In this document: positions 1 through 47,835 of the stretch, in pieces
Layout: every line of letters starts with the position of its first letter
How positions within the stretch are numbered: position 1 is the first letter of the stretch
Origin: Rhizobium sp. Q54
Lineage (GTDB): Bacteria > Pseudomonadota > Alphaproteobacteria > Rhizobiales > Aestuariivirgaceae
Reading direction: 5' to 3'
Length of the DNA: 47,835 bases
Assembly: GCA_945889445.1 (NCBI GenBank)
Contig: CAMDBX010000021.1
Span: 1-47,835, forward strand
Translations under genes and position numbers: made by a program
Notes under the pieces: model-generated
The model's database searches: none
The model's input: the letters and a program-made list of their open reading frames with translations, nothing else
Told to the model about the DNA's origin: nothing

Positions 1-76
<76 letters not shown>

Positions 77-121
77 GACCGGGGCTGGCTTAGCGCCCGG
101 GCTCTCCACAATCAAGCCAAC

Positions 122-156
122 AAAAAACCCCGTGCGATTTCTGAGGGCGCACGGGG
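122..156 (-). terminator. Rho-independent terminator with no gene directly before it
   Basis: Arms CCCCGTGCG and CGCACGGGG pair around an 11-base loop, and on the minus strand the stem is followed by six T residues. It would stop a transcript arriving from the right. The only gene there is lon, which already has its own terminator at 348-375. It may be the surviving terminator of a lost gene; hupB usually sits here (inference). Confidence 0.8.
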
Positions 157-347
157 CCGATGTGATTTGAGTAGTGCCAGAAACTAGCTCTGCGCTGTTG
201 CCGTCTCCTCGCTGCCGTTGCCACGCCCGGAACGCATTACGCTTGCTATGTGTCGGCGATTCGTAGGTAATTTCAAGCTTTGAAGATGGGCACAGGAACT
301 TTTGCCCAAACTTGCGGCAGTGCGTCTTCTGCTCGGTGCCGCGCACG
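157..347. other. Gene-free stretch between two terminators
   Basis: About 190 bases lie between the lon terminator and a second minus-strand terminator. I see no credible reading frame: the 64-codon minus-strand frame at 184-378 starts inside the lon terminator and resembles no family. HU/HupB residues expected after lon, such as a GFGTF-like segment, were not found. A small RNA or an eroded gene are possible, but nothing specific is visible. Confidence 0.4.
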
Positions 348-375
348 AAAAAGGGCCGCCCCGAAGGGCGGCCCT
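348..375 (-). terminator. lon terminator
   Basis: AGGGCCGCCC and GGGCGGCCCT form a perfect 10-bp stem with a CGAA tetraloop, followed on the minus strand by a run of five T residues. It lies 21 bases beyond the lon stop codon. Confidence 0.9.
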
Positions 376-396
376 CATGTCTTCGATGGCGGTGCC

Positions 397-2820
397 TCAG
401 TGGGCCCGAGCGGCGCTCTCGCCTGACCTTTCAGCGGCGGCTCGGGCTGCTGCTGCGGCTTCCTCTGCTGCCTCGTCCCAGGTGATCGGCTCCGGCATGC
501 GGGTCAGCGCATGCTTGAGGACGTCGTCCATGAGGGCGACCGGGATGATCTCCAGGCCCTTCTTCACGTTCTCCGGGATTTCCGTGAGATCCTTCACGTT
601 CTCCTCGGGGATCATGACGGTCTTGATGCCGGCGCGAAGTGCTGCGAGCAGCTTTTCCTTCAGACCGCCGATCGGCAGAACGCGGCCCCTGAGCGTGATC
701 TCGCCCGTCATCGCCACGTCCCTGCGAACGGGGATGCCGGTCATGACCGAGACGATGGCCGTGACCATGGCGATGCCGGCAGACGGGCCATCCTTCGGCG
801 TCGCACCTTCCGGCACGTGCACGTGGATGTCGCGCTTGTCGAACACCGGCGGCTTGACTCCGATGGTCGCGGCCCGCGAGCGGACGTAGGAGGAAGCAGC
901 CGAAATCGACTCCTTCATCACGTCGCGCAGGTTGCCGGTCACCGTCATCTTGCCCTTGCCCGGCATCATGAGCGCTTCGATCGTCAGGATCTCGCCACCC
1001 ACTTCCGTCCAGGCAAGACCGGTGACGACGCCGACCTGGTCCTCGTGCTCGGCTTCGCCATAGCGATACTTCGGCACGCCGAGATACTGCTCGACGACGT
1101 CGGGCGTCACGGTGATCTTCTTCTTGCCCTTGCTCGTCATCAGTTCCTTCACTGCCTTGCGGGCGAGTGAATTCACCTCACGCTCGAGGTTGCGCACACC
1201 GGCTTCCCGCGTGTAACGGCGGATCACCTCGTAGAGCGCTTCTTCCGTCACCTCGAACTCCTTGGCCTGAAGACCGTGGTGCTCGCTGGACTTCGGGATC
1301 AGGTGGCGACGCGCGATCTCGTACTTCTCTTCTTCCGTGTAGCCCGCAATCCGGATGATCTCCATGCGGTCGAGCAGGGCCGGCGGAATGTTGAGCGTGT
1401 TCGAGGTCGTCACGAACATCACGTTCGAAAGGTCGTATTCGACCTCGAGGTAATGATCCATGAAGGTCGCGTTCTGTTCCGGATCCAGCACCTCGAGAAG
1501 TGCTGCCGACGGATCGCCACGGAAGTCCATGCCCATCTTGTCGATCTCGTCGAGCAGGAAGAGCGGGTTGGACTTCTTCGCCTTCTTCATCGACTGGATG
1601 ACCTTGCCGGGCATCGAACCGATGTAGGTGCGGCGGTGACCACGGATCTCGGCCTCGTCACGCACGCCGCCAAGCGACATGCGGATGAACTCGCGTCCCG
1701 TGGCCTTGGCGATCGACTTGCCGAGCGAGGTCTTGCCGACGCCGGGCGGACCGACGAGGCACAGGATGGGCCCACGGAGCTTGTTGGTGCGGCTCTGCAC
1801 CGCGAGATACTCGAGGATGCGCTCCTTCACCTTGTCGAGGCCGAAGTGATCGGCATCGAGCACTTCCTCGGCGAACTTGAGGTCGTTCTTGACCTTGCTC
1901 TTCTGGCCCCACGGAATGCCGAGCAGCCAGTCGAGATAGTTGCGCACGACGGTGGCTTCTGCCGACATCGGGCTCATCTGGCGAAGCTTCTTGATCTCCG
2001 CGTCGGCGCGCTCGCGTGCCTCCTTGGAGAGCTTGGTCTTCTTGATGCGGCCCTCGAGCTCGTCGATCTCGTTCTTCTCGTCGCCGTCGCCCAACTCCTT
2101 CTGAATGGCCTTCATCTGCTCATTCAGATAGTATTCGCGCTGGGTCTTCTCCATCTGGCGCTTGACTCTGCTGCGGATGCGCTTCTCGACCTGGAGAACG
2201 GAGATCTCGCCTTCCATCAGCGCATAGACCTTCTCCAGCCGTTGCGCGACGGAGGTCATCTCGAGAAGCTCCTGCTTCTCGACGATCTTGATGGCGAGGT
2301 GCGCGGCAATGGTGTCGGCGAGCTTCGAGGGATCGGTGATCTGCCCAACCGATGCCAGCACTTCCTGCGGCACCTTCTTGTTCAGCTTCACATAGCTGTC
2401 GAACTGCGAGACGGCGGTGCGGGCCAGCGCCTCGGTCTCGGCAGTAGCGCCGTGGTCGGAGGGCAGCACCTCAACTTCCGCCTCGAAGAATTCGGTACGG
2501 TCGGAGAAGCCGTGCACGCGCGCGCGGTCGGAGCCTTCGACGAGCACCTTCACGGTGCCGTCGGGCAGCTTCAGCAACTGCAGCACCTGCGCCAGGGTTC
2601 CCACTTCGAACACGGCATCGGACGCCGGATCATCATCGGCGGGGTTCTTCTGTGCGACGAGCAGGATGCGCTTGTCTTCGCGCATCACCTCTTCCAGCGC
2701 CTTGATCGACTTTTCACGCCCCACGAAGAGCGGAACGATCATGTGCGGGAAGACGACGATGTCGCGGAGCGGCAGGACCGGGATCGTCTCAAAGCTTCCT
2801 GCGGGGGTCGTGTTGCTCAT
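397..2820 (-). CDS. lon: ATP-dependent Lon protease
   Basis: Cytoplasmic AAA+ serine protease that degrades misfolded and regulatory proteins. 807 residues, normal for LonA. Order: N-terminal substrate-binding domain (about 15-210), AAA+ module with Walker [10 protein letters not shown] near residue 360 and Walker [12 protein letters not shown], then the protease domain with catalytic Ser in [11 protein letters not shown] (near 678) and Lys in [10 protein letters not shown] (near 720), the Lon Ser-Lys dyad. An ATG five codons upstream is open, but the start at 2820 is preceded by AAGGAAG at the right spacing, so I prefer MSNTTP. Its neighbours clpX, clpP and tig on the same strand form the usual alphaproteobacterial quality-control block. 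Its own terminator follows. hupB, the usual next gene, is absent. Confidence 0.97.
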
Positions 2821-3115
2821 ACTACTTCCTTTCATGGGCCGCCGGCTGCGTCTGGCGCGAGAATGCCGCCAAACAAGGGCGCCCGGGTTCTTGGCCGTTG
2901 AGCCGCAAATCAGTGAATCATGTACATCTTACGCACAAATCACCTCGAAGAGCAGCCTCAGCGTTGGGGGACATGTGGAGAGTGCATGCGGAAATTTCAA
3001 TGCACTCGGCAGAGGTTCCGTTCACCCTCTTGTCGCCTTCGCCGGGCGTGACCCGGCGATCCTTTTTCGGCGCCGAAGGATGCCCGGATCAAGCCCCGCG
3101 ATGGTGAGGAACCAA
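2821..3115. other. lon upstream region, no gene
   Basis: The 348-base gap between lon and clpX holds no convincing reading frame. It must contain the lon promoter, but I could not pick a clear heat-shock or sigma-70 box. The part at 3040-3105 has GC-rich fragments (CCGGGCGTGACCCGG, GGCGCCGAAGGATGCCCGG) resembling decayed intergenic palindromes common in alphaproteobacteria. Confidence 0.4.
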
Positions 3116-3116
3116 C

Positions 3117-3144
3117 AGAAATGGCCGGGCGCAACCCCGGCCAT
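3117..3144 (-). terminator. clpX terminator
   Basis: ATGGCCGGG and CCCGGCCAT pair as a 9-bp stem with a 6-base loop. On the minus strand only a short T tract (TTTCTG) follows, so it is a moderate terminator. It lies 25 bases beyond the clpX stop. Confidence 0.65.
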
Positions 3145-3168
3145 TCCTTAAGCTTGTAGACGGCAGCC

Positions 3169-4437
3169 TCAGGCGGAAACGGTTGCCTTGCCAGCCTGTT
3201 TGTCGGCGTAGATCAGCAACGGCTTGGCCGTTCCGTCCACCACGTCCTTCGAAATCACAACTTCCTCGACACCCGTCATCGCGGGCAGGTCGAACATTGT
3301 TTCGAGCAGGATCGACTCCATGATGGAGCGCAGCCCACGGGCACCCGTCTTGCGCTCGATGGCGCGGCGGGAAATGGCGGACATCGCCTCGTCCGGGAAG
3401 GTGAGCTTCACGCCCTCCATCTCGAACAGACGCTGGTACTGCTTCACGATTGCGTTCTTGGGCTCGACCAGGATCTGCACGAGTGCGGTCTCGTCGAGGT
3501 CTTCGAGAGTCGCCACCACGGGCAGACGGCCAACGAACTCAGGGATCAGACCGAACTTGAGCAGGTCTTCCGGCTCGAGCTCGCGCAGCACGGCACCCGT
3601 GCGGCGGTCCTCGTTGGAGCGGATTTCCGCGCCGAAGCCGAGGCCCGAACCCTTGGAGCGCTGGTTGATGATGCGCTCGAGGCCGGCAAAGGCGCCGCCG
3701 CAGATGAACAGGATGTTCGTCGTGTCCACCTGCAGGAATTCCTGCTGCGGATGCTTGCGGCCGCCCTGCGGCGGCACGGAGGCAACCGTGCCTTCCATGA
3801 TCTTGAGCAGCGCCTGCTGGACGCCCTCGCCCGACACGTCACGCGTGATGGACGGGTTGTCCGACTTGCGGCTGATCTTGTCCACTTCGTCGATGTAGAC
3901 GATCCCGCGCTGGGCCCGCTCGACGTTGTAGTCGGCCGACTGCAGCAGCTTGAGGATGATGTTCTCGACGTCCTCGCCCACGTAACCGGCTTCGGTCAGG
4001 GTCGTGGCGTCCGCCATGGTGAAGGGAACATCCAGGATGCGGGCCAGCGTCTGGGCCAGCAGCGTCTTGCCGGAACCCGTGGGGCCGACCAGCAGGATGT
4101 TCGACTTCGCCAGTTCCACGTCGTTGTTCTTCTGGGCGTGGTTCAGGCGCTTGTAATGATTGTGGACCGCCACCGAGAGCACCTTCTTGGCGTGCTCCTG
4201 GCCGATGACGTAGTCGTCCAGCACCTTGCGGATCTCGTGCGGGGTGGGCACGCCGTCCTTGGATTTCGTCAGCGAGGTCTTGTTCTCCTCGCGGATGATG
4301 TCCATGCACAATTCGACGCATTCATCGCAGATGAACACGGTCGGGCCCGCAATCAGCTTGCGAACCTCGTGCTGGCTCTTGCCGCAGAAGGAGCAGTACA
4401 AGGTGTTCTTGCTGTCGCTCCCCGTTGCCTTACTCAT
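3169..4437 (-). CDS. clpX: ATP-dependent Clp protease ATP-binding subunit ClpX
   Basis: AAA+ unfoldase that selects substrates and feeds them to ClpP. 422 residues, standard length. The N-terminal zinc domain shows the four cysteines YCSFC...ICDEC (about 13-41). The AAA+ core has Walker A GPTGSGKT (about 117-124), the pore loop GYVGEDVEN, Walker [11 protein letters not shown] and the sensor 2 segment GARGLRS. The start is fixed by AAGGAG seven bases before the ATG. clpP lies upstream on the same strand with a 194-base gap, so clpX probably has its own promoter as well as read-through. In alphaproteobacteria ClpXP degrades CtrA and other cell-cycle proteins (family knowledge, not visible here). 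Confidence 0.97.
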
Positions 4438-4569
4438 TCCATCTCCTTGGACATGTGCTGCATGATACGCACGCAGTCTCTAACAAGACCTCACCGCTAT
4501 TGCCGCAGTTCGGTCGCAGGTATCCGGCGGACCGGTTCAAATCAGTAATTCAGCATGGGCGGACATGGT

Positions 4570-4586
4570 TAATCAAGAATTGATTA
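4570..4586. promoter_or_regulatory. 17-bp palindrome between clpP and clpX
   Basis: TAATCA and TGATTA are perfect 6-base arms around AGAAT, located 133 bases upstream of clpX in an otherwise gene-free spacer. A second small hairpin, CCACCGG/CCGGTGG at 4597-4618, is next to it. It could be an operator for clpX or part of the clpP 3' end. No regulator can be named. Confidence 0.3.
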
Positions 4587-4631
4587 CCCAACTGCCCCAC
4601 CGGCGCAATGTCCGGTGGAAAACTCAATGCC

Positions 4632-5261
4632 TTATTTCTCGACGGGCGCCGCCCGCTTTTCGATGACCTTGTCGATCAGGCCGAACGCGAGGGCAGCTTC
4701 GGCGGTGAAGAAATTGTCGCGCTCGAGGGCATCCTCTATGGTTTGGTAGTCGCGCCCGGTGTGATGGACGTAGATTTCGTTCAGCCGGCGCTTCAGGCTT
4801 TCCACTTCCTTGGCATGGATCAGGATGTCGGTGACCTGGCCCTGGTAACCGCCCGAGGGCTGGTGAACCATGATGCGGGCGTTGGGAAGCGCGAAACGCA
4901 TGTCCTTCGCGCCTGCCGTCAGCAGCAGCGAACCCATGGACGCCGCTTGCCCCATGACTGTGGTGGAAACCGGGCAGCGGATGAACTGCATGGTGTCGTA
5001 GATCGACATCCCGGAGGTGACAACACCGCCCGGGCTGTTGATATACATGGAGATTTCCTTCTTGGGGTTCTCCGCCTCGAGGAACAGCAACTGCATGCAG
5101 ATCGACGCCGCCACGTTATCGTCAATCGGTCCGGTGATGAAGATGATACGTTCGCGCAGCAGGCGGGACGGCAGGTCATATACGCGCTCGCCACGGCTCT
5201 CCTGCTGGATGACGGAGGGCCAGAAGGCGCCGGTGGTCAGGAATTCGACGGGATCGCGCAT
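4632..5261 (-). CDS. clpP: ATP-dependent Clp protease proteolytic subunit ClpP
   Basis: Self-compartmentalised serine peptidase; the tetradecamer works with ClpX or ClpA. Taking the ATG at 5261 gives 209 residues with the catalytic triad Ser108 (QAASMGS), His133 (MVHQPSGG) and Asp182 (ERDNFF), which matches E. coli ClpP spacing. The frame is open for 27 more codons upstream, but GAAGGAC precedes MRDPVEF and the upstream residues are unlike ClpP. It is transcribed with the same orientation as clpX and lon, and divergently from the PLP enzyme at 5439, with which it shares a 177-base promoter region. Confidence 0.97.
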
Positions 5262-5438
5262 GGATGTCCTTCGGAATGAATCGGGTTGTCTGTTGATCCT
5301 TAGATAGGTGAGCCTGCGGGAGGATGGAAGGGGCTTCCCCACCAGCGTTAATCACTGGTTGCGGCGAAGTCCCGCATTTGCAAGGGCTTGGCCTGCCATG
5401 CGAAAAGCGAACAACAGCACAGAGTGATCCGGAACCCG

Positions 5439-6446
5439 ATGACACGCCTCGCCCCCACCCTGCCCGCCGATACCCTGCCCGGCCACCGGCTTCGCCTGGA
5501 AAACGTGCTCCGGGCCGCCACCCTCATCGACCCGGTGTTCCTGAACTCACCCCAGTTCAACTGCGAACCGCTGAGCGAGACCCTGGGTTGCGCGCTCACC
5601 CTCAAGCTCGAAACCGCCAACCCCATCCGGTCCTTCAAGGGCCGGGGGGCGGGTTATCTGGTGGCCTCGCGCGCCGCCGATGGCAGACTTGCCGGCCGCC
5701 GCCTGGTGGGGGCCAGTGCCGGCAACTGGGGCCAGGCACTGGCCTATGCCTGCCGCAGCCTGGGAATTCCGCTCACCCTCTTCGCCGCCACCACCGCCAA
5801 CCCCCTGAAGGTGGCCCGCATGAAGGCGCTCGGCGCCGAGATGGTGCTGACCGGCCATGACTTCGACGCCGCCAAGCAAGCGGGCGAGGCCCATGCCCAG
5901 GCGACTGGCGGGCTGTGGGTGGCCGATGGCCTCGACCCGGAAGCCGCCGAGGGCGCGGCCACCATCGCGCTGGAGCTTCTGGCGGGACCCGGCAAGCCGG
6001 ATGTGCTCGCCGTGCCGCTAGGCAACGGCGCGCTGCTCACCGGCATCGCCCGCTGGGCCAAGGCCGCACACCCCGGCATCGAGGTGATCGGCGTCCAGGC
6101 CACGGGTGCCGACGCCATGGAGAAATCCTGGCGCACCGGCACGCTGCTGTTCCCGCCTTCCGTCGCCACCATTGCCGATGGCATCGGCGTCCGCGTGCCC
6201 ATCAAGGAAGCGGTCGATGACATGGACGGCATCGTCGATGACGTGCTGCTGGTGGAGGATGCCGACATCATCGTGGCGATGCGCCTGCTCTTCCACACCG
6301 CGGGCGTGCTGGCCGAACCCTCGGGCGCTGCGGGCGTCGCCGCCATCCAGTCCCATCCAGCACGCTTCAGAAACCGCAAGGTGGCCACCATCATCTGCGG
6401 CAGCAACCTCACGGATGAACAGGTCAAGTCCTGGATCGCTCCATAG
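5439..6446 (+). CDS. PLP-dependent threonine/serine dehydratase-like enzyme
   Basis: Fold-type II pyridoxal-phosphate enzyme, 335 residues. The PLP lysine sits in RSFKGRGAGY (near residue 54), the Asn loop is GASAGNWGQAL (near 80), the phosphate-binding loop reads PLGNGALLTG instead of the GGGG of IlvA, and the C-terminal cofactor segment is IICGSNL. It lacks the C-terminal ACT regulatory domain of biosynthetic IlvA, so it resembles catabolic dehydratases or threonine-synthase relatives; the substrate is not decidable. I start at MTRLAP; an upstream ATG at 5388 is open but adds a non-homologous stretch and neither start has a strong ribosome site. It sits alone among chaperone and protease genes transcribed the other way. 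Confidence 0.75.
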   Translation: MTRLAPTLPADTLPGHRLRLENVLRAATLIDPVFLNSPQFNCEPLSETLGCALTLKLETANPIRSFKGRGAGYLVASRAADGRLAGRRLVGASAGNWGQALAYACRSLGIPLTLFAATTANPLKVARMKALGAEMVLTGHDFDAAKQAGEAHAQATGGLWVADGLDPEAAEGAATIALELLAGPGKPDVLAVPLGNGALLTGIARWAKAAHPGIEVIGVQATGADAMEKSWRTGTLLFPPSVATIADGIGVRVPIKEAVDDMDGIVDDVLLVEDADIIVAMRLLFHTAGVLAEPSGAAGVAAIQSHPARFRNRKVATIICGSNLTDEQVKSWIAP

Positions 6447-6483
6447 ATTTTCACCCCGACACCTCCCTCACATCTCGTCACGA

Positions 6484-6510
6484 CAAAACGCCGGGAACAT
6501 GGCCCGGCGT
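6484..6510 (-). terminator. Terminator-like hairpin at the 3' junction
   Basis: ACGCCGGG and CCCGGCGT pair around a 7-base loop. Four T residues follow on the minus strand; the plus side has none. It lies 85 bases beyond the tig terminator, so it could be a back-up terminator for tig, or the 3' hairpin of the convergent dehydratase-like gene. Confidence 0.55.
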
Positions 6511-6593
6511 CTGAATACAATTTCGGAGAATGGCCGTTCTTAGCACGGCGAGCGCGCGCTGTCAAGGATTTTATTCCGATTCTGGACGTGAAA

Positions 6594-6623
6594 CGAAAAC
6601 GGCCGGGCGCAAGGCCCGGCCGT
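6594..6623 (-). terminator. tig terminator
   Basis: ACGGCCGGG and CCCGGCCGT form a 9-bp stem followed on the minus strand by TTTTCGTTTC, 25 bases after the tig stop codon. Confidence 0.8.
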
Positions 6624-6647
6624 AACGAATTCGCGCGGTTCGGGAGA

Positions 6648-8009
6648 TCAGGCCGAAGCCATCTCTTCCTCGTCCTCGACCATCTTCTGGAGTTCTTCCT
6701 TGGAGACGGTCTTTTCGTCCAGCTTGGCGGTGGCGACGATGGCATCGACAACCTTCTGCTCGAAGATCGGCCCACGCAGTTCCATCATCGCAGCCGGGTT
6801 GCGGCGGTAATAGTCGATGACCATCTTCTCCTGGCCGGGGAACTGGCGCATGCGGTTCATCAGCGCGTTCTGCAGCTCCTGCTCGGAAACGACCACGCCC
6901 TGCTTTTCGCCCATGCGGCCCAGCACCAGGCCAAGGCGCACGCGGCGCTCGGCGATGGCGCGGTATTCCTTGCGGGCGTCCTCTTCCGTGGTGCCCTCGT
7001 CGGCGAAGGACTTGCCCGAACGGGTCATTTCCCCCGTCAGCGCGTTCCAGATGCCGTTGAACTCGGCCTCCACCAGCTTCTCGGGAAGCTCGAAGGAATA
7101 GTCCTTGTCGAGCGCGTCGAGCACGTCGCGCTTCAGCTTCATGCCGCTCATCTGGGCGTACTCGGCGCCCATGCGCTCCTTGATCATGTCCTTGAGCTTG
7201 GCGAGGTCCTCGAAGCCCATCTTCTTGGCGAAGTCCTCGTCGATCTCGGCTTCCTTGGCGCCTTCGACCTTGGTCACCTTGGTGGCGAATTCAGCCGGCT
7301 TGCCGGCCAGCTCCGCAACGCCGTAGTCGGCGGGGAAGGACACCTTCACGGTGATCTCGTCACCGGCCTTGGCGCCGACCAGCTGGTCCTCGAAGCCGGG
7401 AATGAACTGGCCCGAGCCGATTTCGAGCGCCACGTCGTCCGCCGTGCCGCCATCGAAGGCGGCGCCGTCGATGGTGCCTACGAAGTTGATGGTCACGCGG
7501 TCGCCCGCAGTGGCGTTGTCGGTCTTTTCCTCGAAGTTCTTGGACTGCGAGGCGATGCGCTTCAGCGTCTCTTCGATCTCGCTGTCGGCCACCGGCACGA
7601 CGTGGCGGACGAGCGCCAGGCCCGAATGATCCTTCACGTCGAAATCGGGAATCACTTCAAGCGCCATGGTGAAGGAGAGGTCGCCCTTGCCGTCCATGAC
7701 GGCGGCGATCTCGGCCTCATCGGTCGGCAGCTTCACTTCCGGCTGGTAGGCCGGCTTCAGGTTCTTTTCCTCGAGCAGCTTCTTCGAGCGCGTGTCGACG
7801 GCGTCCTGCAGCACTTCGGCCATGGCCGAACGGCCATAGACGCGCTTGAGATGCGCCACCGGCACCTTGCCGGGGCGGAAGCCCTTGATGTTGGCCCGCT
7901 TGGACATGTCCGCCAGCTTGGCGTTCAGCTCAGTGCTGAGTTCGGCCTGGCCGACCACCACCTTGTATTCGCGCTTGAGGCCAGCGCTGAGCGTCTCGGT
8001 AACCTGCAT
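6648..8009 (-). CDS. tig: Trigger factor, ribosome-associated chaperone and peptidyl-prolyl isomerase
   Basis: Binds nascent chains at the ribosomal exit tunnel. 453 residues, typical. The N-terminal domain carries the ribosome-binding signature GFRPGKVP (about 43-50). The FKBP-type isomerase domain runs from GDRVTINFVG to the segment before TKVTKVEG (about 165-255), with GSGQFIPGFE at its centre. The C-terminal helical arms follow, ending in an acidic tail. The start MQVTETL has AGGAACG just upstream. tig placed ahead of clpP, clpX and lon is the usual alphaproteobacterial order, here interrupted by the oppositely oriented PLP enzyme. Confidence 0.97.
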   Translation of the reverse strand: MQVTETLSAGLKREYKVVVGQAELSTELNAKLADMSKRANIKGFRPGKVPVAHLKRVYGRSAMAEVLQDAVDTRSKKLLEEKNLKPAYQPEVKLPTDEAEIAAVMDGKGDLSFTMALEVIPDFDVKDHSGLALVRHVVPVADSEIEETLKRIASQSKNFEEKTDNATAGDRVTINFVGTIDGAAFDGGTADDVALEIGSGQFIPGFEDQLVGAKAGDEITVKVSFPADYGVAELAGKPAEFATKVTKVEGAKEAEIDEDFAKKMGFEDLAKLKDMIKERMGAEYAQMSGMKLKRDVLDALDKDYSFELPEKLVEAEFNGIWNALTGEMTRSGKSFADEGTTEEDARKEYRAIAERRVRLGLVLGRMGEKQGVVVSEQELQNALMNRMRQFPGQEKMVIDYYRRNPAAMMELRGPIFEQKVVDAIVATAKLDEKTVSKEELQKMVEDEEEMASA

Positions 8010-8068
8010 CGTTCCTGCTTCCGTCTAATCAATGGGCCAGTGGCACCGGATGAATCTCGGCTCGTGCT

Positions 8069-8153
8069 TGGTGCGGGCGGAGGGACTTGAACCCCCACGG
8101 GTTTCCCCACAGGAACCTAAATCCTGCGTGTCTGCCAATTTCACCACGCCCGC
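8069..8153 (-). tRNA. tRNA-Leu (anticodon UAG)
   Basis: 85-base minus-strand tRNA with the long variable arm expected of tRNA-Leu and an encoded CCA (8071-8069). The acceptor stem GCGGGCG pairs with CGCCCGC; the anticodon stem CAGGA/TCCTG holds loop TTTAGGT, anticodon TAG. It sits 59 bases before the tig start on the same strand. Confidence 0.95.
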
Positions 8154-8249
8154 GCACGAGCCAAAGGCCCGGGCCGTTGCAATGGGCGCGGTCTATAGCA
8201 GAGGGGTTTTCGGTATGCCAGTGAAGAAAGCACCCGCAATTGACCGCAA

Positions 8250-9134
8250 TCAGGCCCGCCTCACCGCCCTCGCCTGGGCCAGGGTGGTCAGCCCGATCCC
8301 TGCCGCCACCACGGATATTCCCGCCCACACCAGGGGCGGGTAGCGCTCGCCGAGGAAACTCACCCCCACCGCCACCCCGACGGCCGCCGCCACATAGCCG
8401 ATCTGCGAGAGGTAGGTGGGCCCGCCCACCGCCTGCAGGCGGAAGAACGTGAGGTACATGACGGTGGCGGCCACGACTTGCCCCGCCACGATGCCGGGAA
8501 TGGCGGCAAGCGGTGCCAGCAGGTCCAACCCGCCGAGTGCCCAGGCGAGGGCGAGCAGAGGCGGCACCGCGGCCAGATTGACAATGGCGCCAAGGCGCAT
8601 GGGGCCCGCCCCCGGGGGCCATGCAGCCGTCCGGTAGACGTTGCCCGCCCCCAGGAAGACCGGGATGAGCGCCGCGAGCAGCAGCCAGCGCGACTCCTCC
8701 GCGGCGAAACCGACGTGGCGTGCGATGATGATGGTCACCGCCCCGGCAAGCCCAACGGCGATCCCCAGAAGGCCCAGGGGGCTGGGTGGCCGTATCCTGA
8801 GGACCATGGAAAGGACGGCCGTCGTCACCGGCGAGGTGGCCACGAGGATCGCCGTCAAGCCGCTGCCGATGTGCGGGATCGCCGCGAAGGTCAGCGCCAG
8901 CGGTATGACATTGGAGATCACCGAGGAGACAACGGCATAGCGGAAGAGCCCGGACACCTTGCTAGAGGTCTCGAACAACAGCGCCGCCCCCCCCACCGCA
9001 ATCCCGGCGCCAAGGCAGATCACCGCCGCCCACAGTGCGGGGTTCACGCCGGCGGCAACCGCCAGCTTGCCCAACGGAAAATTGCAGCCGAAGGCCAGTC
9101 CGGTGACCAGCAGCAGAACAAGCGGCCGGTTCAT
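8250..9134 (-). CDS. DMT superfamily permease (EamA family)
   Basis: Inner-membrane transporter of the drug/metabolite superfamily with about ten hydrophobic segments arranged as two EamA repeats over 294 residues. The substrate is unknown; relatives export amino acids or metabolites. The start at 9134 lies in an ATGA overlap with the stop of the upstream NAD(P)HX repair gene, so the two are co-transcribed and probably translationally coupled. A longer frame to 9206 runs into that gene and is rejected. Only about 37% of similar genes in alphaproteobacteria could be guessed from such context; no functional link to nucleotide repair is apparent. Confidence 0.8.
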   Translation of the reverse strand: MNRPLVLLLVTGLAFGCNFPLGKLAVAAGVNPALWAAVICLGAGIAVGGAALLFETSSKVSGLFRYAVVSSVISNVIPLALTFAAIPHIGSGLTAILVATSPVTTAVLSMVLRIRPPSPLGLLGIAVGLAGAVTIIIARHVGFAAEESRWLLLAALIPVFLGAGNVYRTAAWPPGAGPMRLGAIVNLAAVPPLLALAWALGGLDLLAPLAAIPGIVAGQVVAATVMYLTFFRLQAVGGPTYLSQIGYVAAAVGVAVGVSFLGERYPPLVWAGISVVAAGIGLTTLAQARAVRRA

Positions 9135-10549
9135 AGGCTGCCGAGCAGCGTCTCTGCCGTCAGCCCCCGCGATCCATGGCGGCGGGCGGCTTCCCCGTGC
9201 AGCCACACGGCGGCGGAAGCCGCCTCGAAGCCCGGCATCCCCTGCGCCAGCATCGCCGTCACGATCCCGGCCAGCACATCGCCGGAGCCGGCCGTGGCAA
9301 GCGATGGCGGCGCGTTGACGTTCACCCGGGCGCGCCCATCGGGCGCGGCAATCACCGTGTCGGCACCTTTCAGGATGATCACTGCGCCGGAGCGTTGGGC
9401 CGCCTTGCGCGCAAGTTCAGTTTTTGATTCACTTGCAGCGCTCAGCCCTTTGAATATTCGAGAGAATTCGCCACCGTGCGGGGTCATCACCACCGGCCTG
9501 CCCTGGCCCATGCCGACCAGCCGGTAAAGCCGCTCGTTCTCCTCCGCGAAGGACGAGAGCGCATCGGCATCGAGCACCGCCGCCGCCCCGCTCATCAGCA
9601 CGGTTTCCACACGATCGCGGGTGTCGACCCCCACGCCTGCCGCCGGGCCGATGCATACGGCATTCTTGCGCTTGTCGGCGAGAAGCGCGGAAAGATCGTC
9701 GCCCGACAACATGATGGCCGAGACCTGGGTGGCCTGCACCGCAAGCGCCGCCGGCGTGCCGGAGATCGTCACCAGCCCGGCCCCGCTTCTGAGGGCGGCC
9801 TCCGCCACCAGCCGCGAAGCCCCGGTGTGCAGCGGGCCACCCGACACCACCACGGCATGACCGCGGCTGTATTTATGGCCCGCCATGGCGATCTCCGGAC
9901 GGCGGATTTCGCAATTGATGGAATCCCTTGGGCGGATCTCCTGTAAAACTGAATCCGGTATGCCGATGTCCGCCACCACCACGTCGCCGCACAGTTCCCG
10001 CCCCGGCAGCAGCACATGGCCCGGCTTCCGGCGGAAGAAGGTGACGGTCACATCCGCCTTGACGCTGGCGCCGCGCGGCTGCCCCGTCAGGCCATCCAGA
10101 CCGGAGGGCACGTCGACCGCCACCACCGGGCACCCTGCTCCGTTGATTGCCGCCGCCAGTTCCGCGGCAAAGTCTTTCGAGAGCCCGGCCCCGAACAGCG
10201 CGTCAATGATCAGGCCGGCCCCGGCCGTGCCGCCCACAGCCTCCACCGGCCCGTCCCAGCGGGCCGCCATGGCGGCCGCATCGCCCTTCAGGCGGGCCGC
10301 CTCGCCGAGCAGCGCCAGGCGCACCGGCCAGCCCCAGGCCTTGAGGTGGCGGGCGGCGACGAAGCCATCGCCGCCATTGTTGCCCGGCCCACAGAGGACG
10401 AGGGTTGGCCGCGCGCCGTAGCGACGGACGATCTGCTCGGCCACAGCCCGCCCGGCGGCCTCCATCAGGGTGAGCGATGGCACGCCGGCCTGAGCGGCCA
10501 GCGCGTCGGCCCGGTACATCTCGTCGGGTGTCAGCAATTCGTAGGTCAT
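9131..10549 (-). CDS. nnr: Bifunctional NAD(P)HX epimerase / ADP- or ATP-dependent NAD(P)HX dehydratase
   Basis: Repairs hydrated NADH and NADPH. 472 residues, the usual length of the YjeF fusion. The N-terminal half is the epimerase domain, with GPGNNGGDGFVAARHL near residue 55 and the conserved VDVPSGLDG. The C-terminal half is the ribokinase-like dehydratase with VLDADAL, VMTPHGGEFSRIF and ATAGSGDVLAGI (nucleotide-binding and catalytic Asp). No good Shine-Dalgarno precedes the ATG. It overlaps the DMT permease by 4 bases. In many alphaproteobacteria nnr neighbours glnB, as here, where the two are divergent. Confidence 0.93.
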   Translation of the reverse strand: MTYELLTPDEMYRADALAAQAGVPSLTLMEAAGRAVAEQIVRRYGARPTLVLCGPGNNGGDGFVAARHLKAWGWPVRLALLGEAARLKGDAAAMAARWDGPVEAVGGTAGAGLIIDALFGAGLSKDFAAELAAAINGAGCPVVAVDVPSGLDGLTGQPRGASVKADVTVTFFRRKPGHVLLPGRELCGDVVVADIGIPDSVLQEIRPRDSINCEIRRPEIAMAGHKYSRGHAVVVSGGPLHTGASRLVAEAALRSGAGLVTISGTPAALAVQATQVSAIMLSGDDLSALLADKRKNAVCIGPAAGVGVDTRDRVETVLMSGAAAVLDADALSSFAEENERLYRLVGMGQGRPVVMTPHGGEFSRIFKGLSAASESKTELARKAAQRSGAVIILKGADTVIAAPDGRARVNVNAPPSLATAGSGDVLAGIVTAMLAQGMPGFEAASAAVWLHGEAARRHGSRGLTAETLLGSL

Positions 10550-10673
10550 GTCGGCAGGCTAACGTCTTTCCCATCCGAGGGGAATTGCTCCTGCTGCCGG
10601 CCACCTTCAGGCTCCCCTGCCTGCCGTCATCCTGGTGAAGGCCGGAGCGACGCCCAAAGCAGATGCACATACA

Positions 10674-10691
10674 TTAGGCACATCAGCCTAA
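10674..10691. promoter_or_regulatory. Inverted repeat upstream of the glnBA promoter
   Basis: TTAGGC and GCCTAA are perfect 6-base arms with a 6-base spacer, followed by ATTTTTC. It lies 73 bases upstream of the sigma-54 box. Enhancer-binding proteins act from this distance, but the sequence does not match the NtrC consensus, and it could equally be a short terminator. Confidence 0.3.
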
Positions 10692-10719
10692 TTTTTCGCC
10701 ACCATGGCCTGCCCAATAA

Positions 10720-11154
<435 letters not shown>

Positions 11155-11196
11155 CAGCCACCATAACAACCAAGCTCAAGACCAGAGGTAGATATC

Positions 11197-12615
11197 ATGA
11201 GCAAGCCCATGGACGTTTCCGGCGTCCTCAAGATGATGAAGGAAAAGGACGTCAAGTACGTCGACCTGCGCTTCACCGACCCGCGCGGCAAGATGCAGCA
11301 CCTGACCATGGACGTCTCGCAGATGCACGAGGACGCCTGGGCCGAGGGCCTGATGTTCGACGGCTCCTCGATCGCCGGCTGGAAGGCCATCAACGAGTCC
11401 GACATGGTTCTCATGCCGGATCCGACCTCCGCCCATCTCGACCCTTTCTATGCCCAGACCACGCTGGCCGTGTTCTGCGACATTCTCGAGCCCAGCACCG
11501 GCGAGGGCTATGCGCGTGACCCGCGCATGATCGCCAAGCGCACCGAGGCCTACCTCAAGTCCACCGGCATCGGCGACACCGTGTTCGTCGGCCCCGAGGC
11601 CGAATTCTTCATCTTCGATGACGTGAAGTTCGCCGTCACCCCCTACAACACCGGCTTCAAGCTGGACTCGGTCGAGCTGCCGTCCAACTCGGACCGCGAC
11701 TACGACACCGGCAACATGGGCCACCGCATGCGCACCAAGGGCGGCTACTTCCCCATGAACCCGATGGACTCGGCGCAGGACATGCGCTCCGAGATGCTGT
11801 CGACCATGGGCGACATGGGCCTCGTCGTCGAGAAGCACCACCACGAGGTGGCCTCCGCCCAGCATGAACTCGGCACCAAGTTCCAGTCGCTGGTCACCGC
11901 CGCCGACCACATGCAGATCTACAAGTACGTGATCCACAACGTGGCCCACGCCTATGGCAAGACGGCAACTTTCAGGCCCAAGCCGATCTTCGGCGACAAC
12001 GGCTCGGGCATGCACTGCCACTTCTCGATCTGGAAGGACGGCAAGACCCAGATGGCCGGCAACCAGTATGCCGACCTTTCGGAGACCACGCTGTACTTCA
12101 TCGGCGGCGTCATCAAGCACGCCAAGGCGCTCAACGCCTTCACCAACCCGTCGACCAACTCCTACAAGCGCCTGGTGCCGGGCTATGAAGCCCCCGTGCT
12201 TCTCGCCTACTCCTCGCGCAACCGCTCGGCCTCCTGCCGCATTCCCTTCACGGCAAACCCCAAGGCCAAGCGCGTGGAAGTCCGCTTCCCGGATCCGACC
12301 GCCAACCCCTACCTGTGCTTCTCGGCGATCATCATGGCGGGCCTCGACGGCATCGTGAACAAGATCCACCCGGGCCCGGCGATGGACAAGAACCTCTACG
12401 ACCTGCCGCCGGCAGAGCTCGCCAAGGTTCCGACCGTCTGCGGCTCGCTGCAGGAAGCAATCGACTCGCTGATGGCTGACCACGAGTTCCTCCTCAAGGG
12501 CGGCGTGTTCTCCAAGGACCAGATCGAGAGCTACCTCGAACTGAAGCAGGAAGAGCAGGACCGCTACCGGATGACGCCGCACCCGGTGGAGTTCGACATG
12601 TACTATTCCTGCTAA
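11197..12615 (+). CDS. glnA: Glutamine synthetase type I
   Basis: Condenses glutamate and ammonia to glutamine with ATP; dodecameric cytoplasmic enzyme. 472 residues. It shows the beta-grasp domain with DGSSIAGW, the metal and glutamate residues in GPEAEFF and [10 protein letters not shown], the ATP site around KPPVL-like [15 protein letters not shown], and the adenylylation Tyr401 in [10 protein letters not shown], so GlnE control is expected. AGAGGTAG precedes the ATG. Operon partner of glnB, with a strong terminator directly after. Confidence 0.97.
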
Positions 12616-12637
12616 GCACCCGGCAGGACGCTACACG

Positions 12638-12667
12638 CAAAGCCCCGGCAGAAATGCCGGGGCTTTT
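12638..12667 (+). terminator. glnA terminator
   Basis: AAGCCCCGGC and GCCGGGGCTT form a 10-bp stem with loop AGAAAT, followed by TTTTGATT. The whole 30-base unit is repeated without any change at 13709-13738. Confidence 0.93.
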
Positions 12668-12738
12668 GATTCCGCCGGTTGCATGCACTGCAGCAATGCT
12701 TCCCAAGGGTTGTGGGGTTGGGAAATATTAGTCCTTTG

Positions 12739-12753
12739 TTAACCGTTACTTAC
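12739..12753. promoter_or_regulatory. CtrA-like box
   Basis: TTAACCGTTACTTAC fits TTAA-N7-TTAA, the binding site of the cell-cycle regulator CtrA, with one mismatch. It is about 160 bases upstream of the beta-barrel gene, in a 298-base gap that holds no reading frame. Weak, since such boxes occur by chance. Confidence 0.35.
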
Positions 12754-12913
12754 CGCAACTGCGTAGTTTTGCGGCTCAAGTCGTGCCGTATCTGCAACAC
12801 TCGCCCACGAAGATGGTTCGCCGCGCGCTTTTGACTATCGTCACCGCCAGAGCGGGAGTAATCGTTTGTCATCACGGGTCAAACCCGGGTTTGTAAGTTG
12901 CAGAGGGATTATC

Positions 12914-13687
12914 ATGAAGAAGATTGCTTTCACCGTTTCCACCGCATTCGCCGCCCTCGCGCTGGCTACTGCCGCCCAGGCCGCCGACATGACCGCTCCG
13001 GCCACCTACGACTGGACGGGCTTCTACCTCGGCGCCAACGCCGGCATCGCCTGGAACAACTCCTCGGTCGACAACACCTTCGACATCGAAGGCCTCGACG
13101 GTACGCGTCTGGACCGCTTCCGTAACAACGTCGATGGCGACCAGACGGCCTTCACAGCCGGTGGCATCCTCGGCTACAACTACCAGATTGACCAGATCGT
13201 TCTGGGCGTTGAAGCCGACTTCAACTACCTGGGCTTCGGTGACGACAACAAGGGCACCGGCATCATCCAGCACGGCGATCCGGATGTCGATGTGATGGGC
13301 AAGGGTTCCTTCGAGGCTGATTGGTTCGGCACCATCCGTGCCCGCCTCGGCTTTGCCATCGACAATGTCCTCATCTACGGTACCGGTGGTGCCGCCTACG
13401 GCCACATGGAAGCCGATGGTAAGGTCACCGCGTCGATCGAAGGCACCGAAGTTGGTTCATGGAATGGTTCGACCAGCCAGACCAACTGGGGTTGGACCGT
13501 CGGCGCCGGCATGGAATACGGCATCGACAACTGGAGCCTCGGCCTCGAGTACCTCTACGTCGATCTCGGCGACGGCCAGTGGAATGACAATTCGACGGAC
13601 GGCCAGATCCACAACTTCAAGCTCGACGGTAACGTCGATTACGCCTTCAGCACCGTGCGTGCGACAGTCAAGTACCGCTTCCAGTAA
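12914..13687 (+). CDS. Outer membrane beta-barrel porin-like protein (Omp25/Omp31 type)
   Basis: 257-residue precursor starting MKKIAFTVSTAF, with a signal peptide ending near AAQAAD (about 21-22). The mature part opens with the family hallmark YDWTGFYLGANAGIAW, alternates amphipathic strands with Asn/Gly/Asp turns, and ends in the aromatic-type C-terminal strand ATVKYRF plus Gln. This matches the eight-stranded surface proteins abundant in Rhizobiales. AGAGGG precedes the ATG at 12914; the frame is open 16 codons further up but without a signal sequence. Monocistronic: it lies between two identical terminators. Confidence 0.9.
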   Translation: MKKIAFTVSTAFAALALATAAQAADMTAPATYDWTGFYLGANAGIAWNNSSVDNTFDIEGLDGTRLDRFRNNVDGDQTAFTAGGILGYNYQIDQIVLGVEADFNYLGFGDDNKGTGIIQHGDPDVDVMGKGSFEADWFGTIRARLGFAIDNVLIYGTGGAAYGHMEADGKVTASIEGTEVGSWNGSTSQTNWGWTVGAGMEYGIDNWSLGLEYLYVDLGDGQWNDNSTDGQIHNFKLDGNVDYAFSTVRATVKYRFQ

Positions 13688-13708
13688 GTCATACGAGACC
13701 TGAGACTT

Positions 13709-13738
13709 CAAAGCCCCGGCAGAAATGCCGGGGCTTTT
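13709..13738 (+). terminator. Terminator identical to that of glnA
   Basis: A second exact copy of the 30-base CAAAGCC...GGCTTTT hairpin found after glnA, 22 bases beyond the barrel gene's stop, followed by CGTTTGATT. Confidence 0.93.
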
Positions 13739-13811
13739 CGTTTGATTGATCCCATGGGTTGCGCCTTGCTGGCGCTTGTGGTCCTGGCCGCGTCGGCGCT
13801 AAGGCCTTCCA

Positions 13812-14735
13812 ATGTCCCAGGCTTCCGCGATTCATCGATCTCCCGCCACCGACTTCCGGCTGGGCATTCTGCTGGTGGCCGGGTCCGCCGTCACGTGGAG
13901 CTTCGGCGGCACCATCGCGCGCTTCATCCATGTGGAAGACAGCTGGACGGTGGTGTTCTGGCGCGCATTGTTCGCCTCCACCTTCCTGCTCCTCTTCATG
14001 CTGTGGCGCGAAGGGCCAAAGGCCACCGCTGCCATGTTCCGCAACATGGGGCTTCCCGGCCTGGGCGTTGCCGTCTGCTTCGGCGTCGCGTCGTCCTGTT
14101 TCGTGGTGGCGCTGCAATACACGACGGTGGCCAACATCCTGCTCACCCAGGCAGCCGCTCCGCTGTTCGCCGGCCTGCTGGCCTGGATGGTGTTCGGCGA
14201 GCGGGTGAACGCCGCCACCTGGGCGGCCATCGCGGCGGTGATCGGCGGCGTCGCCATCATGGTGTCGGCGTCCTTCTCGGGCCAGGTCTCGCCCATCGGC
14301 GACGGGCTGGCATTGGTGATCACCGTGATGTTCTCTGCCGCCATCGTCATCACAAGGCACCATCCGCAAGTCAGGATGATGCCCGCCGTCTGCCTTGGCA
14401 CCGCCATGGCCTGCGTCGCTGCCTTCCTGCTGTCCGGCCCGCTCGCGGTGAGCGCTCAGAACCTGGCCTGGCTGTTCCTGTTCGGCGCCGTCAACCTCGG
14501 CGCCGGGCTTGCCATGTTCGTCACCGGCGCGCGGCTCGTGCCCGCAGCACTTGCCGCCCTCGTCGGCACGCTGGAGCCGGTGCTGGGGCCGTTGTGGGTC
14601 TGGCTCATCCATGGCGAGGTGCCGGTGGCCCGCACCCTCATCGGCGGCTCGGTCGTCTTCGTGGCGCTGTTCGTCCACATCCTCAATGACTGGCGGCGGC
14701 AGCGAGAGCGGAAGCGTACCATCCCCACGGCCTGA
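13812..14735 (+). CDS. DMT superfamily permease (EamA family)
   Basis: 307 residues with about ten membrane segments in two EamA repeats; the second ends in the typical ARLVPAALAALVGTLEPVLGP stretch, split here over residues near 235-255. The substrate is unknown. AAGG lies just before the ATG. Its 3' end overlaps the convergent LysR gene by 53 bases, so expression of one could interfere with the other. It is not obviously related to the 8250-9134 permease beyond the family level. Confidence 0.85.
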   Translation: MSQASAIHRSPATDFRLGILLVAGSAVTWSFGGTIARFIHVEDSWTVVFWRALFASTFLLLFMLWREGPKATAAMFRNMGLPGLGVAVCFGVASSCFVVALQYTTVANILLTQAAAPLFAGLLAWMVFGERVNAATWAAIAAVIGGVAIMVSASFSGQVSPIGDGLALVITVMFSAAIVITRHHPQVRMMPAVCLGTAMACVAAFLLSGPLAVSAQNLAWLFLFGAVNLGAGLAMFVTGARLVPAALAALVGTLEPVLGPLWVWLIHGEVPVARTLIGGSVVFVALFVHILNDWRRQRERKRTIPTA

Positions 14736-15522
14736 CGGTCTGGGCGTTCTCCACCACATAGACACGGCGCGTGAAGCTGGGGGCATCGACCACCCGATGC
14801 AGCGTGCCGCAGCGCAGTGCGCTTTCCACGTGCCGCCTCGGCAAATAACCTGAGCCACCGTTGCGCAGCAGGTGGTCGAGCGCCCAGTCGGATGAGGCGA
14901 TGACCAGCGCCGAGGTCACGTCGCCCGGAAAGGCCGCCGCATGCTGGCGGCGGAATTCGTCGCCGTGGTCGACGTATACATAGCTCGCATCAAGCCTGGG
15001 CCCGTCCATCGCCTCGCGCGACACGAGGATCAGTTCGTCGTCGAGAAGCACATGGCTGGCAAAGCGCTCGCCCTCCTGCGGGGCGTGGCAGAAGGCGACG
15101 TCGACGAGGCCGATGGCCAGCCAGCGGTCGATCATGCGCTGCTCGCCGGGCCAGAAGGCCAGGGCCACGCCGGGGCTGTTCTCACGCACATGGGCGAGGA
15201 AGCGACGGCCCGGCCCGTTCCACAGGTCGAAGTCGAGGCCAACATTGCAGACGCCTTCGAAGCCCTTGGGCAGCGACACTTCCGAGCGCGCCTGCCCCCA
15301 CAGCTGTACCATCAGTTCGGCATAGCGGCGGAACTTGAAGCCGGCCGAGGTCAGGTCGGCGCCCGCCTTGTTGCGGTGCAGGAGCTTCTGGCCAATCTCC
15401 TCCTCCAGCCCGTTAATGCGGGCGGTGACGGTTGACGGCGTCACATTCAGCCTTCGAGCCGCAGCGACGAGGCTGCCGGTTTCGACCACCTCAAGGAAAG
15501 TTCGCAATTCGTCGAGATTCAT
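14683..15522 (-). CDS. LysR family transcriptional regulator
   Basis: 279 residues. The winged-helix DNA-binding domain fills the first 60 residues (LDELRTFLEVVETGSLVAAARRLNVTPS region), followed by a linker helix and an effector-binding domain in which I see no special residues. The start MNLDELR is supported by homology of the domain; the 25 codons upstream overlap the operator and are rejected. Divergent from the monooxygenase operon with a 105-base shared promoter, the classic arrangement of a LysR activator and its target; the co-inducer is unknown. Confidence 0.92.
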   Translation of the reverse strand: MNLDELRTFLEVVETGSLVAAARRLNVTPSTVTARINGLEEEIGQKLLHRNKAGADLTSAGFKFRRYAELMVQLWGQARSEVSLPKGFEGVCNVGLDFDLWNGPGRRFLAHVRENSPGVALAFWPGEQRMIDRWLAIGLVDVAFCHAPQEGERFASHVLLDDELILVSREAMDGPRLDASYVYVDHGDEFRRQHAAAFPGDVTSALVIASSDWALDHLLRNGGSGYLPRRHVESALRCGTLHRVVDAPSFTRRVYVVENAQTVRPWGWYASALAAAASH

Positions 15523-15534
15523 GGATGCTCTCAA

Positions 15535-15585
15535 TTCGAAAAATTCGAACATAATGGCCAAAAGATTTCGATTTTCAATCCGAAA
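15535..15585. promoter_or_regulatory. Probable LysR operator region
   Basis: TTCGAA-AAA-TTCGAA at 15535-15549 contains the T-N11-A core (TCGAAAAATTCGA) of LysR recognition sites. A second inverted repeat, TTTCG-N10-CGAAA, is at 15566-15585. The two lie between the divergent regulator and the flavin monooxygenase, one close to each gene, as expected for autorepression plus activation. Confidence 0.6.
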
Positions 15586-15627
15586 CCCCTCTGCCACTCT
15601 GATCGATTACAACCGGAGGGCTGCCCC

Positions 15628-16653
15628 ATGGATTTCGTCCACTTCCTGTCGAGCCACATGCTGGATCCATCCTTGGGCGGCAAGCGCCTCTACAAGAACG
15701 TGGTGGCACAGGCGGTGCATGCCGAGGCGCTGGGTTATCGCGGCGTCGGCATCCCCGAGCATCACCTGCTCAACATCCTGCTGATCCCTGCGCCGCTGCA
15801 GATGGCGGTGAAGGTGGCGGCGCATACCAAGCACATCAAGCTCGTCACCTCCGTCTGCCAGCTGCCGATCCGCGACATGCGCATCTTCGCAGGTGAAGTG
15901 GTGCAGGCGCAGGCGCTGTGCGACGGGCGGCTGATGCTGGGCGTCGGCAAAGGTGCCTTCGGCTTCGAGACGCAGCGCTTCGATGTTTCCATCGAGCAAA
16001 CGAAACCCTTGTTCGAGGAAGACCTGAAGCTGCTCGAAGCCCTGCTCACGCAGGAAGAGGTTTCCTGGAACAGCGAGCGCTACTCATTCGAGCCGCTCAC
16101 CATCATGCCGCGCCCGGAAGATCCGATCCCGCTCATGGTGGCGGTGATGAACCCCATCGGCATCGAGGCGGCTGCGAAATCCGGCTATCACGTGCAGACC
16201 ACACCATTGGGCGGCAGCCACCAGCAGCTGATCGATCAGGTCACCGCCTTCAACCGCGGCAAGGCGGCAGCAGGCCGCCCGCTGGACACGCGCCTGTCGC
16301 TCCAGCGCGGCATGTTCCTCGTCGAAAACGAGAAGGACAAGCGCCTCATCGCCGAGAAGGCCTGGACCTATTACCAGAGCTTCGACAACGTGTTCGGCGG
16401 CGCCGGCATCGTCGACAAGGGCATCATCCGCCCGTTGCCGCGCGCCCAGAGCGTGGAGGAACTCGCATCGAATCTCCTGCTTTGCGGCCGTGATGAGATG
16501 ATCGAGCGCATCTCCGTCTACTCCGACCTTGGCATCGACGAGATCCTGACCACCTCCAACTTCGGCCAGGACGAGCAGATGACGCACGACATGATGAGCC
16601 GCTTCGCCGAAGAGGTGATGCCGCATTTCGAGAAGCAGAGAAAAGCCGCCTGA
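15628..16653 (+). CDS. LLM class (luciferase-like) flavin-dependent oxidoreductase
   Basis: FMN-dependent TIM-barrel monooxygenase of the bacterial-luciferase family; it needs a flavin reductase, which is not seen nearby. 341 residues. The N-terminus has the EHHLLNILL segment that lines the flavin pocket, followed by LCDGRLMLGVGKGAFGFE, where the GVGKG stretch matches the family's phosphate-binding region. The start is fixed by GGAGGG eight bases upstream. It is first in an operon with a tautomerase and an alpha/beta hydrolase, opposite a LysR gene, so it probably opens a degradative route (inference). Substrate unknown. Confidence 0.87.
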   Translation: MDFVHFLSSHMLDPSLGGKRLYKNVVAQAVHAEALGYRGVGIPEHHLLNILLIPAPLQMAVKVAAHTKHIKLVTSVCQLPIRDMRIFAGEVVQAQALCDGRLMLGVGKGAFGFETQRFDVSIEQTKPLFEEDLKLLEALLTQEEVSWNSERYSFEPLTIMPRPEDPIPLMVAVMNPIGIEAAAKSGYHVQTTPLGGSHQQLIDQVTAFNRGKAAAGRPLDTRLSLQRGMFLVENEKDKRLIAEKAWTYYQSFDNVFGGAGIVDKGIIRPLPRAQSVEELASNLLLCGRDEMIERISVYSDLGIDEILTTSNFGQDEQMTHDMMSRFAEEVMPHFEKQRKAA

Positions 16654-16676
16654 GTTTCAAAGGGAGAACGAAAAGA

Positions 16677-16877
16677 ATGCCCATCATCCGGGTCGAAATG
16701 TTCAAGGGCCGTACGCCTGCGCAGAAGAAGGCCATCGCGAAGGAACTGGTCGACGGCTTCATCCGCGGTGCCGGCGGCGGCAGCCCGTCAGCCTTCCACG
16801 TCGTTTTCGTCGAAGTCGAAAAGCATGACTGGGCAGTGGGCCATGACATGATGAACGAGAAGTATCCGGACAAGTGA
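16677..16877 (+). CDS. 4-oxalocrotonate tautomerase family protein
   Basis: 66 residues, the size of the small tautomerase subunit. After removal of Met the N-terminus is Pro-1 (PIIRVEMFKGRT), the catalytic base of the superfamily, followed by the helix TPAQKKAIAKELV and a second strand FHVVFVEVEKHDW. These enzymes isomerise enol and keto forms of ring-cleavage products. AAGGGAG precedes the ATG at a slightly long spacing. It starts 23 bases after the monooxygenase and overlaps or abuts the hydrolase. Confidence 0.85.
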   Translation: MPIIRVEMFKGRTPAQKKAIAKELVDGFIRGAGGGSPSAFHVVFVEVEKHDWAVGHDMMNEKYPDK

Positions 16878-16879
16878 CG

Positions 16880-17662
16880 ATGCCAACGCCCGTGAAATCA
16901 GCCTTCTCGGTCGAGGGCGAGGGAGAACCGATCTTCCTCATCCACGGCATCGGCGCATCGCGCGCTTCCTTCGCGGGGCTCGTGCCCTATCTGAAGAACG
17001 AATACCGCGTCATCTCCTATGACCTGCGCGGCCATGGCGCCTCGCCCAAACCCACGCCCCCCTACACGCTCGACGATCTCGTCGAGGACCTCGAGGCGCT
17101 GCGCAAGGAACTGGGCATCGCGAAGGCGCATTTCGCCGGGCACTCGCTGGGCGGCATGATCGGCCCTGCCTATGCGCTCAAATATCCGCAGCACGTGCTG
17201 ACGCTGGGCCTCTACTCCACCGCCGCCTTCCGCACCGAGGATGACAGCGCCAAGGTGAAGGGCGTGGTTGCCGCCATGCGGACGAAGGGCATCCCGCAGG
17301 TGCTGGAGACGTTGAAGGACCGTTGGTTCACGCCGGAATTCGGCCAGCGCCGCCCGGATGTGATCGAGCGCCGCATGCAGCAGGTGATCAACACCGACCC
17401 GGCTGTCTTCCTCTCGGTCTTCGACATCTATGCCGAGACTGAAATGGCACCATGGCTGCATGAGGTGAAGCATCCCTCGCTCGTCCTCACCGGCGAGAAT
17501 GACGGCGGCTGCAATCCGCGCCTCAACACGCTGATCGCCGAGGCGCTGCCGGACTCCGAACTCGTCATCCTCCCCGTCCTGCGCCACGCCATCCTGCTGG
17601 AGGCCGCCGACCAGGTCGCCCCGCCGGTGCTGGATTTCCTCCGGCGCCACAAGGGGCTCTAG
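16880..17662 (+). CDS. Alpha/beta hydrolase (enol-lactonase-like)
   Basis: 260 residues. The oxyanion HGIG segment is near residue 22, the nucleophile Ser in GHSLGGM near 95, the acid Asp probably in ENDGGCNP, and the catalytic His in LRHAILLEA near 230. The closest functional relatives by general layout are 3-oxoadipate enol-lactonases, but the substrate is not provable. Either GTG at 16874 (GTGA overlap with the tautomerase stop) or ATG at 16880 may start it; neither has a strong ribosome site. Last gene of the monooxygenase operon. Confidence 0.85.
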   Translation: MPTPVKSAFSVEGEGEPIFLIHGIGASRASFAGLVPYLKNEYRVISYDLRGHGASPKPTPPYTLDDLVEDLEALRKELGIAKAHFAGHSLGGMIGPAYALKYPQHVLTLGLYSTAAFRTEDDSAKVKGVVAAMRTKGIPQVLETLKDRWFTPEFGQRRPDVIERRMQQVINTDPAVFLSVFDIYAETEMAPWLHEVKHPSLVLTGENDGGCNPRLNTLIAEALPDSELVILPVLRHAILLEAADQVAPPVLDFLRRHKGL

Positions 17663-17897
17663 GCCGCACACGCGGCCGGCGTATGTGCGCTGCGTCACTG
17701 ACAGTGGGGGCCGCCGCGGCGAGAAAGCGGCGTGCCCCGCGATCCTCGTGGACGTCGCAGTGGCAGCGGCGTTCAACCGTCTCGCGACTTCAGCACCGTT
17801 TTGCGACACGACCAACCGCCGCGAATTTCTGTCCGCCTGAAAACTGCCCAACTTGGGACACGGTTTCATGAATTCTTAAGGACCGAGGAGGCCGCGC

Positions 17898-18458
17898 ATG
17901 ACCACCATCACCAAGCTACCCGCCGTCGAGACGCAATCGCTGATGCTGCGCGAGATCGAGCTTCGTGACGCGTCCTCATTCAGCAATTACATGACCCAGG
18001 AATGCTATCAGCGCCACATTGCCGCCCGCCTCGGAACAGCACAGGAGGTGCGTTCCTTCGTGACGCGAGCCGTCGCCCGCCAGGGTGATGACCGGCGCAA
18101 CACCTTCCACATCGCTGCCGAGGAAAAGCTCTCGGGCGAGCCGATCGGCGATGGCTTTCTCATCCTCCAGTACCCCAACACGGTGGAAATCGGCTGGGGC
18201 CTGCATCCCGCCATGTGGCGGATGGGCCTCGGCACCGAGATCGGCCATGCGCTTCTGGGCATCGCCTTCGAGCGGCTGCGCGCCGACAGCGTCTGGTGCA
18301 AGGTGATGGGTGGCAACGAGGCTTCGTCACGGCTCGCCAGCCGCATCGGCCTGCGTCATCTCAAATCCCACCCAAATTATCCGGCCGCACCGGGCCGCAG
18401 CTGCCAGGTGGACTTCTATGCCATGGCGGACAGCGACTACTTCGACCTCGCCTATTGA
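17898..18458 (+). CDS. GNAT family N-acetyltransferase
   Basis: 186 residues. The RimJ/RimL-like layout starts with SLMLREIELRDASSF. The acetyl-CoA segment follows the strand VEIGWGLHP, with WRMGLGTEIGHALL as the pantetheine-pyrophosphate loop (variant of R/Q-x-x-G-x-G/A), then NEASSRLASRIGLRH. The acceptor is unknown. Strong GAGGAGG before the ATG. A 235-base gap upstream with no frame presumably holds its promoter. Confidence 0.85.
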   Translation: MTTITKLPAVETQSLMLREIELRDASSFSNYMTQECYQRHIAARLGTAQEVRSFVTRAVARQGDDRRNTFHIAAEEKLSGEPIGDGFLILQYPNTVEIGWGLHPAMWRMGLGTEIGHALLGIAFERLRADSVWCKVMGGNEASSRLASRIGLRHLKSHPNYPAAPGRSCQVDFYAMADSDYFDLAY

Positions 18459-18473
18459 CGAATTGCCCTTCCG

Positions 18474-19640
18474 CTAACGGCAGTTGCCGCGGGCTGGCTC
18501 GCCGGCAAGGCGTGCGGACAACCAGTTCACCGCCTGCCCATGACCTGCCTCCATGGCGCCGGAGTGGCCCTTGCCCTTGAGCACCACATAGCGGACGTTG
18601 GCGCCGGCCTGGCAGGCGCCGCGCACGAAGCGCGCCGTCACGTCCGGCTTCACGATGTCATCCGCCCCGCCCTGGATGATCAGCGCCGGGGCACTGGCGT
18701 TGATGCCAAACAGCGAGTTCTGCACCATCAGGTCCTTCCAGGGCGAAATGCTGCCCGGATCAGCCCTGAGGAATTGCTTGTCCAGGCTCTTCTGCGCCGC
18801 CGCAGCGTCGATCTTGCTGCCAAAGTCGTCAACGCAATTCCTGGAAACCTCCTCGATCAGCTTCTGCGACACGCCGTCGAGCAGGCTGTTCAGCGGGGCA
18901 CCATATTTCTCGTGCCATGAGTCCAGCGTGAAGGAGGCAAGGATGCGGCCGCCGACCGAATTGAGATTGGCCTTCAGCAATGTGGCAAGGTCGGTTGGGG
19001 GCGCAATGGCAGCAACGCCCTTGAGGCTGAGTTCCGGTGCATAGCTGGCGGCCAGCTGGGTGGCGAACAGCACCGCATGACCACCCTGCGAATAGCCCCA
19101 CAGGCCGAAGGCGTTGCCGCCGCCCACCTCGGGGATCTGCCGGGCGGCACGAACCGAGTCGATTACTGCATAGGCCTGGCCCTTGCCGATGAGATAACCC
19201 ACCGGCCCCGGCGTCCCCAGCCCGGGATAGTCGGTGGCGGCCACCACCAGCCCACTCGCCACGATGTCATTGAGGCCTCCGATGGCCTTGGTCGGTGTGG
19301 CCCGCAGGGAGGGCGCGCATTTCCAGGCGATGCCGGTGGTGGGGTGTGCCCAGGCGATGAACTTGCGCGCCGCCGGATTGGACGGCGCGGTGCCGGGCAG
19401 CACCACGATGCCGGTGGAAAGGATGGGCCGCATCCGGTAGTCGCGCGTCACGTATCGGATGCGCCACGCCGTGGCGCGGTAATTGCGCGGCAGACCGATC
19501 CGCTCATGGCTCAGCAATGTGCCCGCCTTCTGCTGGGCCGCCGGGATCGTGGCCGAATTCGGCGATGGCGGGCGTGCCTCGGCTGCCGGCACCGCCCCCA
19601 AGAGAGCGAGCAGCAGGACGAGCAGTGTGGATCGCTTCAA
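18474..19640 (-). CDS. Secreted lipase/esterase family alpha/beta hydrolase
   Basis: 388 residues. The signal peptide KRSTLLVLLLALLGAVPA is followed by AEARPP. The nucleophile is in GYSQGGHAV, the acid in GGADDIVKP and the His in GKGHSGAME, an arrangement typical of the LIP (secretory lipase) family. The best start is an unusual TTG at 19640: GGGAGG lies five bases before it and the signal peptide then begins Met-Lys-Arg. The upstream ATG codons (up to 19724) would put about 28 charged residues in front and have no ribosome site. The protein probably acts in the periplasm or outside the cell. Confidence 0.82.
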   Translation of the reverse strand: MKRSTLLVLLLALLGAVPAAEARPPSPNSATIPAAQQKAGTLLSHERIGLPRNYRATAWRIRYVTRDYRMRPILSTGIVVLPGTAPSNPAARKFIAWAHPTTGIAWKCAPSLRATPTKAIGGLNDIVASGLVVAATDYPGLGTPGPVGYLIGKGQAYAVIDSVRAARQIPEVGGGNAFGLWGYSQGGHAVLFATQLAASYAPELSLKGVAAIAPPTDLATLLKANLNSVGGRILASFTLDSWHEKYGAPLNSLLDGVSQKLIEEVSRNCVDDFGSKIDAAAAQKSLDKQFLRADPGSISPWKDLMVQNSLFGINASAPALIIQGGADDIVKPDVTARFVRGACQAGANVRYVVLKGKGHSGAMEAGHGQAVNWLSARLAGEPARGNCR

Positions 19641-19766
19641 AGCCAGCCTCCCAAGGGTCCGCCGCTTGTGCCGCCGCGGGCCGTGCGCCATCATCGGCAA
19701 CACAGCTAAGTGCGTCGCGCCCAATCGTCAATCGGGGCGCGCAACAGACAGGGGTTCGGCACGACA

Positions 19767-20525
19767 ATGTCCACGATCAGCGCTCAGGCCCGGCTGGTGC
19801 TCGCCATCGGCGCGCCCGGTTTCGCGGAGCGCCTGCTCGACGTTGCCGGCGCCTGTCTCGCCCATGATGCAGCAGCATTGTTGATCTTCCACCCTGCCGC
19901 CCCGCCCACCGTGCTGGTGGACAGGCTCAGACCCGCCGAGCGGGCCTGGCTCTATGGCGACTATCTCTCAGGCGTCTATGCGTTGAGCCCGTTTTTCCGG
20001 GCCGCACAGAAACTGAAAGCGCCGCGCGTCGCCCGCGTCCGCGAGATCGCGCCCAAGGGCTTCGCGCAGAGCGAATATCACCGCCGCTACTTCGCGCTGA
20101 TCGGCGTCGACGACATGATCGGCCTGCTCATTCCGGCAAGTGATGCGGAAACCGTGTTCATGTCCTTTTCGCGCAGCACCGGCAGCCGGCGATTCACGCC
20201 GAGCGATGCGAAGGCGCTGGCAGCGTCAGCCGAACTCCTCGCCGCCGCCGTCACCCGCCACTGCCAGATCGCCGGGCCACTCGCCAGCCGCCACACTCCG
20301 GCCGCCACCGCGCCCATCGCCCACACGCCAGCGCCCTCCGGCCTCACCGCGCGCGAGGCACAGGTGGTCAACCTCATGCTCGAGGGCCATTCGGCCCGCG
20401 CCATCGGCGAGGCACTCCGGATTTCCAACGAGACGGTCCGCGTTCATCGCCGCAACATCTATGAAAAGCTCGGCATCTCGTCGCAGGGCGAGTTGTTCCG
20501 CTGGTTCCTCGCCACACGGGGCTAA
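19767..20525 (+). CDS. LuxR family transcriptional regulator
   Basis: 252 residues. The C-terminal helix-turn-helix (LTAREAQVVNLMLEG... NETVRVHRRNIYEKLGI, about 188-240) is a clear GerE/LuxR domain. The N-terminal 170 residues look like an independent sensory domain and lack an obvious autoinducer-binding signature or a receiver Asp. It starts at MSTISAQ; the upstream in-frame ATG at 19710 falls in the promoter of the divergent lipase. It ends 65 bases before the deiminase-fold enzyme on the same strand, which may be its target. Confidence 0.88.
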   Translation: MSTISAQARLVLAIGAPGFAERLLDVAGACLAHDAAALLIFHPAAPPTVLVDRLRPAERAWLYGDYLSGVYALSPFFRAAQKLKAPRVARVREIAPKGFAQSEYHRRYFALIGVDDMIGLLIPASDAETVFMSFSRSTGSRRFTPSDAKALAASAELLAAAVTRHCQIAGPLASRHTPAATAPIAHTPAPSGLTAREAQVVNLMLEGHSARAIGEALRISNETVRVHRRNIYEKLGISSQGELFRWFLATRG

Positions 20526-20590
20526 CCCTGTTGCGGTATGGCGTCCCGCCGCCGACCGTCCTAGGCTTGTTGAAAATCAGGGAGAGAACC

Positions 20591-21520
20591 ATGACCAACG
20601 TGCCGCTGCGTGCCCGCCTCGAAAATGGCGGAACGCCCAAGATGACGGGCCGCTTCCAGATCAAGTCCGAAACCGGCGTCCTGACGGACGTGCTGCTTGG
20701 GCCTGCCGAAAGCTTCCGCTGGATGGGGCTGGAAAATGCCCAATGGTCGTCGCTGGTGCGTGACACCATGCGCAAGGGCTACAAGTTCGACAAGCAGGTC
20801 GCCATGCGCCAGCACCGCGAAATGGTGGATGCCTATAACCAGGCCGGCGTCACCACCCACTTCCTGCCGCTCGACATGACCAACCCCTACCAGGTCTATG
20901 CGCGCGACTCCTCCTTCATGTCGCCCTATGGCGCCGTGGTCTGCCAGCTCGCCAATCCGCGCCGCCGCGGCGAATACGCCGCAGTCCTGCGCTTCTACCT
21001 CGAGAACAACATCCCCATCTACGACATGATCTCGGCCGGCAATTTCGAGGGCGGCGACTTCAACATCATCCGTGACGGCCTGGCGCTTGTCGGCTTCACT
21101 GACCACCGCTCCGAGGAAGTGGCGGCGCGGCAGGCCTCCGAGTGGTTCATCAAGGAAGGCTGGGAGATCAAGTATGCGCCGATCGACCAGTTCTACGTCC
21201 ACATCGACCTGATGGTCTGCATGTTGAACGAGCACTGCGCCGCCGTCTGCCTCGAGACCACAGAAGACGACGTCATCGCCTGGCTCAAGTCGAAGAAGAT
21301 CGAGATCATCCCCGCCACCTTCAAGGAGACGATGGCGCTGGGCTGCAACGTGGTGACGCTGGGCGGCGACCGCGTACTCTCCACCGAAAGTGCGAAGGAC
21401 CTCAACGCCAAGATGCGCGCGGCGGGCTTCACCGTCTATGATCCGGACATGACCATGTTCCTGCAGGCCGGCGGTGGCGTCCACTGCATGTGCCAGCCGC
21501 TCAACCGCGAGGCGGCGTAG
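20591..21520 (+). CDS. Arginine deiminase / amidinotransferase-fold protein
   Basis: 309 residues of the guanidino-group-modifying superfamily. Visible motifs are ARDSSFM (substrate Asp), FEGGDFN (the conserved Glu-Gly-Gly-Asp), HIDLMVCML (catalytic His) and the C-terminal nucleophile Cys in GGVHCMCQPL. Members hydrolyse or transfer guanidino groups of arginine or methylarginine; DDAH-like or arginine-deiminase-like activity is possible. Two Cys residues lie in the nucleophile loop; the first, in VHC, is the expected one. GGGAGAGAACC precedes the ATG. A strong terminator follows. Confidence 0.83.
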   Translation: MTNVPLRARLENGGTPKMTGRFQIKSETGVLTDVLLGPAESFRWMGLENAQWSSLVRDTMRKGYKFDKQVAMRQHREMVDAYNQAGVTTHFLPLDMTNPYQVYARDSSFMSPYGAVVCQLANPRRRGEYAAVLRFYLENNIPIYDMISAGNFEGGDFNIIRDGLALVGFTDHRSEEVAARQASEWFIKEGWEIKYAPIDQFYVHIDLMVCMLNEHCAAVCLETTEDDVIAWLKSKKIEIIPATFKETMALGCNVVTLGGDRVLSTESAKDLNAKMRAAGFTVYDPDMTMFLQAGGGVHCMCQPLNREAA

Positions 21521-21553
21521 TCAGGCTGACGGGCGATACCAGATACAATGAGG

Positions 21554-21581
21554 TGCCGGGCAAAGGCCCGGCCCTTTTTAT
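21554..21581 (+). terminator. Terminator after the deiminase-fold gene
   Basis: GCCGGGC and GCCCGGC pair around a short AAAG loop followed by CCTTTTTATT, 34 bases past the stop. The T tract runs directly into the operator-like palindrome at 21580. Confidence 0.88.
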
Positions 21582-21595
21582 TAGTATTTTCTAAT
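21580..21595. promoter_or_regulatory. AT-rich palindrome, probable operator of the sulfur cluster
   Basis: ATTAG and CTAAT are perfect arms around TATTTT, located 77 bases ahead of the DUF2892 gene. The same CTAAT core recurs before the membrane fusion protein gene (21923-21949). AT-rich inverted repeats at the promoter are typical of ArsR-type repressors such as the sulfide-responsive BigR/SqrR group, but no such repressor gene is in the window, so the assignment is inference. A GACGTCCC/GGGGCGTC hairpin at 21614-21634 follows in the leader. Confidence 0.5.
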
Positions 21596-21671
21596 GTAAT
21601 TGATCCACGTCAAGACGTCCCTCCGCGGGGCGTCCTAGTCATGCTCGGGTTCACGTATTGGGAGCCCTGTC

Positions 21672-21875
21672 ATGAATGTCGATAAAGCTGTCCTGGCTTT
21701 TGCCGGATGTGTCGTTCTGGTTTCGGTGGCGCTGGCGCATTTCGTGTCGCCTTGGTGGCTGCTTCTCACCGCTTTTGCAGGCGCAAACATGCTGCAGGCC
21801 TCGGTGACGGGCTTCTGCCCCGCCGCCATGATCTTCAAAAAGCTCGGTTGCCGCGCCGGAGAGGCATTCCGCTGA
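21672..21875 (+). CDS. DUF2892 (YgaP transmembrane-type) small membrane protein
   Basis: 67 residues with two membrane helices (about 7-27 and 29-48) and the conserved GFCPAAMIFKKLG segment. In other proteins this domain is fused to rhodanese (YgaP), which ties it to sulfur transfer. GGGAG precedes the ATG. It is followed at 90 bases by the RND operon, which has a similar palindrome in its promoter region and ends with sulfide:quinone oxidoreductase; together these suggest a role in sulfide or persulfide handling. Confidence 0.82.
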   Translation: MNVDKAVLAFAGCVVLVSVALAHFVSPWWLLLTAFAGANMLQASVTGFCPAAMIFKKLGCRAGEAFR

Positions 21876-21922
21876 GGAATGCACCGAAGAACCGCGTTGG
21901 CTGCCCTTGACTTCCGAATCCT

Positions 21923-21949
21923 CTAATATAAGCTTCTGCTAATATTTAG
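21923..21949. promoter_or_regulatory. Repeated CTAATAT motif upstream of the RND operon
   Basis: Two direct copies of CTAATAT start 16 bases apart (21923 and 21939); the second is part of the perfect palindrome CTAA-TAT-TTAG. A possible -35 TTGACT is at 21907. The motif resembles the palindrome at 21580-21595 and lies 15 bases before the fusion-protein ATG, a position where a bound repressor would block transcription. Confidence 0.5.
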
Positions 21950-21964
21950 TGTACGAGGAATGCC

Positions 21965-22954
21965 ATGATCAGGTTCCAGGTTTTTCCGGCCTTGCTGGGG
22001 TTCATCTCCCTGACGGCGCCGGCCACAGCGGCGGAAGTGCCCGTCAACGTGGCCCAGCGACCTGATCTCAAGGCCGTCTTCGGCCAGGTGGAAAGCCGTG
22101 ACGTGGTGCCCGCCCGCGCCCGCATCGGCGGCACCGTTACCTCGCTGTCGGTTGAGGAAGGTACTGCCGTGAAGGCGGGTGACGTCATCGCCCGCGTGGT
22201 TGATGACAAGCTCGCCCTTCAACTCAACGCTGTGGATGCCCGCATCAAGGCAATCCAGGCCCAGCTCGACAACGCCAAGACCGAGCTCGACCGCGCCGCA
22301 AAGCTGCTCGCCGGCGGCGTCGTGGCCAAGACCCGCGTCGACCTCCTCCAAACCCAGTTTGACGTGCTGACCAACCAGCTCACCGCGGCGGAGGCCGACC
22401 GCGCCGTGCTCGTGCAGCAGCAGAGCGAGGGCGAGGTGCTTGCCCCTGCCCCAGGACGCGTGCTCACCGTTCCCGTCACCAAGGGCTCCGTCATCATGCC
22501 GGGTGAGCCCATCGCCCGCATTGCAGGTGGCGGCTATTTCCTGCGCCTGTCGTTGCCTGAGCGCCACGCCGGCCACATCAAGCTGGGTGACGACGTGATC
22601 GTCGGCAGCCGCGGCATGACCGATCTGTCGAAGGATGCGCCGCTCGGCCACGGCAAGGTGGTGAAGGTCTATCCCGAGATCGCCAACGGCAACGTGCTGG
22701 CGGATGTCGAGGTGGCGGATCTGGGCGACTTCTTCGTGGGCGAGCGCACGCGCGTGTGGATCCCCGTCGCCATGAAAACCGTGGTCTCGGTGCCTGCATC
22801 CGCCATCACCACGCGCGCCGGGGTGGATTATGTGAAGCTGGCGGGCGGAACCGACGTTCCGGTCATTCTCGGCCAGCGCTTCGATGACAATGGCACGCCC
22901 GCCGTCGAGATCCTCTCCGGCCTTGGCGAGGGCGACACGTTGGTGACGCCATGA
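21965..22954 (+). CDS. RND efflux periplasmic adaptor (membrane fusion protein)
   Basis: 329 residues of the HlyD/AcrA family. The signal peptide ends near ATAAEV (about residue 23). The lipoyl half-motifs flank a coiled-coil hairpin (about 80-150, DARIKAIQAQLDNAKTEL and a second heptad-rich helix), followed by the beta-barrel domain. It links the inner-membrane pump to an outer-membrane channel that is not encoded nearby. GAGGAATGCC precedes the ATG. It overlaps the pump gene by ATGA, so the subunits are made together. Confidence 0.9.
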   Translation: MIRFQVFPALLGFISLTAPATAAEVPVNVAQRPDLKAVFGQVESRDVVPARARIGGTVTSLSVEEGTAVKAGDVIARVVDDKLALQLNAVDARIKAIQAQLDNAKTELDRAAKLLAGGVVAKTRVDLLQTQFDVLTNQLTAAEADRAVLVQQQSEGEVLAPAPGRVLTVPVTKGSVIMPGEPIARIAGGGYFLRLSLPERHAGHIKLGDDVIVGSRGMTDLSKDAPLGHGKVVKVYPEIANGNVLADVEVADLGDFFVGERTRVWIPVAMKTVVSVPASAITTRAGVDYVKLAGGTDVPVILGQRFDDNGTPAVEILSGLGEGDTLVTP

Positions 22955-25900
22955 ACCTTGGCATTGCCGGGCGTCTGACGCGCGCCTTCATCCAGTCACC
23001 GCTCACGCCGCTGTTCCTGCTCGCCGCCCTCGCCGTGGGCCTCGTCGCGCTGCTCACCCTGCCGCGCGAGGAGGAGCCACAGATTTCCGTGCCGATGGTC
23101 GACATCTTCGTGCAGGCCAATGGGCTGCGGGCGGAAGACGCCGTAAAGCTTGTCACCGAACCGCTCGAGACCATCGTCAAGAGCATAGACGGAGTCGAAC
23201 ACGTCTACTCGCAGACGCGTGACGACAACGTCATGGTCACCGCCCGCTTCCTCGTGGGCACCTCGTCGGATGCCGCCATCCTGCGCGTGCACGAGAAGCT
23301 GCGCGCCAATTTGGACCGCATCCCCAGGGGCATTCCGGAGCCGCTGATCGTCGGGCGCGGCATCGATGACGTGGCCATCGTCGTGCTCACCCTCTCACCC
23401 AGGCCCGAGGCCGCCCCGCGCTGGACGGCGAATGACGTGAGCCGGGTGACGCGCGAGCTGCAGGTTGAACTCGCCAAGCTTGACGACATCGGCCTCACCT
23501 ACATCACTGGCAGCCAACCGGAAGAGATCCGCATCCAGCCGGACCCCGAAAAGCTTTCGCTCTACGGCATCACGCTGCAGCAGCTGGCGGGCAAGATCGC
23601 CGCCGCCAACCGGTCCTTCGAGGCCGGCACGCTGCGCGACGGCGGCAAGCAGATCACCATCATGGGCGGCCAGACACTGCAGTCGCCCTCCGACATCGCC
23701 AATATTCTGATCTCGGCGCGCGACGGCCGCCCGGTCTATGTGCGCAACGTGGCGCTCGTGCTGCTCTCAACCGATTCGCGCGAGGTGCGCGCCGCGAATG
23801 TGGTGAAGACGGCCACCAGGACCGCCACGTTGCCCGCCGTTTCGCTGGCCCTGGCCAAGCGCCCCGGCACCAATGCCGTGGTCATCGCCGAGCGCATCAC
23901 CGAGAGGCTGGAACAACTCGAAGGCACGCTGATCCCGGAGAACCTCACCGTCACAATCACGCGGAACTATGGCGAGACCGCCAACGAAAAAGCCAACGAA
24001 CTCCTGTTCCACCTTGGCCTTGCCACCATCTCCATCGTCATCCTCGTCGCGGTGGCCATCGGCTGGCGCGAGGCGCTGGTGGTGGCGGTGGTCATTCCCA
24101 CCACCATCCTGCTCACCCTCTTCGCCGCGCGCGTCATGGGCTATACGCTGAACCGCGTCAGCCTGTTCGCACTCATCTTCTCGATCGGCATTCTCGTCGA
24201 TGACGCCATCGTGGTGATCGAGAATATCGCCCGCCACTGGGCCATGAAGGATGGCCGCTCGCGCGTCGATGCCGCAGTCGATGCGGTGGCCGAAGTCGGC
24301 AACCCGACCATCGTGGCAACGCTTACGGTTGTCGCGGCGCTGCTGCCCATGCTCTTCGTGTCCGGCATGATGGGTCCCTACATGAGCCCCATCCCGTCGA
24401 CGGCCTCGGCCGCGATGATTTTTTCCTTCTTCGTTGCCGTCATGGTCACGCCCTGGCTGATGATAAAGTTCAGCGGCAAGGCGGATCACGGCAAGGCGGA
24501 TCACGGCCATGCCGCGCATGAAGTTGCCGACGGCGGCATCCTTGGGCGCGCCTATGTCGCGGTTGCACGCCCCATCATAAAGACCAAGGCGCGTGCCTGG
24601 ATCTTCCTGATCCTTGTCGGGTTCGCCACGCTCGCGTCGCTGTCGCTGTTCTACACGCGGGACGTGACCGTGAAGCTGCTGCCGTTCGACAACAAGTCGG
24701 AACTTCAGGTGGTGGTGGACCTGCCCGAGGGTTCCTCGGTGGAGGACACCGCGCGCGTCCTCGCCCAGTCAGCCGACGTGGCGCTGACACTGCCCGAGGT
24801 GGTCTCGATCCAGACCTATGCCGGCGAACCTGCCCCCTTCAACTTCAACGGTCTCGTGCGCCATTACTACATCCGCAACGCGCCGGAACTGGGCGACGTG
24901 CAGGTGACGCTGTCACCCAAGTCTGACCGCAGCCGCAGCAGCCATGACATTGCGCTGGAACTGCGCCAGAAGCTCAAGGCCCTGGCGCTACCCGACGGAA
25001 CCTCCATCAAGGTGGTCGAGCCGCCGCCGGGCCCGCCGGTGCTGGCAACATTGCTCGCCGAAATCTATGGCCCCGATCCCGAAACCCGCCGCGCCACCGC
25101 TGCCAAGGTGCGCGAGGCTTTCAACGCCGTGCCCTTCGTTGTCGACGTTGACGACAGCTACGGCCAGCAGACACCGCGCATCCGCGTCTCCATCGACCAG
25201 GACAATCTCGAATACCAGAAAGTCGAGGAAGGCGACGTCTATGACACGCTGCAGAGCCTCTATGCCGACAACACGGTAGGCTATTCGCACCGTGGTGGTG
25301 GGCGCCAGCCGATCCCGATCACCGTGGGCCTGCCGAAGTCGGACAAGGTCATCAACGAGCGCGTCCTCTCCACCCCCGTTCCTGCCAACGCCCTTCCCGG
25401 CGCGCGCGGCGTGGTGGAACTGGGCGATGTGGTGAGCGTCAGGAAGGAGCTCTCGTCGTTCCCGATCTTCCGCCACAACGGCAAGCCAACCGAAATGGTG
25501 ACGGGCGAACTCGCGGGCGCCTTCGAGGCCCCCGTCTATGGCATGATCGAAGTCGGCCGCGCGCTGGACAAGCTCGACTGGACAGGCCTCGAGAAGCCCG
25601 AGATCGCGCTGCATGGCCAGCCCATCGACGAATCGAAGCCGGTGCTGCTGTGGGACGGCGAATGGGAGGTCACCTGGGTTACCTTCCGCGACATGGGCGG
25701 TGCCTTCCTGATTGCGCTGCTGGGGATCTACATCCTCGTCGTCGCGCAGTTCGGCTCCTTCAAGCTGCCGCTGGTGATCCTGACGCCCATCCCCCTGACG
25801 CTGATCGGCATCATGCTCGGCCACTGGCTGTTCCATGCGGCCTTCACCGCCACCTCGATGATCGGCTTCATCGCGCTGGCCGGCATCATCGTGCGCAACT

Positions 25901-26187
25901 CCATTCTGCTCGTCGACTTCGTTCGCCATGAGAGGAAGCCCGGCGCGGACCTTCGCGATGTGATGCTGAAGGCCGGCGCCATCCGCTTCAAGCCGATCCT
26001 GCTCACCGCACTCGCCGCCATGATCGGCGCGGCCGTGATCCTCACCGACCCGATCTTCCAGGGACTCGCCATCTCGCTGCTCTTCGGGCTTGCGTCCTCG
26101 ACGCTACTCACCGTGCTGGTGATCCCCGCCATCTACATCGCGCTGCGCTACCGCCCGGCGGAACAGGACGAGCACGTGCCTGCCTAG
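22951..26187 (+). CDS. RND superfamily efflux pump, inner-membrane permease
   Basis: 1078 residues, the length of AcrB/MexB-like pumps. It has twelve expected membrane helices with two large periplasmic loops after helices 1 and 7. The proton-relay aspartates are Asp417-Asp418 in GILVDDAIVVIEN. The segment LVDFVRHERKPG near the C-terminus matches the family. Odd: a His-rich cytoplasmic stretch (about 507-525) made by a 15-base tandem repeat encoding KADHG twice, then HAAHE, which might bind metal. It is followed by sulfide:quinone oxidoreductase with a 27-base gap, so the operon exports something linked to sulfur stress; the substrate is unknown. Confidence 0.93.
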   Translation: MNLGIAGRLTRAFIQSPLTPLFLLAALAVGLVALLTLPREEEPQISVPMVDIFVQANGLRAEDAVKLVTEPLETIVKSIDGVEHVYSQTRDDNVMVTARFLVGTSSDAAILRVHEKLRANLDRIPRGIPEPLIVGRGIDDVAIVVLTLSPRPEAAPRWTANDVSRVTRELQVELAKLDDIGLTYITGSQPEEIRIQPDPEKLSLYGITLQQLAGKIAAANRSFEAGTLRDGGKQITIMGGQTLQSPSDIANILISARDGRPVYVRNVALVLLSTDSREVRAANVVKTATRTATLPAVSLALAKRPGTNAVVIAERITERLEQLEGTLIPENLTVTITRNYGETANEKANELLFHLGLATISIVILVAVAIGWREALVVAVVIPTTILLTLFAARVMGYTLNRVSLFALIFSIGILVDDAIVVIENIARHWAMKDGRSRVDAAVDAVAEVGNPTIVATLTVVAALLPMLFVSGMMGPYMSPIPSTASAAMIFSFFVAVMVTPWLMIKFSGKADHGKADHGHAAHEVADGGILGRAYVAVARPIIKTKARAWIFLILVGFATLASLSLFYTRDVTVKLLPFDNKSELQVVVDLPEGSSVEDTARVLAQSADVALTLPEVVSIQTYAGEPAPFNFNGLVRHYYIRNAPELGDVQVTLSPKSDRSRSSHDIALELRQKLKALALPDGTSIKVVEPPPGPPVLATLLAEIYGPDPETRRATAAKVREAFNAVPFVVDVDDSYGQQTPRIRVSIDQDNLEYQKVEEGDVYDTLQSLYADNTVGYSHRGGGRQPIPITVGLPKSDKVINERVLSTPVPANALPGARGVVELGDVVSVRKELSSFPIFRHNGKPTEMVTGELAGAFEAPVYGMIEVGRALDKLDWTGLEKPEIALHGQPIDESKPVLLWDGEWEVTWVTFRDMGGAFLIALLGIYILVVAQFGSFKLPLVILTPIPLTLIGIMLGHWLFHAAFTATSMIGFIALAGIIVRNSILLVDFVRHERKPGADLRDVMLKAGAIRFKPILLTALAAMIGAAVILTDPIFQGLAISLLFGLASSTLLTVLVIPAIYIALRYRPAEQDEHVPA

Positions 26188-26214
26188 GAATCCAACTCAG
26201 TGGGAGTGAATGAA

Positions 26215-27504
26215 ATGGCTCATATCGTTGTTCTCGGTGCCGGATTGGGCGGCACCCTCATGGCCTATGAGATGAAGGACCAGCTTCGCCCCGGCGACAC
26301 GCTGACCGTCGTCACCAAGGACCCGAAATACCATTTCTTGCCGTCCAACCCGTGGGTTGCCGTGGGCTGGAGAACGCCGGGCGACATCGAGGTGGATCTC
26401 GCCCCGGTGTTCGCCAAGAAGGGCATCGCCTTCAAGCCCGTTGCCGCAACCAAGCTCCACCCGGAAAGCAATACGCTGGACCTCGCGGACGGCACCTCCA
26501 TCACCTACGACTATCTCGTCAACGCAACAGGCCCGGAATTGGCCTTCGACGAGATCGAGGGGCTGGGGCCGGAGGGCAACACCCAGTCGGTTTGCCACGT
26601 CTCGCATGCGATCAGGGCGCATGAGGGCTTCGAAGCCTTCTGCAAGAACCCCGGGCCCATCATCGTCGGCGCGGTGCAGGGTGCCTCCTGCTTCGGCCCG
26701 GCCTACGAATTCCTGTTCATCCTCGAAACCGAGCTGCGCCGCCGCAAGATCCGCGACCGCGTGCCGATGACCTTCGTCACCGCCGAGCCCTATGTCGGGC
26801 ACCTGGGGCTGGACGGCGTGGGCGACACCAAGGGCCTGCTCGAAAGCGAAATGCGCGCAAAGCACGTCAAGTGGGTGACGAGTGCCCGCGTCAAGAAGGT
26901 CGAACCCGGCGTGATGACGGTCGAGGAAGTGGGTGATGACGGCGCGGTGAAGGCCACGAAGGAACTGCCCTTCGGCTTCTCCATGATGCTGCCGGCCTTC
27001 CGCGGCATCCCGGCGATGCGCGGCATCGAGGGGCTGTCCAACCCGCGTGGCTTCACGCTGATCGACAAGTTCCAGCGCAATCCGAAATACCGGAACATCT
27101 TCGCCGTCGGCGTCTGCGTGGCCATTCCGCCCACGGGTCCCACGCCCGTCCCCTGCGGCGTGCCCAAGACCGGGTTCATGATCGAGTCGATGGTGACCGC
27201 CACAGCCCACAACATCGGTCGCCTGCTGCGCGGCGAGGAGCCGCGTGAGCAGGCGACCTGGAATGCCGTTTGCCTTGCCGACTTCGGAGACTCAGGCGTG
27301 GCTTTCGTCGCCCAGCCACAGATCCCGCCGCGCAACGTCAACTGGTCGTCGTCCGGCAAGTGGGTGCATGGCGCCAAGATCGGCTTCGAGAAATACTTCC
27401 TGCGCAAGATCAGGAAGGGCACCAGCGAAACCTTCTACGAAAAGCTCGCCCTCGACGTGCTGGGTATCGCCAAGCTGAAGCAGACGGTCGAGGTGACGAA
27501 CTGA
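26215..27504 (+). CDS. sqr: Sulfide:quinone oxidoreductase (type I-like)
   Basis: Membrane-associated FAD enzyme that oxidises sulfide to polysulfide or zero-valent sulfur and reduces quinone. 429 residues. The N-terminal dinucleotide fold starts IVVLGAGLGG. The three redox cysteines are at 127 (SVCHVS), 159 (GASCFGPAYE) and 353 (WNAVCLADFGD), the same numbers as in the Rhodobacter capsulatus enzyme. The quinone and FAD segment PKTGFMIESM and the amphipathic C-terminal helices (FEKYFLRKI) are present. The ATG at 26215 follows GGGAG; the GTG at 26200 lies before that site and is rejected. Last gene of the RND operon, which gives the whole cluster its sulfur context. Confidence 0.92.
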   Translation: MAHIVVLGAGLGGTLMAYEMKDQLRPGDTLTVVTKDPKYHFLPSNPWVAVGWRTPGDIEVDLAPVFAKKGIAFKPVAATKLHPESNTLDLADGTSITYDYLVNATGPELAFDEIEGLGPEGNTQSVCHVSHAIRAHEGFEAFCKNPGPIIVGAVQGASCFGPAYEFLFILETELRRRKIRDRVPMTFVTAEPYVGHLGLDGVGDTKGLLESEMRAKHVKWVTSARVKKVEPGVMTVEEVGDDGAVKATKELPFGFSMMLPAFRGIPAMRGIEGLSNPRGFTLIDKFQRNPKYRNIFAVGVCVAIPPTGPTPVPCGVPKTGFMIESMVTATAHNIGRLLRGEEPREQATWNAVCLADFGDSGVAFVAQPQIPPRNVNWSSSGKWVHGAKIGFEKYFLRKIRKGTSETFYEKLALDVLGIAKLKQTVEVTN

Positions 27505-27571
27505 TGCCCCAGCGCGTCTCCCCCCGGCGGGGGCGAAGCCAGACCGGAACAGAAACCACTTGCGTCACCCC

Positions 27572-27597
27572 CTCATCCCGGCGAAAGCCGGGGTGAG
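27572..27597. repeat. Short intergenic palindrome
   Basis: CTCA-T-CCCGGC, loop GAAA, GCCGGG-G-TGAG. This belongs to the widespread CCCGGCGAAAGCCGGG type of intergenic hairpin; a diverged relative is at 41151-41170. It separates sqr from the next gene. Confidence 0.7.
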
Positions 27598-27610
27598 CGG
27601 GAGTGTTGCA

Positions 27611-28735
27611 GTGGCAGACGTCAAGATCATCGGAGCAGGCCCGGCGGGCCTCATGGCGGCAGAAGTGCTGGCCACGGCAGGCCACAAGGTCACCATCCAC
27701 GACCACATGCCAGCCCCTGCCCGCAAGTTCCTGCTGGCCGGGCGCGGCGGGTTGAACCTCACGCACTCCGAACCGCTCGACACCTTCCTTGAGCGCTATG
27801 GCGAGGCGCAGGCCTTCCTCGCGCCCGCCATCCGTGCCTTCCCGCCCGACGCGCTCATCGGCTGGGCCAATGGCCTCGGCATCGAAACATTCGTGGGCTC
27901 CTCGGGCCGCGTCTTCCCGAAGCAGATGAAGGCCTCGCCGCTCCTGCGCGCGTGGTTGCGCCGCCTCGATTCCCTCGGCGTCACGCTCGTGGCCCGCTCG
28001 CAATGGCAGGGCTTCGACGGAACGCCCACGATCCTGGCACTCGGCGGCGCCAGCTGGCCTCATCTCGGTTCGGATGCCGCATGGCTGCCGATCTTCGCCG
28101 AGAAGGGCATCGTGGTGAACCCCTTCAAGCCCGCCAACAGTCGTTTCCTCGTCCACTGGTCGCCCGTCTTCCGCAGCAAGTTCGCGGGCACCCCCGTCAA
28201 GAACATCGCCCTCACCTATGCCGGAAAGCGCGTGCGCGGCGAGTTGATGATCTCGCAGGAAGGGATCGAGGGCGGCGCCATCTATGCAATCTCCAAGGGC
28301 CTGCGCGAGAAGCCCGGCCACCCGCTGGTCATCGACTTCCGCCCCGACGTGAGCGAGGAGGTGCTGGCCCAGCGCCTGACCCGCCCCCGCGGCAAGGACA
28401 CCTTGTCGAACTATCTCCGCAAGGTTGCGGGTCTCTCGCCCGTCGCCATCAACCTGCTGCGCGAGACGGGAACCGCGCCCGACGCGAAGGGCATCAAGGC
28501 CATGGAGCTGAAGCTCGAACGCCCCGCCGGCATCACGCGGGCCATCTCGTCGGCGGGTGGTGTCGCACGGGAAGAGCTGGACGAGGGCTTCCAGCTCCGC
28601 AGGGTGCCCCTCACCTATTGCGTGGGCGAGATGCTGGACTGGGAGGCGCCCACCGGCGGCTACCTGCTGCAGGCCTGCTTCTCCACCGGCGTCACGGCGG
28701 CGCGCCATCTTGCCTCGGTGCTCGAAAAGGGCTGA
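27611..28735 (+). CDS. HI0933-like FAD-dependent flavoprotein (TIGR03862 type)
   Basis: 374 residues. The Rossmann motif KIIGAGPAGLMAAE is at the N-terminus, then the family signature PARKFLLAGRGGLNLTHSE (about residues 35-53), a middle domain, and the C-terminal FAD segment SSAGGVAREEL with PTGGYLLQACFSTG. The biochemical role of this subfamily is not established; related proteins are flavin reductases. GTG at 27611 with GGGAG eight bases upstream is the best start; the frame is open through the repeat at 27572 but that part is not protein-like. First of four closely packed redox genes. Confidence 0.85.
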   Translation: MADVKIIGAGPAGLMAAEVLATAGHKVTIHDHMPAPARKFLLAGRGGLNLTHSEPLDTFLERYGEAQAFLAPAIRAFPPDALIGWANGLGIETFVGSSGRVFPKQMKASPLLRAWLRRLDSLGVTLVARSQWQGFDGTPTILALGGASWPHLGSDAAWLPIFAEKGIVVNPFKPANSRFLVHWSPVFRSKFAGTPVKNIALTYAGKRVRGELMISQEGIEGGAIYAISKGLREKPGHPLVIDFRPDVSEEVLAQRLTRPRGKDTLSNYLRKVAGLSPVAINLLRETGTAPDAKGIKAMELKLERPAGITRAISSAGGVAREELDEGFQLRRVPLTYCVGEMLDWEAPTGGYLLQACFSTGVTAARHLASVLEKG

Positions 28736-28744
28736 ACTCCGCTC

Positions 28745-29518
28745 ATGGAACTCGATCTCAGAAACAAGACGGCGCTGGTCTGCGGCTCCAGCCAGGGCCT
28801 AGGCTTCGCCATCGCCGAAGCGCTCGCCCATGAAGGCTGCAAGGTGGGGCTGCTCGCCCGCAACGCCACCAAGCTCGACGCCCATGTCCGCAATTTCGGC
28901 GCCCATGGCCTCGAGGCGCAAGCGCTGCCCGCCGACATGGGCGACTGGGCCTCGCTCGAGGTGGCGCTACAGCGCTTCGGCATGCCGGACATCCTCGTCA
29001 ACAATTCCGGCGGCCCGCCGCCCGTCGATGTCACCAGGGTCGATCCCGATCTGTGGCGCAGCCAGTTCGAAGCCATGGTGCTGAACCAGATGCGCCTCAC
29101 GCAAGCCGTGCTGCCGCACATGCGAAGCCAGCGCTTCGGCCGCATCCTGTCGGTGGCGTCCACCTCCATCGTCGAGCCCTTCGCCAGCCTCGCCATCTCG
29201 AACTCGCTGCGCGCCGCGCTGGCGGGCTGGATGAAGACCTTGTCAGGACAGGTCGCCGCCGATGGCGTCACCGTCAACATGCTGCTGCCGGGCAGCTTCG
29301 CCACCGAGCGCATCGACAGTCTGAACACGCGCGAGGCCACGGCGCGCGGCGTGGCTGTGGCGCAGGTCGTCTCGGAGTCATCCGCCGAAATCCCGGTGGG
29401 CCGCTATGGCGAGCCGAAGGAATTCGCCGCCGTCGCCGCCTTCCTCGCCAGCCCGAAGGCGTCCTATGTCACCGGGCAGATGATCCGCATCGACGGCGGA
29501 GCAACGAAATCCATATGA
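28745..29518 (+). CDS. SDR family oxidoreductase with altered active site
   Basis: 257 residues with the NAD(P) motif GSSQGLG (about 13-19) and the structural NNSGG. The active-site Ser is in SVASTSI. Where most SDRs have Tyr-x-x-x-Lys the sequence reads ISNSLRAAL, so both the Tyr and the Lys appear to be replaced. Such SN..R members form a recognised minority group of unknown substrate. It begins 9 bases after the flavoprotein and overlaps the FAD-linked oxidase by ATGA, so it is part of one operon. Confidence 0.85.
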   Translation: MELDLRNKTALVCGSSQGLGFAIAEALAHEGCKVGLLARNATKLDAHVRNFGAHGLEAQALPADMGDWASLEVALQRFGMPDILVNNSGGPPPVDVTRVDPDLWRSQFEAMVLNQMRLTQAVLPHMRSQRFGRILSVASTSIVEPFASLAISNSLRAALAGWMKTLSGQVAADGVTVNMLLPGSFATERIDSLNTREATARGVAVAQVVSESSAEIPVGRYGEPKEFAAVAAFLASPKASYVTGQMIRIDGGATKSI

Positions 29519-30864
29519 GCCTGCTCGACGAGCTTCGCGCGGCCCTCGGCCACAGTGCCGTGCTCGAAGGCGAGGCGATGGGCGCCAGGCCCGGCTCCGA
29601 CATGAGCCTCACCGGCATGTCTCTGCCGCGCGCCCTCATCCGCCCGCGCAGCACAGAGGACGTCGCCACGGCGCTCAAGCTCTGCAATGAGGCGCGCGTC
29701 CCCGTCATCGCGCAGGGCGGCATGACCGGCCTGGCAGGCGGCGCCAATCCCACCGGAAACGAGATCGCCATCAGTCTCGAACGGGTCCGCGGCATCGAGG
29801 AGGTCGACGTTGCCTCCGCCACCATGGTGGTGAAGGCCGGAACGCCACTGGAAGAGTGCCAGCGCGCCGCGGCGGACGCCGGCCTGTTCCTCGCCCTTGA
29901 CTTGGGGTCCCGCGGCTCCTGCACCATCGGCGGCAATCTGTCGACCAACGCCGGCGGCATCCGCGTCATTCGCTACGGCATGGCGCGCGAGCAGGTGCTG
30001 GGGCTCGAAGCAGTTCTGGCCGATGGCACCATCGTCTCCTCCATGAACCGCATGCTGAAGAACAACGCGGGCTATGACCTGAAGCACCTGTTCATCGGCT
30101 CGGAGGGCACGCTCGGCCTCATCACCCGTGCCGTGCTGCGGCTGCACCCGCCGCCGGGCGAGATCACCACCTCGCTGTGCGCGGTGGCGAGCTACGAGAA
30201 GGTCGTGGCCCTGCTCCGCGCCGCGCAATCATCGCTCGGCGGCATCGTTGCCTTCGAGGCGATGTGGCGCGACTATTTCGCGTTCAACGCCGATGCGCTG
30301 AAGCTCCGCTTCTTCGCGGCCGATCACCCCTATTGGGTGATCGTCGAAAGCACCATGGGTGTGGAAACCATCGAGGCTTTCCTCGCGCAGGCGCTGGAGG
30401 ACGGCCTCATCAGCGATGCGCTCGTCGCCCGCTCGCATGCGCAGGCGCGCGAGATGTGGTCAGTGCGCGACGGCTATCCGATCGAGGCGCTGCCAAACCT
30501 GCTGAACTTCGACGTGAGCCTGCCCATCGGTCACATCGGCGACTATGCCGAGGTTTGCACTGCCGCCCTGAAGCAGCGCTGGCCCGATGCCCATGTCTCC
30601 TTCTACGGCCATGTGGGCGACTCCAATGTCCACATCTGCGTGTCCACCCTCTATGGGCCGGGCGAGGACATGCATTCGGTGGACGACATCGTCTATGGCG
30701 TGCTCGGCCGCTACCACGGTTCGATCTCGGCCGAACATGGCATCGGCACGCTGAAGCGGCCCTATCTCCACCTTTCGCGCTCAGCCGCCGAACTCGCCCT
30801 CATGCAGCGTCTCAAGCAGACGCTCGATCCCCATGGCATCCTCAACCCCGGCAAGGTGATCTGA
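29515..30864 (+). CDS. FAD-binding oxidoreductase, GlcD / D-2-hydroxyacid dehydrogenase type
   Basis: 449 residues. The PCMH-type FAD domain (RPRSTEDVATALKL, IAQGGMTGLAGGANP, LGSRGSCTIGGNLSTNAGG) is followed by the FAD-oxidase C domain with the metal/His region GHVGDSNVHICV and the end EHGIGTLKRPYL. Relatives oxidise glycolate, D-lactate or D-2-hydroxyglutarate and pass electrons to quinone or ETF. The start at 29515 is in the ATGA overlap with the SDR gene; the frame is open far upstream through the SDR gene and that extension is a shadow. The next gene starts two bases after its stop. Confidence 0.9.
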   Translation: MSLLDELRAALGHSAVLEGEAMGARPGSDMSLTGMSLPRALIRPRSTEDVATALKLCNEARVPVIAQGGMTGLAGGANPTGNEIAISLERVRGIEEVDVASATMVVKAGTPLEECQRAAADAGLFLALDLGSRGSCTIGGNLSTNAGGIRVIRYGMAREQVLGLEAVLADGTIVSSMNRMLKNNAGYDLKHLFIGSEGTLGLITRAVLRLHPPPGEITTSLCAVASYEKVVALLRAAQSSLGGIVAFEAMWRDYFAFNADALKLRFFAADHPYWVIVESTMGVETIEAFLAQALEDGLISDALVARSHAQAREMWSVRDGYPIEALPNLLNFDVSLPIGHIGDYAEVCTAALKQRWPDAHVSFYGHVGDSNVHICVSTLYGPGEDMHSVDDIVYGVLGRYHGSISAEHGIGTLKRPYLHLSRSAAELALMQRLKQTLDPHGILNPGKVI

Positions 30865-30865
30865 A

Positions 30866-31465
30866 TTGCTGGGGCGGCTCATCGACTCGCACTGGGCCTT
30901 CCGGCTGCTGCTGGCGCTGCCGGCCATCGGCATGCTCGCCACCTTCGCGCGCCTTCACAGCTGGGGCCTGCTCACCGACCAGTCGGGCGAGTGGGCGGTG
31001 CGCATGCTGATCCTCACGCTCGCGGTGTCACCGCTCCGGCTGGTGATGAAGCAGTTGCACATGGGCCCGCACTGGCCAATGTGGTTGATGAAGCGCCGCC
31101 GGGATCTCGGCATGGCAACATTCCTTTACGCGAGCCTCCACCTCGGCACCTATCTGGTGCACCAGTCCAATTTCCACGTCGTGCTGTTTGACATCAAGAC
31201 GCTGGCCTACGCCACGGGTTGGGTCGGATTCGCCATGCTGCTGGCGCTAGCGTTCACCAGCAATGATGCGAGCGTGCATTGGCTGGGCACGTGGTGGAAG
31301 CCGCTGCAACGGCTTGTCTACGTCTCGGCCATCGCCATCTTCCTGCACTGGTACCTGATCCGCCTCGACCATGACGGCCTGTGGTTGCACCTCGCACCGC
31401 TGGCGGTGCTGGAGGGATACCGGCTGCTCTACAACTTCGCGCGGCCTGCGGGGATGAAGCACTGA
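30866..31465 (+). CDS. MsrQ/YedZ-like haem b membrane protein (ferric reductase-like domain)
   Basis: 199 residues with about five to six membrane helices. His residues suited to haem ligation occur in LYASLHLGTYL, HQSNFH and FLHWYLIRLD. MsrQ feeds quinone electrons to periplasmic methionine sulfoxide reductase MsrP, but no msrP gene is in the window. A TTG start at 30866 is preferred, with AAGGTGAT from the end of the upstream gene as ribosome site. It is last in the flavoprotein / SDR / GlcD-like operon, so a partner other than MsrP is possible. Confidence 0.78.
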   Translation: MLGRLIDSHWAFRLLLALPAIGMLATFARLHSWGLLTDQSGEWAVRMLILTLAVSPLRLVMKQLHMGPHWPMWLMKRRRDLGMATFLYASLHLGTYLVHQSNFHVVLFDIKTLAYATGWVGFAMLLALAFTSNDASVHWLGTWWKPLQRLVYVSAIAIFLHWYLIRLDHDGLWLHLAPLAVLEGYRLLYNFARPAGMKH

Positions 31466-31483
31466 TTTGGATGGCGTCATCCC

Positions 31484-33100
31484 CTACCGCGCATCCTCGA
31501 GAATGATCTCCGCACCGCGCCACCCCACCATCATGGCGGGCGCATTGGTGTTACCCGCAATCAGGTTGGGGAACACGGAGGCGTCGCACACCCGCAGCCC
31601 CTCAACGCCATGCACGCGCAGGCGCGAGTCGACCACCGAGGTCGCTGCGTCCGGCCCCATGCGGCAGGTGCAGGAGTGGTGGTAGACGGTGCCGCTGCGT
31701 TGCCGGAAGTCGTTGATCATCGCGTCGTCGGTGCTGATTTCGGGCCCGGGGCGCAGCTCTTCGGCCATCAGACCCTTCAGCGGCTCCTGTGCTGCGATCT
31801 TGCGCAGGAACTTCACCGCCGCCAGCATCTCTTCCACGTCGGAATTGGTGCCATAGGCGTTGAACGAGATCTTCGGATGCACCAGCGGGTCCGGCGACTT
31901 GATCATGACCTCGCCGGTGCTCGTCGGCCGGCAGTTGGAAAGGCCCAATGACAGGCCGGAGAACGGGTCAGGGTTGAGGATCGGCCGCTCACCCGCCTTG
32001 GGAAGCAATGTCGAGAAAGCCTGCATGTAGAGCTGCATGTTGGGCCTCGTCATCTCCGGGTGCGTGCGGAAGAATCCGCCACCCTGATTGATCGAGAGCG
32101 AAAGTGGACCCTTGCGCGTGAGAACATATTGCAGCCCGGCCTTGAGCTTGCCCCACCAGGGGCGCAATTCGTCATTCAGCGTCGGCACCTTCATGCGCCA
32201 GGTGTAGTTGATGCCGTGGTGGTCCTGCATGCGAGCGCCCACATTGGCATTGTCGTGCACGAGCGGAAGGCCCAATGACTGCAGCAGTGCACCGGGCCCG
32301 ACGCCGGACAGCTGAAGCAGTTGCGGCGAGTTGATGGCGCCGCCCGCGAGGATCACCTCGCGCCCGCGCGCATCGAGCTTCATGCCCCGCTGCTCATAGG
32401 CAACACCCACCGCGCGCTTGCCCTCGAACAGGATCTTTGTCACTTGCGCGTGCGTCTCGACCAGCAGGTTCTTGCGCTTCATCGCTGGGTGCAGGAAGCC
32501 GCGCGCCGCCGAATTGCGGATGCCATTCTTGATGGTGAACTGGTAGAGGCCCGCACCCTCCTGCTCCGCCCCGTTGAAGTCCGGGGTGAAAGGCAATCCC
32601 GCCTTCTCCGCCGCCTCGAGATAGGGCTTGCACAAGGGATGCGCCTGCGAGCCGAGGTCGGTGATGGTCAGCGGTCCGCCGCGGCCGCGCAAGGCGGGGT
32701 CGCCCGCCGCATAGTCTTCGATCTTCCGGTAGGTGGCCAGCACCTCGTCCCAGCCCCAGCCGACATTGCCGGCAGCGCGCCAGTCCTCATAGTCCTGGCG
32801 GTGGCCGCGGATATAGACCATGGCATTGATCGAGGATGAGCCACCCAGCAGCTTGCCCCGCGGGTAGAAGTCGCTCTGGCCGTTGAGGCCGGGGTCGGGC
32901 TCGGCCTTGTACATCCAGTTGACCGACTTGTCGTAGAAGGTCTTGCCATAGCCAAGCGGCATCTGAACGTAGAAGCGCCAGTCGGTGCCGCCCGCTTCCA
33001 GCAGCAGCACGCGGTGCTTGCCGCTGGCCGTCAGCCGGTCGGCCAGCACCGATCCGGCCGAGCCGGAGCCCACGATGATGTAGTCGAAAATCTCTGTCAC
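31484..33100 (-). CDS. GMC family oxidoreductase (choline dehydrogenase-like)
   Basis: 538 residues, FAD-dependent alcohol or sugar oxidoreductase. N-terminal FDYIIVGSGSAGSVLADRL (dinucleotide fold) is followed by LLLEAGG and the GMC signature GGSSSINAMVYIRGH near residue 85. The catalytic His pair region near the C-terminus is YHHSCTCRMG. The start is GTG (MTEIFDY) without a clear Shine-Dalgarno. BetA, alkane-alcohol and sugar-acid dehydrogenases share this architecture, so the substrate is open. Divergent from the enolase-superfamily gene with a 150-base shared promoter; convergent with the MsrQ-like gene. Confidence 0.9.
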   Translation of the reverse strand: MTEIFDYIIVGSGSAGSVLADRLTASGKHRVLLLEAGGTDWRFYVQMPLGYGKTFYDKSVNWMYKAEPDPGLNGQSDFYPRGKLLGGSSSINAMVYIRGHRQDYEDWRAAGNVGWGWDEVLATYRKIEDYAAGDPALRGRGGPLTITDLGSQAHPLCKPYLEAAEKAGLPFTPDFNGAEQEGAGLYQFTIKNGIRNSAARGFLHPAMKRKNLLVETHAQVTKILFEGKRAVGVAYEQRGMKLDARGREVILAGGAINSPQLLQLSGVGPGALLQSLGLPLVHDNANVGARMQDHHGINYTWRMKVPTLNDELRPWWGKLKAGLQYVLTRKGPLSLSINQGGGFFRTHPEMTRPNMQLYMQAFSTLLPKAGERPILNPDPFSGLSLGLSNCRPTSTGEVMIKSPDPLVHPKISFNAYGTNSDVEEMLAAVKFLRKIAAQEPLKGLMAEELRPGPEISTDDAMINDFRQRSGTVYHHSCTCRMGPDAATSVVDSRLRVHGVEGLRVCDASVFPNLIAGNTNAPAMMVGWRGAEIILEDAR

Positions 33101-33250
33101 GATGAACCGTCACTGGTGAGTATCGCCCGCTTTTGCTCCGGTTCGGGCAATCAAAACAAGTATTTCCGCCTCACGACCGGTTAGAAATTTTCATCGCCCT
33201 GCCATCCCGTGACCTGCTAGAAGCGTGGCGTTTCGGGGAGGGCATGCGCC

Positions 33251-34453
33251 ATGAAAGTCAAGGACCTCAAAGTTTTCATCGTCGGCAATCCGCCGCCCTC
33301 CTGGGGCGGGCGCTATTTCATCTTCGTCAAGCTGACGACCGACAACGGCATCACCGGCATCGGCGAATGCTATTGCGACACCTTCGGCCCCAAGGCCATG
33401 ACGGCGATGATCGAGGACACCTTCTACCGCTACATCGAGGGCATGGACCCTTTCCACCTCGAGAGCATGTGGCGCAAGGTCTATGGCTCGGGCTTCTCCA
33501 TGCGGCCTGACATTTCGCTGATGGGTGTCCTCTCCGGCCTCGAGATCGCGCTGTGGGACATCAAGGGCAAGGCCGTCGGCAAGCCGGTCTATGAGTTGCT
33601 CGGCGGTCGCGTGCACGAGAAGCTTCGTTCCTACACCTACATCTACCCGGACATGTCCAAGGGCCAGGACGCGACCATCTTCTGGAATGCCGCGCAGTCG
33701 GCGGAGCGCGCGGCGCATTACGTGGAGCGCGGCTTTACCGGCATCAAGTTCGATCCGGCTGCCCCCTATTCCGCCTTCGACCCGCGCCAGCCGTCGCTCG
33801 AGTCGATGGAACTCTGCGTGAAGTTCTGCAAGCTCATCCGCGAGGCGGTGGGCACCAAGGCAGACCTGCTGTTCGGCACGCACGGCCAGTTCACGGCATC
33901 CGGCGCCATCCGCTTCGCCAAGAAGATCGAGCCCTATGATCCCCTGTGGTTCGAGGAGCCGACACCGCCGGACAAGCCCGAGGAGATGGCGCTCGTCGCG
34001 CGCGGCACCTCGATCCCGATTGCCACGGGTGAGCGTCTCACCACCAAGTATGAATTCGGCCGGGTGCTCGAGAACCGCGCGGCATCCATCCTGCAGATGG
34101 CGCTTGGCCGCGTCGGCGGCCTGATGGAGGCGAAGAAGATCGCCGGCATGGCCGAGACCTTCTATGCCCAGATCGCGCCGCATCTCTATGCGGGCCCGGT
34201 CGAGGGTGCGGCCAACATCCACTATGCCGCATCGCTCCCCAACTTCCTGATCCTCGAGTCGATCGAGGAATGGGGCGGCTTCCACGCGGAGCTGCTGAAG
34301 AAGCCCATCCTCTGGCAGGATGGCTACGTGATCCCGCCCACCGAGCCCGGCCTCGGCATCGAACTCAATGAAGAGGTGGCCGAAGCCCACCCCTATACCG
34401 GCACCAGCCTCCACCTCGAAATGACCAACCGCCCCCTGCGCAAGGAAGAATAG
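33251..34453 (+). CDS. Mandelate racemase / muconate lactonizing enzyme family protein
   Basis: 400-residue enolase-superfamily enzyme, likely a sugar-acid dehydratase or related lyase. The N-terminal capping domain (to about 125) ends in LEIALWDIKGKA. The barrel shows WFEEPTPPD (second metal Glu), ATGERL (third metal Glu) and the His/loop APHLYAGP. The position of the usual first metal Asp reads LFGTHGQF, without the Asp of DxN or DFHGR motifs. GGGGAGGG precedes the ATG. The next gene, a beta-hydroxyacid dehydrogenase, starts 3 bases after its stop. Confidence 0.88.
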   Translation: MKVKDLKVFIVGNPPPSWGGRYFIFVKLTTDNGITGIGECYCDTFGPKAMTAMIEDTFYRYIEGMDPFHLESMWRKVYGSGFSMRPDISLMGVLSGLEIALWDIKGKAVGKPVYELLGGRVHEKLRSYTYIYPDMSKGQDATIFWNAAQSAERAAHYVERGFTGIKFDPAAPYSAFDPRQPSLESMELCVKFCKLIREAVGTKADLLFGTHGQFTASGAIRFAKKIEPYDPLWFEEPTPPDKPEEMALVARGTSIPIATGERLTTKYEFGRVLENRAASILQMALGRVGGLMEAKKIAGMAETFYAQIAPHLYAGPVEGAANIHYAASLPNFLILESIEEWGGFHAELLKKPILWQDGYVIPPTEPGLGIELNEEVAEAHPYTGTSLHLEMTNRPLRKEE

Positions 34454-34456
34454 AAC

Positions 34457-35356
34457 ATGCAATACGGTTACATCGGCCTCGGCAACCTCGGCGGCCACCT
34501 CGCGCATTCACTCATCAAGAAGGGCTACAAAGTCACCGTCTACGATCTCGACCCGAAGCTTGCCGAGCGCCACGTCAGGGACGGCGCCACCCTGGCGGCA
34601 TCTCCCGCCGAACTGGCCGCACAAGTCGACGTGGTGTTCACCTGCCTGCCCTCGCCCACCGTGTCGGAAAAGGTACTCTCCCAGATTCTCACCACGCTGA
34701 AGCCCGGCTCCACCTGGATCGAGAACTCCACCAACGGCCGCGACGAGATGGTCAGGCTTGCCGCCATGGCGGAGGCCAAGGGCATCAAGGTTCTGGAGGC
34801 CCCGGTGACGGGCGGCGTGCACCTTGCGGCGCGTGGCGAAATCACCGTGCTGGTGGGTGGCGACAAGGAATTGTTCGAGCAGTTCAGGCCGGCGCTTGAA
34901 ACCATCGGCAAGAAGATCTTCCTGATGGGCCCCATTGGCTCGGCGGCGGTCATCAAGGTCATCACCAACATGCTGGCCTTCATCCACCTCGTGGCGGATG
35001 CGGAAGCCCTGATGCTGGCCAAGCGCGGCGGCCTCGACCTCGCCCAGGCGTGGAACGCCATCACCGCATCATCGGGAACGAGCTTCGTGCACGAGACGGA
35101 AGGCCAGCTCATCCTCAACGGCAGCTATGACATCGCCTTCACCATGGACCTCGCCTTGAAGGACCTGGGCTTCGCCATGAACTTCGGCAAGGAATTCGGC
35201 GTGCCGCTGGATCTCGCGTCGATGACCCAGCAAACCTTCATGAAAGGCAAGGCCGCCTATGGCGGTGCGGCCCAATCCACCCAGATCGCCAAGCTGCTGG
35301 AAGACGTTCTCAACACCGACCTCCGCGCCCCCGGCTTCCCGGCGCGCCTGGAATAG
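34457..35356 (+). CDS. Beta-hydroxyacid dehydrogenase family NAD(P)-dependent oxidoreductase
   Basis: 299 residues, 3-hydroxyisobutyrate dehydrogenase type. The Rossmann motif GYIGLGNLGG is at residues 4-13, the substrate-binding loop EAPVTGGVHLA near 115, and the catalytic Lys in SAAVIKVITNMLAF near 172. Members interconvert 3-hydroxyacids and semialdehydes, which fits use of a product from the upstream MR/MLE enzyme; the two are co-transcribed. AAGGAAG inside the preceding gene's last codons is the ribosome site. Confidence 0.9.
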   Translation: MQYGYIGLGNLGGHLAHSLIKKGYKVTVYDLDPKLAERHVRDGATLAASPAELAAQVDVVFTCLPSPTVSEKVLSQILTTLKPGSTWIENSTNGRDEMVRLAAMAEAKGIKVLEAPVTGGVHLAARGEITVLVGGDKELFEQFRPALETIGKKIFLMGPIGSAAVIKVITNMLAFIHLVADAEALMLAKRGGLDLAQAWNAITASSGTSFVHETEGQLILNGSYDIAFTMDLALKDLGFAMNFGKEFGVPLDLASMTQQTFMKGKAAYGGAAQSTQIAKLLEDVLNTDLRAPGFPARLE

Positions 35357-35380
35357 GTTCGGCAAGAACGGCAGGCAGCC

Positions 35381-36802
35381 ATGACCGACATCGCCACGGG
35401 GCGGCACTCAGGCTTCTGGGAGAGCTGGAAGGCGTGTGGGTTGGTCATCGCTGTTACTGCTGCAGCAACGCTTGCAATCCAGTACCCGGGCTACCTCAAC
35501 CACGATGTCGCCTATCTGACATGGGTCGCCGACAGGGTCATGCACGGGGCGGTCTATGGCCGTGATGTCTATGACATCAACCCGCCACTCAGCTTTCTGA
35601 TCTACGTGCCGGCAGCGCTGCTCGCGCAGTTCATGGGGTTTGATCCCGCCATCAGATTGTGGACGGTCGCCGTTGTTGCGGTGTCAATCGCAAGCCTTTG
35701 GCAAACGGCAGACAAGTCCTATCGTATGCCCGTGGTCGCCGCTCTGGGAATCTTCGTCGCCCTGGCCTTTCCAAGGGAGTTTGGCCAGCGAGAGCAATTC
35801 GCACTTCTGCTGTGCGCACCCTATACGGCTGGCCACACGCCGCGTCGCGGGCTTGCCGTTCTGAATGGCGTCATGGCCGGCATCGGGTTCGCCCTCAAGC
35901 CCTACTTCCTCATCCCCCTTGCGCTGATCTTCCTGACGCGCCGGAGGCTGCGCCTCGAGGAAGTGGCGATCGCCGCGACGGGAACCACCTACGCGATTAG
36001 CATCATACTCTTTTTCCAGGTCTATCTCACAGAGTACCTGCCCCAGACAGGTGCCAGCTATTGGACACACGGCGTCAATTCTACCAGCGCAATCCTGCAG
36101 TTCTCGTTCCTTGTACCAGCATTCGTCGGATTCATCTGGTGGTTCTCCGCACCCCAACCCGGCCGTGGCGGCTTCGCCATGGCGGCACTCGGCTTCACCC
36201 TAGCTGTCGTTCTCCACAACAAGGGCTATCCGTATCACTTCATTCCCGCCTTCGGCTTCCTGGCGCTCTACCTGGCGGCGTCGCTGCGCAACAGCCGCAC
36301 ATTGGCTGCTTGGGCGTCCGCCCTGTTCCTGACGGTGGAGGCGTTCCGCCTAAGCGCTCTTGCCATTCCCTGGGTCGTTGACGTGGAAGACCGACGCACC
36401 ACCATCCCGGCCCTTCTCCAGGAGATCAACCGGTCTGCAAGCTTCTGGGTCCTGACCAACTACAACTACCCGGCCTTTCCGACGGCCATTCTCACACAGA
36501 CGCCGTTTGTCGGACTCTCTTCCAACAACAATTTCTTCTCGGCGGTTGCCGCCATCGAGGCGGGCATGGGCGAGGGAGATGCGGAGGCATTGGCACGTCT
36601 CGCGCGTGACCAGGCGGTAAAGGAGCTCGAGCGGAAGCCGGACCTCGTCATTGTCACCACCCAGTGGAACAAATATGCAGCTCTCGAGACTCCGCTGGAT
36701 GGACTGGCCTGGTTCAAGCGCGACGAGCGCTTCCGCAGCCAATGGGCTGACTATGTCTTCGCGGGCCGTGTCGGTTCCTTCGAGCTTTACCGCCGCCGGT
36801 GA
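35381..36802 (+). CDS. GT39-like (ArnT/PMT fold) integral membrane glycosyltransferase
   Basis: 473 residues with about ten membrane helices. The first loop HDVAYLTWVADRV...YDINPPL (near 41-69) matches the Asp-containing N-terminal loop of GT-C enzymes that use polyprenyl-phosphate sugars. The C-terminal soluble part starts near residue 325. The sequence is noticeably less biased toward G/C at third positions than its neighbours, so it may have been acquired. Acceptor and sugar are unknown. It begins 24 bases after the dehydrogenase and ends convergent to the MDR gene. Confidence 0.7.
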   Translation: MTDIATGRHSGFWESWKACGLVIAVTAAATLAIQYPGYLNHDVAYLTWVADRVMHGAVYGRDVYDINPPLSFLIYVPAALLAQFMGFDPAIRLWTVAVVAVSIASLWQTADKSYRMPVVAALGIFVALAFPREFGQREQFALLLCAPYTAGHTPRRGLAVLNGVMAGIGFALKPYFLIPLALIFLTRRRLRLEEVAIAATGTTYAISIILFFQVYLTEYLPQTGASYWTHGVNSTSAILQFSFLVPAFVGFIWWFSAPQPGRGGFAMAALGFTLAVVLHNKGYPYHFIPAFGFLALYLAASLRNSRTLAAWASALFLTVEAFRLSALAIPWVVDVEDRRTTIPALLQEINRSASFWVLTNYNYPAFPTAILTQTPFVGLSSNNNFFSAVAAIEAGMGEGDAEALARLARDQAVKELERKPDLVIVTTQWNKYAALETPLDGLAWFKRDERFRSQWADYVFAGRVGSFELYRRR

Positions 36803-36809
36803 AGCCCAA

Positions 36810-37817
36810 TCACCACGCCAGGCAGATCTTGCCGAAGTGCCGGCCGCTCTCCTCGTGGCGGAAGGCCTGGGCGATGTCTTCCAGCGCGAAGGTGCTGTCG
36901 ATCACCGGCCTGATGCCCGTCACCTCCAGCGCCCGCACGTAATCCTGCTGCTGCACGCGGTTGCCGACGATGAGGCCATGGAGCCGTGCCTGCTTGCGCA
37001 TAAGCGCACCCGTCGGCACCTCGCCGCTGCGCCCGGTGAGAACGCCGATCAGCGAGATGTGGCCACCCACCCGCACCGCCTCGATCGACTGCGGCAGCGT
37101 GCCTGGGCCGCCGACCTCGACGACGTGATCAACACCGCGGCCGCCCGTCCAGTCCTTCACCAACGCGCCCCAGTCGGGCTGGGTCTTGTAGTTCAGCGTG
37201 TGGGCTGCCCCCATCGCTGCAAGCCTTGCGCGCTTCTCGTCGGAGGATGAGGTGGCGATCACCGTGGCGCCCATCGCCTTCGCCAGTTGCAGGGCGGCGA
37301 TGGACACGCCACCCGTGCCCAGCACCAGCACCGTGTCGCCCGCCTTGAGATTGCCGTTGACGATAAGCGCGCGCCACGCGGTGAGGCCCGCCGTGGTGAT
37401 GGTGGCGGCCTCCTCATGCGACCAGCCTTTGGGCGCCTGCGTGAAGAAACAATCCGGCACCGTCACGCGCTCGCGGGCATAGCCGTCGACGCCATCGCCG
37501 GGCGTCGTCTCGAAGCCCGGCAGATAAGGCTCGCCGCTGATCCAGCCGGGGAAGAAGTGCGAGACAACATGATCACCCACCGCGAATTCGGTGACACCCG
37601 CGCCCACCGCTTCCACCACGCCTGCCCCGTCCGACATGGGAATGCGCCCGTCCGCCACCGATCCGGGCACTGCCATGACGCGATAGTCGTGATAGTTGAG
37701 CGAGCTCGCACGCAGCCTGACGGTGATCTCGCCTTTGCCCGGTGCCGCTGCTTCCGGACTCTCCACCAGGGTGAGGTGGTCGAGCCCGCCCGGGGCCTTC
37801 AGCCTGATCGCCTTCAT
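36810..37817 (-). CDS. MDR family alcohol dehydrogenase / quinone reductase-like protein
   Basis: 335 residues, medium-chain dehydrogenase fold. The N-terminal catalytic domain lacks the zinc cysteines (LNYHDYRVM in the place of CGTD), so this is the zinc-free quinone-oxidoreductase branch. The cofactor motif VLGTGGVSIAALQLAKAMGA is near residue 165, and TSSSDEKRA marks NADP preference. GGGAG is seven bases before the ATG. It stands alone. The 507 bases upstream hold no protein gene. Confidence 0.88.
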   Translation of the reverse strand: MKAIRLKAPGGLDHLTLVESPEAAAPGKGEITVRLRASSLNYHDYRVMAVPGSVADGRIPMSDGAGVVEAVGAGVTEFAVGDHVVSHFFPGWISGEPYLPGFETTPGDGVDGYARERVTVPDCFFTQAPKGWSHEEAATITTAGLTAWRALIVNGNLKAGDTVLVLGTGGVSIAALQLAKAMGATVIATSSSDEKRARLAAMGAAHTLNYKTQPDWGALVKDWTGGRGVDHVVEVGGPGTLPQSIEAVRVGGHISLIGVLTGRSGEVPTGALMRKQARLHGLIVGNRVQQQDYVRALEVTGIRPVIDSTFALEDIAQAFRHEESGRHFGKICLAW

Positions 37818-37879
37818 GCACCGTCTCCCTTGCCTGTTGTCGCCACCCTAGAGCAGGCCGCACAAAGCACGAAGCGATT

Positions 37880-37940
37880 GCTGAACGCGAGATGGCCCCG
37901 GAGGCGATGAGCCTCGCGGGGCCTGTTCGCGCTGTTCAGC
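37880..37940. repeat. 61-base imperfect palindrome
   Basis: GCTGAAC/GTTCAGC, GCG/CGC, GGCCCCG/CGGGGCC and GAGGC/GCCTC pair in order around a GATGA loop with small bulges. No T run follows on either strand, so it is not a simple terminator. It lies 63 bases upstream of the MDR gene. It could be a leader structure or a mobile repeat remnant. Confidence 0.7.
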
Positions 37941-38200
37941 GCTCAACCCTTTCATTCAGGGATTCAATGCCGCGTTGAAGCGGCCAGATGATCAGTGATG
38001 TGGTGAGAGCAACCCGACCTGCGCTGCAAGCGGAGGGTGCTCAGGAATGCTGGATCTGCGTGGGCGGCATCAGTGTTCGAGACCTCTCGCGTTCTGATGA
38101 GGTGATCGTGACCCTGATGGCGCCAATCGTCAAATCACGCTTTGGGTCAGCCGCGCTCACCTAATGCAAAGTCTTTTAATAAGTAAGATTACAGTTTACA
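37941..38200. other. Gene-free stretch before the small RNA
   Basis: No convincing reading frame on either strand. The last 40 bases (TAATGCAAAGTCTTTTAATAAGTAAG) are AT-rich and lead into the EcfG-like promoter. Confidence 0.4.
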
Positions 38201-38204
38201 CCGG

Positions 38205-38229
38205 GGAAACATTCATTGAGTCGGGCGTT
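38205..38229 (+). promoter_or_regulatory. EcfG-type general stress promoter
   Basis: GGAAA-N16-CGTT, one base off the GGAAC-N16/17-CGTT consensus of the alphaproteobacterial general stress sigma factor. It lies 43 bases ahead of a strong plus-strand terminator stem, with no protein gene between, so a short RNA should result, starting near 38236. Confidence 0.55.
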
Positions 38230-38235
38230 CTCCTC

Positions 38236-38304
38236 CCTCCTGTTTCTCGTGACCTCCCGTGCGTACAAACTGGGGCGGGCCTTGCAAAAGGACCGCCCCT
38301 TTTT
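38236..38304 (+). ncRNA. Candidate stress-induced small RNA (GsrN-like by features)
   Basis: A transcript of about 69 bases is predicted between the EcfG-like promoter and the terminator. It contains two CCTCC-type, anti-Shine-Dalgarno motifs: CCCTCC at 38235-38240 and ACCTCCC at 38252-38258. It ends in the stem GGGGCGG/CCGCCCC with inner CCTT/AAGG. C-rich loops, EcfG control and short length are features of the GsrN family of Caulobacter and relatives, but I cannot show homology. The first base is an estimate. aqpZ lies convergent at its 3' side. Confidence 0.45.
38272..38304 (+). terminator. Strong terminator of the candidate small RNA
   Basis: GGGGCGG/CCGCCCC 7-bp outer stem and CCTT/AAGG inner stem with GCAA loop, then TTTTTCG on the plus strand. 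No T run exists on the minus side, so it does not serve aqpZ in the usual way, although the hairpin lies 18 bases beyond its stop. Confidence 0.9.
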
Positions 38305-38324
38305 CGTCAGCGATGGAGAACCGA

Positions 38325-39005
38325 TCAGTCCTCGGAGATCATCCGGTGGATGATGGCGCCGAGAACGCCGCCGGCCAGCGGCGCAAGCCAGAACACCCAC
38401 ATCTGCTGCATGGCCCAGGGCTCGGAGAAGAAGGCGACGCCAAGCGAGCGGGCCGGGTTCACCGAGGTGTTGGACACGGGGATCGACACGAGGTGGATCA
38501 GCGTCAGGCACAGGCCGATGGCCAGCGGCGCGAAGCCGGCGGGCGCGTTCTTGTGGGTGACGCCGAGGATGACGACCAGGAACATCGCAGTCATCACCAC
38601 TTCACAGACGATGACGGAGGACAGCGCATAGCCGCCCGGCGAATGCTCGCCGAAGCCGTTGGCCGCGAAGCCGCCGGCCACGAAGTCGGCCTTGCCACTG
38701 GCGATCAGGTAGAGCACCGCCGCCGCCACGATGCCGCCCAGCACCTGCGAGGCGATGTAGCCCGGCACGTGGCTCCACGGCATGCGGCCGGCGGTGGCAA
38801 GGCCAACCGACACGGCGGGGTTGAAGTGGGCGCCCGAGACGTGGCCCACGGCATAGGCCATGGTCAGCACGGTGAGGCCGAAGGCCAGTGCGACGCCGGC
38901 GAAGCCGATGCCGAGTCCCGGGAAGGCGGCGGCCAGCACGGCGGAGCCGCAACCGCCGAACACCAGCCAGAATGTGCCGAAGAATTCGGCGAAATACTTC
39001 TTCAT
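38325..39005 (-). CDS. aqpZ: Aquaporin Z
   Basis: 226-residue water channel of the inner membrane, six helices. Both NPA motifs are present: [10 protein letters not shown] (about 62-71) and [10 protein letters not shown] (about 180-189). The stretch before the second, [10 protein letters not shown], carries the AqpZ-type selectivity-filter residues with Arg after the second NPA. I use the ATG at 39005, which begins [12 protein letters not shown], the usual first helix; an upstream ATG at 39089 would add a charged, non-homologous extension. Monocistronic. Confidence 0.93.
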
Positions 39006-39263
39006 GAGTTCAGTCCCCCATATTGGCGATTTCGCCCGTCCTGTCGCGAATCGACGGGCTGCGGCAGAGTTATACCTCGCCACAGCCAAAGATTGTCGCG
39101 TGGAAGGTATTTCCGCAAGCCAAACACCTGCCGAGAATTGACTTTCCCCACCGGAATCCCTATGTGCGGCGTAATCCAGCGCCCGGGCCCTTTTGGCGCA
39201 ATTCGCCCGCAGCGCATTTTTCGGACATCAAACCAAAGTCGCCGGAACGGTTCTTACCTCCAC

Positions 39264-40898
<1,635 letters not shown>

Positions 40899-40924
40899 GC
40901 CTCACGGCCAGAGCGAATGACAAT

Positions 40925-40952
40925 GATGGCCGGGCTGACGCCCGGCCATTTT
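40925..40952 (+). terminator. Helicase terminator
   Basis: ATGGCCGGG and CCCGGCCAT pair around CTGACGC-type loop, then TTTTCATG, 27 bases after the stop. The stem is the same as that of the clpX terminator. Confidence 0.85.
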
Positions 40953-40993
40953 CATGTGGGGCACGCCGCACGCTCCGCCCTGCCCCGTCAATT

Positions 40994-41130
40994 TTCCCTC
41001 CCCCTCGTGGGGAGGGGTAGGGGTGGGGGGCATCACCACAAGCCCCGCCGCATCCGCATAAGCAAAACAAACGAAGTCCCAGCCGGCGGCAAGACCCCCA
41101 CCCCTGCCCCTCCCCACAAGGGGGAGGGAA
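40994..41130. repeat. Inverted pair of GC-rich intergenic repeats
   Basis: The left arm (40994-41030) reads TTCCCTCCCCCTCGTGGGGA and continues AGGGGTAGGGGTGGGGGG. The right arm (41095-41130) is its reverse complement with two mismatches and one fewer C. The central 64 bases have no coding sense. Each arm itself contains a small palindrome (CCCTCCCC/GGGGAGGG). This type is found scattered between genes in Rhizobiales. Confidence 0.8.
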
Positions 41131-41145
41131 ATCACACCCTCACAG

Positions 41146-41173
41146 CCGTCATTCCGGCGAAGGCCGGAATCCC
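41146..41173. repeat. CGTCATTCCGGC-type intergenic repeat
   Basis: ATTCCGGC (41151-41158), loop GAAG, GCCGGAAT (41163-41170), within the familiar frame CGTCATTCC...GGAATCCCGC. The left end provides the stop codon of the antitoxin gene read on the minus strand. Confidence 0.8.
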
Positions 41174-41415
41174 GCTTTGCCTACGTCAGAGTCGAGAGCC
41201 TTCGTAGCATCCATCAGCCGCGCAGCATTGGCGGGGCTGCGCAGCAAGTGAAGCGTCTCCTCCCAAGTGGAGAATTCCTCCAGCGATATCAGCACCGCCA
41301 CAGGCTTCCCCCGGCCCCGCATGATGATCACGGGCTCGCGGCCCTCCACTACCGTGTCGAAGACAGAGGCGAGGTTCTTGCGGAGTTCGGTGTAGGAGAT
41401 GGTTCGTGTTGTCAC
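41149..41415 (-). CDS. Orphan Phd/YefM family antitoxin
   Basis: 88 residues. ISYTELRKNLASVFDTVVEGREPVIIMRGRGKPVAVLISLEEF is the Phd/YefM DNA-binding fold (about 6-50, cut here into recognisable pieces), followed by the toxin-binding tail LHLLRSPANAARLM. The last seven codons (GFRPSPE) and the stop are inside an intergenic repeat. No YoeB-type toxin gene follows; only repeats do. The start is GTG at 41415 with AGGGG 11 bases upstream. It starts 18 bases after the unknown gene at 41434-42048 on the same strand. Probably a toxin-less relic that can still bind DNA. Confidence 0.85.
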   Translation of the reverse strand: MTTRTISYTELRKNLASVFDTVVEGREPVIIMRGRGKPVAVLISLEEFSTWEETLHLLRSPANAARLMDATKALDSDVGKAGFRPSPE

Positions 41416-41433
41416 AAAAATATAGACCCCTAC

Positions 41434-42048
41434 TCAAAATGCCTTGTTGGGGAGGCCTCGTGAATTCAAATATGAAATGAATTCCCTCCCAACTGGCGTT
41501 AGCTCAATGGTTTTGTGGTCTTGCAGGGCCAATTCACTGCGCATCAAGAAGGAAAACCAATCGGGGAATTCAGCTCTATCGTAGTATGATCCTGTTTTGG
41601 ACTTGGCCTCTTGGAAAAACGCTTCTGCGTCAGATACGCTTATTCGTCCGCCTGCTGACTGTATCAATCTTAGGAGATCAATCTGACTGCCATAGATAAA
41701 TGCATAGGTTCTCTCAAAGAAGAGCTCAATTTGTGCTTGGGCAAGCAGTCTTGAGAGAAACGGGATTCTCTTATCCTCTTGCACAAGAGAGACCTGCTGC
41801 AGCAGTTTCCGCTCAACAGTTTCAATTACGGGGGTTCCGTCAAACCCCAGTGCGGCCAAGTTTTGGAAATCGATATCTCTGGATATTGGGGCACTAAGTT
41901 GCCCCATACTTGTCCCAAACTCTGCCCCATCTAGTCCGATCTTGCTTACGCGGCGGAGTAGGTTTCTGATCTCATCCCTAAAATATACCGCGGTTGCTGC
42001 CACGACCGTCGGCCAAGCTAATCCCGTGATTAGTTCGATTATTGCCAT
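41434..42048 (-). CDS. Protein of unknown function with an N-terminal membrane segment
   Basis: 204 residues; I do not recognise the family. Residues about 3-20 (IELITGLAWPTVVAATAV) look like one membrane helix, followed by a basic stretch EIRNLLRRV. The C-terminal third (SVSDAEAFFQ... LMRSELALQDHKTIELTPVGREFISYL) has the look of a winged helix. Base composition is much lower in GC than any neighbour, with many A/T-ending codons, so it was probably acquired. I start at MAIIEL (42048); the open frame to 42075 adds nine unlikely residues. It is in the same direction as the orphan antitoxin downstream. Confidence 0.75.
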   Translation of the reverse strand: MAIIELITGLAWPTVVAATAVYFRDEIRNLLRRVSKIGLDGAEFGTSMGQLSAPISRDIDFQNLAALGFDGTPVIETVERKLLQQVSLVQEDKRIPFLSRLLAQAQIELFFERTYAFIYGSQIDLLRLIQSAGGRISVSDAEAFFQEAKSKTGSYYDRAEFPDWFSFLMRSELALQDHKTIELTPVGREFISYLNSRGLPNKAF

Positions 42049-42124
42049 TTCTCTGTAACCTCTAGTCGGCGCCAAAAGTGAATCAAGATACGACGATTAT
42101 ACAATTTAAAAGTGTTTTCGTTGC

Positions 42125-42153
42125 TTGACTTTCTTCCTATCATATGCTATCTA
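42125..42153 (+). promoter_or_regulatory. Sigma-70-type promoter before the GC-rich leader
   Basis: TTGACT (42125-42130) and TATCTA (42148-42153) are spaced by 17 bases, in a short AT-rich strip. Transcription should start near 42160 and read into the leader and the Cys-rich gene at 42608. Confidence 0.6.
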
Positions 42154-42159
42154 TCCTCT

Positions 42160-42590
42160 CGCGACTGATCCAAGAGGAGGGGACGATGTCGACAGCGTCT
42201 CGGTATTGCGGATCGGTCGGCGGCACCTGCGGTGGGGTGGATACGCAACATCCCTCCCCGGGCGCGACGGTGGGGGCCCGGGGGCATTACGACCCCCGCG
42301 CCGGAAGGCACGCGCAAAGTTCTTCGGGAACATGTCGCAAGTTCTCCGCCTTAGCGACAAACGCCGCGCTGCCGCGCAAGCGGGCCGGGGCCAGGGCCCA
42401 AGCGGGGGCGCCTGGCGCCTGCCGCTGCAACCGCCCGGCGAGACGGGCGCATCGCGCCTTCTTCCCAATTGGATTGCGTGAGCGCCCTTCCCGGCACTCC
42501 CTTCCTCCGCCACGCCTGACCGCCCGCGGGGCTTGTCCCCGCGGGCGAAGCCCGCCGTGACGGGGCCACCCCTTCACTCAACATCAGACC
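42160..42590 (+). other. GC-rich leader or conserved element of unknown nature
   Basis: From about 42160 to 42590 the plus strand has a strong ribosome site (GAGGAGGGG) and ATG at 42186, but the frames that follow (to 42481 or 42560) are Arg/Ala/Gly/Pro-rich and unlike a folded protein. The segment contains several strong GC stems, including GGTGGGGGCC and ACCCCCGC parts near 42270-42300 and an 11-bp perfect stem CGCCCGCGGGG/CCCCGCGGGCG at 42521-42547. I have the impression that similar segments recur in Rhizobiales genomes, but cannot verify it. It could be a structured RNA leader, a leader peptide gene or a degenerate element. Confidence 0.45.
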
Positions 42591-42607
42591 TGACCACAGG
42601 AGGTTTC

Positions 42608-42976
42608 ATGCTTCATCCAGCCTGGACGGAGCGCGAGGCGCCGCTGCCGCGTTGCCCGCTGGCCCGCTGCCGCCGCAGCGGCACCTGCCACCACTCCACC
42701 GACGACAACCCCTGCCGCCGCCTTCACCAAACCAAGGACGAGATGCGCACCGAGCTGGCCCGTTATCTGAACAAGCTGACGGCGCAGGCCAGGGCCCGCG
42801 ACCCGCAAGGCAGGAACGTCGCCCCCGAAGGCTCGCCCGAGCAGCAGCGCCGCCTCAAGGAACTCTACGACCTGCTGCGCGCCCGCGACGAGGCCAATTC
42901 CGCCACGGAAATGGCGGAGATCGCCGCCCGGAAGAAGGCGCAGAAAAAGCAGAAGCCCGCCCGCGCCGGGAGGTGA
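42608..42976 (+). CDS. Small cysteine-rich protein of unknown function
   Basis: 122 residues. The N-terminus carries CPLARCRRSGTC...DNPC, four Cys that could bind zinc (C-x4-C-x5-C-x8-C), followed by a Lys/Arg/Glu-rich helical region (about 50-115) with an AARKKAQKKQK end. AGGAGG five bases before the ATG is a perfect ribosome site, in contrast to the upstream in-frame extension to 42533. Short proteins with a C-P-L-x-R-C-R-R motif occur in many Rhizobiales, function unknown. It is downstream of the leader described above. Confidence 0.75.
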   Translation: MLHPAWTEREAPLPRCPLARCRRSGTCHHSTDDNPCRRLHQTKDEMRTELARYLNKLTAQARARDPQGRNVAPEGSPEQQRRLKELYDLLRARDEANSATEMAEIAARKKAQKKQKPARAGR

Positions 42977-43056
42977 TGGCGCGTGGCGGGCTTCGCAGAA
43001 CCGGCATCGAAGGAAGGCTTTCGGGGGTGACAGCGAGATCGCCCCCGTTGGCCGCC

Positions 43057-43761
43057 CTATTGCTGCTGGGTCTGGTTGGTGCAGGCCGGGTCGGCGGCGT
43101 TGATGGTGTTGGTGCAGTCCACCATGCCAGACTTGCCGGTGGGCAGCGTGGTGGTGCCTGTCGCGTTGTCGGCCACGGGGGTGCTGGCGGCGGGCACATA
43201 GCGCCGGGCGCTGCGGTCATAGGCGGGCGCGGCGTTCAGCGCATCGCGCGAGGCATCCACCACCAGGCGCTTGGCGTTGGTGCCGTCCTGCACCATCTGC
43301 ACCGCCTGGGTGTTCACCGCCACGTCCTTTTCGCCCATGCCGAGGAAGCCGCCGACGCCGAGGATCACCGCCTGCACCTGGCCATCGCCGGAAATGATCA
43401 GGTCGTTCACGTCGCCGATGTTGTTGCCCGACATGTCATAGACGGTCTTGCCGATGTAGTCGTTGGCGCTGATCACTGGCGTGCTGTTCAGGCGGTCGGC
43501 GGGAACGATGAGGGCCGCGGCGGAGCGCGCGGCGCTGTCCATCGTCAGGCCCTGCTGCGTGGTCGTCGTCGTCGTGGTGGTGCCGTCCTGGCCCTTGGTC
43601 TGCGTCTGCCCGGTGTTGGGCTGCAGCTTCAGCATGCGGGCGGAGTTGGCCGCATTGACCTGCAGCGAGCAGTCAACGGTGGCGGCGGCGGTCTGGGCGA
43701 AGGCGGGTGTTACGGCAAGAATCGACAGCGCTGTGCTCAGCGCCAGAATGGTTCTGGTCAT
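43057..43761 (-). CDS. PRC-barrel domain protein, exported
   Basis: 234-residue precursor with a signal peptide (to about AFAQ, residue 23). A linker contains a run of eight Thr. The PRC-barrel (about 96-170) begins VISANDYIGKTVYDMSGNNIGDVNDLI and continues with VGGFLGMGEKDVAV. The C-terminus has a Cys pair (VDCTNTINAADPAC). PRC-barrel proteins of this type often respond to stress in alphaproteobacteria; here an EcfG-like promoter lies 60-84 bases upstream. AGGGA precedes the ATG. Role unknown. Confidence 0.85.
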   Translation of the reverse strand: MTRTILALSTALSILAVTPAFAQTAAATVDCSLQVNAANSARMLKLQPNTGQTQTKGQDGTTTTTTTTQQGLTMDSAARSAAALIVPADRLNSTPVISANDYIGKTVYDMSGNNIGDVNDLIISGDGQVQAVILGVGGFLGMGEKDVAVNTQAVQMVQDGTNAKRLVVDASRDALNAAPAYDRSARRYVPAASTPVADNATGTTTLPTGKSGMVDCTNTINAADPACTNQTQQQ

Positions 43762-43820
43762 GGTGATGGTGTTCCCTGTTCAGTGATCCGTGCGGCCGCT
43801 TCAGCAGGCCTCGCAGGTCA

Positions 43821-43845
43821 AATGCCGCGCAGGGAGAATGGTTCC
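43821..43845 (-). promoter_or_regulatory. EcfG-like promoter of the PRC-barrel gene
   Basis: On the minus strand GGAAC (43845-43841), 16-base spacer, CATT (43824-43821); only the second base of the -10 CGTT differs from the EcfG consensus. It points at the PRC-barrel gene whose ATG is at 43761. Confidence 0.5.
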
Positions 43846-43887
43846 ACGTGGGCGCGCAGGAGCAGCGCCGAACAGGGAGAGCGGCGC

Positions 43888-44373
43888 TCAGGCGGTGGTG
43901 ATGCGCAGCTTCCGGTCACGGGCGCGCAGGATGTACCACACCAGCAGCACGCCAAAGCCCTTGGACACGATCTCGGTCATGAAGGCGGCGGGCGTCAGGT
44001 AGCCGGCGAGATACTGGAAGGCCAGCGTATCGAGCGGCACGGCAATCATCGAGGAGATCAGGATGCGCTGGGAGAGCGGGCGGCGCAGGAAGGAATAGAC
44101 GCCCCAGTCCGCCGTCTCCGACAGGATGAAGGCGGTGATGGAGGCCGCGGCGATCACCGGATCCACCATGTACCAGGTGAGCACGCCCGCGGCGGCGGTG
44201 GCGAAGAGGATATAGTGGCCGACCTCGCGCTGCGCATAGTCGCGCAGCACGAAGATGAAGCCGACCACCACATTGGCAAGATAAAGGTCGCCCAGCGGCG
44301 TCGACCACGGTGCAATCGCCGTGAACATCCAGTTCACGGCGACGATCGCGGCGACGTAGAGGGCAACCCACAT
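43888..44373 (-). CDS. VUT family (YhhQ-like) membrane transporter
   Basis: 161 residues with five to six membrane helices. The family stretches VLRDYAQREVGH and SETADWGVYSFLRR are clear. The family includes queuosine-precursor (preQ0/preQ1) importers; shorter members like this one are common in alphaproteobacteria and the substrate is unproven. AAGGA precedes the ATG. It begins 12 bases after the ndk stop, so both are one operon. Confidence 0.82.
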   Translation of the reverse strand: MWVALYVAAIVAVNWMFTAIAPWSTPLGDLYLANVVVGFIFVLRDYAQREVGHYILFATAAAGVLTWYMVDPVIAAASITAFILSETADWGVYSFLRRPLSQRILISSMIAVPLDTLAFQYLAGYLTPAAFMTEIVSKGFGVLLVWYILRARDRKLRITTA

Positions 44374-44385
44374 CAGGGTGGTTCC

Positions 44386-44808
44386 TTAGCCGACGATCTC
44401 GCCGGGCTTGAACACCTGGGCGATCTCGATCGCGGCGTTCTCGGCCGAGTCGGAGCCGTGCACCGAGTTGGCCTCGATCGATTCAGCGAATTCCTTGCGG
44501 ATGGTGCCGGCCGCGGCGTTGGCCGGGTTGGTGGCGCCCATCACTTCGCGGTACTTGGCAACGGCGTTCTCGCCTTCCAGCACCTGCACCACGACCGGGC
44601 CCGAGATCATGAAGGCCACGAGGTCGTTGAAGAAGGGGCGCTCCTTGTGGACGCCGTAGAAAGCCTCGGCGTCGGCCTTGGCCCACATGATGCGCTTCTG
44701 GCCGACGATGCGGAGGCCAGCGCCCTCGATCTTGGCGTTGATGGCGCCCGTCAGGTTGCGGCGGGTGGCGTCCGGCTTGATGATCGAGAAGGTGCGTTCG
44801 ATGGCCAT
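44386..44808 (-). CDS. ndk: Nucleoside diphosphate kinase
   Basis: 140 residues. Transfers the gamma phosphate from ATP to other NDPs through a phospho-His intermediate. [14 protein letters not shown] (Lys that binds phosphates) is at the N-terminus, and the catalytic His is in [11 protein letters not shown] near residue 117. The tail ends FKPGEIVG rather than the longer eukaryotic form. The AAGGA-like GAGGAC before the ATG supports the start. Followed closely by the VUT transporter gene. Confidence 0.97.
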
Positions 44809-44846
44809 GAAAGTCCTCGTTATGTGCTTGGTCGAATTGAAGGGAT

Positions 44847-44871
44847 CGGGCCGCCGTATAGCGGCGGCCCG
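44847..44871 (-). terminator. Hairpin after the OmpA-family gene
   Basis: GGGCCGCCG and CGGCGGCCC form a perfect 9-bp stem with a TATAG loop, 32 bases beyond the OmpA-family stop. The T tract on the minus strand is poor (ATCCCTTC), so termination may be partial and read-through into ndk is possible. Confidence 0.55.
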
Positions 44872-44901
44872 GCCTCATGGCAAGCTCTGGCTCCCGGGCC
44901 C

Positions 44902-46725
44902 CTAGTTGGCCTGGCCCACCAGCGGAGTGATGCGGGCCAGCGAAACGCGGCGGTTCTCGGCCTCCGGCTGGCTGGTCGGGATCTTCAGGTAGCGCTCGCC
45001 CAGCCCCACGGTCTCCAGGCTTTCGGCCGGAATCACATAGTAGGTGGTGAGCGCCTCCTTCACCGCCTGGGCCCGCTGGCGCGACAGCCGCAGGTTGGCG
45101 GCATCCGAGCCCACGGCATCGGTGTGGCCCTCGATCAGGAACACCTCGTCCGGGTGGCTGGCGAGGATGCGCTCGAGGATGGAGGCGATGCGGTCCAGCT
45201 TGTCGATCTCCTCCTCGCGAAGGTAGCCCTCGCCGAAGCCGAAGTGCACCGTGTCGATCTCGATCCGCGCCATCGCATCGCGGGCATCGGGATAGCGCTC
45301 GATGTCGTCCAACGTGTAGCGCCGCTCGATGGCGCGGCGCGGCGGGGCGGCCAGCACGTCGGCGATCTCTTCGTCGTCGGCTTCCGCCGCGAACAGGTCG
45401 TCCGGCACGTCGTAGCCTGGCTCGTAGCCGTCATAGATGTTGATGTTGAGCGACACGCCGCCGCCGCGCAGTTGCGCCTCGCGCTGGCGGCGGTCGTCGA
45501 TCATCTGGCGGCGCAGGTAGCGGCGGTCTTCCTCCATCTGGCGGCGCCACATCATGCGCTCGGCCTCGGCGTAGCGGTCATCGGCCACCACGTCGCGGTA
45601 GACGTCGATGCGGCGCACCAGTTCGCGGTCGTCCAGTTCGCGCGGCGGGCGGCGGTCCTGCAATACGGCGCGATCGTCCGTGTTGTTGGCGTTGCTGCCA
45701 CCCTGCGTCTGGCCGGGCTTGCGGGGCTTGCCCGGCTGTTGCGGCTGGCTGGGTGGCGGCAGGCCTTCCTCGGCCGCCACGTCGTTGCGCAGCACGGCGC
45801 GCTCGCTGGCCAGCTTCTGGCGCAGCGCCTCGCGGGTCTGGGGGCTCAGCTCATTGCTGGCCAGCAGGTCGCGCATGTCCGAGAGCCGCTTGCGCAGCTG
45901 CTTGCGCTTCAGGGTGTTCACGTCAACGCCGTCGGTGAGGTAGACCTGCGCCTTGCGTTCCAGCGCCGGGTCCACCTTGACCGGGCTCGCCTGCTGCTGG
46001 TCGGTCTGGGCCGGCGGCGGCTGGGTCTGCGGCTGCTCGGCCACGGGCGGCTGGGCCACCGGCGGCTGCGGCTCGGGAACCGGCTGCTGCGCCTCCGGGG
46101 GCTGCGGCTGAGGAGCAGGCTGCTGGGCCTGTTCGGGCGCCTGCTTGTTGCGCAGTTCGGCGCGCGCTTCGCGGATCACATCGCGCAGGGCGCTGCGCTG
46201 GGCGGGCGACAATCCCTCGGCCTTGGAGAGTGCCAAGGCGCGCTCCATCTGCTGGCGCAGCGCGGCCTCGCTCAACTCTGCGGCCGGAACCACGGACAGC
46301 AGGAAAGCCGCGACCTCTGGCGACCCGGAGGATGCTTCCGGCTGCTCGGCCGGGGCGGCCGGGGTCGCCGGTGGTTCGGGTTGCACCTCCTGCACCGCCG
46401 GCGGTTCCAGCTGGGCTGGCGCAGGCGGCGGCTCTTCGATCTGGCTTTCGGGCTGTGGCTGGGGCTGGGGTTCGGGCTGGGCCTGCTGGGGGTCGAAGGG
46501 CGGCAGCGGCGGCTCCTCGATCTGGGGTTCCGGCTGGGCCTGCTGCGGGTCGAAGGGTGGCAGCGGCGGCTCCTCGATCATGGGTTCCGGCTGGGCCTGG
46601 GACTCACCCTCGGCCTGCGCCACCTGCATCAGACGCGTTGCGTCTGCGGATCCGGCCTCAACCACTGCGGACGCCGAAAACAGCGCCAGCGCCAGAATGC
46701 TGGCCTTCATGGGAATAAGTTTCAT
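44902..46725 (-). CDS. Proline-rich OmpA-family envelope protein
   Basis: 607-residue precursor. The signal peptide ends near VVEAGSADA. Then comes a long Pro/Gln/Glu-rich region (about 40-260) with a tandem 19-residue unit QAQPEP(M/Q)IEEPPLPPFDPQ at 43-61 and 62-80, a charged coiled middle part (RRQMEEDRRYLRRQ), and a C-terminal OmpA peptidoglycan-binding domain (about 490-600) with HTDAVGSDAANLRLSRQRAQAV, whose Asp and Arg contact diaminopimelate. It should span from outer membrane or periplasm to the cell wall. The ATG at 46725 follows CGGAGTG; an open extension to 46764 is rejected. A full-match EcfG promoter lies 33-58 bases upstream. Confidence 0.9.
   Translation of the reverse strand: MKLIPMKASILALALFSASAVVEAGSADATRLMQVAQAEGESQAQPEPMIEEPPLPPFDPQQAQPEPQIEEPPLPPFDPQQAQPEPQPQPQPESQIEEPPPAPAQLEPPAVQEVQPEPPATPAAPAEQPEASSGSPEVAAFLLSVVPAAELSEAALRQQMERALALSKAEGLSPAQRSALRDVIREARAELRNKQAPEQAQQPAPQPQPPEAQQPVPEPQPPVAQPPVAEQPQTQPPPAQTDQQQASPVKVDPALERKAQVYLTDGVDVNTLKRKQLRKRLSDMRDLLASNELSPQTREALRQKLASERAVLRNDVAAEEGLPPPSQPQQPGKPRKPGQTQGGSNANNTDDRAVLQDRRPPRELDDRELVRRIDVYRDVVADDRYAEAERMMWRRQMEEDRRYLRRQMIDDRRQREAQLRGGGVSLNINIYDGYEPGYDVPDDLFAAEADDEEIADVLAAPPRRAIERRYTLDDIERYPDARDAMARIEIDTVHFGFGEGYLREEEIDKLDRIASILERILASHPDEVFLIEGHTDAVGSDAANLRLSRQRAQAVKEALTTYYVIPAESLETVGLGERYLKIPTSQPEAENRRVSLARITPLVGQAN
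46486..46599 (-). repeat. 57-base coding tandem repeat in the OmpA-family gene
   Basis: Two adjacent units encode the 19-residue Pro-rich motif; they differ mainly by one residue (Met to Gln). A third, truncated unit follows. Such repeats can change length by slippage. Confidence 0.85.
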
Positions 46726-46757
46726 CCGGTCACTCCGCTTCAATCGCAGTGGTACGG

Positions 46758-46783
46758 AACGCACCGCCGCTGTTCATGGTTCC
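46758..46783 (-). promoter_or_regulatory. EcfG promoter of the OmpA-family gene
   Basis: On the minus strand GGAAC (46783-46779), 17-base spacer, CGTT (46761-46758): a full match to the general stress sigma-factor consensus. The start of transcription would be near 46750, 25 bases before the ATG. Confidence 0.7.
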
Positions 46784-46924
46784 GGATGTTGGCGGACCGG
46801 CATGGCGGAAGTGAGGGCCGATTGCGATGGTCGCGCCACAAGCCTGAACCCCGGATGAACGACGCAGACGTGATTTGCGGGCCGGCGCTGGGCACACTAG
46901 ATCAATTCCGCACAGGAGTGACCC

Positions 46925-47368
46925 ATGCTCAGCCGCCGCCGTCTCGTCGCCTGCCTTCTTGCCGTCTCTGCCACGCCCGCGGCACAGGCCCTTGCCGCCG
47001 CACCGGTTTTCTACCGCAATCCCGGCTGCGGCTGCTGCCTCGCATGGACCGAGCGCATGGCCGCGGCGGGCCTGCCTGTTGCCATGGAGGACAGGGACGA
47101 TCTGGCGGGATATTCGGCAAGCCTCGGCATTCCGGCGGGCCTCGAGGGCTGTCATGTGGGCAAGATCGATGGCTACGTGGTCTCCGGCCACGTACCGCCG
47201 GAGGACATCAAGCGCCTTCTTTCCGAGAAACCCACTGCGCTCGGCCTCCTCGTTCCCGGCATGCCGGTGGGCTCGCCCGGAATGGAAATGGGCGAGCAGA
47301 AAGAGATATTTCAAACACTTATACTAGGCTTAGACGGCGGCACTTCCGTGTTCGCCACACACGGATGA
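46925..47368 (+). CDS. DUF411 metal-binding protein, exported
   Basis: 147 residues. The N-terminal SRRRLVACLLAV resembles a Tat-type signal ending near ALAAAP. DUF411 features are NPGCGCCLAW (three Cys in C-x-C-C) near residue 33, EGCHVG, and GHVPPEDI. Members are linked to copper tolerance and may bind metal in the periplasm; Met residues (MPVGSPGMEMGE) near the C-terminus fit copper. CAGGAG precedes the ATG. It stands alone, divergent from the OmpA-family gene. Confidence 0.87.
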   Translation: MLSRRRLVACLLAVSATPAAQALAAAPVFYRNPGCGCCLAWTERMAAAGLPVAMEDRDDLAGYSASLGIPAGLEGCHVGKIDGYVVSGHVPPEDIKRLLSEKPTALGLLVPGMPVGSPGMEMGEQKEIFQTLILGLDGGTSVFATHG

Positions 47369-47499
47369 TGCACCTCGCTCGCCGGGTGCACGCATCTATG
47401 TAGCCACCATCCAACGGCGTCCGGCGACCTGATACAGCTCGTTATGTAGCCACGCCGGTTATGGAGACGGTGCCTAACACACCCCTGCCCGCCAGCCGG

Positions 47500-47673
47500 T
47501 CAGCCCTGCCCGCCGGACTGCTTCGCGTGCCTTGCGCCTATGGCCTTCAGTTCTCGCCGGATGAACTGGCTTAACGTCCGATCCTCCGCGTCGGCGAGAG
47601 CTTGCAGGGTTTCCACAAGCTCCGGCTCAAGCCTCACGCACACCGTCTTCGTGAACTCTGGCTCTTTCCCCAT
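47500..47673 (-). CDS. Ribbon-helix-helix (CopG-type) DNA-binding protein
   Basis: 57 residues. KTVCVRLEPELVETLQAL forms the beta strand and first helix and DRTLSQFIRRELKAIG the second, the RHH layout. I start at MGKEPE (47673) with GGAGCG nine bases before; the frame is open to 47766 but would cross the promoter. It may be an antitoxin or autorepressor; no toxin is next to it in the window. It is divergent from a gene cut by the window end, with an inverted repeat between them. Confidence 0.75.
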   Translation of the reverse strand: MGKEPEFTKTVCVRLEPELVETLQALADAEDRTLSQFIRRELKAIGARHAKQSGGQG

Positions 47674-47715
47674 CCGGCTCGCTCCAATTAAAACGTATAA
47701 CGGCGTGATATACAT

Positions 47716-47745
47716 GTTGACATCGTTCAACGCTATATGTAAACA
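47716..47745 (+). promoter_or_regulatory. Sigma-70-type promoter with overlapping inverted repeat
   Basis: TTGACA (47717-47722), 17-base spacer, TAAACA (47740-47745), pointing to the ORF at 47780. GTTGA-N6-TCAAC (47716-47731) overlaps the -35 box and is a likely operator for the adjacent RHH protein. Confidence 0.55.
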
Positions 47746-47779
47746 CAGTCTCACACAGTTATACACGGAGAGACCTCAG

Positions 47780-47835
47780 ATGCCCATCACCATCCGCAGC
47801 AAGATCGCCAACGCCGATGCCCGCAACCTGTATGG
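47780..47835 (+). CDS. Start of a gene cut by the window end
   Basis: ATG at 47780 preceded by GGAGAG, open to the edge; 18 complete codons begin MPITIRSKIANADARN. Not enough sequence for identification. Confidence 0.45.
   Translation, partial: MPITIRSKIANADARNLY

Follow-up and report, generated by a model that had tools for sequence, protein, structure and literature searches.

A candidate anti-Shine-Dalgarno small RNA of alphaR8-like architecture next to aqpZ in Rhizobium sp. Q54

The window analysed here, a stretch of 47,835 nucleotides that is contig C21 of the draft genome of Rhizobium sp. Q54 (G000; 4.94 Mb in 262 contigs, listed completeness 99.6%), carries a conserved module in the spacer between a gene for a zinc-alcohol-dehydrogenase-like protein (ADH; 36810-37817, minus strand) and aqpZ (38325-39005, minus strand; aquaporin Z by NCBIfam). 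We suggest, with moderate confidence, that the locus is an unnamed alphaR8-like anti-Shine-Dalgarno (anti-SD) small RNA that ends in a terminator and would lower the translation of several mRNAs. Judged from sequence, it is likely a small RNA of a known kind, a reading supported by a core that stays nearly identical among close relatives while its flanks drift. The proposed transcript would be about 96 nt long (38209-38304, plus strand), with a 5' end predicted from the parts described below. Its 22-nt core contains ACCUCCC, which could pair with the SD sequences of several mRNAs, and such pairing would lower translation of the targets as in the alphaR8 small RNAs MmgR and SisA-D, probably with Hfq. 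In the lineage of the window, the RNA would come from a free-standing gene with its own promoter, probably of the housekeeping type; in relatives where the module lies behind katG or abuts an aqp stop codon, release from the mRNA or an own promoter may apply.

Architecture and conservation of the spacer

CCTCC starts at three places in the spacer (38232, 38236 and 38253) and 67 times on the plus strand of the window. The first two lie in a pyrimidine-rich stretch (38227-38249, plus strand) of variable length and sequence, and the last forms part of ACCTCCC (38252-38258), the proposed anti-SD seed. The seed belongs to the core UGACCUCCCGUGCGUACAAACU (38250-38271, plus strand), which was defined by comparative alignment and lies outside the terminator stem. 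Sequence, folding and pairing all place a Rho-independent terminator directly after it (38272-38304, plus strand), with a 7-bp GC stem, an inner CCUU/AAGG stem and a U tract; the hairpin GGGGCGG/CCGCCCC occupies 38272-38299 and is followed by TTTTT at 38300-38304. A simple terminator scan did not list the hairpin at 38272-38304, probably because its loops were limited to 8. The predicted fold of 38234-38304 has an energy of -23.8 kcal/mol (z -1.96); 9 of 200 shuffled sequences fold equally well. In the fold of the window RNA, whose 5' end is a prediction, GUCGGGC is able to pair with CCCGUGC, and the seed is predicted to be unevenly accessible: the mean unpaired probability of the 9-mer was 0.39, against 0.42-1.0 in 14 other sequences, all with an arbitrary 30-nt 5' extension. 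The katG leader of the window genome shows, by eye, only partial complementarity to the seed. As a possible promoter, we picked by eye from the alignment of close relatives a weak sigma70-like candidate, TTTTAA-N17-TACACC (38174-38202, plus strand), which would start transcription at about 38209; three relatives read TACACT, the -35 element is poor and the fit in G001 is bad.

The initial annotation had described this spacer as an EcfG-type promoter, GGAAA-N16-CGTT, followed by a strong terminator with no protein gene between them. All of these elements are present, although the promoter pattern turns up about as often as chance predicts (see below), and inspection of ORFs of at least 60 aa revealed no convincing protein gene between promoter match and terminator. 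The three such ORFs that overlap the candidate (38164-38631, plus strand; 38176-38511, minus strand; 38259-40898, plus strand) cross aqpZ in other frames or prolong the frame of the DEAD-box RNA helicase gene upstream. A small ORF ending at the TRA before CCTCCC was also considered and rejected by eye: the window has no in-frame start codon for it, and G133 reads AAA at that place.

Among 61 genomes, 3 matched over nearly the whole query (G011, G001 and G018) and were aligned with the window (alignment A4). The core (38250-38271) was identical at 22/22, 21/22 and 22/22 positions in G011, G001 and G018, respectively, and the hairpin with its T tract at 32/33, 31/33 and 28/33. Identity in the 63 nt upstream (38164-38226) was 75%, 73% and 84%, and in the 20 nt past the terminator it was 45%, 60% and 50%. 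In the 23 nt at 38227-38249 that hold the first two CCTCC motifs, 52%, 39% and 43% of the columns were identical. On these alignments, conservation of the 38250-38304 module clearly exceeds drift. Of the earlier proposal that the RNA carries CCTCC motifs able to pair with ribosome-binding sites, what survives comparison is the motif at 38253, which is kept across the alignment; the 38232/38236 cluster, around which the sequence varies and an indel occurs, was not kept, and neither was the proposed promoter. Two further close relatives, G028 and G031, were left out of A4 because their spacers align at the hairpin only. Their aqpZ is 95-96% identical to that of the window and a similar hairpin is present, with the motif decayed to TGACCTGCCCC in G028 and CCTTGCATG in G031.

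Distribution and genomic context of the module

The 3' module (38250-38304) comprises TRACCTCCC, a GCGTA-CAAACT segment, the hairpin and the U tract. A gap inside it varies by one base among copies, and a fixed-spacing pattern search of the genus missed the window copy for that reason. We report matches to two models, R2, built from seven genus copies (alignment A3), and R3, built from eleven (alignment A5). Among the 37 genomes of the genus, R3 scored the module strongly (E <= 3e-11) in 11, namely in G000, G011, G001, G018, G002, G017, G005 and G025, which were used in the model, and in G010, G023 and G026, which were independent of it; a strong match was missing in the other 26, some of them incomplete. 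In 397 genomes of the order, R2 gave new full-length motif matches in G277 (43 bits), G005 (40 bits), G214 (33 bits) and G133 (31 bits); the genus-only model thus reached G277, which belongs to a different genus of the family. R3 gave one further strong match in 385 genomes of the class, at 45 bits in G599, whose module, by eye, directly adjoins a stop codon. Any model match at all was seen in 85/397 genomes with R2 and 81/385 with R3; the remaining rows were not counted as members, being weak (<=33 bits) or starting inside the module, and both searches scored 14 candidates per genome, so that absence there means little. Borderline cases were G032 (36 bits), G035 (27 bits), and G497 and G449 (31 bits each), in which CCTCCC stands ahead of a hairpin; G032 reads TAATCTCCC after a stop codon.

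All 77 cells of the 7-bp stem in A5 are paired, two of the seven pairs show changes on both sides, and a hairpin with a U tract is found in 11/11 copies. In the named copies, the direction of the module is fixed by the U tract, which lies beyond the hairpin when the CCTCCC strand is read. Matches to R2 and R3 also arise on the minus strand from the hairpin alone, which therefore may also serve aqpZ.

The same DEAD-box helicase gene (39264-40898, plus strand, beyond aqpZ in the window) lies downstream of the module in 11/11 genus copies and in G277. What stands between and before them differs. An inverted aqpZ separates module and helicase in 5/11 (G000, G011, G001, G018 and G025), and in these same genomes neither katG nor aqp lies upstream of the module. 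Upstream is katG in G002, G005, G010 and G026, and in G017 and G023 it is a same-direction aqp whose stop codon the module directly abuts.

The main rival to a small RNA is that the module does no more than end transcription, as a conserved terminator or the tail of a 3'UTR, insulating the helicase gene or closing aqpZ, with no trans-acting RNA involved. We consider it rather unlikely, even though it would account for the hairpin and U tract in every A5 copy, the match on both strands, the positions behind katG and aqp, and the similar hairpin that G028 and G031 retain without the core. It would not account for the conservation of a 20-nt unpaired segment, TRACCTCCC..GCGTA.CAAACT, which a terminator does not need, nor for a core whose conservation equals or exceeds that of the hairpin in G011, G001 and G018. 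Alternatively, the module could be a cis-acting attenuator of the helicase gene, in which pairing of ACCUCCC with GGGGCGG would form an antiterminator competing with the terminator. By eye, CCUCCC can indeed pair with GGGGCGG with one mismatch, and a same-strand helicase gene follows about 140-260 bases on in G002, G005, G010, G017, G023, G026 and G277. However, the module is kept in the five genomes with an inverted aqpZ before the helicase, and in G005, G010, G023 and G026 the presumed pairing is altered by an insert, CAAA or CGAA, ahead of GGGCGG, and we find an attenuator quite improbable.

The neighbours of the locus in the window are a HIBDH-type dehydrogenase, a 473-aa protein, ADH, aqpZ and the helicase. 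The gene order in G002 is HIBDH, an upstream element, katG, the module and the helicase; that of the window (HIBDH ... element, module, aqpZ, helicase) corresponds to the G002 order minus katG, and katG of the window genome is found elsewhere, on contig C7. The element was recognised in G002 from an alignment together with two BLAST matches, both weak (E 0.02 and 0.07). The katG-linked copies have a similar stretch (GGAGTA-) 20-60 nt ahead of the module, which may be a promoter. Window 38173-38226 and the G002 katG promoter have, by eye, a short CAGTTTA in common, which falls short of demonstrating homology.

The correspondence in gene order would also fit a functionless relict, the upstream region and the terminator of katG having been joined when katG was lost at the site. 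We regard this as very improbable, since the core is almost unchanged in four species with the katG-less arrangement and the adjacent sequence has diverged. A more elaborate version of the small-RNA reading, which we put forward tentatively and consider unlikely as a whole, is that of an unnamed alphaR8-like family that shifts between states: some species would carry it as the 3' end of katG or aqp mRNAs, and where katG was lost from the site it would be a free-standing gene run from the remnant katG upstream region, so that the terminator-linked anti-SD seed would have separated from its parent mRNA inside a single genus. Both situations, a position behind protein genes and a likely free-standing gene, are seen within that genus, and the origin of such small RNAs is therefore testable there.

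Several other features of the region were seen. The upstream element is a second conserved non-coding element (window 38056-38165), which reads GGCGGCATCAGTNTTCGAGACCTCTCG, about 45 variable bases and GTCAAATCACG. In G002 it is found again ahead of katG, whereas in G001, G018, G029, G014 and G015 it lies next to aqp and no katG adjoins it. In G004, a C-terminal katG fragment (G004:C13:226880-227109; L207 1381-1610), some kilobases from an intact katG, adjoins an oppositely oriented copy of the element. The katG upstream region of G002 (L208, about 1550-1580) contains TTTAGAA-N3-TTCTAA, which we take to resemble an iron-control (Irr) box. In the window, the 473-aa gene, which has no NCBIfam match, and ADH occupy 35381-37817 between the HIBDH-type gene and the spacer; in that interval neither gene was matched in G001 or G018, and ADH only was matched in G011. 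A plasmid search with the neighbourhood matched 456 records, and the best 8 of the 456 all match at the ADH gene.

EcfG control and GsrN

The initial annotation had placed the RNA under the stress sigma factor EcfG, through GGAAA at 38205-38209 and CGTT at 38226-38229 (plus strand), and had considered it a possible ortholog of GsrN; neither proposal held up. GGAA-N17/18-CGTT was found 4 times in the window against 2.49 expected, and at least 4 times in 29 of 100 shuffles, and the match is therefore not significant on its own; the GGAAC form occurs once, at 46758-46783 on the minus strand. In A4, CGTT is replaced by CTTC in G001 and G018 and by CTTG in G011, which also has GTAAA in place of GGAAA. 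We conclude that GGAAA-N16-CGTT is probably not functional as an EcfG promoter.

The sigma system itself showed no sign in the window genome. NepR gave no match in the G000 draft, with a Caulobacter control positive, and the NepR of G018, at 46 bits, indicates that the model works in the genus. PF22029 matches numbered five in G018 and four in G001; G000 and G011 had a single match of ECF type apiece, and G028 and G031 had none. The sole match in G000 is a 170-aa ECF sigma factor whose neighbour, a protein of 253 aa, matches zf-HC2 marginally; the sigma factor scored 124 bits with PRK12547 (cut-off 219) versus 262 for the EcfG-like sigma factor of G018. In G018, that sigma factor clusters with NepR and PhyR, as supported by Pfam and NCBIfam, and PhyR/EcfG-type genes are also present in G001. 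Thus, with CGTT lost in the relatives and no NepR, PhyR or EcfG found in the window genome, G001 and G018 have the sigma system without the promoter, whereas the window has a promoter-like sequence in a draft genome where the system was not found and where an assembly gap could hide a gene. More generally, the NepR-PhyR-EcfG system seems to be absent from the sub-lineage (G000 for NepR; G000, G011, G028 and G031 for PF22029), and a GGAAN-CGTT match should therefore not be taken to mean EcfG control there.

The likeness to GsrN consists of a length of about 100 nt, a C-rich segment and a terminator. Outside Caulobacteraceae, GsrN is recognised, according to PMC5869019, by proximity to the sigT-phyR locus; no locus of that type was found near the spacer or elsewhere in the window genome. 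The same source has GsrN of Caulobacter crescentus acting through a 5' loop, whereas the conserved segment of the window RNA lies next to the terminator. Rfam 15, which may not hold a GsrN model, gave no small RNA above cut-off at the spacer. That the RNA is a GsrN ortholog or another EcfG-controlled general stress RNA, as the promoter-like match and the C-rich segment might suggest, is in our judgement extremely improbable, given a promoter that is unconserved and at chance level, and a genome without a detected NepR, PhyR or EcfG and without a neighbouring general stress locus.

Relation to alphaR8 and other small RNAs

A small RNA of alphaR8-like action is, by analogy, our best reading: the nearest known architecture is that of alphaR8 (suhB/MmgR, RF00519, and SisA-D of Caulobacter), and the window RNA would work like alphaR8 and not be a member of it. 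According to PMC12559287, alphaR8 consists of a weak hairpin, then UUUCCUCCCU in single-stranded form, and a terminator; it is associated with Hfq and pairs upstream of the start codon. Like alphaR8, the candidate would be a short alphaproteobacterial RNA in which CCUCCC lies a little ahead of a Rho-independent terminator, and some module copies have an (A)CUUGGGC-like stem start. The alphaR8 10-mer, however, is absent, its place being taken by UGACCUCCCG in the window (38250-38259) or by UAACCUCCC in module copies; RF00519 (cut-off 41 bits) had no match at E <= 10 in 37830-38330; and a canonical alphaR8 lies elsewhere in the genome (G000:C20:36555-36633, 64 bits). For these reasons we did not file the window RNA as alphaR8. 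If transcribed, it would be an undescribed anti-SD small RNA beside the genome's own alphaR8 copy.

Some cross-matching of models was seen. Two weak R2 matches, G062 and G190, were genuine alphaR8 (RF00519 59 and 72 bits) and were set aside. alphaR8 scored above cut-off in 33 genus genomes, and R3 matched that locus in 11 of the 33, at E 0.01-0.45 and amid many weak rows. The link that these weak model matches make between the two could rest partly on the terminator.

SmelA075 and SmelA099 of Rhizobiales also carry an anti-SD type motif; according to PMC3927594, they have three and four hairpins with a CCUCCUCCC loop in each, whereas the window RNA has one conserved linear motif. The Rfam scan at gathering thresholds returned two tRNAs and nothing else in the window, and an E-value scan of the spacer gave two weak, chance-level matches, to sR46 and to the terminator half of Atu_C4. 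We found no name for the module in Rfam 15 or in the literature searched, and no paper on small RNAs in Aestuariivirga, the probable genus. Finally, a weak RF00519-like match (27 bits) was seen on the minus strand at window 338-412, over a terminator after the end of an ORF that we took by eye for lon, and it is probably a match to the terminator only.
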